Shown here piece after piece: positions 1-61,005 of a stretch of 61,005 nucleotides of DNA. This DNA is from a virus, in the IMG/VR virus record IMGVR_UViG_3300042476_000679, positions 1-61,005 of that record; one strand, 5' to 3'. The notes below the pieces were generated by a model that saw only the letters and a program-made list of their open reading frames with translations, ran no database searches and was not told the origin of the DNA. Numbering within the stretch: position 1 is the stretch's first letter; each line of letters opens with the position of its first letter. The translations under genes and the position numbers were made by a program.

Positions 1-129
1 CAGTATTATTCTATATTAGTATTTTTATTTTTTTATATCATAAGTTTACCGGTAATACAGAAATGTGTTTAACTTCTTTTCAACTCACAGTATTACTGGG
101 CATTTCAGCAATTTTATATAGGAGATAGT
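1..129 (+). promoter_or_regulatory. Leader of the ribonucleotide reductase gene
   Basis: This is AT-rich noncoding DNA before the first gene. It ends with a good Shine-Dalgarno sequence (AGGAGA, about 118-125) a few bases before the ATG at 130. A perfect 10-bp palindrome TTACCGGTAA lies at 46-55, and CAGTATTA occurs at 1-8 and again at 88-95. I do not see a convincing sigma70 promoter. The palindrome and the repeat could be operator sites, but this is not demonstrated. Confidence 0.4.
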
Positions 130-2322
130 ATGTCGGCACTTCAAGAGCTTCAAAATTATACATTCGTCAGTAAGTATGCCCGTTGGTTAGAAGATAAGCA
201 ACGTCGTGAAACATGGAAAGAAGCTGTTGATAGAGTGCGAGATATGATGCACACAAAATACGATCAATATGGTATTAAGGACGATATTGATTGGGCATAT
301 GATATTATGTATAAAAAGAAGGTTCTTGGTAGTCAAAGAGCATTGCAATTTGGTGGGGATCCTATCCTTAAAAGGAATGCTAAAATATATAACTGTACAA
401 GTTCTTATTGTGATAGGCTTAGATTTTTTCAGGAATGTTTTTGGCTATTGCTATGCGGCAGTGGCACAGGATTTAGCGTACAAAAACACCATGTTGCAAA
501 ACTGCCAACTCTAGAGCATAATCCCGACGAAGGACAAGGCACAAAATATGTGATTGACGATAGTATAGAAGGATGGTCTGATGCTCTTGGGGTTTTACTG
601 AGTAGTTATTTTAGTAAACCAGTAGAAGAATTCAAACAGTATAAGAATTGTCATATAGTTTTTGATTATTCTAATATTAGACCAAAAGGATCGTCCTTGG
701 CATCTGGTGTTGGTAAAGCCCCAGGTTATGAGCCATTAGCAAATGGTCTTGAAAAAATACGATCTTTATTAGATCGCTGTATAGCCGATGGACAAAAAAA
801 ATTACGCCCCATTGATGCTTACGATATTGTAATGCATAGTAGTGATGCTGTTCTGAGTGGTGGTGTAAGAAGATCGGCTAGTCTGGCTTTATTTAGTCCA
901 GATGACGAAGAAATGGCAAAAGCTAAAACTGGTAACTGGTACATAGATAACCCACAGAGAGCAAGAAGTAATAATTCCGCACTCCTATTAAAGAATGAAA
1001 CCACTTTTGAGGAATTTAATACTTTAATGCAATCTGTGAAAGAATTTGGAGAACCAGGATTCATTTGGAGCGAATCAACAGAAATGATTTTTAATCCATG
1101 TGTTGAAATTGGTATGTGGCCTGTTGATCAAGCCAGCGGAAAAAGCGGATGGCAAGGATGCAATTTATCCACAATTAATTGTTCGAGCGTTGCCGATGAA
1201 GAAGATTTTTATGAAAGATGTAAAGCAGCTGCAATTATTGGAACATTACAAGCTGGATTTACTAAATTAGAATATCTTGGTGAAATTAGTGAAAGAATTT
1301 TTGATAGAGAAGCCCTTTTAGGTGTCTCATTAACCGGCACAATGGAAAAGCATGAATTAGTACTAACAGAAAAAGTATTAACAAAGGGTGCAAAAATTGC
1401 AGTTGAAACCAATAAGATACTAGCTAAAAAAATTGGTATTAATCAGGCAGCAAGAGTAACTTGCTTAAAGCCAGAAGGCACCAGTAGTAGTATGTTAGGA
1501 ACAAGTTCCGGCATACATCCACATCACGCCAAGCGATACATACGTCATGTACAGGCTAACATTTTAGAAGCACCATACCAACACTTCAAAAAATTAAATC
1601 CTCAAGCATGTGAAAAGTCTAGCTGGTCAGCCAATAATACTGACGAAGTAATAAAGTTTCCTATTGAAGTACCAGACGGTGCAAAACTGAAAAATCAATT
1701 ACCAGCCATTGAAATGCTTGCAATAGTTAAAGAAACACAAAAAAACTGGGTACAGTCTGGTAAGAATAAAAATTTATGCACACAGGAATATTTGAGTCAT
1801 AATGTAAGTAATACTGTAACAGTCAAACCCGATGAGTGGGACGATGTGACCAAGTTTATATATGATAATCGTAAATACTTTGCTGGTATTAGTTTAATAC
1901 CTCAGAGCGGAGATAAAGACTATCCACAGGCGCCATTTACTACGGTTTATACTAGCCGTGAAATTGTAAAGGAATACGGAGATGCTGCATTATGGTGCTC
2001 TGGTCTAATTGAGCTTGGTTTAAATGCATTTAATAATAATCTATGGGCAGCGTGTGACTATGTTAGTATGAATTTAGCAAAATCTGATGATACTCAGGAT
2101 AAGTTGTTATTTGTTACCAAAATGAAAAATTTTGCTGGTAAATATTTTGATGGAGATACTAAACGATTAACATACTGCATGAAAGATGTTTATAATTGGA
2201 AGATTTATTGTGACCTATTCAATAGCTTTAAAAAGATTGATTATACACAACTATCAGAAACAGAGGATAATACGGCCGGGATCGAGGAAATTAGTTGTGC
2301 CGGTGGCGCGTGTCTAATTTAA
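130..2322 (+). CDS. nrdJ: Class II (adenosylcobalamin-dependent) ribonucleoside-triphosphate reductase
   Basis: This enzyme reduces ribonucleotides to deoxynucleotides in the cytoplasm with a B12-derived thiyl radical, and supplies dNTPs for phage replication. The 730 residues match the monomeric Lactobacillus-type RTPR. Seen: NCTSSYC (Cys89, first redox cysteine by family analogy), NPCVEI (Cys324 as the likely thiyl position and Glu326), GCNLSTIN (Cys344, second redox cysteine), and a C-terminal CAGGACLI tail with Cys723 and Cys728, the usual re-reducing pair. The start has a strong AGGAGA ribosome binding site. No separate small subunit lies nearby, which agrees with class II. It works without oxygen-dependent radical assembly, so it suits oxic or anoxic hosts that have B12. 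PhoH follows after 22 bases. Confidence 0.93.
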   Translation: MSALQELQNYTFVSKYARWLEDKQRRETWKEAVDRVRDMMHTKYDQYGIKDDIDWAYDIMYKKKVLGSQRALQFGGDPILKRNAKIYNCTSSYCDRLRFFQECFWLLLCGSGTGFSVQKHHVAKLPTLEHNPDEGQGTKYVIDDSIEGWSDALGVLLSSYFSKPVEEFKQYKNCHIVFDYSNIRPKGSSLASGVGKAPGYEPLANGLEKIRSLLDRCIADGQKKLRPIDAYDIVMHSSDAVLSGGVRRSASLALFSPDDEEMAKAKTGNWYIDNPQRARSNNSALLLKNETTFEEFNTLMQSVKEFGEPGFIWSESTEMIFNPCVEIGMWPVDQASGKSGWQGCNLSTINCSSVADEEDFYERCKAAAIIGTLQAGFTKLEYLGEISERIFDREALLGVSLTGTMEKHELVLTEKVLTKGAKIAVETNKILAKKIGINQAARVTCLKPEGTSSSMLGTSSGIHPHHAKRYIRHVQANILEAPYQHFKKLNPQACEKSSWSANNTDEVIKFPIEVPDGAKLKNQLPAIEMLAIVKETQKNWVQSGKNKNLCTQEYLSHNVSNTVTVKPDEWDDVTKFIYDNRKYFAGISLIPQSGDKDYPQAPFTTVYTSREIVKEYGDAALWCSGLIELGLNAFNNNLWAACDYVSMNLAKSDDTQDKLLFVTKMKNFAGKYFDGDTKRLTYCMKDVYNWKIYCDLFNSFKKIDYTQLSETEDNTAGIEEISCAGGACLI

Positions 2323-2344
2323 CTCTATCCATAAAGGGTCTACA

Positions 2345-3082
2345 TTGAGAAAAAAAACCAAAAATGCACAAAAAAAATCTAAATTAATTGAATTAGATAA
2401 TGAACTAAATTCATCAGGATATACAAGCTATCGAAATAGACTAAAGCCACGCACCGACAACCAAAAGGAATATATTCGTACTATAGCAGAAAACCATATT
2501 ACGTTTTGCCAAGGGGTTGCTGGTAGTGGTAAAACACATATTGCTGTGGGTATGGCATTAGAATATTTATTAGATGAAAAAATAAAAAAAATAGTTGTTA
2601 CTAGACCAGTTGTTGAGTCTGGTGAAAAAATTGGGTATTTACCAGGAACAGCCGAAGAAAAACTACATCCATATTTACTGCCTCTTCTTGACGAAATCAA
2701 TCATTTTATTTCTCCGGCACAATATGCCACACTGAAGATTAATCATAAGATAGAAATTGTACCACTAGGACTCATGAGAGGAAGAAACTTTCACGATGCC
2801 TTTATAGTAGCAGATGAGTGTCAAAATGCTTCTTATGATCAACTAAAAATGCTATTGACAAGATTGGGTATGGGCAGTAAAATGGTATTAACAGGGGATA
2901 TTAGTCAATCAGATTTAAATAGACATTTACAGGGTGGCTTTTATACCATGACTCAAGTATTAGCAAACATGGATGGAATAGGAATATCCTATTTAGATAT
3001 GAAAGATATTGTGCGTAATCCTATCATTGGAAATATCTTAGGTAGATTAGACTCTTACGAAAATGCAACAGAAACACGCTAA
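2345..3082 (+). CDS. phoH: PhoH-like P-loop ATPase
   Basis: This is a 245-residue PhoH-family ATPase, a common auxiliary gene of tailed phages with an uncertain role (RNA or phosphate-stress related). The Walker A motif GVAGSGKT is at residues 57-64. A Walker B-like FIVADECQNAS and a downstream TGD motif (LTGDISQSDL) are also present, in the usual order for the family. The start is TTG at 2345, preceded by AAAGGG at suitable spacing; no in-frame ATG lies before the Walker motif. The basic lysine-rich N-terminus comes before the conserved domain. The gene overlaps the next one by 20 bases, so the two are probably co-transcribed and translationally coupled. Confidence 0.9.
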   Translation: MRKKTKNAQKKSKLIELDNELNSSGYTSYRNRLKPRTDNQKEYIRTIAENHITFCQGVAGSGKTHIAVGMALEYLLDEKIKKIVVTRPVVESGEKIGYLPGTAEEKLHPYLLPLLDEINHFISPAQYATLKINHKIEIVPLGLMRGRNFHDAFIVADECQNASYDQLKMLLTRLGMGSKMVLTGDISQSDLNRHLQGGFYTMTQVLANMDGIGISYLDMKDIVRNPIIGNILGRLDSYENATETR

Positions 3083-3644
3083 ATGCTTAGTGCTCAATGC
3101 TGATTATACGCCTTTGACAATTATTAATTGGCAGAGAGCACTAGTGTGGTCTATCAAACACGAATACGACAATAAGATAGGTGTCGAAATATTAGATTTT
3201 TATAAGGATGATTTTATAGTTGGATCCAATAATAGAAAACACCCAATTCCGGCAGTAGTCAAAACTGCAAAATATTTTCGTATTAATCAACACACAGTTA
3301 AGTTTTCTAGGAAAAATTTATTCATTAGAGATAACTTTACCTGTCAATATTGTAATCATAAATTTGATAATAATAGTTTAACATATGATCATGTCATTCC
3401 AAAATCTGTTTGGAATCATAATATAGGATCTCCAACATCTTGGACTAATATTGTTACTGCATGTATTGATTGTAATCGTAAAAAACGTAATCGTACACCA
3501 AAACAGGCCAATATGCCATTACAGAATTTGCCAATAGCACCACAGAAAAATCCAAAATACTTGCCTATAGTCAGCCATCTGATTAAGATAAAGTCAGACA
3601 TTCCGAAAGAATGGGAAATTTATTTGCCGGAAGCATACTTTTAA
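3063..3644 (+). CDS. HNH endonuclease family protein
   Basis: This 193-residue protein belongs to the bacterial/phage HNH family that begins with a VLNADYTPL-like motif, seen here at about residues 10-18. The HNH core has zinc-binding CQYC (Cys94, Cys97) and CIDC (Cys134, Cys137), the catalytic DHVIP (Asp109-His110) and Asn129 and Asn138 in the expected spacing. It therefore probably cuts or nicks DNA. Members of this family occur free-standing in phage and bacterial genomes. It is not inserted in another gene here, so there is no direct sign of homing. It overlaps phoH by 20 bases and the next gene by one base (TAATG), which indicates operon membership. Confidence 0.85.
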   Translation: MQQKHAKCLVLNADYTPLTIINWQRALVWSIKHEYDNKIGVEILDFYKDDFIVGSNNRKHPIPAVVKTAKYFRINQHTVKFSRKNLFIRDNFTCQYCNHKFDNNSLTYDHVIPKSVWNHNIGSPTSWTNIVTACIDCNRKKRNRTPKQANMPLQNLPIAPQKNPKYLPIVSHLIKIKSDIPKEWEIYLPEAYF

Positions 3645-3991
3645 TGCCAACATATTCGTATTATTGTGATAGTTGCAACACGGATTTCGAGTTATTTTTT
3701 TATATCAAAGACTATATAGAAAAACCGAATTGTTCAATATGCAACAGTAAAAAGACACACAGATCTTATATTAAAGACGTATCTACTCAAAATACTTCAG
3801 TAAAAAAATCTGATACTGAATTAAAAACTATAGGCGACTTAGCAAATAGAAATAGAGACAGATTAAGCGAAGATCAAAAAATTGCTTTATATGAAAAACA
3901 CAATTCTTACAAAGACAGAACAGAAGATAAACCATTACCAAAAGGTATGAGTCGTATGAAGAAAGGGACAAAAACTATATGGCCGAGTTAA
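3644..3991 (+). CDS. FmdB-like zinc-ribbon protein
   Basis: This is a small protein of 115 residues. The start is ATG at 3644, overlapping the preceding stop codon (TAATG); the resulting MPTYSYYCDSC opening is typical of FmdB/CxxC_CxxC_SSSS zinc ribbons. Cys8, Cys11, Cys30 and Cys33 form the zinc ribbon. The rest is polar and basic, ending in KGTKTIWPS. FmdB-type proteins are often annotated as regulators without firm evidence, and in phages they are of unknown function. An upstream in-frame ATG at 3611 exists, but it would add 11 residues that do not belong to the family. The assignment of fold is reasonably sure; the role is unknown. Confidence 0.75.
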   Translation: MPTYSYYCDSCNTDFELFFYIKDYIEKPNCSICNSKKTHRSYIKDVSTQNTSVKKSDTELKTIGDLANRNRDRLSEDQKIALYEKHNSYKDRTEDKPLPKGMSRMKKGTKTIWPS

Positions 3992-4371
3992 AAAAACAAA
4001 ATTTATTTTTCCAACAAAATTCTGATCCTCCAAATAAGGTTTATGAGTTTTATACCATACTAGGAGATCATGATTTTCTAGATACTCAAAATAGACCCAG
4101 GGCCAATGAAGAAACCGGAAAAGTTGTTGCTAAAACAGTAACCACAGACAACAAGCCATCAAGGTACTATATTAAGGTTGGTACTTATGGCAAAATCTAT
4201 AATCCAATTGGACTTTATAGTGAAGGTAATAATACTAAGTTTTTATCAAAAATAGGACGTAAGCAGTTTGAATTCAAGGAAGTAAACAGTCAGATTTTTG
4301 AATTATATCTAAATTTCTTAACAACTAAAAATATTGCGTGGTTAAATAACGCTGAAAGAGAGATGAACTAA
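3979..4371 (+). CDS. Hypothetical protein, 130 aa
   Basis: I do not recognise this protein. It is soluble-looking, with mixed charge and no membrane segment. It carries aromatic-rich stretches around residues 20-30 (KVYEFYTILGDHDF) and 60-80 that resemble a compact alpha/beta domain. It overlaps the zinc-ribbon gene by 13 bases and the next gene by one base (TAATG), so it is part of the same early or middle operon between PhoH/HNH and the RecA-like recombinase. A DNA-metabolism accessory role is only suggested by position. Confidence 0.6.
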   Translation: MAELKKQNLFFQQNSDPPNKVYEFYTILGDHDFLDTQNRPRANEETGKVVAKTVTTDNKPSRYYIKVGTYGKIYNPIGLYSEGNNTKFLSKIGRKQFEFKEVNSQIFELYLNFLTTKNIAWLNNAEREMN

Positions 4372-4685
4372 TGGCAAAGATAAGTAAAACTAAAGAATAT
4401 GCTATCAAATATCTGTCCACATATGGTAAAAAAGATGCTGAAGATATAGCAAAAGAATTGAAACTCTCATTAGCTGATGTTAACAAGGTATTACAGTCCT
4501 CTTGTAAAGCACCAACAAAAACAGATAAAACAAAAGACCTAATGATCAGACAAACTTCTGCTAAAAAATCCAACACAGTTAGTATCATGACAGAGGCTGC
4601 TGCTCAATTATCTGACGAATTTATTAAAAACATGGATACTCTAAGACAAAAAACACAGAACTATATTTTTAGACCAAAAAAATAA
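4371..4685 (+). CDS. Hypothetical protein with HTH-like N-terminus, 104 aa
   Basis: I do not recognise a family. Residues 1-45 (with KDAEDIAKELKLSLADVNKV) read like a helix-turn-helix or winged-helix segment, in which short helices are separated by a turn. The middle is Lys/Thr/Ser-rich and probably flexible. The C-terminal third has a short helical stretch (EAAAQLSDEFIKNMDTLR). The gene starts at the ATG overlapping the previous stop. It could be a small DNA-binding regulator, but this is a visual impression only. About 24 bases separate it from the next gene. Confidence 0.55.
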   Translation: MAKISKTKEYAIKYLSTYGKKDAEDIAKELKLSLADVNKVLQSSCKAPTKTDKTKDLMIRQTSAKKSNTVSIMTEAAAQLSDEFIKNMDTLRQKTQNYIFRPKK

Positions 4686-4709
4686 TATTGTGTACGAATA
4701 TCTGATAAA

Positions 4710-5135
4710 ATGTCTAAGAAACAATATCCATCTAAATATTCTAATGGTAAACTAGTTACTGCCGCACAATATATCACAGAAATTATTTGTGAAAAAAGGG
4801 CAAAATCTACAAAAAAAGATTTACATTTTAGATTTTGGACAAATAAAGAATGGTCTAAATTTTATAGAGATCAAATTGCTTCTGCAAATAAGTTATTACA
4901 AAAATTTTCAGACACAGCGATCATAAGGGCGCTCAATAACTATAAAGCAGAAAAAATATATTCCCTGCGAGCACCGTTTTTGATCCCTATCATAGAGTCA
5001 GAAGAAGAAATACTCAAATCTGAAAATACAGAACTTTCTCTTAATCTTAACAGACCTGAGACTGTAACGTTTGGTATTTCTAACAAAAAACAAAATATAA
5101 TTTCTAAACTAAAGGATCTGGATAATGAGTCTTAA
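4710..5135 (+). CDS. Hypothetical protein, 141 aa
   Basis: I do not assign a function. The first 90 residues are basic and helix-prone, with AAQYITEIICEKRAK and a tryptophan-rich FRFWTNKEWSKFY segment. The C-terminal part is more acidic. There is no transmembrane segment or cysteine cluster. It ends by overlapping the RecA-like recombinase gene by 11 bases, so the two are likely translated together, and the protein may assist recombination or replication. The start at ATG 4710 lacks an obvious Shine-Dalgarno sequence, but no better in-frame start is visible upstream. Confidence 0.6.
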   Translation: MSKKQYPSKYSNGKLVTAAQYITEIICEKRAKSTKKDLHFRFWTNKEWSKFYRDQIASANKLLQKFSDTAIIRALNNYKAEKIYSLRAPFLIPIIESEEEILKSENTELSLNLNRPETVTFGISNKKQNIISKLKDLDNES

Positions 5136-6138
5136 AGAAGATGTAGTAAAAAACTTTGGCGATAATATTATATTGACAGGGAATGCTTTAATTGATAAAA
5201 AGAGTGTAATTATTCCTGTTAGTCCTTCTTTAGACATAGTATTAAACGGTGGTATACCAGAAGGTAGTTTTGTTGTATTAACAGGACAACCCAAATGCGG
5301 CAAAACAACAACCTCCCTAGATTTTGCAGCAACCGCACAAAAACCAGAATATCAAGGAACTCTTAAAAATCCACGAGAAGTGTACTATCTAAACATTGAA
5401 GGTAGATTGAAAAAAAGAGATTTAGAAGGAATACCAGGATTACAATTAGATCGTTTTCATATTATAGGTAGTCAAGAAGGTAAAATTCTACACGCAGAAG
5501 AATATCTACAAATAGCAGAAAAAATTATTAATGAAATTCCAGGAAGCATACTAATCATAGACTCGTATTCTGCATTATGTACCGAAGCAGAAATCACAAG
5601 CGAAATGGATAAAATGCAAAGAGCAGATGGGGCAAAATTATTAGCAAAATTTTGTCGCAAGGTTGCGAATGTTATTCCTGTCAATAAAAATGTTGTTATT
5701 GGTATTACTCATTTAATGGGTAATCCTACCGGTTATGGTGCAGAATTTAAAGAAAAGAGCGGTCAAGCTATTGCTTATCAAACAGACATAAAATTACGAG
5801 CCAAAACATTTAAGCCGTGGCTACTTAGTGCAGATAGTACTCAAATAGGGCAAGAAATAGAATGGCAAGTAGTCTGCTCGGCACTTGGTCCTCCGGGTGG
5901 CAATATCACAAGTTATATACGTTATGGTCAGGGTGTTGACAAATACATGGAAGCCATTACACTTGGTTCTGACATGGGTATAATTCACAAAGGTGGTGCT
6001 TGGTATACTTTGACCTCATTAGAGGACAAGCCCAAATTTCAAGGAACAGAGAAAGTAAGACAATATTTATTAGATAATAATAAGGCATATGCTGATTTGG
6101 TAACAAGTATTAAAACCACCATGGGCATCAAATGCTAA
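5125..6138 (+). CDS. RecA/UvsX-like recombinase
   Basis: This is a strand-exchange ATPase of 337 residues, close in size to bacterial RecA core proteins and phage UvsX. It opens with the RecA-type target GGIPEGSFVVLTGQPKCGKT; Walker A (GQPKCGKT) is at residues 54-61. Walker B is ILIIDSYSAL, and a later GITHLMGNPTGYGAEF region corresponds to the DNA-binding loop area. It would load on SSB-coated single strands for recombination-dependent replication and repair; the window also encodes SSB, helicase, primase and nucleases. The long acidic C-terminal tail of bacterial RecA is missing, which is usual in phage forms. It overlaps its neighbours by 11 and 7 bases. Confidence 0.87.
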   Translation: MSLKEDVVKNFGDNIILTGNALIDKKSVIIPVSPSLDIVLNGGIPEGSFVVLTGQPKCGKTTTSLDFAATAQKPEYQGTLKNPREVYYLNIEGRLKKRDLEGIPGLQLDRFHIIGSQEGKILHAEEYLQIAEKIINEIPGSILIIDSYSALCTEAEITSEMDKMQRADGAKLLAKFCRKVANVIPVNKNVVIGITHLMGNPTGYGAEFKEKSGQAIAYQTDIKLRAKTFKPWLLSADSTQIGQEIEWQVVCSALGPPGGNITSYIRYGQGVDKYMEAITLGSDMGIIHKGGAWYTLTSLEDKPKFQGTEKVRQYLLDNNKAYADLVTSIKTTMGIKC

Positions 6139-6539
6139 TTAAGGATCTGGACGGAAACAGCCATAATTGGTTATTAACAGGAAATATGGCCAAGGGTAGA
6201 GTATCTAATAGATCCTCTCTTCACTTGGCTGCCAGATCAATTATTACACAAAATTATCCAACTTTACAAATATTGGAAGAGGTACCGATTCCACTAAAAA
6301 AGGGTGAAACTTTATATCTTGATTTTTATTTACCTCTTAAGAAAGTATGCGTAGAAGTTCATGGCGAGCAACATTATAAATTTGTGCCATTTTATCACAC
6401 CACCGTTTTAAATTTTCTCAAATCTCAGAAAAGAGATAGAGATAAAGAAGAGTGGTGTCAGCTTAATAATATCAAACATATTGTATTACGTTATGATGAA
6501 AACGAACAGACATGGCTAGAAAGAATCAACAATGCTTAA
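6132..6539 (+). CDS. PD-(D/E)XK superfamily nuclease (Vsr/DUF559-like)
   Basis: This small protein of 135 residues has a restriction-endonuclease-like core. After an N-terminal helix with RSSLHLAARSII, the sequence ETLYLDFYLP gives Asp64, and CVEVHGEQHY gives Glu75, His77 and His81. This D...ExH...H arrangement resembles the Vsr/DUF559 group more than classic ExK. It lies directly downstream of the recombinase with a 7-base overlap, so a role in processing recombination or replication intermediates is plausible. A structure-specific resolvase or a nicking enzyme are alternatives. Compare the Vsr-like protein at 19795-20589, which carries a similar core with extra N-terminal domains. Confidence 0.7.
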   Translation: MLIKDLDGNSHNWLLTGNMAKGRVSNRSSLHLAARSIITQNYPTLQILEEVPIPLKKGETLYLDFYLPLKKVCVEVHGEQHYKFVPFYHTTVLNFLKSQKRDRDKEEWCQLNNIKHIVLRYDENEQTWLERINNA

Positions 6540-7023
6540 AACATCAAAAGAAGAAGTCAAATATTGGGATGATATATTGGATGAATATGAGAATGGTATT
6601 GGTTTGGGTAAATATTCTGATAATCATAGCTTTGTTGAAGATGAATTAAATCAATATTTTACCATGAACAGAGATGCCATAGAGAAACTCAATCCAGAAG
6701 ATTGTGCTCAAATTTCATATAGATTAGCACAATACGCTTTCTTTCTACAAAGAACATTAAATAGAGAAATAGCTAGGCATAATTGGGCCGAAGAAAATAT
6801 TAAAGAAACAATAGCTGATGAGATCAACAATTATAAAGGATACGGATTTATGGAAAAATCTCTACAGGCTATTAAACATAATGATAAGGCTAATACCCTA
6901 AATAAGATTAAAAGATATGCTCAACAACGCATGGATAGATTGTCTTATTTGGCTAATAGTGTAAAAAATCTTTCTGATATAATGCTTTCTGTTCAAAGAA
7001 CAAAGGTGAAACATGGCTCTTGA
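6532..7023 (+). CDS. Hypothetical helical protein, 163 aa
   Basis: I do not recognise this protein. It is charged and almost entirely helix-prone, with a likely coiled-coil region from about residue 60 to 150 (for example KSLQAIKHNDKANTLNKIKR). No cysteine cluster or membrane segment is seen. It overlaps the preceding nuclease gene by 8 bases and the next zinc-ribbon gene by 11 bases, which places it in the recombination-replication operon. It could be a structural adaptor of the replisome, but no sequence motif shows this. Confidence 0.6.
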   Translation: MLKTSKEEVKYWDDILDEYENGIGLGKYSDNHSFVEDELNQYFTMNRDAIEKLNPEDCAQISYRLAQYAFFLQRTLNREIARHNWAEENIKETIADEINNYKGYGFMEKSLQAIKHNDKANTLNKIKRYAQQRMDRLSYLANSVKNLSDIMLSVQRTKVKHGS

Positions 7024-7375
7024 TAATGATGATATAAAAGCTTTAATTGCTATTCTACAAAAGGGTTTAGAGTCTGAAGATGATTCAGACGCAGCACCCA
7101 AGACTAAGCGTACTAAAAAAACAACAAGTCCTAAAAGCACTGTAAAGAAAAAGAACTTAAATAAGTTTGAAAAAATGGCAGAATTTGCGATGTGTAAAGA
7201 AGATGTTGAAATAGACAGAAAAATTAAAAAACCACCTCCAACAGCTAGAAATAGGCCGTTCGATTATGTAAAAGTACAGTGTAGGATATGTGGTAAAAAA
7301 GATAAAATTGCACCGGCGCTTGTTGAGTCTATTGAAAGATACAAGTGCAACAAGTGTTCAACAGGAGCAGGCTGA
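7013..7375 (+). CDS. Small zinc-ribbon protein, 120 aa
   Basis: The N-terminal 30 residues are acidic. A basic linker rich in Lys and Thr follows (residues about 30-50). The C-terminal third holds a four-cysteine ribbon, CRICGKKDK and KCNKC, typical of a single zinc site. Such proteins in phages can be nucleic-acid-binding adaptors or transcription modulators; no particular family is recognised. It ends at a TGATG junction with the helicase gene, so translation of the two is coupled. This suggests a helicase accessory role, though it remains inference. Confidence 0.6.
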   Translation: MALDNDDIKALIAILQKGLESEDDSDAAPKTKRTKKTTSPKSTVKKKNLNKFEKMAEFAMCKEDVEIDRKIKKPPPTARNRPFDYVKVQCRICGKKDKIAPALVESIERYKCNKCSTGAG

Positions 7376-8832
7376 TGATATTGTGTGATCCCGCTGCCGA
7401 AAGAGCAGTATTGGCTGGAATTTGTACATACGGAGAAAATGCGTATTTAGATATTGCAGATATTCTTCAAGAATCTTCTTTTACTGTAGACAGCAATATC
7501 ATTATATTTAAATGTCTTAAGCATTTATGTGAAAATCATCAATTAACAATTGATATTGCATCTATATATTCTACGGCACAGGAGCTGGGTATTGCTCAAG
7601 TATTAGCAAAAAAAGAAGAAACCCAACATCTTAAAGCTATCATGGATTTTCCTGTTAGTCTTGAGAATGTAAGAAAATTTGCTGCCAAAATTCGTAAACT
7701 AGAAATTGCACGACTATTACGTAAACAGTTAGAACTTGCTCAGGATAAAATTCTTGAAGTAACAGGATCTGAGCCAATATCTTCTATAATAGGCTTGGCT
7801 GAAGATAGTATCTTTAATTTTACTTCACTATTAAACGATACAGATAATAATCCAGTTATTATTGGTTCTACAGTAGACGAATACATTAAAAATTTAGAAG
7901 AAAATAAAATAGATCAGGTTGGTATTCCAACAGGATTTCCTATTTATGATCAAGCAATTGGCGGAGGTTTAAGAAAAGGCACAATCAACGTTATTGGAGC
8001 AAGACCAAAAACCGGTAAAACACTATTATCAGATAATATGGGGCGTAATGTTGCCAAATTAGGTATTCCTGTTCTTAATATGGATACAGAAATGAACAAG
8101 GAAGACCATATCAATAGAATTTTAGCAATGATGAGCGAGATAGAAATTAATACTATCGAAACTGGTAAATTTGCCGATTCTCCAGACAAAAAGAATAAGC
8201 TAATTAAAGCGGCTGATGAACTTAAAGAACTTAAACTATATCATAAAAGTATTGCAGGTAAACCATTTGAAGATCAACTAGCCATAATGAGAAGATGGTT
8301 GGTTAAAGATGTAGGTTTAAATGATGATGGTACAGCGAAAGACTGTGTTATTTTTTATGACTATTTAAAGTTGATGGATAGTGCTGGTATATCTCAGGAC
8401 TTAAAAGAATACCAAGTCTTAGGCTTTATGATGACTAGTTTGCATAATTTTGCTGTTAGATATAAGGTTCCTATAGTAGCATTCATTCAGTTAAACCGCG
8501 ACGGCATAACCAAAGAAAGCACCGATTCTGCTAGTGGATCGGATAGAATCATTTGGCTATGTAGTAATTTTAGTATTTTCAAACGTAAAAGCGATGAAGA
8601 AATTGCAGAAGATGGCCCGGATGGTGGTAATCGTAAATTAATTCCTCTCGTCAGTAGACACGGCGGAGGATTAGATGATAACGATTATATAAACTGTCAT
8701 ATGAAGGGCTGGTGTGCCAAAATCACAGAAGGCAAAACACATCTCGAAATTAAACATAATTCCAAATCTAGCGACGAAGGCTTTATTATAGATGAAGACA
8801 ATGACGAAGAAGACCAAATCCCCTTTGAATGA
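7375..8832 (+). CDS. dnaB: DnaB-like replicative DNA helicase
   Basis: This is the replicative helicase, which unwinds duplex DNA 5' to 3' as a hexamer. The start is taken at ATG 7375, which overlaps the TGA of the previous gene and gives MILCDPAAERAVLAGIC, the usual DnaB opening; an upstream in-frame ATG at 7345 would add 10 unrelated residues. Residues 1-110 are the helical N-terminal domain. The RecA-fold ATPase has Walker A GARPKTGKT at 208-216, a Walker B-like VIFYDYLKLM, and a downstream FIQLNRD motif. The length of 485 residues is normal for the family. The primase gene follows, overlapping by 41 bases, which is the expected helicase-primase pair. Confidence 0.92.
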   Translation: MILCDPAAERAVLAGICTYGENAYLDIADILQESSFTVDSNIIIFKCLKHLCENHQLTIDIASIYSTAQELGIAQVLAKKEETQHLKAIMDFPVSLENVRKFAAKIRKLEIARLLRKQLELAQDKILEVTGSEPISSIIGLAEDSIFNFTSLLNDTDNNPVIIGSTVDEYIKNLEENKIDQVGIPTGFPIYDQAIGGGLRKGTINVIGARPKTGKTLLSDNMGRNVAKLGIPVLNMDTEMNKEDHINRILAMMSEIEINTIETGKFADSPDKKNKLIKAADELKELKLYHKSIAGKPFEDQLAIMRRWLVKDVGLNDDGTAKDCVIFYDYLKLMDSAGISQDLKEYQVLGFMMTSLHNFAVRYKVPIVAFIQLNRDGITKESTDSASGSDRIIWLCSNFSIFKRKSDEEIAEDGPDGGNRKLIPLVSRHGGGLDDNDYINCHMKGWCAKITEGKTHLEIKHNSKSSDEGFIIDEDNDEEDQIPFE

Positions 8833-9952
8833 TCAGTTAAAACTGAAAATAATTTGCGATCAGGTTTGCGATAATATAGATGGTTTGTTGAATGCTTTAA
8901 ATGTTGAATACAAAACCAATTCTAAAATGATCATAATGGCTTGTCCCATACATGGCGGGGACAATGCTTCTGCTCTTAATTTATATCCAGAAGGAGATAC
9001 ATATAGAGGCAATTGGAAGTGTAGAACTCACAATTGTGAAAAAATCTTTAAGGGCTCTATTCTTGGTTTCATAAGGGGAGTTTTATCTCACCATAAGCAC
9101 GGATGGACAAATCCTGGTGATGATATGTGTTCATTTAATGATGCTGTTAATTATGCTTTAGGATTTATTAAACAAGATATTAAAGATATCAAAATTTCTA
9201 GAGCCGACAGAGAAAAAAAGCAATTTACCAATGTAATAAATTATATAAGTAAAAATGCAGAAATAACTAAGTCTCAGATTACTAGACAGCAAATAACCAA
9301 ATCTCTACAAATTCCTGCTCAATATTATATCAATAGGAATTATTCTACAGAGGTTTTAATAAAATATGATGTGGGATTATGCACAAATCCCGATAGAGAA
9401 ATGAGCAACAGGATAGTTGTGCCTATATATGATCATGATTATAAGTATATGATAGGGTGTACTGGCAGAAGCATTTATGAAAAATGTTCATCGTGTAAAT
9501 CATATCACCATCCAGAAAATTCTTGTCCAAAGCCTGATGAAGTATGGAAATTTCCTAAATGGAAGCACAACGCTGACTTCAAGAGTCAAAATACCCTATA
9601 TAATTTCTGGTTTGCTAAAGAACACATACTAAATTCATCTACAGCAATTATAGTAGAAAGTCCTGGTAATGTATGGAGATTAGAAGAAAATGGAATACAT
9701 AATAGCGTAGCTATGTTTGGATCGTCTTTAAGCGATAGGCAAAAGATATTATTAGATTCTTCTGGAGCTATGAACCTTATTATTCTAACAGATAATGATG
9801 ATGCTGGTAGAAAAGCAGCTGAAACCATCAAACAAAAATGTCAGAATACATATAGGATTTTTGTTCCCAAGATCAGCAAACCCGATATTGGAGAAATGAA
9901 TAGCGAAGAAATCAACCAAGAAATTAAGACATATATAGAAAGTATCAAATGA
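8792..9952 (+). CDS. dnaG: DnaG-like DNA primase with zinc finger and TOPRIM domain
   Basis: This primase makes RNA primers for lagging-strand synthesis. The N-terminal CHC2-type zinc finger is visible: Cys51, His54, Cys77 and Cys82 (ACPIHGG and CRTHNC). The central part matches the RNA-polymerase core. The TOPRIM catalytic motifs are IIVESPGN (around residue 287) and TDNDDAG (around residue 334). The 386 residues are shorter than bacterial DnaG because the C-terminal helicase-binding domain is absent or reduced, as in many phages. A second Cys-rich patch (KCSSCKSYHHPENSC) occurs in the middle. It overlaps dnaB by 41 bases and the kinase gene by 4 (ATGA). Start alternatives are ATG 8792 and ATG 8801. 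Confidence 0.9.
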   Translation: MKTMTKKTKSPLNDQLKLKIICDQVCDNIDGLLNALNVEYKTNSKMIIMACPIHGGDNASALNLYPEGDTYRGNWKCRTHNCEKIFKGSILGFIRGVLSHHKHGWTNPGDDMCSFNDAVNYALGFIKQDIKDIKISRADREKKQFTNVINYISKNAEITKSQITRQQITKSLQIPAQYYINRNYSTEVLIKYDVGLCTNPDREMSNRIVVPIYDHDYKYMIGCTGRSIYEKCSSCKSYHHPENSCPKPDEVWKFPKWKHNADFKSQNTLYNFWFAKEHILNSSTAIIVESPGNVWRLEENGIHNSVAMFGSSLSDRQKILLDSSGAMNLIILTDNDDAGRKAAETIKQKCQNTYRIFVPKISKPDIGEMNSEEINQEIKTYIESIK

Positions 9953-10530
9953 CAAAAATCGTAGCATTTGCTGGACGTAAGCAATCTGGCAAAACAACGT
10001 GTTCAGAAGCTGTATTAAAAGTTTCTCCACCCTTAAGTGCCAAGATGTATAATTTTGCAGATCCTCTCAAAAAGGATATATGTATGAATATTTTTGGCTT
10101 ATCTTATCAACAGTGCTATGGTGATGATATTGATAAAAACACTTCTACAGGATTGGTGTGGGAAGGTAAAGACTTAACAGCAAGAGAAGTAATGCAATTT
10201 GTTGGCACTGATGTGTTTCGTAAAATGAAACACGATGTATGGGCCTCTGCCACTATTAACAAAATATCTGTAGATAAACCAGATATAGCAGTAATAGCAG
10301 ATTGCCGTTTTCCTAATGAAGTACAAGCAGTAAAAGATGCTGGTGGAATAGTTATAAAACTTACACGTAATCCATATAATTCTGATCATGCTAGTGAAAC
10401 AGCATTAGATACATCAAATTATGATCCTGTTCATTTTGATTTGGTTGTGAATAATGATTCTATATCTATTGATGAACAAACATCCATAATAATACATTTT
10501 CTAGGTAAGAAAGGACTATTCCAATTATAA
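9949..10530 (+). CDS. Deoxynucleoside monophosphate kinase
   Basis: This is a P-loop kinase related to phage T4 gp1, which phosphorylates dNMPs to dNDPs. The Walker A GRKQSGKT is at residues 9-16. A FADPLKKDIC motif, a METG-like REVMQFVGTDVFR segment and VIADCRFPNEVQAV follow in the order typical of phage dNMP kinases. The length of 193 residues is slightly shorter than T4 gp1. Together with the class II reductase it covers part of dNTP supply. It overlaps the primase by 4 bases (ATGA). Confidence 0.85.
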   Translation: MTKIVAFAGRKQSGKTTCSEAVLKVSPPLSAKMYNFADPLKKDICMNIFGLSYQQCYGDDIDKNTSTGLVWEGKDLTAREVMQFVGTDVFRKMKHDVWASATINKISVDKPDIAVIADCRFPNEVQAVKDAGGIVIKLTRNPYNSDHASETALDTSNYDPVHFDLVVNNDSISIDEQTSIIIHFLGKKGLFQL

Positions 10531-11567
10531 TCACATACTTAAGAAGCAGTTCATATGGAACGCATTCCATGTGTCCAATGCAGTATTTTATCGAATATAA
10601 TTTGGGCATACGAAGTCCATCCAATCAAAAGGCTGATAAAGGAACCATAGTACATAAGGTTATGGAAATATTAGCCTATATTAAACTATATGAACAAGAA
10701 AAGAAAAGCATTTATAATGACGATATTATTGGCGATATTGATATCAAAAAATATAATTTGAACACTATTATCGAACAGGTTTATAACTACTATTCGTCGC
10801 AGTTTAAACATCACCAGTGGAGTTCCAAAGACTATAAAGACTGTCATCTGTGGGTCAATAAAGCGATTGAGGCGCATGGTGGAGCCTTTGATCCAAGGAA
10901 CAGAACCATCTTACAGCCTGAGCAACACTTTGATATTGTAATAAAAAAACCTTGGGCTAAATACTCTTATCAAACAAAAGACGGTATATTAGAAGGTTAT
11001 TTGGCTATAAAAGGCACTATTGATTTGATTACGAGCGTAGACAACAATACAATAGAAATTGTTGATTGGAAAACTGGCAGACGATTAGATTGGGCTACTG
11101 GGGAAGAAAAAACATTGGCTAAATTACAGAATGATCCACAATTGAGAATTTATCATTATGCTGTGAGTCATTTATATCCAAATATGGAACATATAATCTT
11201 TACGATCAATTTTATTAATGATGGCGGAGCATTTAGTGTTTGTTATGATAAAAGCGATTTACCAAAAACAGAAGATATGATTAGATCCAAATTTGAAATC
11301 ATAAAAAATACTACTAAACCACAACTAAATAAAAGTTGGAAATGTACTAAATTATGCCATTTTGGAAAAACAACATTCGAAAATAGTCATGTGTTGCCAA
11401 TACTAGAATATAGGGACGGACAGTTGTGCAAAATTGATACGCTCATGACCAAATGCGAACAAGTTAAACATGATATAGAGTTGCTTGGTATAAATAATGT
11501 AGTTGACACCTATATGACTCCAGGATATACTGTTGGTAAGTACAAAGCACCCGGAAGCGCAGAATGA
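10524..11567 (+). CDS. PD-(D/E)XK exonuclease, Cas4/RecB-like
   Basis: This RecB/Cas4-family nuclease probably trims DNA ends for recombination. Core motifs are KGTIVHKVMEIL (the GxxxH motif), an internal KGTIDLIT and EIVDWKTG (D...ExK-type catalytic site), then a QLRIYHYAV helix (QxxxY motif). Cysteines in CP (near the first ATG) and CTKLC near the C-terminus could be remnants of a Fe-S cluster. The first ATG is at 10569, but the upstream in-frame codons encode ITYLRSSSYGTHSMCPMQYF, which reads like the conserved opening of this family. An AAAGGA site lies 8 bases before an ATT at 10524, so I place the start there; ATA 10527 or ATC 10530 are alternatives. The frame is open to 10509. Confidence 0.75.
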   Translation: MIITYLRSSSYGTHSMCPMQYFIEYNLGIRSPSNQKADKGTIVHKVMEILAYIKLYEQEKKSIYNDDIIGDIDIKKYNLNTIIEQVYNYYSSQFKHHQWSSKDYKDCHLWVNKAIEAHGGAFDPRNRTILQPEQHFDIVIKKPWAKYSYQTKDGILEGYLAIKGTIDLITSVDNNTIEIVDWKTGRRLDWATGEEKTLAKLQNDPQLRIYHYAVSHLYPNMEHIIFTINFINDGGAFSVCYDKSDLPKTEDMIRSKFEIIKNTTKPQLNKSWKCTKLCHFGKTTFENSHVLPILEYRDGQLCKIDTLMTKCEQVKHDIELLGINNVVDTYMTPGYTVGKYKAPGSAE

Positions 11568-13450
11568 ACTATATTCCTCTTCATGCACATAGTATGTTCA
11601 GTTTGCTCGATGGTCTTTCAAAACCAGAGCAAATGGCTGAACGCTGCAAAGAAATTGGCGCAAACGCTTGTGCATTAACAGATCATGGCAATATAGCCGG
11701 TGCTGTGAAGTTTTACTCAGCTATGAAAAATGCTGGAATCAAACCGATTCTTGGTTGCGAACTCTATATTTGTCAGCAAGATCCTAAATTACAGAACAAG
11801 GAAAATAAAAACTTAAGTCATTTCATAGTTCTTGCTCAGAATTATAAAGGGTGGTTAGACTTAATAAAAATAGTGTCAGAATCCAATAAGCCAGAGCATT
11901 ATTATCATAAGCCAAGATTGGATTTAGAACATCTATCAAAATTAAATAGCGGTAATCTTATCGCCATAGTAGGACATCTTGGTTCTCTTTTGGCCGATGA
12001 GATATTGGATAATTACGAATTGAAATCAGATTGGAAAACCTTAGGTATAAATTTAATCAACAAGCTGAAGACTATTTTTGATAATAAAGTATTTCTAGAA
12101 GCTCAACTAATGGATATTGATAATTTACCAGTACAAAAAATATTAACAGATGCCATAAGACAGTTAGGTAAAGAAACGAACACAAAGATTATATGTACTC
12201 CAGACGCTCATTATTGCAGAAAAGAGGACGCTATTGATCAGCGAATTCTACTTTGTAATAATCTAAAAACCACATTTCCGGAAATTAGTCGAAAAATTAG
12301 CCATAACGAAGATGTTCCTTTGTCTGGATTTTTTACATCCGATAACTATCATATTCCTTCACAAGAAGAGATGGCCGCATTACATACCGCACAAGAAATA
12401 GAAAATACAAATTATGTAGCAAATTTGATTGAGGATTATGATATTTTAAGTAAGCCTAAACTACCACAATTTAAGTGTCCAGATGGTTTTGACCAAGATG
12501 AATACTTGAGAGAACTGTGTAGATATGGCTGGAAAACAAAAATAGCACCAGTTATCCCTAAAGAAAATCAACAGATATATTTGGATCGGATAAAATATGA
12601 GTTGGATGTATTACAGGGAGCGGGTCTATCTAGTTATTTTTTAATTGTGCAAGATATAGTGAACTATGTTCGCCAAAGTGGGTGGTTGCCTGGGCCGGGT
12701 AGAGGAAGTGCTGCCGGGTGTCTAGTATCCTATTTAATAGGTATTACTAGTATTGATCCTATAAAATATAATCTGTTTTTTGATAGATTTTATAATTCTG
12801 GCAGAAATACTAAGGATCGTATTAGTATGCCGGATATTGATGTGGATGTTCCGATTAATAAAAGAGAAAATATTATACAGTATATAAAAGATAAATATGG
12901 TCATGATAAAGTATCACAGATGGTAACCTTCAATACCATTAAGGGTAGAGGTGCTTTAAAGGATGTATTAAGAGTATATGGCAATATATCTTTTGAAGAA
13001 ATGAACAGAATAACAAAAAATATTCCAGATGAAGCTAAGATAGCCGACGAATTACAAGAAATGAAGGAAGAAACAGGAGAAGCGTCTATTATACGCTGGG
13101 CTTTAGAAAATAATGCTGATAAATTAAGAGAATGGTGTTATATAGACGAAAATAATGAATTACAGGGGCCGTTGGCAAAAAGGTTTGAGCAGGCTATTAG
13201 ATTAGAGGGAACCAAATCAAATCAATCAAAACATGCGGCTGGTATTGCTATTAGTTCTGAGCCATTAAAAGATATTTGTCCTATGGTTTATGATAGTAAA
13301 AACGAACAATTAATAGCGGGCATGGAAATGCAAGACTTAGAAGGTATTGGTATTATTAAATTTGATATTCTTGGCGTAGCAATGTTGGATAAAATCATGA
13401 CTATTCAAGACTTATTAATACAAGGAGTAAAATATGAAAAAGCAATTTAA
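11564..13450 (+). CDS. dnaE: DNA polymerase III alpha, N-terminal half (PHP and catalytic palm)
   Basis: This is the first half of a replicative polymerase of the bacterial C family, 628 residues. The PHP domain has LHAHS (His7, His9), LTDHG (Asp40, His41) and CTPDAHYC. The palm shows GPGRGSAAGCL, the metal-binding Asp pair in PDIDVDV (Asp426, Asp428) and the third Asp in IIKFDILG (Asp601). All three catalytic aspartates are therefore here. The reading frame stops 27 residues after that motif, before the CFQLES region that follows it in normal DnaE. The remainder is encoded separately from 14297. The gene overlaps the nuclease gene by 4 bases and the next small gene by 17, so the stop looks stable rather than a recent mutation. 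Confidence 0.92.
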   Translation: MNYIPLHAHSMFSLLDGLSKPEQMAERCKEIGANACALTDHGNIAGAVKFYSAMKNAGIKPILGCELYICQQDPKLQNKENKNLSHFIVLAQNYKGWLDLIKIVSESNKPEHYYHKPRLDLEHLSKLNSGNLIAIVGHLGSLLADEILDNYELKSDWKTLGINLINKLKTIFDNKVFLEAQLMDIDNLPVQKILTDAIRQLGKETNTKIICTPDAHYCRKEDAIDQRILLCNNLKTTFPEISRKISHNEDVPLSGFFTSDNYHIPSQEEMAALHTAQEIENTNYVANLIEDYDILSKPKLPQFKCPDGFDQDEYLRELCRYGWKTKIAPVIPKENQQIYLDRIKYELDVLQGAGLSSYFLIVQDIVNYVRQSGWLPGPGRGSAAGCLVSYLIGITSIDPIKYNLFFDRFYNSGRNTKDRISMPDIDVDVPINKRENIIQYIKDKYGHDKVSQMVTFNTIKGRGALKDVLRVYGNISFEEMNRITKNIPDEAKIADELQEMKEETGEASIIRWALENNADKLREWCYIDENNELQGPLAKRFEQAIRLEGTKSNQSKHAAGIAISSEPLKDICPMVYDSKNEQLIAGMEMQDLEGIGIIKFDILGVAMLDKIMTIQDLLIQGVKYEKAI

Positions 13451-13622
13451 AGACTTGACCGATGGAGAACTATTTCAACATAATGGTGAAGAATATAAAA
13501 AAATAGCCGCGGTGAAAGTGAGCTGCTGTCGTTCAATTAACTGTGAACAATCATCAAATGCTCAGCATAAAATTTTTATACCACCATTAACAGAAGTAGA
13601 AGTTAATGATCAACTACAATAA
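13434..13622 (+). CDS. Small conserved-looking protein between polymerase halves, 62 aa
   Basis: This is a 62-residue protein with a strong ribosome binding site (AAGGAG, about 8 bases before the ATG). It reads as a compact beta-rich domain: FKDLTDGELFQHNGEEYKKI, then KVSCCRSINCEQ with three cysteines, then a FIPPLTEVEV ending. Similar short proteins with a KVSCCRSIN-like motif occur, as I recall, in phages and metagenomes; their function is unknown. It overlaps the polymerase half by 17 bases and the exonuclease gene by 17 bases, so it is translated with the split polymerase. A role as a small replisome component is possible but unproven. Confidence 0.65.
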   Translation: MKKQFKDLTDGELFQHNGEEYKKIAAVKVSCCRSINCEQSSNAQHKIFIPPLTEVEVNDQLQ

Positions 13623-14292
13623 AATTTGCGTTTTTGATTTTGAAACCGACGGTTCTGATCCAACGCTATGCAGCCCTGTTCAAATAGCAGCTGTAATGAT
13701 AGATCCAATAAGTTTAGAAATTATTGATGGGTCAGAATTTAATATTAATTTTAAACCAGAGGTTTTAGAAAATAATAATGACTATAAGTATGAAACAGAC
13801 ATATTAGATTTTCATGCTAAGGTCAAAGGATGTAGTAAAGATGACATTTTGAAAGATTGGTATACCTATCCTAAACAAGAACATTCTTGGAATATGTTTG
13901 TTAATTATTTAGATAAATATCATACCAGAAGTTCAAAAAAGAGTCAATTTTCTGCTCCTATTGCTGCTGGCTATAATATTAATAGGTTTGATCTAACTAT
14001 CATAGATAGACTAAGCAATAAGTACGGAAATCTCAATAAGGAAAAAAGAACAGATTTATTTTTTCCAAGAGATGTTATAGATGCAATGAACTTAATGTTT
14101 TATTGGTTTGAACACAATAGTGATCTTAAAAGTTATACTCTTGATACTGTCAGAGATTATTTTGGCATATCAAAAATTGGGGCGCATGACGCATTAAAAG
14201 ACGTAAAAGATACCGCTGCAATTATTATCAGGTTTATGAAATTGCATAGAAATTTAGGACAAAAAATTAAGTTCAAACAAGCTTTTGCATAA
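13606..14292 (+). CDS. dnaQ: DnaQ-like DEDDh 3'-5' exonuclease (proofreading)
   Basis: This is a 3'-5' exonuclease of the DEDDh group, probably the proofreading partner (epsilon-like) of the split polymerase. Exo I is VFDFETDG (Asp11, Glu13), Exo II is YNINRFDL (Asp129) and Exo III is HDALKDVKDTA (His194, Asp199). The 228 residues are close to bacterial epsilon, though I see no clear C-terminal alpha-binding motif. The gene sits precisely between the two polymerase halves, overlapping the small gene before it by 17 bases and lying 4 bases before the next start. RNase T-like trimming is an alternative role, but the position argues for proofreading. Confidence 0.88.
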   Translation: MINYNKICVFDFETDGSDPTLCSPVQIAAVMIDPISLEIIDGSEFNINFKPEVLENNNDYKYETDILDFHAKVKGCSKDDILKDWYTYPKQEHSWNMFVNYLDKYHTRSSKKSQFSAPIAAGYNINRFDLTIIDRLSNKYGNLNKEKRTDLFFPRDVIDAMNLMFYWFEHNSDLKSYTLDTVRDYFGISKIGAHDALKDVKDTAAIIIRFMKLHRNLGQKIKFKQAFA

Positions 14293-14296
14293 TATA

Positions 14297-15913
14297 ATGA
14301 GTAAAAAATATCAATATCAGTGTGGTTGTTGTTTTGATCTTTTGGAAAAAGATGATGCGTCCAAGATTGTTTTTGATTCTAGTATTGATTCAATTAATTT
14401 AGATTGTCAAAAAACATGGGATTTGATTTCTGACGGAAACACCAAGGGGTGTTTTCAATTAGAGTCCAGACTTGGTAGATCAATAGCCAAAAAATTAAAA
14501 CCAGAAAATATAGAGCAGTTATCTGCCCTAATAGCCATTTTACGCCCAGGTTCTCTAGAAGCAATTAGAGATGGTAAAAGTGTTACCAATCACTATATTG
14601 ATAAAAAGAACGCTCAGGAATCCTTAGACTATTTTCACCCTTCGCTAGAGCCGATTTTAAAAACGTCTTATGGTGAAATGATATATCAAGAACAGGCTAT
14701 GGAAATTACGAAGGTTATAGCTGGTTTTAATTTGCAAGAAGCAGATATGTTGAGAAAAGCCATTGGTAAGAAAAAACCGGAAGAAATGGCAAAAGTAAAA
14801 GCAAAATTTTTAGAAGGAGCAAAAAAACTCAACATAGTTAATACTGATGAAGCAGAACAAATTTTTAGCTGGATAGAAAAGAGTCAAAGATATTCTTTTA
14901 ATAAGTCTCATAGTGTGAGCTATGCTATCAATGCTTATCTATCGGCCTATGCTAAAGCTCATTTCCCTAAAATATTTTTTGCATCATATTTACGTTTTGC
15001 TAAAGACAAAATAGATCCTCAGGCAGAAATCAAAGAATTGGTACAAAATGCCAGCGAAATGGATATAACTATAAACACGCCAGATATTCGGAATCTAAAC
15101 GAATTCTTTATATTGCAAAACAACAAAATTTATTTTGGATTAACCGACATAAAGGGAGTTGGAAAGTCTGTGTTTGATAAATTAGTTATCATGTCCCAAA
15201 CTTTTGATCTCAATAATTCAAAATGGCTACAATACTTATGCCTACTGCTACCTAACATAAACTCTACTGCCGCTAAGGCACTTATACAAAGTGGTGCTTT
15301 GAGTTTTATTCCTATGTCTCGCAATAAGATGTTGTTTGAGTATAACATCATGAGCAATTTAACAAAGAAAGAATTAGAAAATATTGCTGCTAATATTGGT
15401 TCTTTTTCTAATCTAAAAGATGGTTTAGAGTTTTTGCTTACTGTACCTAGAATTAATAAGAATCGTAAAAAAACCATTGAAGATTCAATATATTCTTTAT
15501 CTTACCCTCCATATTCTTTGGACGATAGTGCGGAATGGTTAGCCGATTCTGAGGATACACTACTAGGATGCTCAATTACTTGTTCAAAATTAGATATGTA
15601 TGATATTAGTATGACTAATATTACATGCAGAGAGATTAAAAATACAACCATGAAAGATAACCTAATCCTGGGTGGAGAAATAGACAATATTAATATTGTG
15701 AAAACGAAAACAGGAAAAACCCCCGGTCAAGAAATGGCGTTTGTGACTATGATTGACGGAACCGGTGGTGTGGACTCTATAATATTTTTTCCTGAACAAT
15801 ATAAAACATATAAAAATCTTTTATTTATCGGAAATATAATTATTGTCAAAGGCAATAAAACAAAAAACGCAGATGGTATCGTTGTAGAAAAGGCATATAT
15901 CGCCAAAACTTGA
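14297..15913 (+). CDS. dnaE: DNA polymerase III alpha, C-terminal half (fingers, OB fold)
   Basis: This is the second half of the polymerase, 538 residues from ATG 14297; a TTG at 14285 would add four residues (MHNI). A short N-terminal extension with CGCCFDLLE comes first. Then the DnaE-type sequence resumes with TWDLISDGNTKGCFQLES, followed by LRPGSLEAIRDGKS, YGEMIYQEQAMEI, DMLRKAIGKKKPEEM and YSFNKSHSVSYA. The last is the site where cyanobacterial DnaE inteins insert, and it is uninterrupted here. The C-terminal 110 residues form an OB-like domain (MAFVTMIDGTGGVDSIIFFP). No intein motifs flank either half, so the halves must assemble non-covalently. Together the parts are about as long as one DnaE. 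Confidence 0.9.
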   Translation: MSKKYQYQCGCCFDLLEKDDASKIVFDSSIDSINLDCQKTWDLISDGNTKGCFQLESRLGRSIAKKLKPENIEQLSALIAILRPGSLEAIRDGKSVTNHYIDKKNAQESLDYFHPSLEPILKTSYGEMIYQEQAMEITKVIAGFNLQEADMLRKAIGKKKPEEMAKVKAKFLEGAKKLNIVNTDEAEQIFSWIEKSQRYSFNKSHSVSYAINAYLSAYAKAHFPKIFFASYLRFAKDKIDPQAEIKELVQNASEMDITINTPDIRNLNEFFILQNNKIYFGLTDIKGVGKSVFDKLVIMSQTFDLNNSKWLQYLCLLLPNINSTAAKALIQSGALSFIPMSRNKMLFEYNIMSNLTKKELENIAANIGSFSNLKDGLEFLLTVPRINKNRKKTIEDSIYSLSYPPYSLDDSAEWLADSEDTLLGCSITCSKLDMYDISMTNITCREIKNTTMKDNLILGGEIDNINIVKTKTGKTPGQEMAFVTMIDGTGGVDSIIFFPEQYKTYKNLLFIGNIIIVKGNKTKNADGIVVEKAYIAKT

Positions 15914-15937
15914 CTTTGTGTCACACAGACCTACAAT
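15910..15937 (+). promoter_or_regulatory. Probable sigma70-type promoter of ssb
   Basis: TTGACT at 15910-15915 and TACAAT at 15932-15937 are separated by 16 bases, close to the bacterial housekeeping consensus. The -35 box overlaps the stop codon of the polymerase half, and transcription would begin around 15944, about 40 bases before ssb. A GTGTCACAC palindrome lies between the boxes and could be an operator. This would allow SSB to be made at a higher level than the operon in front of it. Confidence 0.55.
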
Positions 15938-15984
15938 ATAGAAGTTATTGGTTTTTGGGTTTTAACTTTTAAAAAGGAGACGAT

Positions 15985-16350
15985 ATGAATATTGTTATGT
16001 TACGAGGTAATCTTGCAAGAGATCCAGAATTACGAGTTGTAGGAGATAAGCAAACGTCTGTAGTAAACTTTACAGTTGCTGTCTCAAGAGAGTTCACCAA
16101 GGCCAATGGTGAACAAGATAAGATTACTTCGTTTATTCAATGTGAAGCGTGGGATAGCGGTGCCGAAGCCATAGGTTCATCTTTTAAGAAGGGCGATCTA
16201 GTAATGGTCGAAGGCTCACTGCGAAATGATAGCTGGGAAAAGGACGGCGTTAAACATAGTACATTAAAGGTACGTGTTAATAATTTTGCTAAGATTCTCA
16301 AAACTAAAAAGACTGAGAAGACAGCAGATACTACTACAGTAGCATTCTGA
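15985..16350 (+). CDS. ssb: Single-stranded DNA-binding protein
   Basis: This is a bacterial-type SSB of 121 residues with one OB fold. Typical features are MNIVMLRGNLARDPELR at the start, VNFTVAVSREF, FIQCEAWDSGAE and a GDLVMVEGSLRNDSW strand. The C-terminal linker is short and the tail ends in TTTVAF, lacking the DDDIPF-like acidic tip that recruits partners in bacteria, so partner binding may differ. A strong AAAAAGGAGA ribosome binding site comes 7 bases before the start. A promoter lies upstream and a terminator downstream, so the gene forms its own unit. Confidence 0.93.
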   Translation: MNIVMLRGNLARDPELRVVGDKQTSVVNFTVAVSREFTKANGEQDKITSFIQCEAWDSGAEAIGSSFKKGDLVMVEGSLRNDSWEKDGVKHSTLKVRVNNFAKILKTKKTEKTADTTTVAF

Positions 16351-16374
16351 GGAGCAAATAAAGTTTAAGAGAAT

Positions 16375-16409
16375 CTCTAGTAGTTTATTGCTACTAGAGG
16401 TTTTTCTTA
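16375..16409 (+). terminator. Rho-independent terminator after ssb
   Basis: A perfect 9-bp stem, CTCTAGTAG (16375-16383) and CTACTAGAG (16391-16399), encloses a 7-base loop. GTTTTTCTT follows it. This is a standard intrinsic terminator at the end of the replication block and just before the glycosyltransferase genes. Confidence 0.85.
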
Positions 16410-16422
16410 TTCTATATAATTT

Positions 16423-18078
16423 ATGTCAAAAACAACAACCAAAAAAAGAATTTTTATAGCTAATGATGCCAGTATTTTAGATACTGGATATGGAGTATAT
16501 GGTAAAGAGATAATATCTCGTATTCACAACAGCGATAAATATACTGTTGCTGAACTTGGTTGTTATTGTGATGTAAACGATCATAGGATAAAAAATATTC
16601 CTTGGAAATTCTATGCTAATGCTATCGGTTTTAATGATCCTAGAGTAGAGCAATACAAAAGTAATCATCTAAATCAGTTTGGTATGTGGAGATTTAACAG
16701 ATGTCTTATAGATTTTAAGCCACATATAGTTTTTGATATTAGAGACTATTGGATGTATTTTTATCAGGATATGAGTCCATATAGGCATCATTTTAATTGG
16801 ATTATTATGCCTACGACTGATTCTAATCCACCTAAAATTGATTGGCTGTATACATATCAAAATGCTGAACTGGTTGTTCCATATACACAGTGGGCAAAAG
16901 ATGTTTTAACTAATAGTTGTGGTAATAGGATTAATCTTTTCCCAAAAATTGCTAATGCCGGTATCAATCCAAATGAATTTTTTCCAATAGAAAATAAGAC
17001 CGCCCACAAACTTAAATTCTTTGGTAAAGACTTAAATATTATCGGACTAGTTATGCGTAATCAAAAGCGCAAATTAATTGCTGATATGTTGATTGCATTT
17101 AAGAATTTCTTACAAGCACTAAAAGATTCCAATCAACTAGATATTTATGAAAAAACCTATCTGTATTTACATACTTCTTATCCAGAAGAAAATGGATGGG
17201 ATTTACCGGCACTATTATTAGAATTCGATCTATTGGATAAAGTTTATTTTACATACAGGTGTAAGCAATGCGGCCACTTTCATCCATCAAAATTTAGAGG
17301 TGGGATTTCTGTTTGCCAAAAATGCAACAATAGATCTGTGATGATGGCTTCTCCATCTAACGGTATTAATACTGCACAATTAAATGAAATATATAATCTA
17401 TTCGATATTTTCATTCAATATGCTATTTGCGAAGGTTTTGGTATGCCTCAAGTTGAGGCTGCTGCTTGTGGATTACAAATTGCCGCTGTGGATCATAGTG
17501 CAATGACGGAGATAGTAAAAAATCTCAACGGAATCCCTATCCCTGTACAAAAACTTTTTAGAGAAATGGAAATTAATGCGGATAGGGCGTATCCGGACAA
17601 TAATTTTACTTCTCAGATGCTTTATAATTTTTTTGTGAATACATCACAATCAACAAAAGAAGAGAATAGTAAGATTATTAGAGAAAAATGTATATCTCTG
17701 TATACTTGGGATAATGTTTATAAGGTTTGGGAAGAAGCTTTTGACAGTGTTGACATTGATAAAAAAATACCTTGGGATTCTAAAAATGTTCCACAGGTAC
17801 AGAATATGTCGGTGAAAGTCCCAGCGGATCTAACCAACAAAGAATTCATAGAATTTATATGCCTGAAAATTATCAATGATCCTCATCTATTAAAAACCGC
17901 CAATATACAAATCTTAATTAAAGAATTAACAACAGGTATCGTAGCAAAAAATGGTGGTATGGTTAATGCTGATAGGGGTTATGCCATAGAAGTTTTAGAA
18001 AGTCTAATTAGTAATAAGATTAATTGCGAAAGAATGAGATTAGATCCTAATAGTATTATGAAAGAAGATTTTATATGA
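16423..18078 (+). CDS. GT-B glycosyltransferase (GT4-like) with inserted zinc ribbon
   Basis: This 551-residue protein looks like a GT-B fold glycosyltransferase. The N-terminal part carries IFIANDASILDTGYGVYGKE, typical of the acceptor domain. The C-terminal donor-binding part has CEGFGMPQVEAAACG and SAMTEIV, the usual E...E motif of GT4 enzymes. Between them, Cys280, Cys283, Cys298 and Cys301 (CKQC...CQKC) form a zinc ribbon that ordinary GT4 enzymes lack. The C-terminal 100 residues extend beyond the catalytic fold. It probably transfers sugars from nucleotide donors in the host cytoplasm. It is the first gene after the ssb terminator and has no obvious ribosome binding site; it overlaps the next gene by 4 bases. 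Confidence 0.82.
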   Translation: MSKTTTKKRIFIANDASILDTGYGVYGKEIISRIHNSDKYTVAELGCYCDVNDHRIKNIPWKFYANAIGFNDPRVEQYKSNHLNQFGMWRFNRCLIDFKPHIVFDIRDYWMYFYQDMSPYRHHFNWIIMPTTDSNPPKIDWLYTYQNAELVVPYTQWAKDVLTNSCGNRINLFPKIANAGINPNEFFPIENKTAHKLKFFGKDLNIIGLVMRNQKRKLIADMLIAFKNFLQALKDSNQLDIYEKTYLYLHTSYPEENGWDLPALLLEFDLLDKVYFTYRCKQCGHFHPSKFRGGISVCQKCNNRSVMMASPSNGINTAQLNEIYNLFDIFIQYAICEGFGMPQVEAAACGLQIAAVDHSAMTEIVKNLNGIPIPVQKLFREMEINADRAYPDNNFTSQMLYNFFVNTSQSTKEENSKIIREKCISLYTWDNVYKVWEEAFDSVDIDKKIPWDSKNVPQVQNMSVKVPADLTNKEFIEFICLKIINDPHLLKTANIQILIKELTTGIVAKNGGMVNADRGYAIEVLESLISNKINCERMRLDPNSIMKEDFI

Positions 18079-18836
18079 ACCTAGATGATCAGATCAACAC
18101 AATCCACACCCCCTGTAAAAATTGTGTTTTTGCTATTTATGATAATAAAACACAGAATGGTTGTGCGATAGATTATCTCTCTGTATATAAAAATAAGAAT
18201 ATCTCATTATTAGAAGCTTATGATGATGAGAAAGAATTTTATATTGTGAATGGCAAAAAGTGCATAGGATATAGGGAAAATAAATGGTTCAAACAGTTCG
18301 GATTGGAAAATGCTGATCTAGAAGATAAAATAAAAAAATATAAAGAAACTAATAAATTAGACTATCTAATTACTATAGACTTAAAAAAGTTATCTTTAGA
18401 TGATGTTGACTCTTTATTGGGTCAGATTTCAAAGTGCAGAATTCAGCCCAAAAAAGTTATATTAATCAGATATGCAGATAATGAGTTAAAATTCCCATAC
18501 GCTAAACTAGAAGCCTTATTTAAGAAATATGATACGGCGTATGTGTGGCGTATTCAAACCATACTAGATCTTACTACAGAATATGCCGATATTCTTCATA
18601 ATATTATATCATTAAATCATAAGTTTAGATTTATATTATCTGTAGTTAATCATAATAATGATATAGAAAGAATTATTGATTATACGAATAATCTAGTACA
18701 TAATGATCTGGAACAGTTTGAAATTATATCTAATCAAGATCATACTGCTATCATTTTCAGTAGTATAATCTATAGATTTGAAGCTTTTCATCATAAAGAG
18801 TTTCTGAACAAAAAAGAAAATTACAAGATAGTATGA
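18075..18836 (+). CDS. Protein with N-terminal four-cysteine motif, in glycan cluster
   Basis: I do not recognise a characterised family. Four cysteines (Cys14, Cys17, Cys30, Cys63 within CKNCVFA, NGCAIDYL and KKCIGYRE) look like a metal site, zinc or Fe-S. The remainder (about residues 95-250) alternates strands and helices in a Rossmann/GT-A-like rhythm: LITIDLKKLS, KKVILIRYAD and RFILSVVNH. It overlaps its neighbours by 4 bases on each side (ATGA). The context, between a glycosyltransferase and a nucleotidyltransferase-like protein, suggests a part in sugar transfer, though no DXD motif is obvious. Confidence 0.55.
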   Translation: MNLDDQINTIHTPCKNCVFAIYDNKTQNGCAIDYLSVYKNKNISLLEAYDDEKEFYIVNGKKCIGYRENKWFKQFGLENADLEDKIKKYKETNKLDYLITIDLKKLSLDDVDSLLGQISKCRIQPKKVILIRYADNELKFPYAKLEALFKKYDTAYVWRIQTILDLTTEYADILHNIISLNHKFRFILSVVNHNNDIERIIDYTNNLVHNDLEQFEIISNQDHTAIIFSSIIYRFEAFHHKEFLNKKENYKIV

Positions 18837-19441
18837 ATATTATTATTCTTGGAGATAAGTATCAAAAAAGGATGAAGTCTAAGGGTTGCGTCGGACTAAT
18901 CAAAATTAATAAACAAAATTTCTTATCTCATCAATATAACGTTCTAAGAAATAGATTTCCTGATTCTAAGATTGTTTATGTATATGGATTTGATAATAAA
19001 AGATTTGCCTCATATGTTGACAAAAATCATAAATCCTATCAAAATATGATTTTTATTCACAACAAGGATTTTGATAAATATAATACCTCATATAGTTTGA
19101 GTCTGGTGTCAGATTATCTAAATGAAGATTGTATGATTCTGTTTGGAGACAGCATCATTAAAACCAAAGAATTCTCTTCCTTTAAACAAAAGCGAGGCTC
19201 TCAAGTTTTTATGGATAAAGAGAATAAGACTAAACTTGGTTGTATTATTAATAATGGCAAAATAGAAAATATCTCCTATGATCTTGACAACTATTTATCT
19301 GATATTTATTTTATATCTAAGCAGCACATAGACATCTTTCGCAAACTTATTAACGATCCAAACAATCATAATAATTTTATTTTTGAAATCTTAAATAAAG
19401 TTATTGATCTTAATCAAACCATAATACCTTACTATATTTAA
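18833..19441 (+). CDS. Sugar nucleotidyltransferase-like protein
   Basis: This 202-residue protein opens with MNIIILGDKYQKRMKSKG, which has the spacing of the NTP-binding loop of sugar nucleotidyltransferases (a G...R...K pattern, degenerate here). CMILFGDS resembles the family's central (L)xGD metal-binding motif, and the strand order fits a truncated GT-A fold. Normal enzymes are longer, about 240-300 residues, so this may be a reduced enzyme or an inactive relative. Its neighbours are glycan genes. It would activate a sugar phosphate if functional. The assignment is moderate. Confidence 0.45.
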   Translation: MNIIILGDKYQKRMKSKGCVGLIKINKQNFLSHQYNVLRNRFPDSKIVYVYGFDNKRFASYVDKNHKSYQNMIFIHNKDFDKYNTSYSLSLVSDYLNEDCMILFGDSIIKTKEFSSFKQKRGSQVFMDKENKTKLGCIINNGKIENISYDLDNYLSDIYFISKQHIDIFRKLINDPNNHNNFIFEILNKVIDLNQTIIPYYI

Positions 19442-19445
19442 TACA

Positions 19446-19805
19446 ATGGCATATTCTATACTTACTACCGATTTTAAAACACAGTCTGATCTTATCGACA
19501 GACTATATCATTTTTTTAAACCACTATTGCCCCTAGAAGATTTTACTATTTTTACTGACGAAGTTATACATAGTTCCTCAGAATATAGTATGCTTACAAC
19601 TTTTTATATGATAGCCTATAAAGGAGCTGTTATATTTTTATCGCTAGACGATTATATGGAATACGGAGATACAACTAGTGGAGAAAAAATTGTTTATATA
19701 CCGAACGATAAAATACATCTGATAGATAGATCAATGATCAAAAATTTTACAATAGTGACAGAAATAGATAATAAATTACGCTGGATGAAAAATAATGAAC
19801 TATAA
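19446..19805 (+). CDS. Hypothetical protein, 119 aa
   Basis: I do not recognise this protein. It has a run of alternating hydrophobic residues (FYMIAYKGAVIFLSLDDY) in the middle that could be buried beta strands rather than a membrane segment, since charged residues interrupt it. No catalytic motif is seen. It lies 4 bases after the nucleotidyltransferase-like gene and overlaps the Vsr-like nuclease gene by 11 bases. Confidence 0.5.
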   Translation: MAYSILTTDFKTQSDLIDRLYHFFKPLLPLEDFTIFTDEVIHSSSEYSMLTTFYMIAYKGAVIFLSLDDYMEYGDTTSGEKIVYIPNDKIHLIDRSMIKNFTIVTEIDNKLRWMKNNEL

Positions 19806-20589
19806 TAAACTATCCGACGATCAAAAGAAAAGTTTCTTAATAAAAGAATACGAAAAAAACAATAAAAGTTTTCAGGATATAGCATCAGAGTCTGGAACAT
19901 ATGCTAATAAAGTTCGTAGAGATGCTATAAAATATGGTATAAAAATAAAAGATAAGAGCCAAGCTCAAAAAAATGCCCTTAAAAGTGGAAAAGCAACTCA
20001 CCCAACAAAGGGTTTGGCACGATCAGAAGATATAAAAAATAAAATTGGACTATCTGTAATGCAATCATGGGAGAGTCTTGATGCTAAAGAATTAAAAAAG
20101 CGAAAAGATACTGCTCGCAAAAATTGGGAAAATTTATCTGATGATATTAAAGAAAATATTTTAAGAGAAGCTAATGCGGCGGTCAGAGAAACTAGTAAAA
20201 CAGGATCAAAATTGGAAAAATTTCTACTGGATTGTTTATTGAAAGATGGATTCAAAGTAGATTTTCACAAAGAGCAGTCGTTGCTCAATACAAAGTTGCA
20301 GATCGATCTCTTCCTTCCTAAATTAAATGTGGCTATTGAGATTGATGGACCGTCACACTTTAAACCGGTATGGGGACAAGACAATCTTAATAAAAACAAA
20401 GGATATGATAATAAAAAAACGGGACTAATTTTAGGCAAGGGTTTGGTGTTGATAAGAATCAAACAAACCAGAGATTTTTCCAAAGCACGAGCACAAACAA
20501 TTTATAATCAATTAAAAAACTATTTACAAGATATTCAGCAAAAATTTCCCAATAAAGATAATAGGAACTTAGAAATAGGAGACTCATGA
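19795..20589 (+). CDS. Vsr-like (EDxHD-type) endonuclease with DNA-binding N-terminus
   Basis: This is a 264-residue nuclease. Residues 20-50 look like a helix-turn-helix (FQDIASESGTYANKVRRDA). About residues 65-125 resemble NUMOD3-type motifs (GLARSEDIKNKIGLSVMQSW). The C-terminal core carries Glu141, Asp171 (QIDLFLP), Glu182, Asp184 and His188 (EIDGPSHF), the layout of Vsr and of EDxHD homing endonucleases such as I-Bth0305I. It probably nicks or cuts a specific DNA site. It interrupts the glycan block, which would fit a mobile free-standing endonuclease. A phage resolvase or repair nuclease is the alternative. Overlaps: 11 bases before, 1-4 bases after. Confidence 0.68.
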   Translation: MNYNKLSDDQKKSFLIKEYEKNNKSFQDIASESGTYANKVRRDAIKYGIKIKDKSQAQKNALKSGKATHPTKGLARSEDIKNKIGLSVMQSWESLDAKELKKRKDTARKNWENLSDDIKENILREANAAVRETSKTGSKLEKFLLDCLLKDGFKVDFHKEQSLLNTKLQIDLFLPKLNVAIEIDGPSHFKPVWGQDNLNKNKGYDNKKTGLILGKGLVLIRIKQTRDFSKARAQTIYNQLKNYLQDIQQKFPNKDNRNLEIGDS

Positions 20590-21314
20590 TGGCAAGACCC
20601 AAAAAAGAAATCGTTGAATCTGTTAATGAAAACACAGCAGTACCAGATGCTAATCAAAAGCCTGTATCACCCAATGATCTGGAATGGACTGACCATGTTT
20701 TAAGTTTATTGGCTGATGATGAAAAAATTAATGGTAATCCTACTACAGAAGGTTTAAGGCGTATTTTTGAAGTAGCATTAAATTGTAGCACAATGGAAGC
20801 TAGAACAGAAGTTGTTCAAAGTCCAGATTTGGCCAATGAGAGACGAGCCACTGTGGTTTATTCTCTGTCTTATGTTTTAAATGATCAGTCTGTACCAGAA
20901 GATATTAAATATCGAACCGTTAGTGCCGCAGCAGACGTTTATTGGGGTAACTGTGACAAAGTATTTAGGAATCATCCCGTGGCCGTAGCAGAAACACGAG
21001 CAGAAGGACGAGCATTAAGAAAAGCTCTAAAATTACGCAAAGTGGTTACGGCGGATGAAATTGCTAAAGATGTTGTGGATCATAGCGAGCAAAATACAAC
21101 AATTAATCATAGTCAATTAAATTTCTTTGATGTTTTTGGAAAAAGGCTAAATATCAATATCAATAAATTATTAGATCATCTTGCTATTAATAGTTCGAAT
21201 ATCTATAATATATCATATGATGATGCTGTGAAAACTATCACAACACTATCCGGGTATCAACAAAACAACGATATACCTAAAGAAGTTATTGGGTATGATC
21301 CAAACTGGAAATAG
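20589..21314 (+). CDS. Possible single-strand annealing protein (Rad52/Erf-like)
   Basis: This 241-residue protein has an AVAETRAEGRALRKALKLR segment, which resembles the conserved helix of Rad52/Erf/RecT-like annealing proteins (TRAxGRALR). The N-terminal part (residues 25-130) is acidic and helical, with no P-loop. The C-terminal part is polar with Asn-rich stretches. If the resemblance holds, it would anneal single strands during recombination. However, the overall fold cannot be judged by eye and a structural role is possible. ATG codons occur at 20586 and 20589; the AGGAG box at 20577-20581 favours 20589. Confidence 0.42.
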   Translation: MARPKKEIVESVNENTAVPDANQKPVSPNDLEWTDHVLSLLADDEKINGNPTTEGLRRIFEVALNCSTMEARTEVVQSPDLANERRATVVYSLSYVLNDQSVPEDIKYRTVSAAADVYWGNCDKVFRNHPVAVAETRAEGRALRKALKLRKVVTADEIAKDVVDHSEQNTTINHSQLNFFDVFGKRLNININKLLDHLAINSSNIYNISYDDAVKTITTLSGYQQNNDIPKEVIGYDPNWK

Positions 21315-21321
21315 GTGAAAT

Positions 21322-21651
21322 ATGAAAGTCAAATATAAGGTTGGAGATAAACTAGAATTCGAATTAGAAGGATCTGGTCAAAAAGAAATATTTAAAGAGT
21401 TGGCTCTGATCCAAGAAATTTTTGCTGAAGAAAAATGCGGATTGTGCGGAAGCACCAACCTTAGATTTGTTGTTCGTAATGTAGAAGGAAATGATTATTA
21501 CGAATTAAGGTGTGCTGATTGTGGTGCTATATTAGCATTTGGTCAGCATAAAAAAGGAGGAACACTATTTCCTAAGCGCAAAGACGATGATGGAAATTAT
21601 TTGCCCAATAAAGGCTGGCACAAATGGACAAAAGATAACAAGGATAAGTGA
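21322..21651 (+). CDS. Zinc-ribbon protein, 109 aa
   Basis: This is a small protein with a beta-rich N-terminus (MKVKYKVGDKLEFELEGSG) followed by a ribbon: CGLC (Cys39, Cys42) and CADC (Cys64, Cys67), spaced by an antiparallel strand pair. The C-terminus is basic, with KGGTLFPKRKDD. Such single-ribbon proteins usually bind nucleic acid or protein; in phages they often sit next to recombination genes. Here it follows the candidate annealing protein by 7 bases and couples to the next gene through a TGATG overlap. The function is not known. Confidence 0.65.
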   Translation: MKVKYKVGDKLEFELEGSGQKEIFKELALIQEIFAEEKCGLCGSTNLRFVVRNVEGNDYYELRCADCGAILAFGQHKKGGTLFPKRKDDDGNYLPNKGWHKWTKDNKDK

Positions 21652-23390
21652 TGAGTCCAATTTATACATATAATGGTAAGATATTAATCAATAATAATGC
21701 ATTAGCTGCAAACAGCAATTGTTGTTGTGACGGCTGCGGATGTAAATTATCATCAGGATCAACTAGTTATTTGGTTCATACATCTAGTTCTGTTAATATG
21801 GGCGGGTTAGGTGGTTTTAATTTTTGCACTATCACACCGGCTGGTATGAATGCTAGAGGAATAATAGCAAATCAATTTGTACTCTCTAATATAGGGCCAG
21901 CACTAGAAGAAGTGGCCGCTTGGCTAAATACTCTAGGATGGTGCGCATCAGCAGGATGTAATTGTTGCGAATCTGCTTTTCCAGAAAGTGCATCAGAAGA
22001 CAATCCGCTGTGGGCTTTGGAGTGGCCGTGTACGGACGATGGTTTAGTAGATGAAAATAATTTAGCACAAGCACAATTGGAATTTCCAGATATTCAAATA
22101 GGAGAATGCTGGACATTCAGAGTAATTAATAATCAAGATCCTTTTGATTCGTCTAGTCCATGTGATACTGATCCGTCGCCGTGTCCTCATTGCTGTACGG
22201 TATTTTCCGAACCATTTGCTTATATACAAGCTAGTTGTTGTAATAATTGCGGAGCTTTAGGGCCTTTAGTCAACTTTATTGGTACTGTTGAAGTTACTTT
22301 ACCAGACCCAAGCTCATTTCCTTTTACAACATCAACCGGAACAGCCAATCAACCATGCAATCCTGCTCCTCCCAATATCAATTGTTTTTGTGATGCTAAT
22401 ACTCCGTATCTAAATGGTGGTTTTACTATAGGTTATACTCCTAAGGGAGAAGGTTATCCTGGTATTTATTATATGACAGCAACGGCCAGATTATGCCGTA
22501 ATAATTCTTGCTGTATAGGTCCAAGTGGTGCAATAGAACTTGGTGTTGAGCCAGGAACTTGTAGTTATGTTTTTGATACCGAAACAGAGTGTGAATGTAG
22601 GGATATTCCTAAAACGCTGTGCTGTATATTACATACCAGAGAAGTAAAGGGTAGTCTGAATGGTCAGTTTGCGGCAGATAATGTGGGAGGAAGTTATACG
22701 CCAATACCAGGAGCCGTTAGTGGTACTGATTACTGTCCAAGTGGCGTGTATGCAGAATTAACTCCACCAGGATATGGTCCCGGTAATTATAATGTGAATA
22801 GATATAATCTAGCGTATTCATATTATTATGAATCTCGAAATCCGCCAGAAATTCCAGATATTTTACCGGGGTGGCAGAATGTTGGTGGTAATTATGTTTA
22901 TACTGGAGTTGGTGCTCCGAGTGCTGATACGGTTTTAACTCTTGGCGGAGCATGGATAGTAGGTAATTCAGCACGACAATATACTTGGACTCCTGCTGGC
23001 GGGACTACTTTCAGTCCAAACCTAGAAATTAGCGAATCAGCATTAGACGGAGATCCTTTTTATTGTAGGTGGAAGAGTAAAGAATATTATTTTGAATGGA
23101 GATGGGTCAGTTTAGCTAATGTTGCTACTTGTGGTCCGGCATCTGGAGATGCTGATTATTTAGCCATAGCGAGTGCTGCTGAAGCCGGTAATTTTTATTG
23201 TGGAGCTGGTACTAATGAATGTTTAACTGTTGCAAATTTAATTAGTAGTGGTGGCAGAACCTACTTTCCTTTACCCAACTTTCAACAACAATTAAATACT
23301 AATCAAACAGAACAACAGTGTGGGCCTCAGTGGGGAACATGGCAAAACGGAATATGTGGAGAGGTTGACTGCGGACAACAATTACCATGA
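21651..23390 (+). CDS. Large cysteine-rich protein, possibly secreted or virion-associated
   Basis: I do not recognise a family. It has 579 residues from ATG 21651, which follows AAGGATAAG and overlaps the previous stop. Many cysteines are clustered in pairs and triplets (NCCCDGCGC, CNCCESAF, CPHCC, CCNNCG, NSCC), with abundant Gly, Pro, Asn and Tyr. The composition resembles an extracellular or disulfide-bonded protein, but no signal peptide is present. The C-terminal half alternates beta-type segments with Trp and Tyr. It could be an adhesin or fibre-like protein, although it is encoded on the plus strand away from the virion operon. It is coupled (ATGA) to the small gene that follows. Confidence 0.6.
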   Translation: MSPIYTYNGKILINNNALAANSNCCCDGCGCKLSSGSTSYLVHTSSSVNMGGLGGFNFCTITPAGMNARGIIANQFVLSNIGPALEEVAAWLNTLGWCASAGCNCCESAFPESASEDNPLWALEWPCTDDGLVDENNLAQAQLEFPDIQIGECWTFRVINNQDPFDSSSPCDTDPSPCPHCCTVFSEPFAYIQASCCNNCGALGPLVNFIGTVEVTLPDPSSFPFTTSTGTANQPCNPAPPNINCFCDANTPYLNGGFTIGYTPKGEGYPGIYYMTATARLCRNNSCCIGPSGAIELGVEPGTCSYVFDTETECECRDIPKTLCCILHTREVKGSLNGQFAADNVGGSYTPIPGAVSGTDYCPSGVYAELTPPGYGPGNYNVNRYNLAYSYYYESRNPPEIPDILPGWQNVGGNYVYTGVGAPSADTVLTLGGAWIVGNSARQYTWTPAGGTTFSPNLEISESALDGDPFYCRWKSKEYYFEWRWVSLANVATCGPASGDADYLAIASAAEAGNFYCGAGTNECLTVANLISSGGRTYFPLPNFQQQLNTNQTEQQCGPQWGTWQNGICGEVDCGQQLP

Positions 23391-23791
23391 TTATGGAAAG
23401 TCATTATAAGTATTTGCAACAGCGTTGTGATGAGCGTGGATGGACTATGGAAGAGGTGATGCCGTGTGTGGTATCCAAGAATGGAGATATATGGTTAATT
23501 GATGTGTCTCATCCTAATTATCCTAAATATCATAAAACTGGCAAAGTTGGCACAGAATTAAAAAAACTATTATCAAAAATTGGCATACACGCTAAACCAA
23601 ATTGCTCTTGCAATTCTAGGGCCGCCTATATGGATCAACAAGGTATAGAATGGTGCGAAAATAATGTCGATATTATCATTGGTTGGTTAAAAGAAGAAGC
23701 AAATAATAGAAAACTACCATTCATCAATGCTGCTGGTAAATTATTGGTAAAAAGAGCTATAAGTAATGCCAAAAGAAATCGCAGCAAATAA
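23387..23791 (+). CDS. Hypothetical protein partnered with the cysteine-rich protein
   Basis: This 134-residue protein has a conserved-looking core: GTELKKLLSKIGI, then CSCNSRAAYMDQQGIEWCENN, then IIGWLKEEANNRKLPF and a basic C-terminal helix. Cysteine spacing in PNCSCNSR and EWCENN suggests a metal or disulfide pair. I recall similar small proteins beside CCC-containing proteins in planctomycete-like sequences and phages, with no known function; this is memory, not a search result. It overlaps the gene before it by 4 bases and the next gene by 26. Confidence 0.6.
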   Translation: MIMESHYKYLQQRCDERGWTMEEVMPCVVSKNGDIWLIDVSHPNYPKYHKTGKVGTELKKLLSKIGIHAKPNCSCNSRAAYMDQQGIEWCENNVDIIIGWLKEEANNRKLPFINAAGKLLVKRAISNAKRNRSK

Positions 23792-25403
23792 GATATCTTT
23801 TATAACGGGCATATGGGATCTTGGACGAGATCAGTCTAATCCTGGCTGGAATCGTTCGTTTGATCATTATATAGAGAATTTTATTAGATTATTGAATGAG
23901 ATGCGGGATTTTAATCTTATCATATTTATTGATAAGTCGCTAGAAGAGTTAGTTTGGCAGCACCGGGATCCTGTCAACACTAGAGTTTATCGTCACTCTA
24001 AAGAGCAGTTTAAGCCTCCATTCTTTCCATTTTTTGAAAAAATACAAACCATTCGCAATAATCCAGAATGGTACAATCAGGCAGGATGGTTGAAAGATAG
24101 CACTCAGGGTAGTTTAGAGTATTATAATCCCATGGTCATGAGCAAAATGTTTTTGCTTCATAACGCTAAATGTTTTAATCCATTTGATAGTGATTATTTT
24201 TATTGGATAGATGGTGGCTTGAGCAATACTGTCAGTTTAGGTTATTTTAATAATCCTATGGTTATAGATAATCTGCTTGATTTATCAGATAACTTTCTAT
24301 TTATTGCATTTCCTTATGAAACATCTAGCGAGATTCATGGTTTTAATATTGAGGGTATGAAAAAATATGCTAAAAATAATAAGGTAAATCGTGTCGCTAG
24401 AGGCGGATTTTTTGGCGGACATAAAGATAGTATTTCTGCTGCAAATAATCTATATTATTCATTATTACAAGATACATTAGATAATGGATATATGGGAACT
24501 GAAGAAAGCATATTTACTATTATGACATATTTAGATCCTTTCACATATCACTATGAAATGATAGAGGATAATGGACTCATATATTATTTTTTTGAACAAC
24601 TACAAAAAACAAATACTAAACCTAAAATTAATAAGACCAATTTATATATTATCACTTTTAATAGTCCACAGCAATTACAAATGGTTTTAGAATCATTTGA
24701 AAAGTATGATAATAACTTTCTAGATAAAACAAATAAAATACTTATTAATAATTCTACGAATGAGTCTTTATTTACAGAATATGATAAGATTGTAGAAAAA
24801 TATCAGTTTGAACAAATTAGAAATGGGAATTTAGGCATTTGTGGTGGGCGCCAATTAGCAGCAGAACATTTTGCAAAATCTGATGCTCAACATATGATAT
24901 TCTTTGAAGACGATATGTTATTGGATTATGAAGGGTCTTGTAATTTTGGATTTAAAAAACGTGTACCAGACCTGTATCATGGTCTAATGAAGATTATGCA
25001 TAAAGAGGGGTATGATTTTATTAAGTTCAGTTTCAGTGAATTTTATGGTCATAATGGTGATCAGTGGAGCTGGCACAATGTACCATATCATCAAAAAATA
25101 GAATATTTTGGTGAGTTACACGATAAACCATTAACTAAATTCAATAATATAAAAACTCTAAACGGATTACCATATGCTGATGGAGAGATTTATTATTCGA
25201 ATTGGCCTCATATTATAAGTCAAGAAGGCAATAAAAAATGCTTTATAGATACCAAATGGGATCATCCCTATGAACAAACATGGATGAGTCATATTTATAC
25301 TTTAACCAAACAGCATAAAGTGAAACCAGCAATATTATTAGCCAGCCCAATAACTCACAATAGGGTGCATCATTATCATGCAAATGAACGACGAGAAAAC
25401 TAA
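23766..25403 (+). CDS. Two-domain glycosyltransferase: HtrL/YibB-like plus GT-A
   Basis: This 545-residue protein joins two transferase-like domains. Residues 10-280 resemble the HtrL/YibB (WlaTC) family: ITGIWDLGRDQ, IIFIDKSLEELV, FPFFEKIQTIRNN, YYNPMVMSKMFLL and YFYWIDGGLSNTV are in family order. Residues 290-545 look like a GT-A (GT2-type) fold: LYIITFNSPQQLQMVLES, ILINNSTNESL and FFEDDMLLDY (near residue 380), in which EDD is the metal and nucleotide-sugar motif. It would add sugars to a protein or lipid acceptor. The fusion suggests two sequential transfers by one protein. It overlaps its neighbours by 26 bases on each side. Confidence 0.78.
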   Translation: MPKEIAANKISFITGIWDLGRDQSNPGWNRSFDHYIENFIRLLNEMRDFNLIIFIDKSLEELVWQHRDPVNTRVYRHSKEQFKPPFFPFFEKIQTIRNNPEWYNQAGWLKDSTQGSLEYYNPMVMSKMFLLHNAKCFNPFDSDYFYWIDGGLSNTVSLGYFNNPMVIDNLLDLSDNFLFIAFPYETSSEIHGFNIEGMKKYAKNNKVNRVARGGFFGGHKDSISAANNLYYSLLQDTLDNGYMGTEESIFTIMTYLDPFTYHYEMIEDNGLIYYFFEQLQKTNTKPKINKTNLYIITFNSPQQLQMVLESFEKYDNNFLDKTNKILINNSTNESLFTEYDKIVEKYQFEQIRNGNLGICGGRQLAAEHFAKSDAQHMIFFEDDMLLDYEGSCNFGFKKRVPDLYHGLMKIMHKEGYDFIKFSFSEFYGHNGDQWSWHNVPYHQKIEYFGELHDKPLTKFNNIKTLNGLPYADGEIYYSNWPHIISQEGNKKCFIDTKWDHPYEQTWMSHIYTLTKQHKVKPAILLASPITHNRVHHYHANERREN

Positions 25404-26652
25404 TACTATATTTATACAGATAGCTTCGTACCGAGATCCTCAACTATTACCAACTATCAAAGACTGTTTAGAAAAAGCTAAGTTTCCACAAAATTTACGC
25501 TTTGGTATTTGCTGGCAACATTCTGATTCTGATGAATGGGATACTTTAGATGATTATTTATATGATAGTAGATTTAAAATTATAGATATAGATTATAAAG
25601 ATAGCAAAGGAGCGTGTTGGGCAAGAAATTATATTCAAAATTTATATCAGGGAGAAACATATACTTTACAATTAGATAGTCATCATAGATTTATTCAAGA
25701 TTGGGACGTTACTTTAATAGATATGTTAAAAGACCTACAAAATAAAGGATATTCTAAACCATTAATTACTGCCTATATACCTAGTTTTGATCCAGAAAAA
25801 GATCCAGAAGCCAGAGTTCTAGAACCATGGAAAATGACATTTGATCGCTACATTCCAGAAGGAGCTGTATTTTTTTTACCAGCAACCTTCGATCCTGCTA
25901 TAGATAATATAGAGGAACCATTAATGGGCAGATTTTATAGTGCTCATTTTGCGTTCTCTTTAGGCCAATTTTCAAAAGAAGTTAAACACGATCCAGAGTA
26001 TTATTTCCATGGAGAAGAGATAAATATAGCGGTGCGGGCTTTCACTAATGGGTATGATCTATTCTATCCTCATAAGGTTGTGTGTTGGCATGAATATACT
26101 AGAAAAGGAAGAACCAAACAGTGGGATGATGATAAGGATTGGGTTGGCCGTAATAATCATTGTCATTTGAGGAATCGTAAATTATTTGGTATGGATGGTC
26201 TGATTAATGATATAGATTTTGGTAAGTATGGTTTTGGTACAGTTAGATCTTTACGAGATTATGAGAAATATGCCGGAATGGAATTTAGCTCAAGATCTAT
26301 TACTCAGGATGTTGTTGATCATAAACCACCAAAACTAGAAAATATACAATTATCAGAAGATGAATTTCAGAATAGTCTATTACATATTTTTAAACATTGT
26401 ATTGATATAGGATATTACCAAGTGCCAGAAGACGATTATGATTTTTGGGCCGTGGCATTTAAAGACGAGAATGGGCAAGATATGTATAGACAAGATGCTG
26501 ATGCTGAAGAAATAAAAACCATGAAAAATGATCCTGATGGTTATTGTAAAATATGGCGTAGTTTTGAAACTCTTAAGAGACCATCTAGTTGGTTAGTTTG
26601 GCCTCATAGTATTAGTAAGGGCTGGGCTGATCCTATAGTGGGTATGGTATGA
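25378..26652 (+). CDS. GlcNAc transferase-family protein (Skp1-type, GlcNAc superfamily)
   Basis: This 424-residue protein matches the bacterial/eukaryotic GlcNAc (PF11397-like) family, best known from Dictyostelium Skp1 hydroxyproline GlcNAc-transferase. Family signatures seen: IFIQIASYRDPQLLPT, RFGICWQ, KDSKGACWARNY, YTLQLDSHHRF (the DSH motif, residues 100-102, in place of DXD) and FHGEEINIAVRAFT. Such enzymes transfer N-acetylglucosamine to protein residues. In this setting the target could be a Thr/Pro or Ser/Gly-rich virion protein. It overlaps the previous gene by 26 bases and the next one by 4. The fold assignment is good; donor and acceptor are not known. Confidence 0.82.
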   Translation: MQMNDEKTNTIFIQIASYRDPQLLPTIKDCLEKAKFPQNLRFGICWQHSDSDEWDTLDDYLYDSRFKIIDIDYKDSKGACWARNYIQNLYQGETYTLQLDSHHRFIQDWDVTLIDMLKDLQNKGYSKPLITAYIPSFDPEKDPEARVLEPWKMTFDRYIPEGAVFFLPATFDPAIDNIEEPLMGRFYSAHFAFSLGQFSKEVKHDPEYYFHGEEINIAVRAFTNGYDLFYPHKVVCWHEYTRKGRTKQWDDDKDWVGRNNHCHLRNRKLFGMDGLINDIDFGKYGFGTVRSLRDYEKYAGMEFSSRSITQDVVDHKPPKLENIQLSEDEFQNSLLHIFKHCIDIGYYQVPEDDYDFWAVAFKDENGQDMYRQDADAEEIKTMKNDPDGYCKIWRSFETLKRPSSWLVWPHSISKGWADPIVGMV

Positions 26653-27632
26653 AATTACAGATTAGACATTATTTTAGAGATCTTGGTAATTTTTATGTTA
26701 CCAATTTTTTTCATAAATTTTATTCTGCTTTAGAGTCTCAGTATCCTGAGTGTACTTTTGAAATAATAAATGATGAGTCTTATGAGAATTTTGGATATGG
26801 TAGTATTTATAGTTGTATGAATTTTTCTATAATTAATCCATCTAATGAAAAATATATACTAATATCTTTTTTTGATAATTGGAAATATCATTTCATGAAA
26901 CATCTTGGATGGAAGCCATCTAAAATGGCTCAATTTTTTTATCCTGCTGGTTTTAATTATATTGACTATTTTAACTTTAAATTAATTGAAAAGAATAATC
27001 CTGATATTAACTGTCCATCAAACATACATAATGTATATAAACCTTTCTTCTATGGACCCTATGAGAATGGATCATTGGACCTTAAAGACCAGTTATTTAA
27101 AAATAGATCTATTGAATCCACCATACCTAAATTATATTTTAAGGGTTATATGTGGGATTTTAGAAAACAAATGACCAATAATCTTAAGGACGAATCTATT
27201 ATTATTCTAGATAAAAATATAGATAATAATAATCTAGACTATGGTGATTATCTAAGCGAACTTGCTGGATATAGGTGCGCACTCAGTCTGCCGGGCGGAA
27301 CTGAAATTTGTAATCGGGATATAGAGTGTTTCGCAATAGGGGTTCCTGTTATTAGGCCGTATCTCGACATACAATATCCTGATCCCCTTATACCTAATTA
27401 TCATTATATTAGCTGTTATATGGACTGTAAATACTGGAGTGGTAATCCGTCTTATTTAGATTACAATCTGTTTGCTGTTCATCTAGCGCACTACTGGCAT
27501 AAAATAAAAGATAATTTCGAATATTTATCATTTGTATCTCACAATGCTAGAAATTGGTTTATGAAAAATTGCACATTAGATAATAATATAAAATATGTAT
27601 TATCACAAATAAATATGGAGACTTTAAAATGA
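26649..27632 (+). CDS. Glycosyltransferase-like protein (exostosin/GT90-like)
   Basis: This 327-residue protein probably has a GT-B-like fold. The C-terminal part contains YRCALSLPGGTEICNRDIE, then CFAIGVPVIRP and PDPLIPNYHYI, a pattern reminiscent of exostosin or CAP10/GT90 enzymes (donor loop with E and G-x-P-V-x-R-P). The N-terminal half is aromatic-rich. It resembles the minus-strand protein at 29253-30152 in the VPxIRP...DPLIPNxHYI segment, so the two may be paralogs. It overlaps its neighbours by 4 bases each. Confidence 0.62.
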   Translation: MKLQIRHYFRDLGNFYVTNFFHKFYSALESQYPECTFEIINDESYENFGYGSIYSCMNFSIINPSNEKYILISFFDNWKYHFMKHLGWKPSKMAQFFYPAGFNYIDYFNFKLIEKNNPDINCPSNIHNVYKPFFYGPYENGSLDLKDQLFKNRSIESTIPKLYFKGYMWDFRKQMTNNLKDESIIILDKNIDNNNLDYGDYLSELAGYRCALSLPGGTEICNRDIECFAIGVPVIRPYLDIQYPDPLIPNYHYISCYMDCKYWSGNPSYLDYNLFAVHLAHYWHKIKDNFEYLSFVSHNARNWFMKNCTLDNNIKYVLSQINMETLK

Positions 27633-28240
27633 TTAATGGTGGTTTTGCTTATGGATATTTGTTTATGAGTCAACATCCTGATACTCCTAGAGTATTTAAG
27701 GAGTTTTTATCAGAAGTTAAACCAGCACGAATATTAGAAATTGGTACTTTTCATGGGGGATTAACCTTGTGTTTAAGAGATATTATGGATGAATTAGGAT
27801 TACACAACAACCCCATACTAACATACGATATAAATGATCAAGAATTTTTGAAACCACTAGTCAAGAATCGAAATGTTAACGTACAAACTAAAAATCTATT
27901 TGATTATGAACAAAATACTTTTATTAATGATGAAGCCAAAGAAGAACTGGTATCTTTTATACAACAAGATGGGATAACATTAATATTGTGCGATGGCGGA
28001 TGTAAAAAATGTGAATATAATATATTAGCTCCACTATTAAAAATCGGCGATATTATAATGGCGCACGACTATGCTCCAGATCAAGTATATTTTGAAAAAT
28101 ATATGAAAGATAAAATTTGGAATTGGCATGAGATCAAAGATAGTGATATAGAAATATCTACAAAAAAATATAATCTATATAGTTTAAAACAAGAACTACT
28201 TATTAATATAGCATGGTTGTCGAGATTAAAGCATGAATGA
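27629..28240 (+). CDS. SAM-dependent methyltransferase-like protein
   Basis: This 203-residue protein has a Rossmann methyltransferase core: ILEIGTFHGGLTLCL matches motif I (E-x-G-x-x-x-G), ILTYDIND matches motif II, and LILCDGG plus GDIIMAHDYAP match later motifs. The arrangement resembles cephalosporin-hydroxylase/glycan-cluster methyltransferases (CmcI-like). It could methylate a sugar, or a hydroxyl on a glycan made by the neighbouring enzymes. It overlaps the previous gene by 4 bases and the next one by 8. The acceptor is unknown. Confidence 0.68.
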   Translation: MINGGFAYGYLFMSQHPDTPRVFKEFLSEVKPARILEIGTFHGGLTLCLRDIMDELGLHNNPILTYDINDQEFLKPLVKNRNVNVQTKNLFDYEQNTFINDEAKEELVSFIQQDGITLILCDGGCKKCEYNILAPLLKIGDIIMAHDYAPDQVYFEKYMKDKIWNWHEIKDSDIEISTKKYNLYSLKQELLINIAWLSRLKHE

Positions 28241-29261
28241 AATATGGGTTGCAGGATATCCATCATTTGTCGGTGGTGCAGATACTGAGTTGGATCATAA
28301 TATTGATTTGTGGAGAGAATATAGCGTTGATATAAATTTGGTTCCTATGTTTGGATGCGATAATAAAATGAGAAAACTATGCGATAGTAGAGGGTGTAAA
28401 ACTATACCGTATACAAAGGATATATTTAAAGATAAGATTGTGGTGTCTTTTTGTAACGGAGAATTTTTAAAAAAATTACCAGAGATTATGGAATATGGTA
28501 AGCCTAAAATGATTATTTGGTTTAATTGTATGACCTGGTTATTTGACAATGAAATTATAGCCATAAAAAATAAATGGATTGATTATTATGGATTTGTATC
28601 TGAGTATCAAAAAAAACTATTGTTGTCAGCCATCCAAAGTAGAACAGATTCGACAGTTCAGGAATTCGATGGTTATAAACCATATTTTAATCCAAAAAAT
28701 ATATCACAAAATTTAGCATTTAATTATAGAATACCCAAAGACTATTTTTGTATGGGTAGGATTTCAAGAGATGATGGGTCTAAGTTTTCTAGTGATATGT
28801 GGAATATTTTTTATAAAGTGAGTTCCCCGCTACCAACTAAAACTTTTATATTGGGCTTTGGAGAAAACGCATTTAGAAAGTGTGGCAGCGCGCCTGTTGG
28901 TTTGGATTGGCAAACATGGAGTGCCGGAGCAATTCCTGTTAAAGAATGTTATGATAGATTACATTGTTTAATACATAAAACTGGGGGTAGTAGAGAAAGT
29001 TATTGTCGTATAGTACCAGAATGTTATGCTACAGGCATACCTATAATAACAGAAAATCATTATGCTTTGCCAGAATTAATAATTAATGGAGAAACAGGAT
29101 TTTTATGCGACAGTTCAGATGAGATGAGTTATAGAGCAAGTCAACTCGCTTTTGATGAGTCTTTCAGAAAAAAAATAATAGATAATGCATATAATCATTT
29201 AGTAAATAATATATCTAATAGTATTCAGTGTATAAAACCATGGTTAAATATACTAAAGTAA
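28233..29261 (+). CDS. GT-B glycosyltransferase (GT4-like)
   Basis: This 342-residue protein is a likely GT4-type transferase. The N-terminus has IWVAGYPSFVGGADTELDHN, a typical acceptor loop GG. The C-terminal donor domain has FCMGRISRDDGSKF, HKTGGSRESYCRIVPE, a CYATGIPIITENHYALPELI segment and NGETGFLC; the E residues fit the family E(x)7E region. It is the last plus-strand gene and overlaps the convergent gene by 9 bases at the 3' end, with no room for a terminator. It probably extends the glycan made by this cluster. Confidence 0.82.
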   Translation: MNEIWVAGYPSFVGGADTELDHNIDLWREYSVDINLVPMFGCDNKMRKLCDSRGCKTIPYTKDIFKDKIVVSFCNGEFLKKLPEIMEYGKPKMIIWFNCMTWLFDNEIIAIKNKWIDYYGFVSEYQKKLLLSAIQSRTDSTVQEFDGYKPYFNPKNISQNLAFNYRIPKDYFCMGRISRDDGSKFSSDMWNIFYKVSSPLPTKTFILGFGENAFRKCGSAPVGLDWQTWSAGAIPVKECYDRLHCLIHKTGGSRESYCRIVPECYATGIPIITENHYALPELIINGETGFLCDSSDEMSYRASQLAFDESFRKKIIDNAYNHLVNNISNSIQCIKPWLNILK

Positions 29262-30152
29262 CATTTCTATAAAATATGATATTCTATTTTTTAAAGCTTC
29301 TGGAGTTGAATTATTATTATACCATTCATAGGCATTATTAATTAATTCTAGGGTTATTTTATTATTAGATAATATATTTAAAGCATTTTCTAAATTATCT
29401 CCATTAGGACCACAATCAATATAATGTGTGTTCGGTATTAAGGGATCAAATGTTATATTTTGCATTCTAGGTCTGATCAGGGGTACTTTTATTCCAAAAG
29501 ATTCTATCATTCTATGTGTAAATTCTCCAAAACCTCTACAATCCAAAACAGATTTTGATCTATTAACCCATTGCATATATTCATCAAAAGATAATCTGTG
29601 TCTTGGAGCAAATGGATCTAATACTCCTATTGCTGCATGATCGTCGTAGCCCTGTCCTTCTTTAACTAGACAATATTCACCACCATAATTAATACCAATA
29701 GATCTCATTTTTTTGGCTAAATTGTATCTTTCTAAAGATACCGCAATCCATCTACCATATGTTATTAAATCATGTGGTGTATTGCTATAATTTTGTTGTA
29801 GATTGTATATATTTTTTGCAAAATTTTTAGGATTATATGGTAAATATGTGAATGGAAATACTCTATTAGTGTAGTGATAATTAGGATTATATTGTAATTT
29901 TAAATAAATATGTTTATGATAATTAATTTTAATTTCCCAATCTGAGGCATCGCAGCAATCTATGACTAATAGATTATTATTTTCAAATAAAGCAAATATT
30001 ACACATTGATAATGTATGTCTTCTTGTACTTTATTAATATATTTATTAATTTCATAATTATCTTGATAAGGTATATTATAATCCCATAATAGCTCAACTA
30101 TATCTTTTGACCATCCCCAAGGCGTAAAAATATTAGATGGATTAATTTTCAT
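29253..30152 (-). CDS. Glycosyltransferase-like protein, paralog of the 26649-27632 product
   Basis: This 299-residue protein is aromatic-rich in its N-terminal half and has RSKSVLDCRGFGEFTHRMIE then FGIKVPLIRP and FDPLIPNTHYID in its C-terminal half. These match the VPVIRP and DPLIPNYHYI block of the plus-strand protein at 26649-27632, so the two are probably related glycosyltransferases (exostosin/GT90-like). It lies at the 3' end of the virion operon, 16 bases after the Thr/Pro-rich protein gene. It would fit an enzyme decorating that protein, but this is inference. Confidence 0.55.
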   Translation of the reverse strand: MKINPSNIFTPWGWSKDIVELLWDYNIPYQDNYEINKYINKVQEDIHYQCVIFALFENNNLLVIDCCDASDWEIKINYHKHIYLKLQYNPNYHYTNRVFPFTYLPYNPKNFAKNIYNLQQNYSNTPHDLITYGRWIAVSLERYNLAKKMRSIGINYGGEYCLVKEGQGYDDHAAIGVLDPFAPRHRLSFDEYMQWVNRSKSVLDCRGFGEFTHRMIESFGIKVPLIRPRMQNITFDPLIPNTHYIDCGPNGDNLENALNILSNNKITLELINNAYEWYNNNSTPEALKNRISYFIEMLL

Positions 30153-30168
30153 ATATTATATAATTAAA

Positions 30169-30855
30169 TTATGGACACTTAGAATTAGTTGGTGTAGGTG
30201 TTCTAGTAGGACTATTAGCTGGAGTTCCTGAGTTTGATGGAGGAGGAGTGGTCGTAGGAGTAGGAGATTCTAATGGTGTAAGAGTTGGTGTTGGTGTTAT
30301 TGCGTTGGTTAGTGTTGGTGTTGGTGTTGGAGTTTGACTAAACCCTGGTAAACCTGGCGTTCTGGTACTCGTTTGTGTTGGTGTTCTTGTAGCTGTTTGT
30401 GTTTGGGTCTTAGTAACCGTCCGAGTTGGTGTTGGTGAACTGGTGGCACTTTTAGACAACGATAAACTAACACTAGGCTGCATTGATTTACTAACAGTTC
30501 TAGTATTTGTTGGTGATTTAGTAACAGTAATAGTAGGAGTTAATGATGCGCTTGGGGGTTGGCTACTTGCTGGTGTTGGAGTATTGGTTTTAGTAGCAGT
30601 AATTGCTGGAGTTGCAGAAGGAGAAGCTGATAATCCTGGTGTAGATACAGGAGTATCTGATACAAAAATAGGTGTTAAAAAATTATTTAATGGAGTATTA
30701 GACGGAAATGGTGGCCTAGTATTTGTGGGAGTTTGTGTTACTGCCGGAGTGTTAGATGGTAATGGTGTAGGCGTTCTGGTTCCGGTTTTAGTTGGACCAG
30801 GAGTATTTGATACTGATCTTGATGGTGTTGGTGTGTTAGATGGACATATACTCAT
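30169..30855 (-). CDS. Thr/Pro/Ser-rich mucin-like virion protein
   Basis: This 228-residue protein is almost entirely low complexity: repeated NTPTPS, TPTNTR, SPTPTRTVTK and TPTPTLT motifs with hardly any acidic or aromatic residues. Such extended Thr/Pro stretches are classic O-glycosylation substrates and stiff spacers. There is no signal peptide or recognisable globular domain. It sits downstream of the poly-Ser virion protein and 16 bases before a glycosyltransferase-like gene. A similar Thr/Pro segment occurs in the 57999-60368 product. A coding role is favoured because third-base use varies while the amino-acid pattern is kept, and because the gene is in line with its neighbours. Confidence 0.65.
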   Translation of the reverse strand: MSICPSNTPTPSRSVSNTPGPTKTGTRTPTPLPSNTPAVTQTPTNTRPPFPSNTPLNNFLTPIFVSDTPVSTPGLSASPSATPAITATKTNTPTPASSQPPSASLTPTITVTKSPTNTRTVSKSMQPSVSLSLSKSATSSPTPTRTVTKTQTQTATRTPTQTSTRTPGLPGFSQTPTPTPTLTNAITPTPTLTPLESPTPTTTPPPSNSGTPANSPTRTPTPTNSKCP

Positions 30856-30871
30856 AGTTTAAACCATTTGA

Positions 30872-33625
30872 TCACGGTAGATTAGGTGGTAATTTATCAT
30901 CACTAAATTTTTCCATTCTTATAGCAACTGCTGGACAACCATTAGTATCTGTAGCGGAAGTAGGTAGTCCCATCTTATTAAATACCGTTACCGCCTTTTC
31001 CGATTCACATTCTAATCCGGCTGAATATTCTACCACCATAAATCCGTATGCTGAAGTTGGTGTTATAGCTCCTTCATACTGATAATAAAGACCATAAATT
31101 GTTGGAGTAGTAGGCTGAGGATGTTTATCTAATACAATATATTTTTCTGTTAAAGTATCAAAATAAGCATATACTAATTCTCCGGCATTATGACATCTAC
31201 CAATACGATCAACGACCTTGATCATCACTTCTGCTTTGTATTGATCACTACTAGATGACGAACTATCACTGGAAGAGGATGAACTAGAACTACTACTTGA
31301 TGACGACGATGAACTAGAAGAGCTGCTTGATGACGAAGATGATGATGATGATGAACTAGATTCGCTGCTTGATGACGAAGATGAAGACGAACTAGAAGTT
31401 CCGCTGCACTCGATGGTTGATATTGTTATTGAAGGTATATCTGTTTCGCACAATACCTTGATACGTTTTCTGGTCGCTACCAATCCATTTTCAGTTAAGC
31501 TTAATCCGGTAATAACCTCTATGCCACCAGGACAATCATTTTGACTACTACTACTACTAGATGGTGTACAAGGACACTCGGCCTCACTATTATATGGTCC
31601 ACTAACAGCATTCTCTACTCCTGGAAAAGCAGGATCGCCACTATTAAGACAACGAAATAAGAGATTTCCAAATTCATCTTCTCCATTAGTAAAACAATAC
31701 CATTGATCAGGTTGGCATTCTCCAACATTGACTAATATCCATTCGTATGTTTTTTCATCTACTGTCGTTTCACATTTCTTTTCGATCTCTGGATCGATTG
31801 TTGTTCCTTCTTTATCAAATAATTTTTTACCATAAGGTATAATAACACCCTTACCTTCGCCAAAAGCATCAACCTTTTTGATAATTTTAGCAACAACTAT
31901 ACGATAAGACTGAGGACTAACCCATAATCCGCGCTCTCTATCAAATCTTAAATCTATAGGGGCTGCTGGCCATGTTGCTGGCTTTCTTAACCAATCTTTC
32001 AAAAATTTATCTTTTAATTCAGTTTTCTTAAAAACGCCCTCTTTAGCACTATCAACGGTATCAGCTTCATTAGGTATGGGTTTTCCATCTAAATCATAAC
32101 CCCAGCTATGAAGAACAATAGGCCCTCTCATTCCTAGAAATCTATAATCTTGAGAGTATCTTTCTGGATTATCTAATCTATATAAATTTGTATCAATACC
32201 TTTATCTGGTAATTCTTTTTCTCTACCTATAGAACCAATAACATGGCCATCTCCTGGGCCTCTGTGATGATGCTCATTATCTCCAAATTTACTAGTTACT
32301 GGATTATTATACTTTTGAGTAATTTCTGTATTATATTGTTCGTGTTTAAATTCTTTTCCGCTACAATCTCCACTCACGGTAAATGGAGGTTGTGGTGCAA
32401 TAGGTGAGGCTTTGTGGCTCTCTGGATCGAAGCTCGCATATCTTGGAAGCCCGCCATCTCCACCTAAAGATACAGGACCAAATAGTCCATCCAAACTCAT
32501 GTATGCTTTTTTCTCATAGTCATATGTCATTTCACCTACACTTTTAGGTAAAACATCAATACCAACAGAAGTTCTTTGACCATCTTTTTGCCAAGTATAA
32601 ATTTCTGATACTAATAGTCTTTGTAGTGTTCTTCCTTGTTGTGGAGGAGGGGCTGCTCGTGGTGGAAATCGCTGATTAAATCTGGCTATTTTTCTAGCAA
32701 TTTTATTAGAAACAGCAGCTTGATTTCTTAAAAATCTGATCTGTTCTGTTCTATTGCGATTAATATCTTTAATACGATCTATAAGATGTCTATTTAAAGA
32801 TCCAAATTTAGGAGTAAAAGTTCTAAATTCATAGGTGGTTGTTATACCATTACTACTAAAATTAAAATTTAGTGCAGATAGTGTCGGTCCAACACTATTT
32901 AATGCGACACCTAAGGAACTTAATTGCGGAATGGGCAATCCCGGTATTGTGACACTGCCAGTTTCCGCTTTAACTAATCCTATTGCCATAGACTCTACAA
33001 TAGAGGCTCCGGCCGCATTCATGCCATCAACAGAACCAAAAACCCAAGGACATAATTCTGTATTGGTTTCTACTTGTGTTCCGCCACAACTATTGCCAAA
33101 ATTAGAAGATGCATAAGGGCCATATGTTTTAATATTGCTTCTCATTGGTACAACAGCAGCTATTGGTATAACCGCTGTTGCTTGAAAACCTAAATTATTA
33201 ATTGATCTAAGATCTACAGCAGTAGCAGCTTTTTGTAATTTCTGTTTTTTTTCGTCATTATCGGTAACGCTAGAGCGAACTGTAACTGCTGCTTTGGTAT
33301 TACCATCCTCTGTGGTAATTGTTTCTGATTCAGGATTCTCATTATTGCCTTCTCCATTACCACAGTCATCTGCCAAGCCAAGCATATCCATACCAAATAA
33401 AATACCCTGTGGAATTTTTTGCTGATCATCACAAATTTTTGCCAAACACGGAGCATCAAATTTTATAACCACATATGGCGCTGGTACTCCACCTCCCGGA
33501 GTTTGGTAAATAAAGATTTTTTCTTCAACCTCTGCCTTAACCCATACATTTTTTCCTATGACAACAATATTATCATAAGACATTTCAGAGATATCTAAAT
33601 TACCACAATCATCTATACCGGCCAT
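30872..33625 (-). CDS. Large virion-like protein with poly-Ser linkers
   Basis: I do not recognise a family for this 917-residue protein. About residues 1-690 are mixed globular sequence (FQATAVIPIAAVVPMRSN, SFDPESHKASPIAPQPPFTV). About residues 690-800 carry Ser runs: a short CTPSSSSSSQND and then a stretch of some 45 mostly Ser residues with scattered Glu/Asp. A C-terminal domain of about 115 residues follows (KAEVMIKVVDRIGRCHNAGE). Serine codons in the run are mixed, so it is maintained as protein rather than as DNA repeat. It follows the baseplate-like genes, so a tail fibre, tip or adhesin is plausible. Overall about three times the length of a simple fibre chaperone. Confidence 0.6.
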   Translation of the reverse strand: MAGIDDCGNLDISEMSYDNIVVIGKNVWVKAEVEEKIFIYQTPGGGVPAPYVVIKFDAPCLAKICDDQQKIPQGILFGMDMLGLADDCGNGEGNNENPESETITTEDGNTKAAVTVRSSVTDNDEKKQKLQKAATAVDLRSINNLGFQATAVIPIAAVVPMRSNIKTYGPYASSNFGNSCGGTQVETNTELCPWVFGSVDGMNAAGASIVESMAIGLVKAETGSVTIPGLPIPQLSSLGVALNSVGPTLSALNFNFSSNGITTTYEFRTFTPKFGSLNRHLIDRIKDINRNRTEQIRFLRNQAAVSNKIARKIARFNQRFPPRAAPPPQQGRTLQRLLVSEIYTWQKDGQRTSVGIDVLPKSVGEMTYDYEKKAYMSLDGLFGPVSLGGDGGLPRYASFDPESHKASPIAPQPPFTVSGDCSGKEFKHEQYNTEITQKYNNPVTSKFGDNEHHHRGPGDGHVIGSIGREKELPDKGIDTNLYRLDNPERYSQDYRFLGMRGPIVLHSWGYDLDGKPIPNEADTVDSAKEGVFKKTELKDKFLKDWLRKPATWPAAPIDLRFDRERGLWVSPQSYRIVVAKIIKKVDAFGEGKGVIIPYGKKLFDKEGTTIDPEIEKKCETTVDEKTYEWILVNVGECQPDQWYCFTNGEDEFGNLLFRCLNSGDPAFPGVENAVSGPYNSEAECPCTPSSSSSSQNDCPGGIEVITGLSLTENGLVATRKRIKVLCETDIPSITISTIECSGTSSSSSSSSSSSESSSSSSSSSSSSSSSSSSSSSSSSSSSSSSSDSSSSSSDQYKAEVMIKVVDRIGRCHNAGELVYAYFDTLTEKYIVLDKHPQPTTPTIYGLYYQYEGAITPTSAYGFMVVEYSAGLECESEKAVTVFNKMGLPTSATDTNGCPAVAIRMEKFSDDKLPPNLP

Positions 33626-33641
33626 AATTATTCATGCTCCA

Positions 33642-35273
33642 TTAGTTAGGTACAGGACCTTCAGGCCCATAGTTATTGTCAGACCAAGAGTCTTCTCCGT
33701 ATTGATTTTCCTGGTCTTTTACTTCTGGAGGAACTTCTTGTTCTTTAGCAACAAAAATAGCAAATGCGCCTATACGATCATCTGTTTCTCTAAAAGTACC
33801 CAAATCCGGATCACCTAAGCCTAATACTGGAACTCCATAATCAACCCACCCACCAGCATTAGTAGGATCAGAACTAAATATTTTTTCTTGAAATTTTTCT
33901 CCACGATAATAACAAATTTTTTCATTTAACTTGGTAAAAAACTGTTTACCATAATATGTTGTTCCAAGATTTTGAACAAATGCGTGTATCGCCTGTAAGT
34001 CATTAACTATTAAATCCGCCAGATTTTTTCCCTTAAATGGACCATTAATAACGTCGGCCAAAGCTTTATATCTAGTAATAGCATCTATATTTGGATCTTG
34101 CATTATTTCATTAAATACCCTACGCACACCCTCATCATCTAGATTATAGTTGAGTCTGACAGCTTCATTAAGGCCGCCTTTAATTTTATCATTGGCTACT
34201 CTCATAAACCATACGTCATAAGATGCCATAGCACCTCTAATATCGTGTTCGCTAATAGTAAATGGACCATTATTTGGTAGTGGTTTATTCAGTGTTAAAT
34301 TTAGTTCCTTAATGCGTTTTTTAATCCAAAAACCATAACATTCTGACCACGCATGAGGCACTATTGGTATAAACTCATTACCGTCCCATTCTTCTCCAAA
34401 GTAAAAATTGAACTTATTAACCGGTGAAAGATAGTGTTGTTTTTCTCCAAATAATAATGCTTTTGTTTTTTCATTACGCAACTCTTCACCATAACTTAAC
34501 TCTGTAGCAATACCATTAAAAATACCATCAGGACTAGAAATAGTCTCAAAGCTTTCAGGAGCTATTTTCATATCAATAGTACCAATTGTAATCACATTTC
34601 CAGACAATAACTTTACATAAAACTCTAATCCTAATACATTACATATATCTTGCAATAGTTGTAATATAGTAATACTTGGTCCGGGTACTCTATAATACTC
34701 TGGTACGTTTTGTGGAAAACTATTAAAATCAATAGTATAATTATATCCAGTTGGTGAACAGATAGTAGGATTCATTTGTTTGAGTTTATTCAGAATCATG
34801 AAGTATGGAGTACCTCGTTCTGTTGACCAAGAAGAACCAAATACTTGGCAGTTTCCATCTAGAATTTCTCTTTCATATGCTGCATAGATATTAAAATAGT
34901 TTGATGCCTGTACAGGATTACCTACATATGAATCTATAATTACGATAGCATTTTCTAAAAGCTGTCTGGGGTCTACAACTTTGACATTATAGGTTTTACC
35001 AGATCCTCCTTGTGTTTCTGTCCAATTAGTTAAAACTCCACCAAAATTAAAACAGTCGCTATAACCTTGGCTACTCATACAAGTAGAAAAATATACTGGA
35101 GCACCTACTTCAATAAGATTTTCTTTTGGTAAAAATAAATCTCCACTTTCACAGTCTTCTATCAAATCAACATTCAGACTACTTTCTTGTGCTGATCCTA
35201 ATCCTAAACTAGTATTAAATGATAATACCGTTGCACCTAGAAACTTAATTGGCTCTGTTATTATATCTGTCAT
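33642..35273 (-). CDS. Tail/baseplate protein, 543 aa
   Basis: The sequence and position suggest a baseplate or tail-hub protein. Residues 1-90 have GATVLSFNTSLGLGSAQESSLNVDLIED, like the opening of Gp27/hub-type beta domains. The middle holds ITILQLLQDICNVLGLEFYVKLLSG, a helix-strand pattern often seen in hub proteins. No lysozyme or peptidase motif is apparent. It is preceded by the two paralogous tail proteins and the tape measure, the usual order tape measure, distal tail, hub, fibre. The exact role is inferred from synteny. Confidence 0.55.
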   Translation of the reverse strand: MTDIITEPIKFLGATVLSFNTSLGLGSAQESSLNVDLIEDCESGDLFLPKENLIEVGAPVYFSTCMSSQGYSDCFNFGGVLTNWTETQGGSGKTYNVKVVDPRQLLENAIVIIDSYVGNPVQASNYFNIYAAYEREILDGNCQVFGSSWSTERGTPYFMILNKLKQMNPTICSPTGYNYTIDFNSFPQNVPEYYRVPGPSITILQLLQDICNVLGLEFYVKLLSGNVITIGTIDMKIAPESFETISSPDGIFNGIATELSYGEELRNEKTKALLFGEKQHYLSPVNKFNFYFGEEWDGNEFIPIVPHAWSECYGFWIKKRIKELNLTLNKPLPNNGPFTISEHDIRGAMASYDVWFMRVANDKIKGGLNEAVRLNYNLDDEGVRRVFNEIMQDPNIDAITRYKALADVINGPFKGKNLADLIVNDLQAIHAFVQNLGTTYYGKQFFTKLNEKICYYRGEKFQEKIFSSDPTNAGGWVDYGVPVLGLGDPDLGTFRETDDRIGAFAIFVAKEQEVPPEVKDQENQYGEDSWSDNNYGPEGPVPN

Positions 35274-35284
35274 ATTCCTTATCC

Positions 35285-37105
35285 TTAAATATCACATCCA
35301 GTACTACATATATACCCCAAATTAATAGTATAAGAACCATCAATTGGATTATTAGTATACTGTTTTTGTGTTAATATATAATCACCAACAGGTAGTCCTA
35401 TCGGGAAGTAACCTTCATCATAACAAGAATTACACTGTATTAATGATGGTAAATCAATACCAGATGGTTGTCCAATATCACTATTATCTGTACCTTGTAT
35501 AGTAATAGCCACACGTTTAGCTGTAAATGTACCTAATTCTTGTATAATCGGGCAAGAATTGCTATTTGGTATATTAAAAGTAGCAATTATTTTATTAGGG
35601 TTATTAGTTTGTATTGATATTTGTGCATATTTTTTACCACAAATATTATCACTATTATATTCAGCTGTATAGCCTATATTACCACCAACATAATCGTGTG
35701 TAAAATTTAATGATAGTGGGTGTGGTGGGTCTGGAACCTGATCATCAGGACTTGGAGAAACACCAAGAGCATCCATCGTAATACCCAAAACTGCTTTATA
35801 ATTTGTTTTTAGATCTTTTTTACCGGTGGTACCCATACCAGCATTATAGTCATTAGGATTATAAATTTTATCCAAAACTATTTTAGCATTATCATAAGCA
35901 CTTTGACTACTTCCATTAGATATTAGAATAGTACCAGTTTCTGGTAAGGTTAGCGGTCCTGGAACTCTAATTAAACCACCCTCAATCAAACCCTGAATTT
36001 TACCATTAAGTGAAATGGTAGTAGTTGTTTTGCCTTCTGGAGTGTTTGTTGTATTTATAGATTTACTGACGGTATGAACAGACGCATTATCAGACCAATT
36101 ATTATTACCAAGAGTTGTGCTAATAATAGCAGAATATGTTGCAGAAAATGAGCCCTCTGACTCTGAAACATCGCATGTTATTTTTTCATTATAGATTTTG
36201 TATATGGCATCACTTAGTGAAGACAATAGGCCATCCTCAAATCCTCCTGGTTCATGTAAATTATCTAGTCCATCAGTACTAAAACATCCAGAAGGGGGAT
36301 AGCTATTTTTTAAGACACTATTGATCAGATTTGTTACCTGATGATATAATCTGTATTGAACAAAATTTTTAGCTTGTTCCCATGCTGGTAATAATTTGGT
36401 ATTCTCGGAAGTGGAGCCGCCCTCGGTGTAAGTATAATAATTTTTGCCTACTGCATTAATATTATATTGTATATTAAAACTTACATTATTCAAATTTAGA
36501 TTGTTATTATTATCAATACTTTGTACTCTAGCATATGATTCATTTTCATTGAAGCTAAAAGACCAACTATCATTAAATGTTTTAACTTTAAACTTATTGA
36601 TATCTAGAATACCATCAGTACTGAAAGTAGAAGCATCTAAAAATGAAGCTCCGCAAGTATCTACTGCGGACATAAAATCAATAGAATTAAATTCAATAGA
36701 TGCTGTAAAATTAGCAAAATGATACCAATTATTATTAGATTCATTAAATTCTAAAGATCGTAATATTCCGCCTCTGGCCTTAAGAATATGAGCGTTACTA
36801 GCCCCATCAACAATTTGCAGCATATTACCATTTTGGCTTAAAATACGTCTTAATTTATGAATATGATCTGCTACAGAGCCCATACCGTATTCGCTAGGTT
36901 CCGGATATTCTTCTCCATAATCAGTATCTCTTAAGTCTAGACCTGTGACTACTCCATTGAAATTAATGACATAGGTATATCCAATAATAGTATCATTACT
37001 ATATTGAAATTCTGTACTGATAGAAATATCGGGACATGGTATTAATCTGTGGTCCGCATCTAATGATCCATAGTACATTTTAACATCTGGTGTATAAATT
37101 GCCAT
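35285..37105 (-). CDS. Tail protein, paralog of the 37108-38865 product, 606 aa
   Basis: This 606-residue protein shares its layout with the neighbouring 585-residue protein: an N-terminal (xx)VKMYYG/HRLIPCPDISIS block, SNDTIIGYTYVINFNG, then IEFNSIDFM; a middle block with LLPAWEQAKNFVQYRLYHQV; and a C-terminal PIDGSYTINLGYIC ending. Both are beta-rich and lack catalytic motifs. The position after the tape measure and before the hub-like gene suggests distal tail or baseplate structure. Only 2 bases separate the two genes, so they probably arose by tandem duplication. Confidence 0.65.
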   Translation of the reverse strand: MAIYTPDVKMYYGSLDADHRLIPCPDISISTEFQYSNDTIIGYTYVINFNGVVTGLDLRDTDYGEEYPEPSEYGMGSVADHIHKLRRILSQNGNMLQIVDGASNAHILKARGGILRSLEFNESNNNWYHFANFTASIEFNSIDFMSAVDTCGASFLDASTFSTDGILDINKFKVKTFNDSWSFSFNENESYARVQSIDNNNNLNLNNVSFNIQYNINAVGKNYYTYTEGGSTSENTKLLPAWEQAKNFVQYRLYHQVTNLINSVLKNSYPPSGCFSTDGLDNLHEPGGFEDGLLSSLSDAIYKIYNEKITCDVSESEGSFSATYSAIISTTLGNNNWSDNASVHTVSKSINTTNTPEGKTTTTISLNGKIQGLIEGGLIRVPGPLTLPETGTILISNGSSQSAYDNAKIVLDKIYNPNDYNAGMGTTGKKDLKTNYKAVLGITMDALGVSPSPDDQVPDPPHPLSLNFTHDYVGGNIGYTAEYNSDNICGKKYAQISIQTNNPNKIIATFNIPNSNSCPIIQELGTFTAKRVAITIQGTDNSDIGQPSGIDLPSLIQCNSCYDEGYFPIGLPVGDYILTQKQYTNNPIDGSYTINLGYICSTGCDI

Positions 37106-37107
37106 AA

Positions 37108-38865
37108 TTATCCTCTACATAAATATTCTAAAGATATGGTGAAAGATCCATCTATAGGATTGCTATCATAATCCTCTTTAGTTTTAATCCAGTTTATATT
37201 GTCATTAGATACCATCTGATCAAACTGTGCTATACTAAACTTAGGAATCGAGTCATTGCAAACATCAAGTTCAGATAATTCAATGCACTGTTTATTTTCT
37301 TTTGATCTGCCTTCTATATTTATAGATATTGTTCTTGATGTTTTCATATTTAACTTCTGAATAATCGGTCCAGATATTCTTCCTGGAACTATAAATTCTT
37401 GTATTATTTCTATAGGATCATTTCTTACTATACTAATATTCGTATAGCCTCTGTCTTTGATTTCATTCAAAGCTTTGTCATAAGTTACGTTATATGATAC
37501 TATACCATCATTATATGTGTGGTCCACATTGAACGCTGATGGTTTCGGTGGTAATCCATCATTATTTTTCACTAAAAGTGCTGCTTTAGTAATGCCCAGC
37601 GATGTTTTCATCGAGTCGTGTAAGTCGGATCCGCTAGAAACCTTTTTCTTAAAATAAGCTAATGCGTTAGAGTATTTTGTTTCATTACTATTTACTGTAG
37701 TTATAAATGTTCCATTATTAGGTAGAACAAAATCATTATTGTAGTATATAAAACCACCCCTAACCAATCCTTGAATATTTCCTTGTACCGATATTGAAGC
37801 TGATTGTGGCTGAGATCTAGTGTAGTTATCCGTGAGTGTAAAAGTGTGTACCGCCGCATTTTCTACTGGACTAAGAGCTGTATTATATCTTTTTAAAGTT
37901 GCATTATATGTTATACTAAAACTACCATCAGCTTCTGAAGTATCACAATCTATTGATTCATTATAAATATCATAATTTGGTAAACCATCTCTTAATGTCA
38001 CAAAACCATCTAAAATACCACTTTCTCTAGGACTTGTATTATCTACTTGATATAATCCGGACGGTACAATATCAGCAGCACATCCATCATTATTATTTGC
38101 TTTTATTTGTAATATACCTCCCATTAATCCCATAATTTGTTTATGTAATCTATTTTGTACAAAGTTCTTGGCTTGTTGCCATGCTGGTATTAAATTATCA
38201 TCAACATAATAGTTCTTTCCTGTGGCAGATAATGAGTAGGTGACTTTAAAAATATTATTGTAGTAATCATCATGGCTATTATATATTTGTTCATCAATTA
38301 CAAAAGACCACTTATCATTAAATTCTTTAATCTTATACTGCTTCATATCTATTAAGTGATCACTAACAATATGATTGCCGCTTTGGTTGGGAGTATGGAA
38401 CAAAGTACTAGCGCACGATATTTGATCATTCGCTACACAACCTATAAAATCAACTTCATTAAATTCTATTTCAATATTATATTGTGAATAATTTACCCAT
38501 CTATTTTCAGATGCATTCAGTGTGATATTTTTAATTGTGGCACCCTTGGCAACAATAATATCATCTGAGCCTTGTTTAATATATAGATTACCGCCATTAA
38601 AATTAAAAATTTCTCTAATATCACCCATATGCTCTATGGTTTTATCTGCACCATAGTCGGTTGAATTACTGTTTAAATCTTTTCTTAAGGCATTAGCATA
38701 ACCAGTAAGACTTATATTATATGTATATCCAACAACACTATCATTGGCATAATAAATTTCTGGACTGATATTGATAATAGGAGCAGGAGCTAGTCTATGC
38801 TCGTCTGCTGGAGATTCTGTTTGTTTACAATAATAAACTTTTATGGCAGATTCATATCCGGGCAT
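37108..38865 (-). CDS. Tail protein, paralog of the 35285-37105 product, 585 aa
   Basis: This 585-residue beta-rich protein opens with IKVYYCKQTESPADEHRLAP, carries NDSVVGYTYNISLTG, VEIEFNEVDF-like and LIPAWQQAKNFVQNRLHKQI segments, and ends with NPIDGSFTISLEYLC. These blocks match the next gene in order and spacing. No enzymatic motif is seen. It begins 10 bases after the tape-measure stop, the place for a distal tail or Dit-like protein in long-tailed phages. A heteromeric ring made of the two paralogs is possible. Confidence 0.65.
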   Translation of the reverse strand: MPGYESAIKVYYCKQTESPADEHRLAPAPIINISPEIYYANDSVVGYTYNISLTGYANALRKDLNSNSTDYGADKTIEHMGDIREIFNFNGGNLYIKQGSDDIIVAKGATIKNITLNASENRWVNYSQYNIEIEFNEVDFIGCVANDQISCASTLFHTPNQSGNHIVSDHLIDMKQYKIKEFNDKWSFVIDEQIYNSHDDYYNNIFKVTYSLSATGKNYYVDDNLIPAWQQAKNFVQNRLHKQIMGLMGGILQIKANNNDGCAADIVPSGLYQVDNTSPRESGILDGFVTLRDGLPNYDIYNESIDCDTSEADGSFSITYNATLKRYNTALSPVENAAVHTFTLTDNYTRSQPQSASISVQGNIQGLVRGGFIYYNNDFVLPNNGTFITTVNSNETKYSNALAYFKKKVSSGSDLHDSMKTSLGITKAALLVKNNDGLPPKPSAFNVDHTYNDGIVSYNVTYDKALNEIKDRGYTNISIVRNDPIEIIQEFIVPGRISGPIIQKLNMKTSRTISINIEGRSKENKQCIELSELDVCNDSIPKFSIAQFDQMVSNDNINWIKTKEDYDSNPIDGSFTISLEYLCRG

Positions 38866-38875
38866 ATATTATTCC

Positions 38876-41800
38876 TTATTTAGAAACTCCCTTGGCACCA
38901 CTACCTTTAACACGACCTTCTGTTGCGGCAGATGTTTCATTTCTTAATTCTTCTATCTTGGGCATAACTAATGCTACGGCCAATTCTTGTAGGCGCTTCT
39001 CTAGTGTTGTTATAGACGCCGCTCCTGTCATATCTATTTGTACATTATGGTTTAATTCTATCTTGTCGGGGATTACGGGGAATTGGAATCCTACTAATTT
39101 ATCTACATAACTACCAAAAGTGGTATTAAAGTCATTGAGTCCTTTAAGAGATGCTGGATCTAATGTTAGTAGTTGTCCGGTAGTCATTGTATTGGTCGCT
39201 TCACCATTTGTAACATTCACTGCTGTTCCGCCAGTTTCAGCAGTTTGTACTTGGCGAGTATATTCTACTGGTTGTGGTAAATTACTTGGTACTGGTACTG
39301 GTTGTGGTGTCTCTGGTTGTCTTAGGCGTTGAACAAACGGGTGGTTGGGATCAACACCACTGCTCATTTGCGCAGACAGTTGCGCATCTCCACTCGCATA
39401 AGGATTAAGTTGTTCGGATTGTTGCTGTTGAGATTGTTGTGCTATTGCCGCTTGTTGTTCTATAGCTGCTAGTCTTTGTTTTTCTACTGTGATTTGTTCA
39501 TTAATACTAGCTAGATCTTGTTTAGCACTATCAAAACTTGCTTGTGCGGCAGCTAGAGTTGGACTAGTTTCTGTGGTTCCTGCTGCATATGCTGCTATTT
39601 TTGCCGCCTTGAGTGTTTTTTCTTTTTTAATAATTTCTGCTTGTTTGTCAGCTCTTGATCGTTCTAAGGTATCTAAAGACACCATAGGTACAGAGGATAC
39701 AGTAGTTCCATAAGTTTGTGGTTGGGTATTGGCTTGTGTTTGTGGTCGAGTAACAGTAGCTGCTGCTGTTCCTGGCGCTGGAGGCGCCTGAATAACTGTT
39801 GGTCTATTACCCATTCTAGCTGCTTCGCTCTGTTTTTTAGCTTCGGTAGCTTTGGCTTCTCTTGCTTTTTTCTCTTCTGCTGCTTGAGCCGCCTTAGCTT
39901 CTTGTCTAGTTTTTTCTTCTTCAGCAACTGTTGAGGATGATGCCACAAATTCTGACTTAGCTTCATCCATATTTTTTTGTTCCTGATCAGATTGTTCTTG
40001 TAGTTCTCTGATTTTACGTTTTCTTCTAGCAACTTCAGTAGATGCTCCTTGTTCCCATCCAACCTTGGATTCTGCTTCTTTGAGTTTCTTTTCTTCTGTT
40101 GCGATTTTAGCGTCTATTTGTTGTTTTTTCTTACCCGCTTCTTCATATTTTTTATTAGCTGCGGCTTGATTTTTCTGTGCTTCTGTAGGAGCCGCGCCAG
40201 TTTCTGGTTGGGTAGCAGCATCTGCTCTAGATTCTTTTACAGCTTCTGCAAGAATTCTAGGAAATTCATTTGCCAAGAATGTGACTAATCCTGTCATAGC
40301 TTCTTGAATTTGTAATGATTTAATTTCTTCAAGTCTTTTGAGTTCTTCATTAGCCTTGATTTGTGTATCAACAGCTTCCCTATAGGCTACAACATTAGGA
40401 TCAAGCTCGCTAACTCCACCCTTCATTCTTTCAATTAATTGATCCAGAGTAAATTCCTTGCCACCAATCTTTTTAACAACATCACCACCTTTGAATCCTT
40501 GTGCCTCAAAAGATTTTCTCGTCAAATCAGCCTGAATATCTTTGAATTCTTGTGGGGTTAAAAAGCCCTTAGCTTGTTCTAATCCTGCAAATGCTTGTTG
40601 TCTATTAAAGCGACTTTGCATAAATTCTGGACCAGCAGCTTGTGCAGCATTAAGAGCTGCTGCCTCAATTTCCATCTTAGCTAATTGTTGTGGTTCAGCG
40701 GTAAATACATTCTGTGCAAAAGCAGCAAATCCCTCTAGTGCTTGTTGTTCTTCTTGAATTTTAGATAATGCATTAGCGGCTTTAGTACCATCATTAGCTA
40801 GTCTTTCTAGCGCTTGACGGCTTTGATTAATAGCAACATTATTAGCACCAATAGCGGCTATGTTTGCTTGTTGTTCTTTTAGTAGTTCAGCACCCGAATT
40901 AGCCCCAACAGCACCTTGCATACCGGTAGTACCTAGTGCTACATTAGCAGCCTCTAGTTGTGTGTTTTGTCTAGTAGCGGCTATAATACCATTAGCAATT
41001 TCTGTAGGATCTGTAGTTCCACCAGGAATTAATCTCTTAGTTAAATCTTTAATTTCAAAATCAAATGGTTGATTAAGTTCTCTTAGAGTGGGACTTCTAC
41101 CGAGCGCTCTAGCTAAATCTAATTCTGCTGTTAATCTTATACTACCGGCCTTACGTAAATATTCATCAGCCTGCATAATACTTTCATTATATTGATTTTG
41201 TAGATCAATGCTCTGTTGTAAGGCATCATTATATGTCTTAGCCAAATTTTGCATTGTTTTGAGAGCTTCTTGAGCAGTACTCGATATCTGATCAATTCCA
41301 CCCTTTTCAATTTCACTAGCTAATGTTCCTAGCCCACCCTCACGATCTGCTCCTAATTGTACTTCTACGTCCTTAAGCATTTGATTAATTGCATCACTAT
41401 TTAATCCCATACCTTGGAATTGACTTCTAAGAGTATCCATAATTTTACCAGCATCAGCATCTGGTGCTCTTAACATTGCTGGTAATTTATCTTGTAAGAA
41501 CTTGGCAGCTTCGGCCTGTTTACCTAATGCCTGAGCCTCTGTTCCACCTCCTAATTTACCAACCATTTCTTGAGTAGCCGCTTGCACTTCTTGTGGAGAA
41601 TATGCTGAAATATTACCAAGAACTCTTTCTGCTCCTCTTCTATCTACTTTGGATACTTCTGATTTACCACTTAAGCTATTAATAGTGGCTTGATTAATAT
41701 TTAACATATCTCCAATTTCATCACTAAATCTTTGTGCTTTGGCTGTAACTCGTCTATAAACATCTAATAAACTTTCTGTGGCCAATGCTACTTCTTTTGT

Positions 41801-44800
41801 TGCTCGTGCTAATAATTGTTGTTTAGCTAATAATTCAGCATCTATTCTTAATTTTTCATTTCCTTCTTTAAGTGCGGCCGCTCTGTCTTTTTCAAGTTCT
41901 TTTTGTATTTGCTCGTCTGATGCTCCAGACTGTTTGCGTTTTTGCACATATGCATCTAGAGCAGCTCTTTCTGATTCTCTGGCTCTAATACCTTCTTTTT
42001 GTTTTTCTGTTAATCTACCATTTGCTTCAGCAGCTTTTATAGCACCGTCTTGATATGCTTTAACTAATGGATTTAATTCATTACTACCAGCCTTTAGACT
42101 ATCATATATTTTACCCAAATCTTCTGTAGAAGTTTGTTTCCCTTGTACTTCAGCAAACCTAGTAGCAGCCTTGATATTACCTTCAGATTGTCCTATTCTG
42201 GCTTTAAGAGCTTCTTGTTTATTGCCATAAACTCCATAAGCAGCATAACCACCAGCAGCGATACCTCCAATAGCCGCACCAATAGCTGTTCCAATCACTG
42301 GGATCATACTGCCAATTGCAGCTCCTGTAGCCGCTCCTGCCAAAGCTGTGCCACCAACATTAACAGCATTTTCTCCTGTCATATAAGAACCAAATGACAT
42401 TGATTCTAGCTCGTTTTGAGCAGTAAGTACTTCGCCAAATGCTTTTTGTGCATTAGCTAGATTAGACGATGTAAATGATGATTCAAGCTGTTTAAATGCG
42501 GTATCTAGATCTCCACTTGATTTAGCAATATTTTCTAATGCATTTGTAATAATAGCTTGATTTTTTGCATTGAAGAACCCTTGGATACCTCCAATAATTG
42601 CTCCACCAATACCACCTATTACTTCTCCAAATGGTAATCCTGATAGTAATTGAGCACCAGCCGCCGCGCCACTACCAGCTCCGCTTAGTGCTCCAAGTGC
42701 TCCTGCTGTATTAGGGTCTGCGGCCATAGACTTCGGTAATGCTTGCTTTAATACATTTGCGCCAATTGCTACTGATGCTCCTACTCCTCTAAATCCTCCG
42801 GCTTTAGCAAAAGTTTGACTTAATATTCCGCCCTTACCCTGAGCAAAATCTGTGGCACCACCAAGAGCTTGTCCTAGTTTTGTTCCTGCTGCTTTTTTGG
42901 CTAAATCAGGAGCCAACTGAGCAAAAAGCCCCATTCTTTGGCCTTCACGGCTTTGTATAAATTGTTGACGCTCAACCATTTTGGCGCCAGCGCCTTGGCC
43001 AAACTGCCTCCTTACCATCTCAATATCTTGATTTGTTTCTTTAGCAAAATTTTGCATGGAAATTTCCATTGCTTCTGCTGCCGTAATAGTTTCTCCAAGT
43101 TTATCTGATAAGGCTTGTTGTGCCGCCTCTAGATCTCCAGCCGCTAAAGCATCTGCTGCTGTTTTAGCTCCTGCGGCCAATTGATTCATACCTTCCTGAG
43201 TAGCAGCCAAATCTGGTCTCAAAGCGACCATTTGTTGTAGTATTCCTTCTTGTTCCATAGCTAATCTACTTTGAGCATCGGCGAGTCTCGTGGCTGCCGC
43301 TACTGCTTCTGCGGAACCCGCTGGTGCTGCTGCAAGCTGTGCCTCTGCTTCTTTTATAGATCCGCCAATTTTCATAGCGGTATCTCTTCTCGTTGCTAAA
43401 CTAGCTTGTGTTTCTGTTAATTTACCACGATAAAATTCTTTATTTTGAAAAGAAGCTTTACCTAGTTGTTGTGCTTGAGCTAATTTAACTGCTTGAACTG
43501 AGGTACCTTGTTGTTCTGCCTTATATCTATAGTATTGTTCATCTGCAAATGCTTGTTGTCTTTTCTTTTTGGCGTCAGGATCCTCTGGACCCATACCAAA
43601 TGGTGAAGTTTTGGCCTGTTCTCTTTGTAAATCTGCTGCTTGTTTAGCATCATAAAATGGATCTGTAGCTCTTGCTTTATCACTACGAAATTGTGCAACT
43701 TGAGCTTTTTTCTGTTCTGCTATTTGTTCTGGTACAGCCGCTTGTTTTTGTGCTACCTCTGTTTTGAGTCCGGATTCTAGAGACTGTTTAGCATCGGCTA
43801 CCGCTGCTCTATACTCTGCTATAACAGCAGATACATCTCCACCCTCACTTTTTACTTGTTTATATCGTTCACTATAAAAAGCTTTGAGACTCTGGCTTTC
43901 TTCATTATATAATTGTTGATATTTTGCTTTAGCCTCTTTAGCTACAACCGCCATAGCTGATTGAATTTGAGTATCAAAAGCTTTGGTATCAGTAGCTTTT
44001 CTTTCTTCAATTTGTGGAGTTTGTCGGCCGACAACATAATCTTGTACAGCTTTTTGAGATGCTGCTTTAGATTCCGCTGTAAGAGTTTCTTTAGCTTGTG
44101 ATTTTTTAAGAATACGCGCACTAATTATATTAGTAAATATATCGTTTAATTCATCACTACTAATTTTCCCTTCAAAAAATTCTTGAGATGCCTGCTCTTC
44201 TAAATTATTATAGAACTCATCTATTTTTTGTTTTTGTTCTTTATATAGTTTTCTATAGTTGGATATAACCTCTGCTTCTATTTTTGCAATATTTTCGGCG
44301 CCTTGTGGCCTAGCCATCACATCTCTTTTTCTACTTGCACCAGCACCAAAGTCAGGTCTTGGCGCTCCTACCGCACGAGCTTCTTCTCGTGTTATATCAC
44401 CACGAGATCGTGCAGTATAAGCTTCTTTTCTTCTTTTTCGTTCTTCTTTACTTAAGCGTCCTACATTACCACCATCCTCAAATCTTTGAATACCACCAAC
44501 AACACCACCTTTGTTATACCCTTTCACACCAATTTTATCTGCTTGATTAAGTTTATGTAATCTACTATAACCAATACGTTTAGCAGCGTTTTTATTAACA
44601 ACAAATTCTCCAGGAGTTAATAGTGCTGGGACAGTATCTTGTACTGATCCCCCAATAGCAAATTTAGCAAAATAATTCCTAAAGTTAGCTCTTGCTTTAC
44701 TAAGACCTCCCTTTACATCTCTTTTTACTTCTGTGGGAATAGCTGGATCAATACCAAATAAACTGGCTGCACTACCCAAACCAGAGGCATAGTCTACAGA

Positions 44801-47752
44801 TCTATCGTCTAGTCTACCAGGATTAGCACCGGCTTTCGCTAAAATAGCTTCAATCATATATCCTTCTAAATTGCCCAAACCCAAAGCTTCTTTTGTAGGA
44901 TCGTCCAGTGATAGTGGAGATCTACCATACAAGGCTTGTGTACCACGACCTAATGCTTCGTCGATTTCTTGTCTAATACGATAGATTTCTTCTGCTTTTG
45001 ACTTGGGTAATGATTTAGTATTAATTTCTAATATTCGTCCAGCAATATCTTCATAATGCTTAGTGTCAATATCAAATGGAAACATTCCAACCAATCCAAC
45101 TTTTGTAGCACTAGCTTTTTCTTCTTCTGTAAATATTCTAGCTCTCTTTTTTGTACTCTCAGCAACTTCTAATAATCCTTCTATTGCAGATAAGTAAGGT
45201 CCTGATCTATTACTTAATAAGAAGTTTTTACTAAATATTTCTTTACTCGTTACAGGCTTACCAGTACTACTTATAGAACCTAAGACTTGATTTATACGAT
45301 CGTTTCCACCAACTAATCCTCTTACAGTTTGTGCAGTTCCTAATTCTGTTACCCATTCATAAATTTCTTCTGCTGTCAGTGGCTCTGCTGTGCCACCTTC
45401 CTTAAATTTTTGTACTAGTCCACCCAAAGAGAGTTTACTAAATTTGCTTAAACTTTTTGGATAATATGTGTATATTCTTTTATTAGGACGATATAATCCA
45501 GCTCCAATTAATTTTGCTAACATGGTTTCATTATTGTTTCCTTTTATAAAACCAGTTTCTTGATCTCTAGCATATCCTTCATCTGGTCTTAAAAATTTAG
45601 CCTCCCCTGGTTTACTAGGATAGTCTAAAAATTTATTACCACCAGCTATGGATAATCCATATTTTTTACCAACAGCAATTTCAAAATTTTTCCAATTGGG
45701 TATAGTAGGAGATTTTTGTTTACGTCTCCTCATATCTTTCAAAATATCATTATCATCAACTGGTATTGGTTGAATATTTGCTGCATATTTTTGATTATTG
45801 TCTACAATACCAGATAATGATCTATAAGTATTTTTTAATTTTTTACCAGTTAATTCTACTTTACCACCAAGAGCATATTTATTTATTTGATGTAGATTTC
45901 CAGCACCAAGTTTTTCAACAGCTTTCTTTCGTATAACAAATTCTCCTGGCATTAATTTTGCTGGCACAGTATCTCTGTTTCCACTTCCCGGCACAAGACC
46001 ACCGCGAGCAAAACCCATAACTTTGCCACCACCATTGAGTGTTGTTGCTCCTCTAGATCTGATAGTATTTTCTAAAGAATTTACTGTACTAGTTAATCCT
46101 CTCAAAGCATCAGTATTAAGTCTTATGGCATCAGCAGCTTTAGCTGTCGCTTCACTAGTTTGTTTTTCTTTAGCGCCACTAAGGCTTTCTCCTATATTTT
46201 TACCTGTGGCACCAGCACCACCACCTTTTGTGATACCACCAAAAAATCCTGTTCCAAATTCGCCCAAAGCTTTAACACCCTTAATTGTAGCTAAAATAGC
46301 TAAAAATGGTAGAATGGGCTTAAAAGCACTCGCCAAACTAATAAATGCGCTAGTTAATCCTAAGACAATCGTAGTGATCGCTTTAAAGGTTGTACTCTGT
46401 CCTATGTCTCTAAAAAGTGCTAAAAACTGTTCGCGCACTTTCGCTATTTGATTTGCTAAACTTTTCTGAGCAGTAAGTTGGGCATCTGTGAGGCTAGACT
46501 GACCCGTTTGTGCAACCTTAAGGGCCTTCTGTGCTTCTGCAAATTGTTGAATCAATGGAATAACTTTACCAATTTGTCGAAATCCACCAAGTTCTTCTAC
46601 TATTTGTGTAAATCTTAAGTCTCTAGGATCTAACTGCTTTAATCCCTCGCTTAATCTTCTAGTAGCTTCATATGGACCAACGAATTTCCCTTCTAAGTCT
46701 GTAAGAACAACACCATATTCTTTTAAGGCTTCAATAGTTCCTTTACGTTGAATTCTGGTAAAAATAGTTCTTAATCCAGTAGCAATGGTCTCTGCGCTTT
46801 CACGAGTAGTAGCACGAACACTAGTAAATACAGAAATAAATTCATTTAGCGCATCTTTACCCTCACTAACGCCCTTACTAGCTGAAGCAAACACACCACC
46901 GGTTCGTTGAATAGCAACGATAATATCTCGTGATTCTACAGCGAATGCCGCAGCAACAGCATTAATACTACCTAGTGCTGCCTCTAAATCTTTAGCTTGC
47001 AAACCAAACTGTCTAAGTGCTGCAATTGCACCTTCTGTGGTATCTGTCAAATTATCGAATGATGGTGCCAATTCTGTCTTAGCTAAAGCCGCTAGTGCTA
47101 TACGGGTTTCCTCAGCATTTAAACCAGCCTGAGCAAGGGTACTAGCAACAGTTGTCAAGCTTTCACTACTCACACCTAAACTAGTAGCTAGATTAGTAAT
47201 TTGGGCTTGTAGTTGCTTTAAACCAATTTCGCTTTTACCGGTAACTTGTTGTAGTTTAACTAATTCTCTATCGAAAGTTACAAAAGAAGTAAACGCACTG
47301 TTAATAGCATTGATAACTTTAAAAACCACATTTGTAACAACGCTAAAAGCAGCAAAACGCCTAATTGCTAATGCGCCCTGTTTGCCAAACTCTTGCATTT
47401 CTGTTGTGGCTTGTTTAATATTTTTACTAATAGCCTGAGCATTAGCTGCTGTATTTGTCATTGATACAGATACTTTATTATTAACAGAACCGGCGTTATT
47501 TAAGGTACCAGATAGTTGTTGCATCGCTTTATTTAATGTGATAGTATTGTCTCTAGCCGCAGCCAAAACAGCATTCATAGACTTTAATTTTGCAGAAACG
47601 GAGTCTATGGATCTTGCTGATTGAGCATTAAGTTTAACATCTACATTTGCACTAACTGTACCCAACTCTCGCCTAATTTGTGCCACAACAGGCTTAAGGT
47701 TTGATGGGCCTTGTAAGTTAATTTGTGCTGTTAGATTAAAACCTTTGGCCAT
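38876..47752 (-). CDS. Tail tape-measure protein with embedded candidate nuclease domains
   Basis: This is the phage tail length ruler (TP901-type), 2958 residues. The N-terminal 500 residues contain the family block: FDRELVKLQQVTGKSEIGLK, LGVSSESLTTVASTLAQAG, FTSVRATTRESAETIATGL and FTRIQRKGTIEAL. Residues 580-1095 are unlike a rod: two copies of an FAxGGxV...DTVPAxLxPGEFV motif (580-630 and 1031-1095) and a GG linker at 775-787 flank two compact regions (631-774 and 788-1030) with D...ExK-like patterns. The rest is helical and coiled-coil-rich, interrupted near residues 1685-1730 and 1785-1830 by glycine-zipper hydrophobic segments (GGIGGAIIGGIQGFF). The C-terminus is Gln/Ala-rich. The ribosome binding site is weak and an attenuator lies just upstream. 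Confidence 0.9.
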   Translation of the reverse strand: MAKGFNLTAQINLQGPSNLKPVVAQIRRELGTVSANVDVKLNAQSARSIDSVSAKLKSMNAVLAAARDNTITLNKAMQQLSGTLNNAGSVNNKVSVSMTNTAANAQAISKNIKQATTEMQEFGKQGALAIRRFAAFSVVTNVVFKVINAINSAFTSFVTFDRELVKLQQVTGKSEIGLKQLQAQITNLATSLGVSSESLTTVASTLAQAGLNAEETRIALAALAKTELAPSFDNLTDTTEGAIAALRQFGLQAKDLEAALGSINAVAAAFAVESRDIIVAIQRTGGVFASASKGVSEGKDALNEFISVFTSVRATTRESAETIATGLRTIFTRIQRKGTIEALKEYGVVLTDLEGKFVGPYEATRRLSEGLKQLDPRDLRFTQIVEELGGFRQIGKVIPLIQQFAEAQKALKVAQTGQSSLTDAQLTAQKSLANQIAKVREQFLALFRDIGQSTTFKAITTIVLGLTSAFISLASAFKPILPFLAILATIKGVKALGEFGTGFFGGITKGGGAGATGKNIGESLSGAKEKQTSEATAKAADAIRLNTDALRGLTSTVNSLENTIRSRGATTLNGGGKVMGFARGGLVPGSGNRDTVPAKLMPGEFVIRKKAVEKLGAGNLHQINKYALGGKVELTGKKLKNTYRSLSGIVDNNQKYAANIQPIPVDDNDILKDMRRRKQKSPTIPNWKNFEIAVGKKYGLSIAGGNKFLDYPSKPGEAKFLRPDEGYARDQETGFIKGNNNETMLAKLIGAGLYRPNKRIYTYYPKSLSKFSKLSLGGLVQKFKEGGTAEPLTAEEIYEWVTELGTAQTVRGLVGGNDRINQVLGSISSTGKPVTSKEIFSKNFLLSNRSGPYLSAIEGLLEVAESTKKRARIFTEEEKASATKVGLVGMFPFDIDTKHYEDIAGRILEINTKSLPKSKAEEIYRIRQEIDEALGRGTQALYGRSPLSLDDPTKEALGLGNLEGYMIEAILAKAGANPGRLDDRSVDYASGLGSAASLFGIDPAIPTEVKRDVKGGLSKARANFRNYFAKFAIGGSVQDTVPALLTPGEFVVNKNAAKRIGYSRLHKLNQADKIGVKGYNKGGVVGGIQRFEDGGNVGRLSKEERKRRKEAYTARSRGDITREEARAVGAPRPDFGAGASRKRDVMARPQGAENIAKIEAEVISNYRKLYKEQKQKIDEFYNNLEEQASQEFFEGKISSDELNDIFTNIISARILKKSQAKETLTAESKAASQKAVQDYVVGRQTPQIEERKATDTKAFDTQIQSAMAVVAKEAKAKYQQLYNEESQSLKAFYSERYKQVKSEGGDVSAVIAEYRAAVADAKQSLESGLKTEVAQKQAAVPEQIAEQKKAQVAQFRSDKARATDPFYDAKQAADLQREQAKTSPFGMGPEDPDAKKKRQQAFADEQYYRYKAEQQGTSVQAVKLAQAQQLGKASFQNKEFYRGKLTETQASLATRRDTAMKIGGSIKEAEAQLAAAPAGSAEAVAAATRLADAQSRLAMEQEGILQQMVALRPDLAATQEGMNQLAAGAKTAADALAAGDLEAAQQALSDKLGETITAAEAMEISMQNFAKETNQDIEMVRRQFGQGAGAKMVERQQFIQSREGQRMGLFAQLAPDLAKKAAGTKLGQALGGATDFAQGKGGILSQTFAKAGGFRGVGASVAIGANVLKQALPKSMAADPNTAGALGALSGAGSGAAAGAQLLSGLPFGEVIGGIGGAIIGGIQGFFNAKNQAIITNALENIAKSSGDLDTAFKQLESSFTSSNLANAQKAFGEVLTAQNELESMSFGSYMTGENAVNVGGTALAGAATGAAIGSMIPVIGTAIGAAIGGIAAGGYAAYGVYGNKQEALKARIGQSEGNIKAATRFAEVQGKQTSTEDLGKIYDSLKAGSNELNPLVKAYQDGAIKAAEANGRLTEKQKEGIRARESERAALDAYVQKRKQSGASDEQIQKELEKDRAAALKEGNEKLRIDAELLAKQQLLARATKEVALATESLLDVYRRVTAKAQRFSDEIGDMLNINQATINSLSGKSEVSKVDRRGAERVLGNISAYSPQEVQAATQEMVGKLGGGTEAQALGKQAEAAKFLQDKLPAMLRAPDADAGKIMDTLRSQFQGMGLNSDAINQMLKDVEVQLGADREGGLGTLASEIEKGGIDQISSTAQEALKTMQNLAKTYNDALQQSIDLQNQYNESIMQADEYLRKAGSIRLTAELDLARALGRSPTLRELNQPFDFEIKDLTKRLIPGGTTDPTEIANGIIAATRQNTQLEAANVALGTTGMQGAVGANSGAELLKEQQANIAAIGANNVAINQSRQALERLANDGTKAANALSKIQEEQQALEGFAAFAQNVFTAEPQQLAKMEIEAAALNAAQAAGPEFMQSRFNRQQAFAGLEQAKGFLTPQEFKDIQADLTRKSFEAQGFKGGDVVKKIGGKEFTLDQLIERMKGGVSELDPNVVAYREAVDTQIKANEELKRLEEIKSLQIQEAMTGLVTFLANEFPRILAEAVKESRADAATQPETGAAPTEAQKNQAAANKKYEEAGKKKQQIDAKIATEEKKLKEAESKVGWEQGASTEVARRKRKIRELQEQSDQEQKNMDEAKSEFVASSSTVAEEEKTRQEAKAAQAAEEKKAREAKATEAKKQSEAARMGNRPTVIQAPPAPGTAAATVTRPQTQANTQPQTYGTTVSSVPMVSLDTLERSRADKQAEIIKKEKTLKAAKIAAYAAGTTETSPTLAAAQASFDSAKQDLASINEQITVEKQRLAAIEQQAAIAQQSQQQQSEQLNPYASGDAQLSAQMSSGVDPNHPFVQRLRQPETPQPVPVPSNLPQPVEYTRQVQTAETGGTAVNVTNGEATNTMTTGQLLTLDPASLKGLNDFNTTFGSYVDKLVGFQFPVIPDKIELNHNVQIDMTGAASITTLEKRLQELAVALVMPKIEELRNETSAATEGRVKGSGAKGVSK

Positions 47753-47765
47753 AATTTAGCTTTCT

Positions 47766-47808
47766 AAATAAAAATCCCCACATTACCATAAAGATAGTGT
47801 GGGGAAAT
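47766..47808 (-). terminator. Rho-independent terminator or attenuator before the tape measure
   Basis: On the minus strand, CCCCACACTAT and GTAATGTGGGG pair across a short loop (about 47776-47804), and ATTTTTATTT follows. This is a good intrinsic terminator shape. It lies between the tail accessory genes and the tape-measure gene, only about 14 bases before the latter's start, leaving no room for a separate promoter. It is therefore more likely a partial terminator that lowers tape-measure expression than a full stop. Confidence 0.7.
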
Positions 47809-47836
47809 TAGGTTAAAAATGTCTATTATATAGAAT

Positions 47837-48709
47837 TCAGGATGAACTTGGATTGTCTTTAACTTCTTCTGGTTGTTGAGCATCACTCTTTGTTTCCTTA
47901 ATTGATTCTGATTCATTCAAAATAATTGGCTTACCATTTTCATCTAAGAATGGGGAAAATTCTACTATGTAATCTCCAGACTGATCAACTAAATTGCCAT
48001 TTTTATCAATAAATTCTCCTTTATCATTGATAAATCTGCCATTTTCATCAACCAATCTTCCTTGCTCATCAACTAATTTACCTTCTTTATTAATTAAACG
48101 TAACTTACTATCAACAAATTTATACTGTTTTAGAAACTTATTCTCTGGTAATTTTTCTTCATAATTATCGTCCAAACCATATAGCATATTAGCCAAATTT
48201 TGAGCAGCTAAAATTGCTATGGGATCTGATGATCTGTTGTTATAGTCCTCATAACTCTTAAAATACTGCTCTTTAGTATCATTATACACCGTGCATGCTG
48301 AAACTAAATAATTAAATCTAGCATTATCGGCTTGACCTTCTGCGGTATGTGTATCAAGATTCGTTTTAACAGCTATTAGCTCTCTAATATCTTCTCTGGT
48401 TTTTTTCATTTTTAGTGCTAGTTCTTTAGCCGCCAATAATGAAATTCCACCCTTGGCCAGTTGACGTTCACCATCTAAAATTTCAGACTGTAATTCTGTA
48501 AATTTAGCCTGTTTAATATTATCCCATAAACCCTGTTCTACTAAAAGATCATCTAATTTGGCCCTTACAACAGCTTTAGCTTTAAGAGCTTCGCTGAAGC
48601 TTTGATTATATACCTTGGTAGCTTCTTTTTGATCATGTAAAGATGGTGATCTGACTATGAATTCTTTTTCTTTGCCATCCACAAACCCTTTAAATACTTT
48701 AGTTTTCAT
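47837..48709 (-). CDS. Tail accessory protein with octapeptide repeats, 290 aa
   Basis: This 290-residue protein precedes the tape measure, the usual place of tail-assembly chaperones. The first 200 residues are charged and helical (KAVVRAKLDDLLVEQGLWDN). About residues 205-265 contain about six tandem eight-residue repeats of the pattern G-x-hydrophobic-V/I-D-x-x-x (KEGKLVDEQGRLVDENGRF and following), which would form short beta hairpins. The C-terminus is acidic and Ser-rich. The start ATG at 48709 overlaps the stop of the upstream gene (ATGAAAACTAA) and has an AGAGAGGA ribosome binding site, so it is initiated on its own. Chaperone function is inferred from position. Confidence 0.55.
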   Translation of the reverse strand: MKTKVFKGFVDGKEKEFIVRSPSLHDQKEATKVYNQSFSEALKAKAVVRAKLDDLLVEQGLWDNIKQAKFTELQSEILDGERQLAKGGISLLAAKELALKMKKTREDIRELIAVKTNLDTHTAEGQADNARFNYLVSACTVYNDTKEQYFKSYEDYNNRSSDPIAILAAQNLANMLYGLDDNYEEKLPENKFLKQYKFVDSKLRLINKEGKLVDEQGRLVDENGRFINDKGEFIDKNGNLVDQSGDYIVEFSPFLDENGKPIILNESESIKETKSDAQQPEEVKDNPSSS

Positions 48710-48992
48710 ATGAGTCCTCTCTGTTATTATAGAATTTATACTTGTATTTAATGTTGCCTTGATTTTTAGATAAATCAGATATAGCTTTTCTTAATTGATT
48801 ATTACCATTATTAAGTATTTGATTTCTTACCAAATCCCAGCGATCTAGAAAATCTAATTCTCTATCTGTTAATTCTTTTTCATCCTTTTCGTGTCCCCAC
48901 AAATAACCAAAAGCTTTCTCAAATTCAAATAATGCCCCAATCATGGTTGTTTGAAATCTTTTAGTCAAAATAATCTTACTATCATTATCCAT
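48699..48992 (-). CDS. Small tail accessory protein, 97 aa
   Basis: This is a 97-residue acidic and helical protein, with ALFEFEKAFGYLWGHEKDEK and LDRWDLVRNQILNNGNNQL. No family is recognised. It sits directly before the octapeptide-repeat gene, like the short chaperone (gpG-like) in long-tailed phages. Its stop overlaps the next start by 11 bases, and the next gene has its own ribosome binding site. I see no slippery heptamer suggesting a programmed frameshift. A tail-assembly role is inferred. Confidence 0.55.
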   Translation of the reverse strand: MDNDSKIILTKRFQTTMIGALFEFEKAFGYLWGHEKDEKELTDRELDFLDRWDLVRNQILNNGNNQLRKAISDLSKNQGNIKYKYKFYNNREDSYEN

Positions 48993-48994
48993 AA

Positions 48995-50059
48995 TTATTT
49001 CCTATTTTTAAATTGCTGATTAGCTTGAATCGTTAATTCTCTTTGCATATCAGGCAAATGAGAAACATCCACAATATCATTAGCTCTATTAATAACAGAT
49101 TCTCTTTCTTTTATGATATGTCTAGAAGTAGCATCATTCAAGTCATAAATATTTTGCGCTTCTTCTTTAGAATTTGCCATTATGAATATCTCTCCTGCTT
49201 TATTTAAATTTTTACCCTCTAACATTTTTTCTGTTCTATTCTTATTTCTATTCTTTTCATTATCTCTTCTTTGTAATATCATCCATCCATCAAACATATC
49301 ATCATCTTCAAATACTTTGTCTGGAGGACATTCAGGATGCTGATATGCACTATCGTACATTTTGGTTAATACTACCAGCGTTTTCTGCTCGTCTGTCCAA
49401 TTAACAACTGACTTATCAAATAAATTTTCACTATTAGAACTCCAATAATTTTTCCATATATCACTGCGAGCAATTTGTCTAAAAATATTTATATCTATAT
49501 TATGTTCAGATATGCTATTAGACAACGTCATTAAAAAATTATAATCAGCATCTTCTATACTATTAAATACCCTATGATTAACATCATTATATAAACTATA
49601 AATTAAAATATATTGATTTTTTAAAAATTGACTGTATCCATTAATAGTATACTGATCTAAAGAATGTCTTATATTATACTGTCTATTATAGGCATTTCTA
49701 GTATTATTAAGTGTGCGTCTTAGAGTTTTAAGCTTATTAGGATTCAAGAAATTATTATAGATATCTACTTTCAAATCATCTATTTGTTTTTCTAAATTTT
49801 TAAGATTATCATCTCCATTATAAGTCCATATTCCCATACTAACTAGACTATCTACTATAGAGTCTTCATTAATCCATTCATTATATTTATTATTTTCGTA
49901 CTCCTGTTCAGCATACAACTCAGCTTCGTACTTGATAGTAATATCTGGATATACTAGCTTATATCTAGTATTGTTATAAAGAAATAAATAAAATCCAGAT
50001 AGTATGCGTGATAGATATATATTTAGACTACGATTATCCATTATCCTTGCAATTTCCAC
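48995..50059 (-). CDS. Hypothetical protein, 354 aa
   Basis: I do not recognise this protein. It is rich in Asn, Tyr, Ile and charged residues, mostly helical, with a coiled-coil-prone region near residues 85-125 (KNLEKQIDDLKVDIYNNF, then LKTLRRTLNN). No cysteine cluster is seen apart from a CPPDKVFEDDDMFDGW segment. It lies between the tail-tube and tail accessory genes, so it is probably part of tail assembly. The spacing to the tube gene holds a hairpin. Confidence 0.5.
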   Translation of the reverse strand: MEIARIMDNRSLNIYLSRILSGFYLFLYNNTRYKLVYPDITIKYEAELYAEQEYENNKYNEWINEDSIVDSLVSMGIWTYNGDDNLKNLEKQIDDLKVDIYNNFLNPNKLKTLRRTLNNTRNAYNRQYNIRHSLDQYTINGYSQFLKNQYILIYSLYNDVNHRVFNSIEDADYNFLMTLSNSISEHNIDINIFRQIARSDIWKNYWSSNSENLFDKSVVNWTDEQKTLVVLTKMYDSAYQHPECPPDKVFEDDDMFDGWMILQRRDNEKNRNKNRTEKMLEGKNLNKAGEIFIMANSKEEAQNIYDLNDATSRHIIKERESVINRANDIVDVSHLPDMQRELTIQANQQFKNRK

Positions 50060-50074
50060 AATCTTATGCTGCTA

Positions 50075-50100
50075 CCAACCTAGTAATATTACTAGGCTGG
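50075..50100 (-). promoter_or_regulatory. Hairpin at the end of the tail-tube gene
   Basis: CCTAGTAATATTACTAGG is a perfect 18-base palindrome (50079-50096), extended outward by CCAG and TTGG on the minus strand to an 11-bp stem with one G-T wobble. It overlaps the TAG stop of the tail-tube gene. No T-run follows on the minus strand, so it is not a typical terminator. It could stabilise the 3' end of the tube message or reduce readthrough to the next gene. Confidence 0.45.
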
Positions 50101-51207
50101 AGTATAGGTGCTACCCGACAATTGAGCATAGAACAGACCACCGCTATGAGCAACTACGAAATCGTTGAATGTTGAGTAACTATATGTTACACTAACATTA
50201 CCACCACCAGTGTCACCACCAGTATAGTTAACACTAGTAAGTTTATTCTTGGTGCCAAGATAAATTCTGGTGCCTTCGCAAGTCTCTAAGAAGATGGTTT
50301 GATCTAGTAGGTTATGACGAGCCACGCAACCAGTATCACTAACAGTAGCGGGTGTGTTGCCACTGAGACCAACATAGTAACCACTTTCTGTGGCATTAAT
50401 ACCGTCGCCGCTAACAGCAACAACTTCGAACTCACTAGTAACTTCCACTGGGAATGTTACATAGCGATGATAAGGAGCTAGTGTGCCAAGTTCTTGAATA
50501 GCTTCACGACCAAAATCGCAGCTTACTGTGATGTTTTGGAAATGTGCAGCGTGTCCACTACCATTACCGATTAGTGCGTTTACACCACTAACTGTAATAC
50601 CAGGGATTTGACTTGGGAAGCGAGAAGTACCCATATTTAGATATTGTCTACGGCCAACGCCAGTTGTTGATAGTGGAGCATCATCATTTCCATTAAATGC
50701 ACCAGTCTGAGTACCAGCCCAAACCTTGTTATTACCAACAAGTGTTACATCTTCTGTAAAGTTACCATCAACCGGGAATGTATAACTAACACTACTAACA
50801 TACATACCAGAGCACGTAACAGCATGGAAAGAATTGCCACTAGATGTTACATTAGTATCACTAAAAATAGCGAGCTGCATATCGCAACGAGCATTTTGAC
50901 GGCCAGGAATTGTGGGATTAGCGGCGGTTAAACCAGTAGCAATACTACTGCCAGTTTCTGTTGCTAAGGTATAAATAAGAGGATAGCCATCGAGCACTTT
51001 ATTGAGAGCAACTTCCACATCTGGCACATTTTCAACGTTTTGATAGATGGCCAATTGACCCATTTCAAATACTTGTTCTAGATTAAAATTAGTTGTGATA
51101 CCAACTGTTTGTAGACCATGTATAGGAAATTTGTTAACATTAAGAGTACCAGCAGCTGGGCCTAGAACTACTTGTTGAATTGCGTAGTAAATACGATTAT
51201 TGGCCAT
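50092..51207 (-). CDS. Major tail tube protein (probable)
   Basis: This 371-residue protein is beta-rich: NNRIYYAIQQVVLGPAAG at the start, FNLEQVFEMGQLAIYQN, VSSVSYTFPVDGNFTEDVTL and ITVSCDFGREAIQELGTL. That pattern (tube-domain hairpins with a VxYTFPxxG signature) is typical of tail tube proteins. It is larger than the usual 150-250 residues, so it may carry an extra Ig-like domain. Codon use is noticeably different from its neighbours, richer in G and C, as is common for highly expressed virion proteins. It is the strongest candidate for the main tail subunit. It has a leader with hairpin structure upstream. Confidence 0.7.
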   Translation of the reverse strand: MANNRIYYAIQQVVLGPAAGTLNVNKFPIHGLQTVGITTNFNLEQVFEMGQLAIYQNVENVPDVEVALNKVLDGYPLIYTLATETGSSIATGLTAANPTIPGRQNARCDMQLAIFSDTNVTSSGNSFHAVTCSGMYVSSVSYTFPVDGNFTEDVTLVGNNKVWAGTQTGAFNGNDDAPLSTTGVGRRQYLNMGTSRFPSQIPGITVSGVNALIGNGSGHAAHFQNITVSCDFGREAIQELGTLAPYHRYVTFPVEVTSEFEVVAVSGDGINATESGYYVGLSGNTPATVSDTGCVARHNLLDQTIFLETCEGTRIYLGTKNKLTSVNYTGGDTGGGNVSVTYSYSTFNDFVVAHSGGLFYAQLSGSTYTPA

Positions 51208-51294
51208 AATGAATCTCCACTATATAGTGTATTGTACGGTAATGAGTAAAAAATGTTCTATCTCTTTTATAGAGATACACAAAAAACTAGTAAA
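51208..51294 (-). promoter_or_regulatory. Tail-tube leader region with hairpin
   Basis: This 87-base gap is the longest noncoding stretch of the central virion operon. It holds a 7-bp stem TATCTCT and AGAGATA (51259-51277), followed on the minus strand by GAACATTTTTT, which could be a weak terminator of the upstream genes. Further down, TACAAT and the palindrome ACTATATAGT resemble -10 elements of a promoter for the tube gene, but no good -35 is seen. GGAGA precedes the start codon as ribosome binding site. Confidence 0.35.
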
Positions 51295-52248
51295 TCATGT
51301 TGAAATTATTTCTAATGTAGCTCTTGCCATGCCTTGATGAAGATTAGGATGAGGTGAGTCTATTTCAAAAAGGCTAATATTTTTAATCAAACACTTACGC
51401 CAAGGATAATTGTTTACTAAATCTGGATACATTAATGAACTATTTTTAATATCTCCATTATAATCTAATGGAAAAGCCTCATTTTGTGCCACAGCATTAG
51501 TATCAAATAGTTGTAGTGTAATATCTTGTTGTAATCGTAATATATCTAATAGTTTATTTCTATCATTTTTATTTTCAGCCAGAATATAAAATCCTATATC
51601 TTGTTCTAGCCATAATAAGCTATTACCTATTTCGTATGGTCTTGATCGTGAACGAGATAATGGTTCTATTATTATGCACGGTAATTGTATTCTGTGTTGT
51701 CCTCCAATAGACCATTCTCCAGTGTCTGTAAGTTCGATATCTTTATTTGAGGTATTAAATGAGCTAAATTGTAAAATATTAAACCATGGACTTTCACTAG
51801 ATCTATGAACTTGCACAAATCTATAGCTATATTCAAGATCAACATCAGAGGATGAAGAAATTGGACTATTAAAAATTATACGACCCAACGGATGATTTAC
51901 TATAAAATTATTTGTCTTTGATACATATGAATTATTAACTGATACGCCACTGATAGCGATTGGGTTTGTAGAATTATAATCTACTCCGCTTTCCCACACC
52001 CAATCTTTTCGAATGCCCTGCCAAACAGCGCCAGTGGGATAGGATGGATCTTCTACAAGAACAAGACGGGCATGTTGGTTGACTCCATATAATGTATTAT
52101 CATTATTATAAACATCAAACCATGCTCCTATGTGTAAAAATGACCAATCAAAATACATTTTAAAATTAGCTTCTAAAATATTCAATAGTAAATCTTCAGA
52201 TATGCTATTGATACCTTTGAACCTGGTGTTTGGATCACAATTACTCAT
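51295..52248 (-). CDS. Hypothetical virion protein, 317 aa
   Basis: I do not recognise a family. The 317 residues include WSFLHIGAWFDVYNNDNTLYG, FNSPISSSSDVDLEYSYRFV and IIEPLSRSRSRPYEIGN, suggesting mixed alpha/beta structure. It precedes the tail tube gene and follows a tail-completion-like gene by one base, which places it at the neck-to-tail junction or as a tail terminator or completion protein. The function is assigned from position only. Confidence 0.5.
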   Translation of the reverse strand: MSNCDPNTRFKGINSISEDLLLNILEANFKMYFDWSFLHIGAWFDVYNNDNTLYGVNQHARLVLVEDPSYPTGAVWQGIRKDWVWESGVDYNSTNPIAISGVSVNNSYVSKTNNFIVNHPLGRIIFNSPISSSSDVDLEYSYRFVQVHRSSESPWFNILQFSSFNTSNKDIELTDTGEWSIGGQHRIQLPCIIIEPLSRSRSRPYEIGNSLLWLEQDIGFYILAENKNDRNKLLDILRLQQDITLQLFDTNAVAQNEAFPLDYNGDIKNSSLMYPDLVNNYPWRKCLIKNISLFEIDSPHPNLHQGMARATLEIIST

Positions 52249-52895
52249 TATTGAAATACCTTGTCTAATAATTCGTTAATCTGAGGTTCTGCATTGTCTA
52301 TGGCTCTAGTAATCCAATTATCTCTAATTGTACCAGCAAATTCTGATGGTACTCTCCAGGATTGAGTTGATTCTCTCATAACCGCATATCCAGTACGAGA
52401 AAATTTACTCGGCCCCAAAACGACCTGTTGTTTTTTGATGATTGTTTTATTGCCCTCTAATAATAACCATTCCAACCAAGGTAACTGATATCCTCTAAGA
52501 TTATCTACAACCAATGCTGCATCAGAAGACAATACATCATCAAAATTACTACGTATAATAGATACACTAAAAAATGCTTTAATTTTATTGGCGCTTATAG
52601 ACGGAGCGCTATACTCAATATCTAAATTATTGGCCCATATATCAATAATAGCAGCTAGTTTGGCTCCAGGATCAGGAACACCAAATTCATATTGTAACTG
52701 ACCACCAATTAAAGAACTATACTCTGGAGTACTTTGTATTATATTTTTAATAACAGATGGTAATGAATTTTTTATGCTATTTAAGGATTTTTTAAGATAT
52801 TTATCTAGTTCTGGAATTAATGCATTAAGAATATTTTGAGATATTTGTTGATCATTTTCTAATAGTTGTAGTTTAAAATTCATGGATGTTTCCAA
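52248..52895 (-). CDS. Probable tail-completion or neck protein, 215 aa
   Basis: This 215-residue protein is reminiscent of HK97 gp10-like/tail-completion proteins: helical N-terminal YLKKSLNSIKNSLPSVIKNI, then GGQLQYEFGVPDPGAKLAAI, and a C-terminal helix DNAEPQINELLDKVF. No catalytic residue is expected. It sits just before the 317-residue gene and the tail tube. A neck role agrees with its position between the probable head-connector gene at 60377-60901 and the tube, although five inserted genes separate the two. Confidence 0.5.
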   Translation of the reverse strand: METSMNFKLQLLENDQQISQNILNALIPELDKYLKKSLNSIKNSLPSVIKNIIQSTPEYSSLIGGQLQYEFGVPDPGAKLAAIIDIWANNLDIEYSAPSISANKIKAFFSVSIIRSNFDDVLSSDAALVVDNLRGYQLPWLEWLLLEGNKTIIKKQQVVLGPSKFSRTGYAVMRESTQSWRVPSEFAGTIRDNWITRAIDNAEPQINELLDKVFQ

Positions 52896-53500
52896 TCTAG
52901 ATTAAAGTCATCAGAATGATGTGTTACTCCACCCCATACAGATGATACATTTCTATGTTCTACTAGACTAGGAGTATAATAATATATGGGTTTTCCTCTA
53001 GATAATCTTGTTAATCTAATGTCTTGCATGCCTTCTATACTATTCCAATATGTTATCGCCCACGATGCGGCTTCGCGCGACATAATATAAAACTGTGATC
53101 CGTATAGTCTAAGACAATCAGCTTTATACCAAAACATACCTTCTTCTTGAGAACATCTATTATTTTTAGGAGTGTATAAACTACCAAAATTCAAAATATT
53201 ATTCTTAATAGGATACCATGATATTAAATTATGAGCTATATGTTTATTAAATATTAAATCATCTTCCATAAATACTATCCATTGAGCATCTGTGTTCTGC
53301 AAAGCAATTTTTAGAGCATTATATGATGCAATAGTCTGTCTCTCTGTTTTTGACACCTCTGGATAAACTAATGGATGAAAACAATCCTTATCTAGGATAA
53401 CATTTATATCCCAAGCCCAATCAGTAGATTTTAAATCATTAAGCGTTTCATTCCTAATGCTTTCTCTACTATCACAACTGATCATTACTGCTGATATCAT
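52880..53500 (-). CDS. Small GT-A-like glycosyltransferase
   Basis: This 206-residue protein has the shape of a short GT-A transferase: AVMISCDSRESIRNETLNDL, IASYNALKIALQNTDAQW and IVFMEDDLIF (Glu79-Asp80-Asp81, the DXD-type metal site). FYIMSREAASWAITYW and a downstream region with QDIRLTRLSRGK complete the fold. It may belong to the GT25 or GT2-like small transferases. Its place inside the virion operon, next to a larger transferase and Ser/Gly-rich proteins, suggests a virion-modifying role (inference). It overlaps its neighbours by 16 and 0 bases. Confidence 0.7.
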   Translation of the reverse strand: MISAVMISCDSRESIRNETLNDLKSTDWAWDINVILDKDCFHPLVYPEVSKTERQTIASYNALKIALQNTDAQWIVFMEDDLIFNKHIAHNLISWYPIKNNILNFGSLYTPKNNRCSQEEGMFWYKADCLRLYGSQFYIMSREAASWAITYWNSIEGMQDIRLTRLSRGKPIYYYTPSLVEHRNVSSVWGGVTHHSDDFNLDWKHP

Positions 53501-53501
53501 T

Positions 53502-54821
53502 TTATATTCTTTCTACAACAATATCGCATTTTTCGAACGCTGTCCATTTGCCCAGAAATTTTTTATTGTCACCACTGTCTTTAGCAAAAAACATAGCTAT
53601 TTCAGAATCTTTATGGGCAGCGCCTATCACAACTATTGTTGGTATATTATCTATTAGTCTTACACTCCAGCGTCTTTCGCACTTAGCCTTACCTTGTCCT
53701 ATAATACCATTATCTAATAATTCTAATGTTCTACTGTCTAAATTAACTCGTTCATATCTATACTTACCTATAAATGTTTGAGCATATTGTTTTTCTTCAT
53801 TATTCATTTCATCCCACGAGTAGATAGTTCCACTCCAATATTGATCTCTTACATCCTTGGCTTCTTTAATTAAATGATGGTTGAGATGGTTGCCAGGTCC
53901 AGTACCACTAAACATAAGTTCTTTACCTTGACAAGCGTGTTGAAATACTAACGCTCCAGACAGATCGTACTGTAATATACAGGGATGTCTCCAACCAGCC
54001 CGTCTTGAAGGAATAGCATAATCAGATCCGCACTTTCTCCATGCTAAATGAAAAGTGGATTTGTCTCCATATACAAATTTATAAAACCAATCAGAATGTT
54101 CATTCATCCACATTGTTACACTAAGTTCTTTTAAACATTTTTCTTTATTGATCATATACTGACCGGTTTCGAAATCTGGCTCGTCTCTATAATCCAAACC
54201 AACATTTTCCCAACAAATTGGCGGCAACCATTCTTTTCTTTTGTTTGGCGGTAGATCTGGCCAAAATATAGCACCTAACTCTTTGTACTGAGAATAATCA
54301 AATAAGTATGTTGGATCTTTAGACGGAATATTATCAGCGTCTAAATATAAAACCTCTTTAAATGATGAATGTAGCGTTGATAATGCCTTTAGTTCCCAGC
54401 CATTGAGTATTCTAGGTTGGATATTATGTTCTTGACAATATTTAATTGCATTAATATAGCGTATACCGAACATATCGCACATATTTTTCATATTATTATC
54501 CATTTCATATTCATCTAAATACCAAAATTCTACAGGCAACTGACAACCTAATTTTCTTAAAATATAGAAACAGGCAAAGCCGCAACCAAAATATTTGGCT
54601 CCACCAGCACCTATAACTATTCCTCGTTCATGTTGATATGGCTGTATGGGAGAATATGTTTTTTCTAATAAATCATCTAATATTGATATGTGAGCTAATT
54701 GAACTTCTTTAAGTCCTGTCCAATTTTGAGGATATCCATTTGTTTTTCCAGAGTTTAATATTTCTATCCATCTATTAGTTTGTTTAAATAAATCAACTAA
54801 ATCTTTATGATTATTACTCAT
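53502..54821 (-). CDS. Glycosyltransferase, Mnn1/mannosyltransferase-like
   Basis: This 439-residue protein resembles the mannosyltransferase-3 (Mnn1-like, PF11051) family: GIVIGAGGAKYFGCGFACFY, a LKALSTLHSSFKEVLYLDAD block (Asp161, Asp163, the DXD motif), then LGAIFWPDLPP and FETGQYMINKEKCL in the family order. The C-terminal 130 residues include SRTLELLDNGIIGQGKAKC and a VRLIDNIPTIVVIG region. The family is best known in fungi, where it adds alpha-linked mannose, and bacterial relatives are common in glycan clusters. The acceptor and the sugar are unknown. It overlaps the metallopeptidase gene by 8 bases. Confidence 0.78.
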   Translation of the reverse strand: MSNNHKDLVDLFKQTNRWIEILNSGKTNGYPQNWTGLKEVQLAHISILDDLLEKTYSPIQPYQHERGIVIGAGGAKYFGCGFACFYILRKLGCQLPVEFWYLDEYEMDNNMKNMCDMFGIRYINAIKYCQEHNIQPRILNGWELKALSTLHSSFKEVLYLDADNIPSKDPTYLFDYSQYKELGAIFWPDLPPNKRKEWLPPICWENVGLDYRDEPDFETGQYMINKEKCLKELSVTMWMNEHSDWFYKFVYGDKSTFHLAWRKCGSDYAIPSRRAGWRHPCILQYDLSGALVFQHACQGKELMFSGTGPGNHLNHHLIKEAKDVRDQYWSGTIYSWDEMNNEEKQYAQTFIGKYRYERVNLDSRTLELLDNGIIGQGKAKCERRWSVRLIDNIPTIVVIGAAHKDSEIAMFFAKDSGDNKKFLGKWTAFEKCDIVVERI

Positions 54822-56262
54822 CTTTGACCTCTGTTGCTGTCTTAGTTATCGGATCATATATCATTTTTAGTACTGGAATATTATGCATCATATGGCACTC
54901 TGAACATGCGCAGCGTATAAGATTTTGATTATTGTTATTCTGGTTGTCGTCTAATGCACTATATACTAAAAGATTATTTAATGGTGTAGAATAGCCTAAA
55001 TTGCGCAAAAGGCTAACAGTAATGTCTGTGATAGTAAGTCCACCCCCTATCCATCCTATCATGATATCATTAATAGCGGGATAATATGGCTCTCCGGGTT
55101 CGTAACCGGCTGGCCTATAAGTATTTTCCCAGTGACCACCAGCTGTACCAGGGCCTCCACTATCTTCTAATGGTACTTTTGTCCTCACTACACTATATCC
55201 AGTATTATATGCGTTTTGTGTCAAATTATAATCATCCCCATTTAACCAAAAGCCATTGCTATTCCATAAAGTACCTATGCCCAATGCGTGTCCAAGTTCA
55301 TGCACAAAAATGGCTCCCCAATAACCCTGGTATGCGTTTGGATAAAAATCTGTATTAAGATAAAAATCAAAAGATAATGCGTTTACTTGTAATCCTCCCA
55401 AGCTTATAGACGAAGCAACACCGCATGCAGCAAGGGCAGATCCGAGACTTCCCGCGGTATAACTATTGAGAGTAATGCCATTCCATGATGGATTATTGAT
55501 TCTAATGGCGTCAACTACATCGGGGTTAATAGAAACTACTGATTCCCATGTAGAGGCCGCATTATTTAAAAGGATCGCTACATCTGGTGGAACCTGACCT
55601 GCCCAGGAAGATCTATCAAATAATTTAATTGGTTCATTATTTCCACTATTGCCTCCGCTACCACCACCATTATCTTCACTACCGCCGCCGCTATCCCCAT
55701 TATTACCACCGCCACTAATACTTCCACTACCACTTTCGCTACCACTTCCACTCTCACTAATTATACATGGTCTGACCAATCTAAACTCTACTTTACATAC
55801 ATCTTCAGCTTTATCATAGTTGATGATATAAATATTTTCTATTTCTAAATTAGTTGTTGAACCATATAGTCGTGTAAAATCTAATAATAGACTTAAATTT
55901 CCACTACCACTACCACCACTACCACCTACGCCATATAAAGCATATTCTAAAAATGTATCATAGTATTTGTCTTTTAAAATAATTTTAAATATTAATTGAG
56001 TATCTGTTCTTCCTAATAGAAGAATTTCTTTAATATGAATATCACACCAAGGACTACCGCTACCACTGCCGCTTTCACTGCCACTACCACTTCCAATGTC
56101 ATTTTCACTACCTATTTCACTACCCACTTCGCTACCAACACCACTACCACTACCACCACTGCCTCCGGGAGAATCATCACTACCTCCTGGCATACCATCA
56201 CTACCATTTCCTAAGAAATTTTCATCTTCTGGAAAATCTATATTATTTAATGATGTAGACAT
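54814..56262 (-). CDS. Leishmanolysin-like zinc metallopeptidase with Ser/Gly linkers
   Basis: This 482-residue protein carries HELGHALGIGTLW (His321, Glu322, His325) and a third likely zinc ligand His377 in GGHWEN, with a VPLEDSGGPGTAGG loop, the signature of M8/leishmanolysin-type metallopeptidases. Residues 1-75 and 165-215 are Gly/Ser/Glu-rich (GSGSESG-like). The C-terminal end has CACSECHMMHNIP, a small cysteine motif shared with the neighbouring paralog. No signal peptide is seen, so the enzyme may be carried on the virion, where it could degrade host surface proteins or process virion parts. Proteolysis is inferred from motifs only. Confidence 0.78.
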   Translation of the reverse strand: MSTSLNNIDFPEDENFLGNGSDGMPGGSDDSPGGSGGSGSGVGSEVGSEIGSENDIGSGSGSESGSGSGSPWCDIHIKEILLLGRTDTQLIFKIILKDKYYDTFLEYALYGVGGSGGSGSGNLSLLLDFTRLYGSTTNLEIENIYIINYDKAEDVCKVEFRLVRPCIISESGSGSESGSGSISGGGNNGDSGGGSEDNGGGSGGNSGNNEPIKLFDRSSWAGQVPPDVAILLNNAASTWESVVSINPDVVDAIRINNPSWNGITLNSYTAGSLGSALAACGVASSISLGGLQVNALSFDFYLNTDFYPNAYQGYWGAIFVHELGHALGIGTLWNSNGFWLNGDDYNLTQNAYNTGYSVVRTKVPLEDSGGPGTAGGHWENTYRPAGYEPGEPYYPAINDIMIGWIGGGLTITDITVSLLRNLGYSTPLNNLLVYSALDDNQNNNNQNLIRCACSECHMMHNIPVLKMIYDPITKTATEVKDE

Positions 56263-56274
56263 TACTTATACCCT

Positions 56275-57984
56275 TTAATGTACCTTTAAAATTGTTTTAT
56301 TTTCTTTATTATAATACATACTTATATTAGGTACTTTATTTATCATAGCACACTCGCCACATCTACAATGAACAGGAATATCATTATACTCTTCATGCAC
56401 CGCACTATATGCTAGCACACTATTTTGTATAACATTATATCCTAAATCATTCAAAAAAGCTAAGCTAATATTAGTGATATTTAAATTACTAATCCATCCT
56501 ATCATAATATCATTTATGGCTGGATAATATGGTTCTCCAGGCTCATAACCCGCTGCTCTATAATTGTTTTCCCAGTGAGCACCTCCTGTGCCTTGACCAC
56601 CACCATCTTCAACTGGTATCTTGCTTCTAGTAATGGAATATTTACTATTATATGCTGACTGTGTTAAGTTATAAGTTGTACCATTCAACCAGAAACCATC
56701 CGTTGTCCATAATGTTCCTATGCCAAGAGCATGTCCTAATTCGTGTATCATAACATTGGTCCAACTTACTGGATAGGTTGGATAATAGTATGTATTAATA
56801 TATAAATCAAAAGATAGCGCATTATACGAATCCCCTAAGCTAATAGAGTCAGCTACGCCGCATGCTGCCAAAAATGTAGGTCCATAATTATCTTCAGTAT
56901 AACTATTTATTATTATGCCGTTCCATGCTGGATCATCAGATTTGAGAGCATTTACCACATCAGGATCAAAAGAAACAGAAGCCTCCCATGCTGAGGCAGC
57001 AGCATTTAATAAATTAACGATTCCGGAAGGAAGCACACCATCTCCATTCCATGAGGATCTATCAAATAGTATAGGAGCATATGTTGTGCCGCTTTCGCCA
57101 CCGCTACCGCTACCGCTACCGCTACCGCTACCGCTGCCACTATCACTACCACTTTCGCTACCACTTTGTTCTTCTTCACAAGTAGTTACTAATTTGAATG
57201 CTATGTCACATATTTCTAAACCACTCTCGCTACCACTCTGACTACCACTATTGTTACTACCAGGAATTACAGTATCGCTTCCGAATCCGTTATTGTTTGT
57301 ACATGGTGTTGATGTGATTATACCATAACTATTTACAGTTAAAATAAGCTCTGTACCTATACCGTATGGCCCCATAGTTAAAGTATCAACACATTCTGAA
57401 TTTGATGTGTCTCCAGCAAATAAAGTACCACTACTGCTACCAGCTGATAATGTCCATATTCCTCCTGCGCCTCCCCTAACTAAATAAAACCTATCGACAA
57501 AACCATTACAAGATTCGCTAGAAACACCCGCACTATATGTATAGGTATTATCTGTTCCCACCCAGCATCCATAATTATCGCTAGCATATATAGGATATCC
57601 ATTTATATCTACTCCAATTTTACTATATGTACCATTTACATTGTTATAAATAAACGAATCTGGATCTAAGTTTTTTACTATTTCCCAACCAGATAATGTA
57701 ATTTGATTAGGAAATGAAAGACTATTATTGTTATTATTTATAGTTGTGGTTGAAATATCAATATTAAACGTATTAGTTTTTTCAACTTTATTACCATTAT
57801 TTAAATCAACTGTTTGAAATGTATTACCATAATTATAAGAATATTCTATATGAGTATTTTCGTATATTTCTGGAGTAAATAATTGAATTGTTAATATATT
57901 ATTATTTCTGTCAATCAGAACAATATCATTGATATGCAATCCACACCAATTATTTTTATTTGTTGTAGATAAACCACCTGACAT
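56275..57984 (-). CDS. Leishmanolysin-like zinc metallopeptidase, paralog
   Basis: This 569-residue protein repeats the layout of the next gene: a catalytic HELGHALGIGTLW (His414, Glu415, His418), third ligand His470 in GAHWEN, and the block GYEPGEPYYPAINDIMIGW. The HExxH-to-third-His distance of 56 residues is identical in both proteins. The N-terminal 280 residues hold strand-rich domains (YSYNYGNTFQTVDLNNG) and a Gly/Ser/Glu run (GSGSGSGS, residues about 285-300). It ends in CRCGECAMINKVP. Tandem duplication of an active-looking peptidase gene is probable. The role is likely surface degradation or virion processing. Confidence 0.78.
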   Translation of the reverse strand: MSGGLSTTNKNNWCGLHINDIVLIDRNNNILTIQLFTPEIYENTHIEYSYNYGNTFQTVDLNNGNKVEKTNTFNIDISTTTINNNNNSLSFPNQITLSGWEIVKNLDPDSFIYNNVNGTYSKIGVDINGYPIYASDNYGCWVGTDNTYTYSAGVSSESCNGFVDRFYLVRGGAGGIWTLSAGSSSGTLFAGDTSNSECVDTLTMGPYGIGTELILTVNSYGIITSTPCTNNNGFGSDTVIPGSNNSGSQSGSESGLEICDIAFKLVTTCEEEQSGSESGSDSGSGSGSGSGSGSGGESGTTYAPILFDRSSWNGDGVLPSGIVNLLNAAASAWEASVSFDPDVVNALKSDDPAWNGIIINSYTEDNYGPTFLAACGVADSISLGDSYNALSFDLYINTYYYPTYPVSWTNVMIHELGHALGIGTLWTTDGFWLNGTTYNLTQSAYNSKYSITRSKIPVEDGGGQGTGGAHWENNYRAAGYEPGEPYYPAINDIMIGWISNLNITNISLAFLNDLGYNVIQNSVLAYSAVHEEYNDIPVHCRCGECAMINKVPNISMYYNKENKTILKVH

Positions 57985-57998
57985 TTTAACCTCTATTC

Positions 57999-60368
57999 TT
58001 ATTCTAGGAATGCTGGACAGTCTGTTGTAGTAATAATTAATTCTTGATTATTCACACTATGTATCTTTAATACTCTAATATTTGCTATTCTATATTTTAG
58101 CGTATTATTTTCAATATATACGTCGGTAATTAAATTCAATTCTTCTGATCCATCATAGGTCGAACAAGAGTCTACAGAAACTGCTGGTGGACCAGGATCA
58201 TTATCGATTAACACATTGAAATCACAACTATTAATAGTATCTACGTTAACAGACACAATGGGATTATTGATGCTTAAAATTTTAAGACTATTTTTTGTAA
58301 TAATTAAATGCCCATTAACTATTTGTATATCTGAAACTATGCTTACCGTATCATAACAATATGGTTCATAATCTATCGGAGCAAAGTTAATATTTACTGG
58401 AGTAAAATTATTAAAATCATTAGCACATTCTCGTGTTGTAATAACCGACTGTGTCGAGTAACTAGAAACTTCGAACGTATCAAAGATTGCAAATTCTTTA
58501 ATAAGATTACCACCATTTAGATTAATACCCTGTAAACCTCTGGCAGCTTGAGGTATTGGTATTGGAGGAGGTGGTGGAGGAGGCAGGCAATTAACTTGAC
58601 ATTCGCAAGGACTTATGCACTGGGTGGCATCATTTACATCTGCTGGTCTAATAGTTCCTACAAAACCAAGAAAACTAGTTGGTTCACAACCATCTGAATC
58701 TATATCTCCTAAGCCCGTTGTATCTAAATCAAAAGTGCCAATTCCACAAATAATTTGATGTCTTACAGCATTAAATTGAGCATCAACACATTCGATATCT
58801 ATTTCTTGAACATAAGATGGACAATCTGGTTTTATCATTGTCCAACTAGCTTTCCATAAATTATCACTATTGTCTTTAGTTAAGGATACGGGGCCTGATG
58901 AAACATACCCTGTAGTTATTCCATATCCATATAACATTCCAAGAAATATACTATCTGGTAAATTATCACATATATTACATCCACTTCCGCTACCACTTTC
59001 ACTACCACATATATTTAAAAAGTAAAGGTCAGACGAGCATTCAACGCATCCACTTTCGCTGCCACTATCACTGCCACTGCCACTCTCACTACCACTTTCG
59101 CTGCCGCTTTCGCTGCCGCTTTCGCTGCCGCTTTCGCTGCCGCTTTCGCTGCCGCTTTCGCTGCCGCTTTCGCTGCCACATATATCGATACTATATGTAT
59201 CTGAAATACAATCTTCACATCCGCTCTCACTACCACTTTCACTGCCACTCTCACTACCACCACAACTACATCCCTCAAAGAAAAATGGCTGATTATCAAC
59301 ATTTCGACTTCCAGAAGTGTTAAATTCAATACATCCAGTTACCATTAATTCCCATGCAGTACTTCGATGTGGTGCATCTACAGACATATAAAAATTACAT
59401 GGTAAATTAAATAATGGTGGAAGGTCTATAAAATCTGGGCCTGTGGTAACAAATCCAGTAGTATAGATTATATTGCCATATTGATCATATATTGTAAAAC
59501 AGTCTGGTATATTATATGTTTTAAAGAACACCTGGAGCTGTGGACAGCATGTTTCCGGACTAGGTATTGGTGTGGGCGTAGGCGTATTCGTCGGTGTTGC
59601 TGATACTCCAATAGTTGGTGTAGGAGTATTCGTCGGTGTTGCTGATACTCCAATAGTTGGTGTAGGAGTATTTGTCGGTGTTGCTGATACTCCAATAGTA
59701 GACGTTGGAGTTGACGTAGGTGATCGAGTCAGGGTCTGAGTTCTTGTTGGTGTTCTAGTTGATGTTCTTGTAAGAGTGAGAGTACGAGTAGGAGTTTTTG
59801 TTGGTGTCGCAGTAAGTCCTGGGGTGGGCGTTAGAGTAACAGGAATAGAATTATTAACGCCAATTTTTTTCCACATAGTAAATAAATATTCATTATCTCC
59901 CAAACCAGCAGGATTGGGTTCGCCATAGAGCTGAAATATCGGATTTGATCCGCTGCTATTATAAACAACAGTCATATCTTTACATTGACGTATTTGTGGC
60001 AAATAGTCTCTGTGACAAATTGTTTGAATATAACCATTAGGATTATCTATTTGTGGAGGTGGATTTATCCATTTTTTATAATCCCATATGATTGCTAAAT
60101 ATCCTGTAGAAGTATTAACAATACCATACGATCCAACACCATTACAGTATGGACAAATTTTACCAAGAGCAAAAGGAACAGGTCCACCAGACTTATATTT
60201 ACCAGAAGATTTTTTTAAACTAACATCATATATACAATTAGGACAAATATTAGTATTTGTTATGCCAAAATTAAAATCACATCTTGTTGTTAATCCATTA
60301 TTAGCTAATAATAAATTAATTTGTTTATTATATATTGATTGTAATAGTGAAAAATCTGGATAGGCCAT
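57999..60368 (-). CDS. Neck-like protein fused to Thr/Pro and GSES repeats
   Basis: This 789-residue protein has a zinc-type N-terminus: ICPNC (Cys42, Cys45) and ICPYCNGVG (Cys72, Cys75), with [16 protein letters not shown] before it and [13 protein letters not shown] after it. That part looks like a virion adaptor. About residues 180-265 are Thr/Pro repeats (three copies of a 14-residue unit, [14 protein letters not shown]), and residues about 370-460 are GSES runs flanked by cysteine clusters (GCEDC, GCVECS). The C-terminal 325 residues are beta-rich and unknown, with a poly-Pro run near residue 605. It could be an elongated decoration or whisker. It follows the connector-like gene. Confidence 0.65.
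59101..59172. repeat. Six perfect 12-bp repeats encoding GSES
   Basis: The unit CTGCCGCTTTCG (plus strand) occurs six times in a row without a mismatch; on the minus strand it encodes Gly-Ser-Glu-Ser. Identical DNA copies suggest recent expansion by slippage or unequal recombination, and length would change the protein by four residues per unit without a frameshift. Imperfect copies flank the block. Confidence 0.9.
59590..59715. repeat. Three near-identical 42-bp repeats encoding Thr/Pro units
   Basis: Copies begin at about 59590, 59632 and 59674 with a period of 42 bases; they encode the 14-residue unit [14 protein letters not shown] on the minus strand. The copies differ by only a few bases, and the third diverges at its end. 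They lie in the Thr/Pro region of the 57999-60368 product. Confidence 0.85.
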
Positions 60369-60376
60369 ATTCTATC

Positions 60377-60901
60377 TCATGAGTAAAAGTCATTATTTCC
60401 AACATTTCTAAACGGACCAACATTAAGATATCTTGGATCATATCTATTATTAACAAATGGAGACAATACTGCTGCCCAAGCTGTGGCTTCCTTCACATCC
60501 CAATGACTAGTTAACTCATCATATAAAGCACAGGCTCCGTGTTCTAAAATAGCTTTCCAACCATCAACGGAACCACCTACACTTAAACTTGCGGGTCCTA
60601 GAGCTGTTCTAATGCCTTCTAAAGCGGCCTTGGTGCGTAATGTACCTTGATCAATAATGCACGAAGCTTTTAGACACGCTAAACTGATAAAAATTTCATC
60701 GCTATTAACGGTAGGATCAGGACTCATTAGTTTATTAACAACATCTATAGTATATTTATAACTTAAATTTACATCAAATTGCACATATTTTGCTGCCACT
60801 ACTAAAATTTGTTCTATTCTATCATCACTAAATTCATATGGAGTATCTAAATCATTAATTAATACTCTAGTAGTAATAGTCATTTCATCCTGCCATGCCA
60901 T
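60377..60901 (-). CDS. Probable head-tail connector protein, 174 aa
   Basis: This helical protein resembles phage head-tail connector/neck proteins. It starts at ATG 60901 (MAWQDEMTITTRVLINDLD), preceded by AGAGGT; an upstream ATG at 60961 would add 20 hydrophobic residues without a ribosome binding site and is not favoured. The motif pattern YEFSDDRIEQILVVAAKYVQ followed by SDEIFISLACLKASCIIDQG and a final KAILEHGACALYDELT resembles gp6-like connectors. It is the first minus-strand gene here, next to the neck-like protein at 57999-60368. Capsid and portal genes would be expected further right. Confidence 0.6.
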   Translation of the reverse strand: MAWQDEMTITTRVLINDLDTPYEFSDDRIEQILVVAAKYVQFDVNLSYKYTIDVVNKLMSPDPTVNSDEIFISLACLKASCIIDQGTLRTKAALEGIRTALGPASLSVGGSVDGWKAILEHGACALYDELTSHWDVKEATAWAAVLSPFVNNRYDPRYLNVGPFRNVGNNDFYS

Positions 60902-60963
60902 AATTGACCTCTTCATTAAAATTGGTATGATCAGATCAATGATCAATATATTATAATACACCT
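60902..60963 (-). promoter_or_regulatory. Possible promoter region of the virion operon
   Basis: This short AT-rich gap holds TATAAT on the minus strand (60950-60955), a perfect -10 box, but the matching -35 position falls in the terminator stem and is poor. Three GATC sites lie at 60929, 60934 and 60941, with two TGATCA palindromes 12 bases apart, which could be a regulatory site. The evidence is weak. Confidence 0.3.
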
Positions 60964-60997
60964 AAAAAAAAAGGCCGGCACAAGGCCGACCTTTTCT
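60964..60997 (-). terminator. Rho-independent terminator at the right edge
   Basis: On the minus strand AAGGTCGGC and GCCGGCCTT pair with one G-T wobble around a 5-base loop (60971-60993), followed by a run of nine T. It would end a minus-strand transcript coming from beyond the right edge. The plus strand also has a T-rich tail (CTTTTCTTTTTT), so it may act in both directions. Confidence 0.8.
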
Positions 60998-61005
60998 TTT
61001 TTGAT

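Follow-up and report, generated by a model that had tools for sequence, protein, structure and literature searches.

Phages and conjugative elements encode polyvalent proteins, in which many enzymatic domains are combined in one large polypeptide thought to be injected together with the DNA (Iyer et al. 2017, PMC5512222). In the Thermus phage P23-45, an active RNA polymerase resides in the N-terminal part of the tape-measure protein (TMP) and is borne in the virion within the full-length TMP (PMC10770324). Single TMP-enzyme fusions are already known, as are injected multi-enzyme proteins among other virion and conjugation proteins. A survey from 2023 could not confirm genuine recent mosaicism of TMPs (PMC10684548). 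Among open-licence papers, we found no report of phage TMPs with islands of exchangeable enzymes, whether PD-(D/E)XK or of another kind.

The window studied here, that is, the whole stretch of DNA analysed, is a 61-kb virus record. It encodes a 2958-aa protein that is identified as a TMP by matches of its N-terminal part to several tape-measure families of PHROG, the best with E 9.9e-17. An earlier sequence-only reading had marked in this protein two copies of a DTVPAxLxPGEFV linker and a central GG linker, and these are present where it had placed them (Table 1), with the PGEF motifs at residues 602 and 1047. The same reading had proposed two PD-(D/E)XK nuclease domains between the linkers, and the residues it assigned to them, Glu691, Asp710 and Glu717-Ala-Lys719 in region A and Glu963/Glu968, Asp987 and Glu1008-Val-Lys1010 in region B, are likewise all in their places. 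The island enclosed by the linkers is internal in the TMP (residues ~600-1050 of 2958) and contains regions A and B only. The distance from linker to linker is ~450 residues in the window phage and up to ~1900 in its relatives, where module boundaries are marked by the same type of short GG linker, with the pattern xxGGxIQKFxxGG.

Table 1. Features of the TMP gene in the window and carriers of one module pair among its relatives
Feature	Positions	Strand	Residues and remarks
TMP with cargo island, 2958 aa	38876..47752	-	Open reading frame; PHROG families; N-terminal core conserved in relatives
Linker 1, GFARGGLVPGSGNRDTVPAKLMPGEFVIRKKAVEKLGAGNLHQINKY	45875..46015	-	Residues 580-626; same place in nearly all relatives
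Region A, slot-1 module, PD-(D/E)XK-like	45431..45862	-	Residues 631-774; includes Lys747
Glu691 codon	45680..45682	-	
Asp710 codon	45623..45625	-	
Glu717-Ala718-Lys719 codons	45596..45604	-	
Short GG linker between modules A and B, LGGLVQKFKEGG	45392..45427	-	Residues 776-787
Region B	44663..45391	-	Residues 788-1030; helical part, three-strand sheet (~883-914), then core
B core	44666..44872	-	Residues 961-1029; Glu968, Asp987, Glu1008-Val-Lys1010-Arg
Linker 2, FAIGGSVQDTVPALLTPGEFVVNKNAAKRIGYSRLHKLNQADK...GYNKGGVV	44498..44668	-	Residues 1029-1085; closes the island in relatives too
Carriers of the P-loop kinase-/NMNAT-like pair			L017, L023, L026, L029, L033, L051, L075, L091, L097, L101-L104, L111

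The linker motif GTDTVPAMLTPGEFVVN is repeated further along some TMPs, namely L034 (2638, 3719, 3904 aa) and L099 (2222, 2425 aa), and also occurs in unrelated TMPs from Gordonia, Synechococcus and Corynebacterium P1201. Elsewhere in the window, the DNA polymerase is split into two ORFs (11564-13450 and 14285-15913; window 11564-15913), between which lies an RNase_T exonuclease ORF (13606-14292, E 8e-10). A mannosyltransferase-like gene (53502-54821; PF11051, 2.6e-33) belongs to the minus-strand block that has the TMP, and phrog_15511, of unknown function, is matched by two distant ORFs (30169-30855 and 57999-60368).

The conserved N-terminal core was aligned and used as the query for relatives, which yielded 422 viral-contig stretches encoding a relative. 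The best 80 of these 422 loci were kept, and removal of near-duplicates left 73 TMPs, 65 of which were long enough for judging. Four further relatives lie on contigs of bacterial metagenome-assembled genomes and are probably phage sequence. Queries with region A or region B alone matched few contigs. The TMP core of the relatives is 64-81% identical to that of the window, and the median pair is 71% identical. No close relative is present among 50,697 phage records searched, the TMP core being at most ~26% identical to the best of them; the phage clade represented by the 422 contigs therefore appears to be uncultured.

The islands of these TMPs have very little sequence in common (median 6-mer sharing of 0.15% over 2080 TMP pairs), and two pairs of relatives illustrate how the contents are replaced. 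L013 and L015 are 91% identical at the DNA level over aa 1-636, that is, just beyond linker 1; there follow ~630 aa of cargo with no detectable DNA similarity, and the match resumes at aa 1266 with 86% identity. The same exchange pattern is seen in L092 and L093, which are 97% identical in the core, yet one contains an ADP-ribosyltransferase (ART)-like module and the other an M1 module. Linker 1 is the exchange breakpoint in both pairs. The sequence-only reading had mentioned polymorphic effector domains as one option, and had suggested that related tape measures be compared for regions exchanged between retained linkers. This comparison was clearly positive in both pairs, and polymorphic effector-like cargo is well supported because the cargo of L013 and L015 has been replaced between near-identical flanks. 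The whole inter-linker region is a polymorphic cassette island in this clade. In the relatives there are several modules per TMP, in varied order, and the reading frame stays open. The cargo is also under purifying selection: between the window and L002, dN/dS is ~0.17 in region A, ~0.25 in region B and ~0.04 in the B core, where the constraint on the cargo is strongest, versus ~0.15 in the N-terminal part of the TMP.

Several kinds of enzyme-like modules are found in the relatives' islands. Among the relatives' islands, an ART domain (PF03496) scored above its cut-off (E 2.5e-6). SNase-like domains are present in 11 TMPs, with D-G-D, R and D-x-YE invariant; they match PDB thermonucleases with E values from 1.6e-4, and among the matches listed 60/60 are SNases or thermonucleases. 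A P-loop kinase-like module and an NMNAT-like module are always paired, in this order, in 14 TMPs (Table 1). In profile searches the NMNAT-like module resembled HIGH nucleotidyltransferases (1e-6) and nicotinate-nucleotide adenylyltransferase (4.5e-4), and the P-loop kinase-like module resembled the thermoresistant glucokinase 4eun (0.0025). Presumably, this pair is reminiscent of NAD salvage fusions such as NadR. With SNase-, P-loop kinase-, NMNAT- and ART-like domains, the relatives combine several unrelated enzymatic domains in one polypeptide, as polyvalent proteins do. Other modules were named on motifs alone: a HAD-like module (DFDxTL...TARP...DD) in 24 TMPs, 23 of which have it immediately upstream of the B core, a GNAT-like module in 12 TMPs, two families of zincin-like modules with HExxH in 9 and 4 TMPs, and a protein-kinase-like module in 2 TMPs. 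Neither the HAD-like nor the GNAT-like profile found a supporting match in PDB.

Slot 1 of the island, occupied by region A in the window, contains A1-type, A2-type or SNase-like modules across the TMPs. The A1 type of region A is confined to three TMPs, those of the window, L002 and L008 (59-75% identity), and Glu691, Asp710, Glu717 and Lys719 are kept in both of the latter. In an alignment of region A with more distant members (A7), E, D, K and K are invariant, the distant members having been picked via the D..ExK pattern, so that D and ExK were partly selected for. Because A7 is partly circular, the A2 family provides fairer evidence: it was found by unsupervised HMM iteration, and the linker-free slot-1 seeds L028 and L102 converged. 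In the 14 TMPs with A2, the E, the D and the (E/D)x(K/R) motif are each present in 14/14, together with a downstream Lys. The order of the elements, as read off the sequence, is helix-like (E), PID, xEVKF, helix-like (LxxKLLRYRL) and a strand-like end. In a single weak hhalign comparison, A1 and A2 were matched with P 8.3e-5 and a probability of 60.7%, with Glu and ExK aligned and Asp out of register. The A2 profile scored 22.1 against UPF0102, a family picked for comparison only after the motif had been seen, versus a maximum of 14.8 in 100 column-shuffled controls (P 0.006). Mrr_cat, used as another comparison, gave no match, nor did the window's own A1 alignment alone, and region A matched nothing in Pfam, PDB profiles, PHROGs or PADLOC. 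Pfam, PHROGs and PADLOC also gave nothing for A or B when whole islands were the query. The AlphaFold2 model of region A (pLDDT 45) provided no usable fold. SNase-like domains occupying slot 1 elsewhere favour a nuclease role for this slot. Together with the signature residues, the element order and the weak similarity of A2 to UPF0102, this gives moderate support to the view that region A is probably a PD-(D/E)XK nuclease. For this half of the sequence-only reading, the residue conservation held up and a related family lent some profile similarity, whereas the region's own profile searches gave no match.

The B core was detected by HMM in 57 of the 65 long TMPs (58 cores in all). Asp987 is conserved in 58/58 and Glu968 in 51/55 (Gln in 4); position 1008 is D in 35, E in 20 and Q in 3 cores, and position 1010 is K in 42 and T in 16. 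The cores in which Thr replaces the lysine of ExK, including those of L021, L049, L066, L086, L088, L093 and L095, are mostly of the form D-x-T-R and keep the Glu and the Asp. Loss of the D/E/K residues in close relatives, which the sequence-only reading had named as an argument against its own proposal, thus affects the lysine of some B relatives and spares E and D. The AlphaFold2 model of region B (pLDDT 86, pTM 0.64) is composed of strands and helices in which the nuclease core fold was not recognized. In a Foldseek search against PDB and viral models, nothing was found at E<=0.001 and no PD-(D/E)XK nuclease was among the weak matches listed; Pfam, PDB profiles, PHROGs and PADLOC gave no match to region B. 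The model may contain a permuted or very divergent nuclease core. The near-universal acidic residues are suggestive only, and region B is possibly a divergent PD-(D/E)XK domain; its membership is not established, because fold and profile searches found no match and the lysine was lost in one subgroup.

We favour, with a probability of roughly 0.55, the interpretation that the island consists of linker-bounded cassettes exchanged by recombination, and that A and B held in it are most likely an enzymatic payload. Recombination at or near the linkers would swap modules between phages. TMPs leave the tail in the course of infection; this one would do so at its start, and the cargo, preceding or accompanying the DNA, might reach the envelope or the cytoplasm of the host. 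There, the modules would target nucleic acid, nucleotides/NAD or proteins of the host, so that defence is disabled or the cell is taken over. The linkers, the exchange, the conserved residues and the profile matches of several modules in relatives are observed, whereas we infer the catalysis, delivery and target of the island modules, the delivery from TMP biology and by analogy with P23-45, whose TMP carries a working virion RNA polymerase. A point against a payload is that cargo in the tail tube must be in a small, extended or unfolded state. No candidate for an inhibitor or immunity gene was found beside the TMP, the neighbours being without informative matches. In a broader version, which in our estimate falls a little short of even odds, the TMP would be a general effector-loading platform with fixed linkers and swapped nuclease-, ART-, NMNAT-, kinase-, acetyltransferase- and peptidase-like modules, each phage delivering its own set via the tail, either before the DNA or together with it.

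The E...D...ExK order, on which the sequence-only reading had relied for both regions, is present in A and B and is not above chance by order alone: it appears in 54% of shuffles of A, in 74% of shuffles of B and in 36% of 144-aa windows from the rod. The bare order is cheap in charged sequence, and the weight therefore rests on conservation in relatives. The residues are conserved in 58 B cores and in 14 A2 modules despite low identity, which makes it very improbable that they are chance matches within ordinary TMP sequence. A more substantial alternative, although still an unlikely one, is that B, perhaps together with A, is no active nuclease and serves the TMP in structure or DNA handling, for instance as a spacer, as a chaperone-binding site or as a pseudo-nuclease gripping DNA during ejection, and that the other modules alone vary freely. 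A free payload would hardly be expected to be as widespread as the B core, and both the Thr-type cores and the failure of a well-scored model to match any nuclease fold are consistent with such a role. It sits less well with the retention of Asp987 and Glu968 although most other sequence changes, with the location of B among enzyme-like modules inside the exchange linkers, and with the few TMPs in which no B is detectable.

The near-universal presence of B, as well as the presumed tail position of the modules beside the leading DNA end, would also suit nuclease-like modules that are not host-directed effectors and instead have the DNA of the phage itself as their target or work in the producing cell, for example in trimming, circularisation or exclusion of a second phage at ejection. 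We consider this improbable given that unrelated nuclease types alternate in slot 1 and that the co-resident ART-, NMNAT- and P-loop kinase-like modules fit host or nucleotide targets better than DNA processing. PD-(D/E)XK homing enzymes are known, and the cassettes do move between linkers, so that the modules could be pictured as selfish mobile units, homing-endonuclease-like, spreading among TMP genes while bringing the phage no advantage. Such units would hardly account for the purifying selection on the cargo, or for islands with several modules in varied orders and an open frame, and there is very little to be said for them. The homing reading was rejected since most modules are other enzyme types, not nucleases.

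If the payload interpretation is true, the exchangeable internal island of the TMP would be a new delivery route for early counter-defence or takeover enzymes. It would also bear on why the sequence mosaicism of TMPs is hard to interpret, and the linker signature could be searched for new phage effectors.

Among protein families, UPF0102/YraN (PF02021) resembles A2 in the order E, then ID, then ExK and in the weak profile match, but in contrast to this and other PD-(D/E)XK families, none of the modules scores as a nuclease with Pfam models, and B has no profile match. Like the MuF polymorphic toxins of temperate phages, the island TMPs are phage multidomain proteins with variable domains, which in MuF proteins are toxic; the carrier is a different one (PMC5576092). 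Polymorphic toxins exchange a C-terminal variable domain as a cassette, whereas the cassettes exchanged here lie in an internal island. Effectors of the Sle1 type, from a phage-tail-like particle, similarly combine a TMP-related carrier with variable functional domains; these are C-terminal domains in bacterial contractile injection systems, unlike the internal islands in phage genomes described here (PMC13277306). The payload types are similar to those of polyvalent proteins, which include ARTs, GNATs, kinases, peptidases and nuclease-like domains. However, polyvalent proteins are head-packaged, portal- or MuF-linked, or associated with conjugation, in an account silent on the tape measure (PMC5512222), whereas here a TMP is the carrier, its linkers are fixed and the slot for exchange lies inside it. 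Finally, as in P23-45, the N-terminal part of a giant TMP includes an enzyme, here a predicted one; in contrast to the one RNA polymerase of a few related phages (PMC10770324), many different modules are exchanged as cassettes in the TMPs of the present clade.
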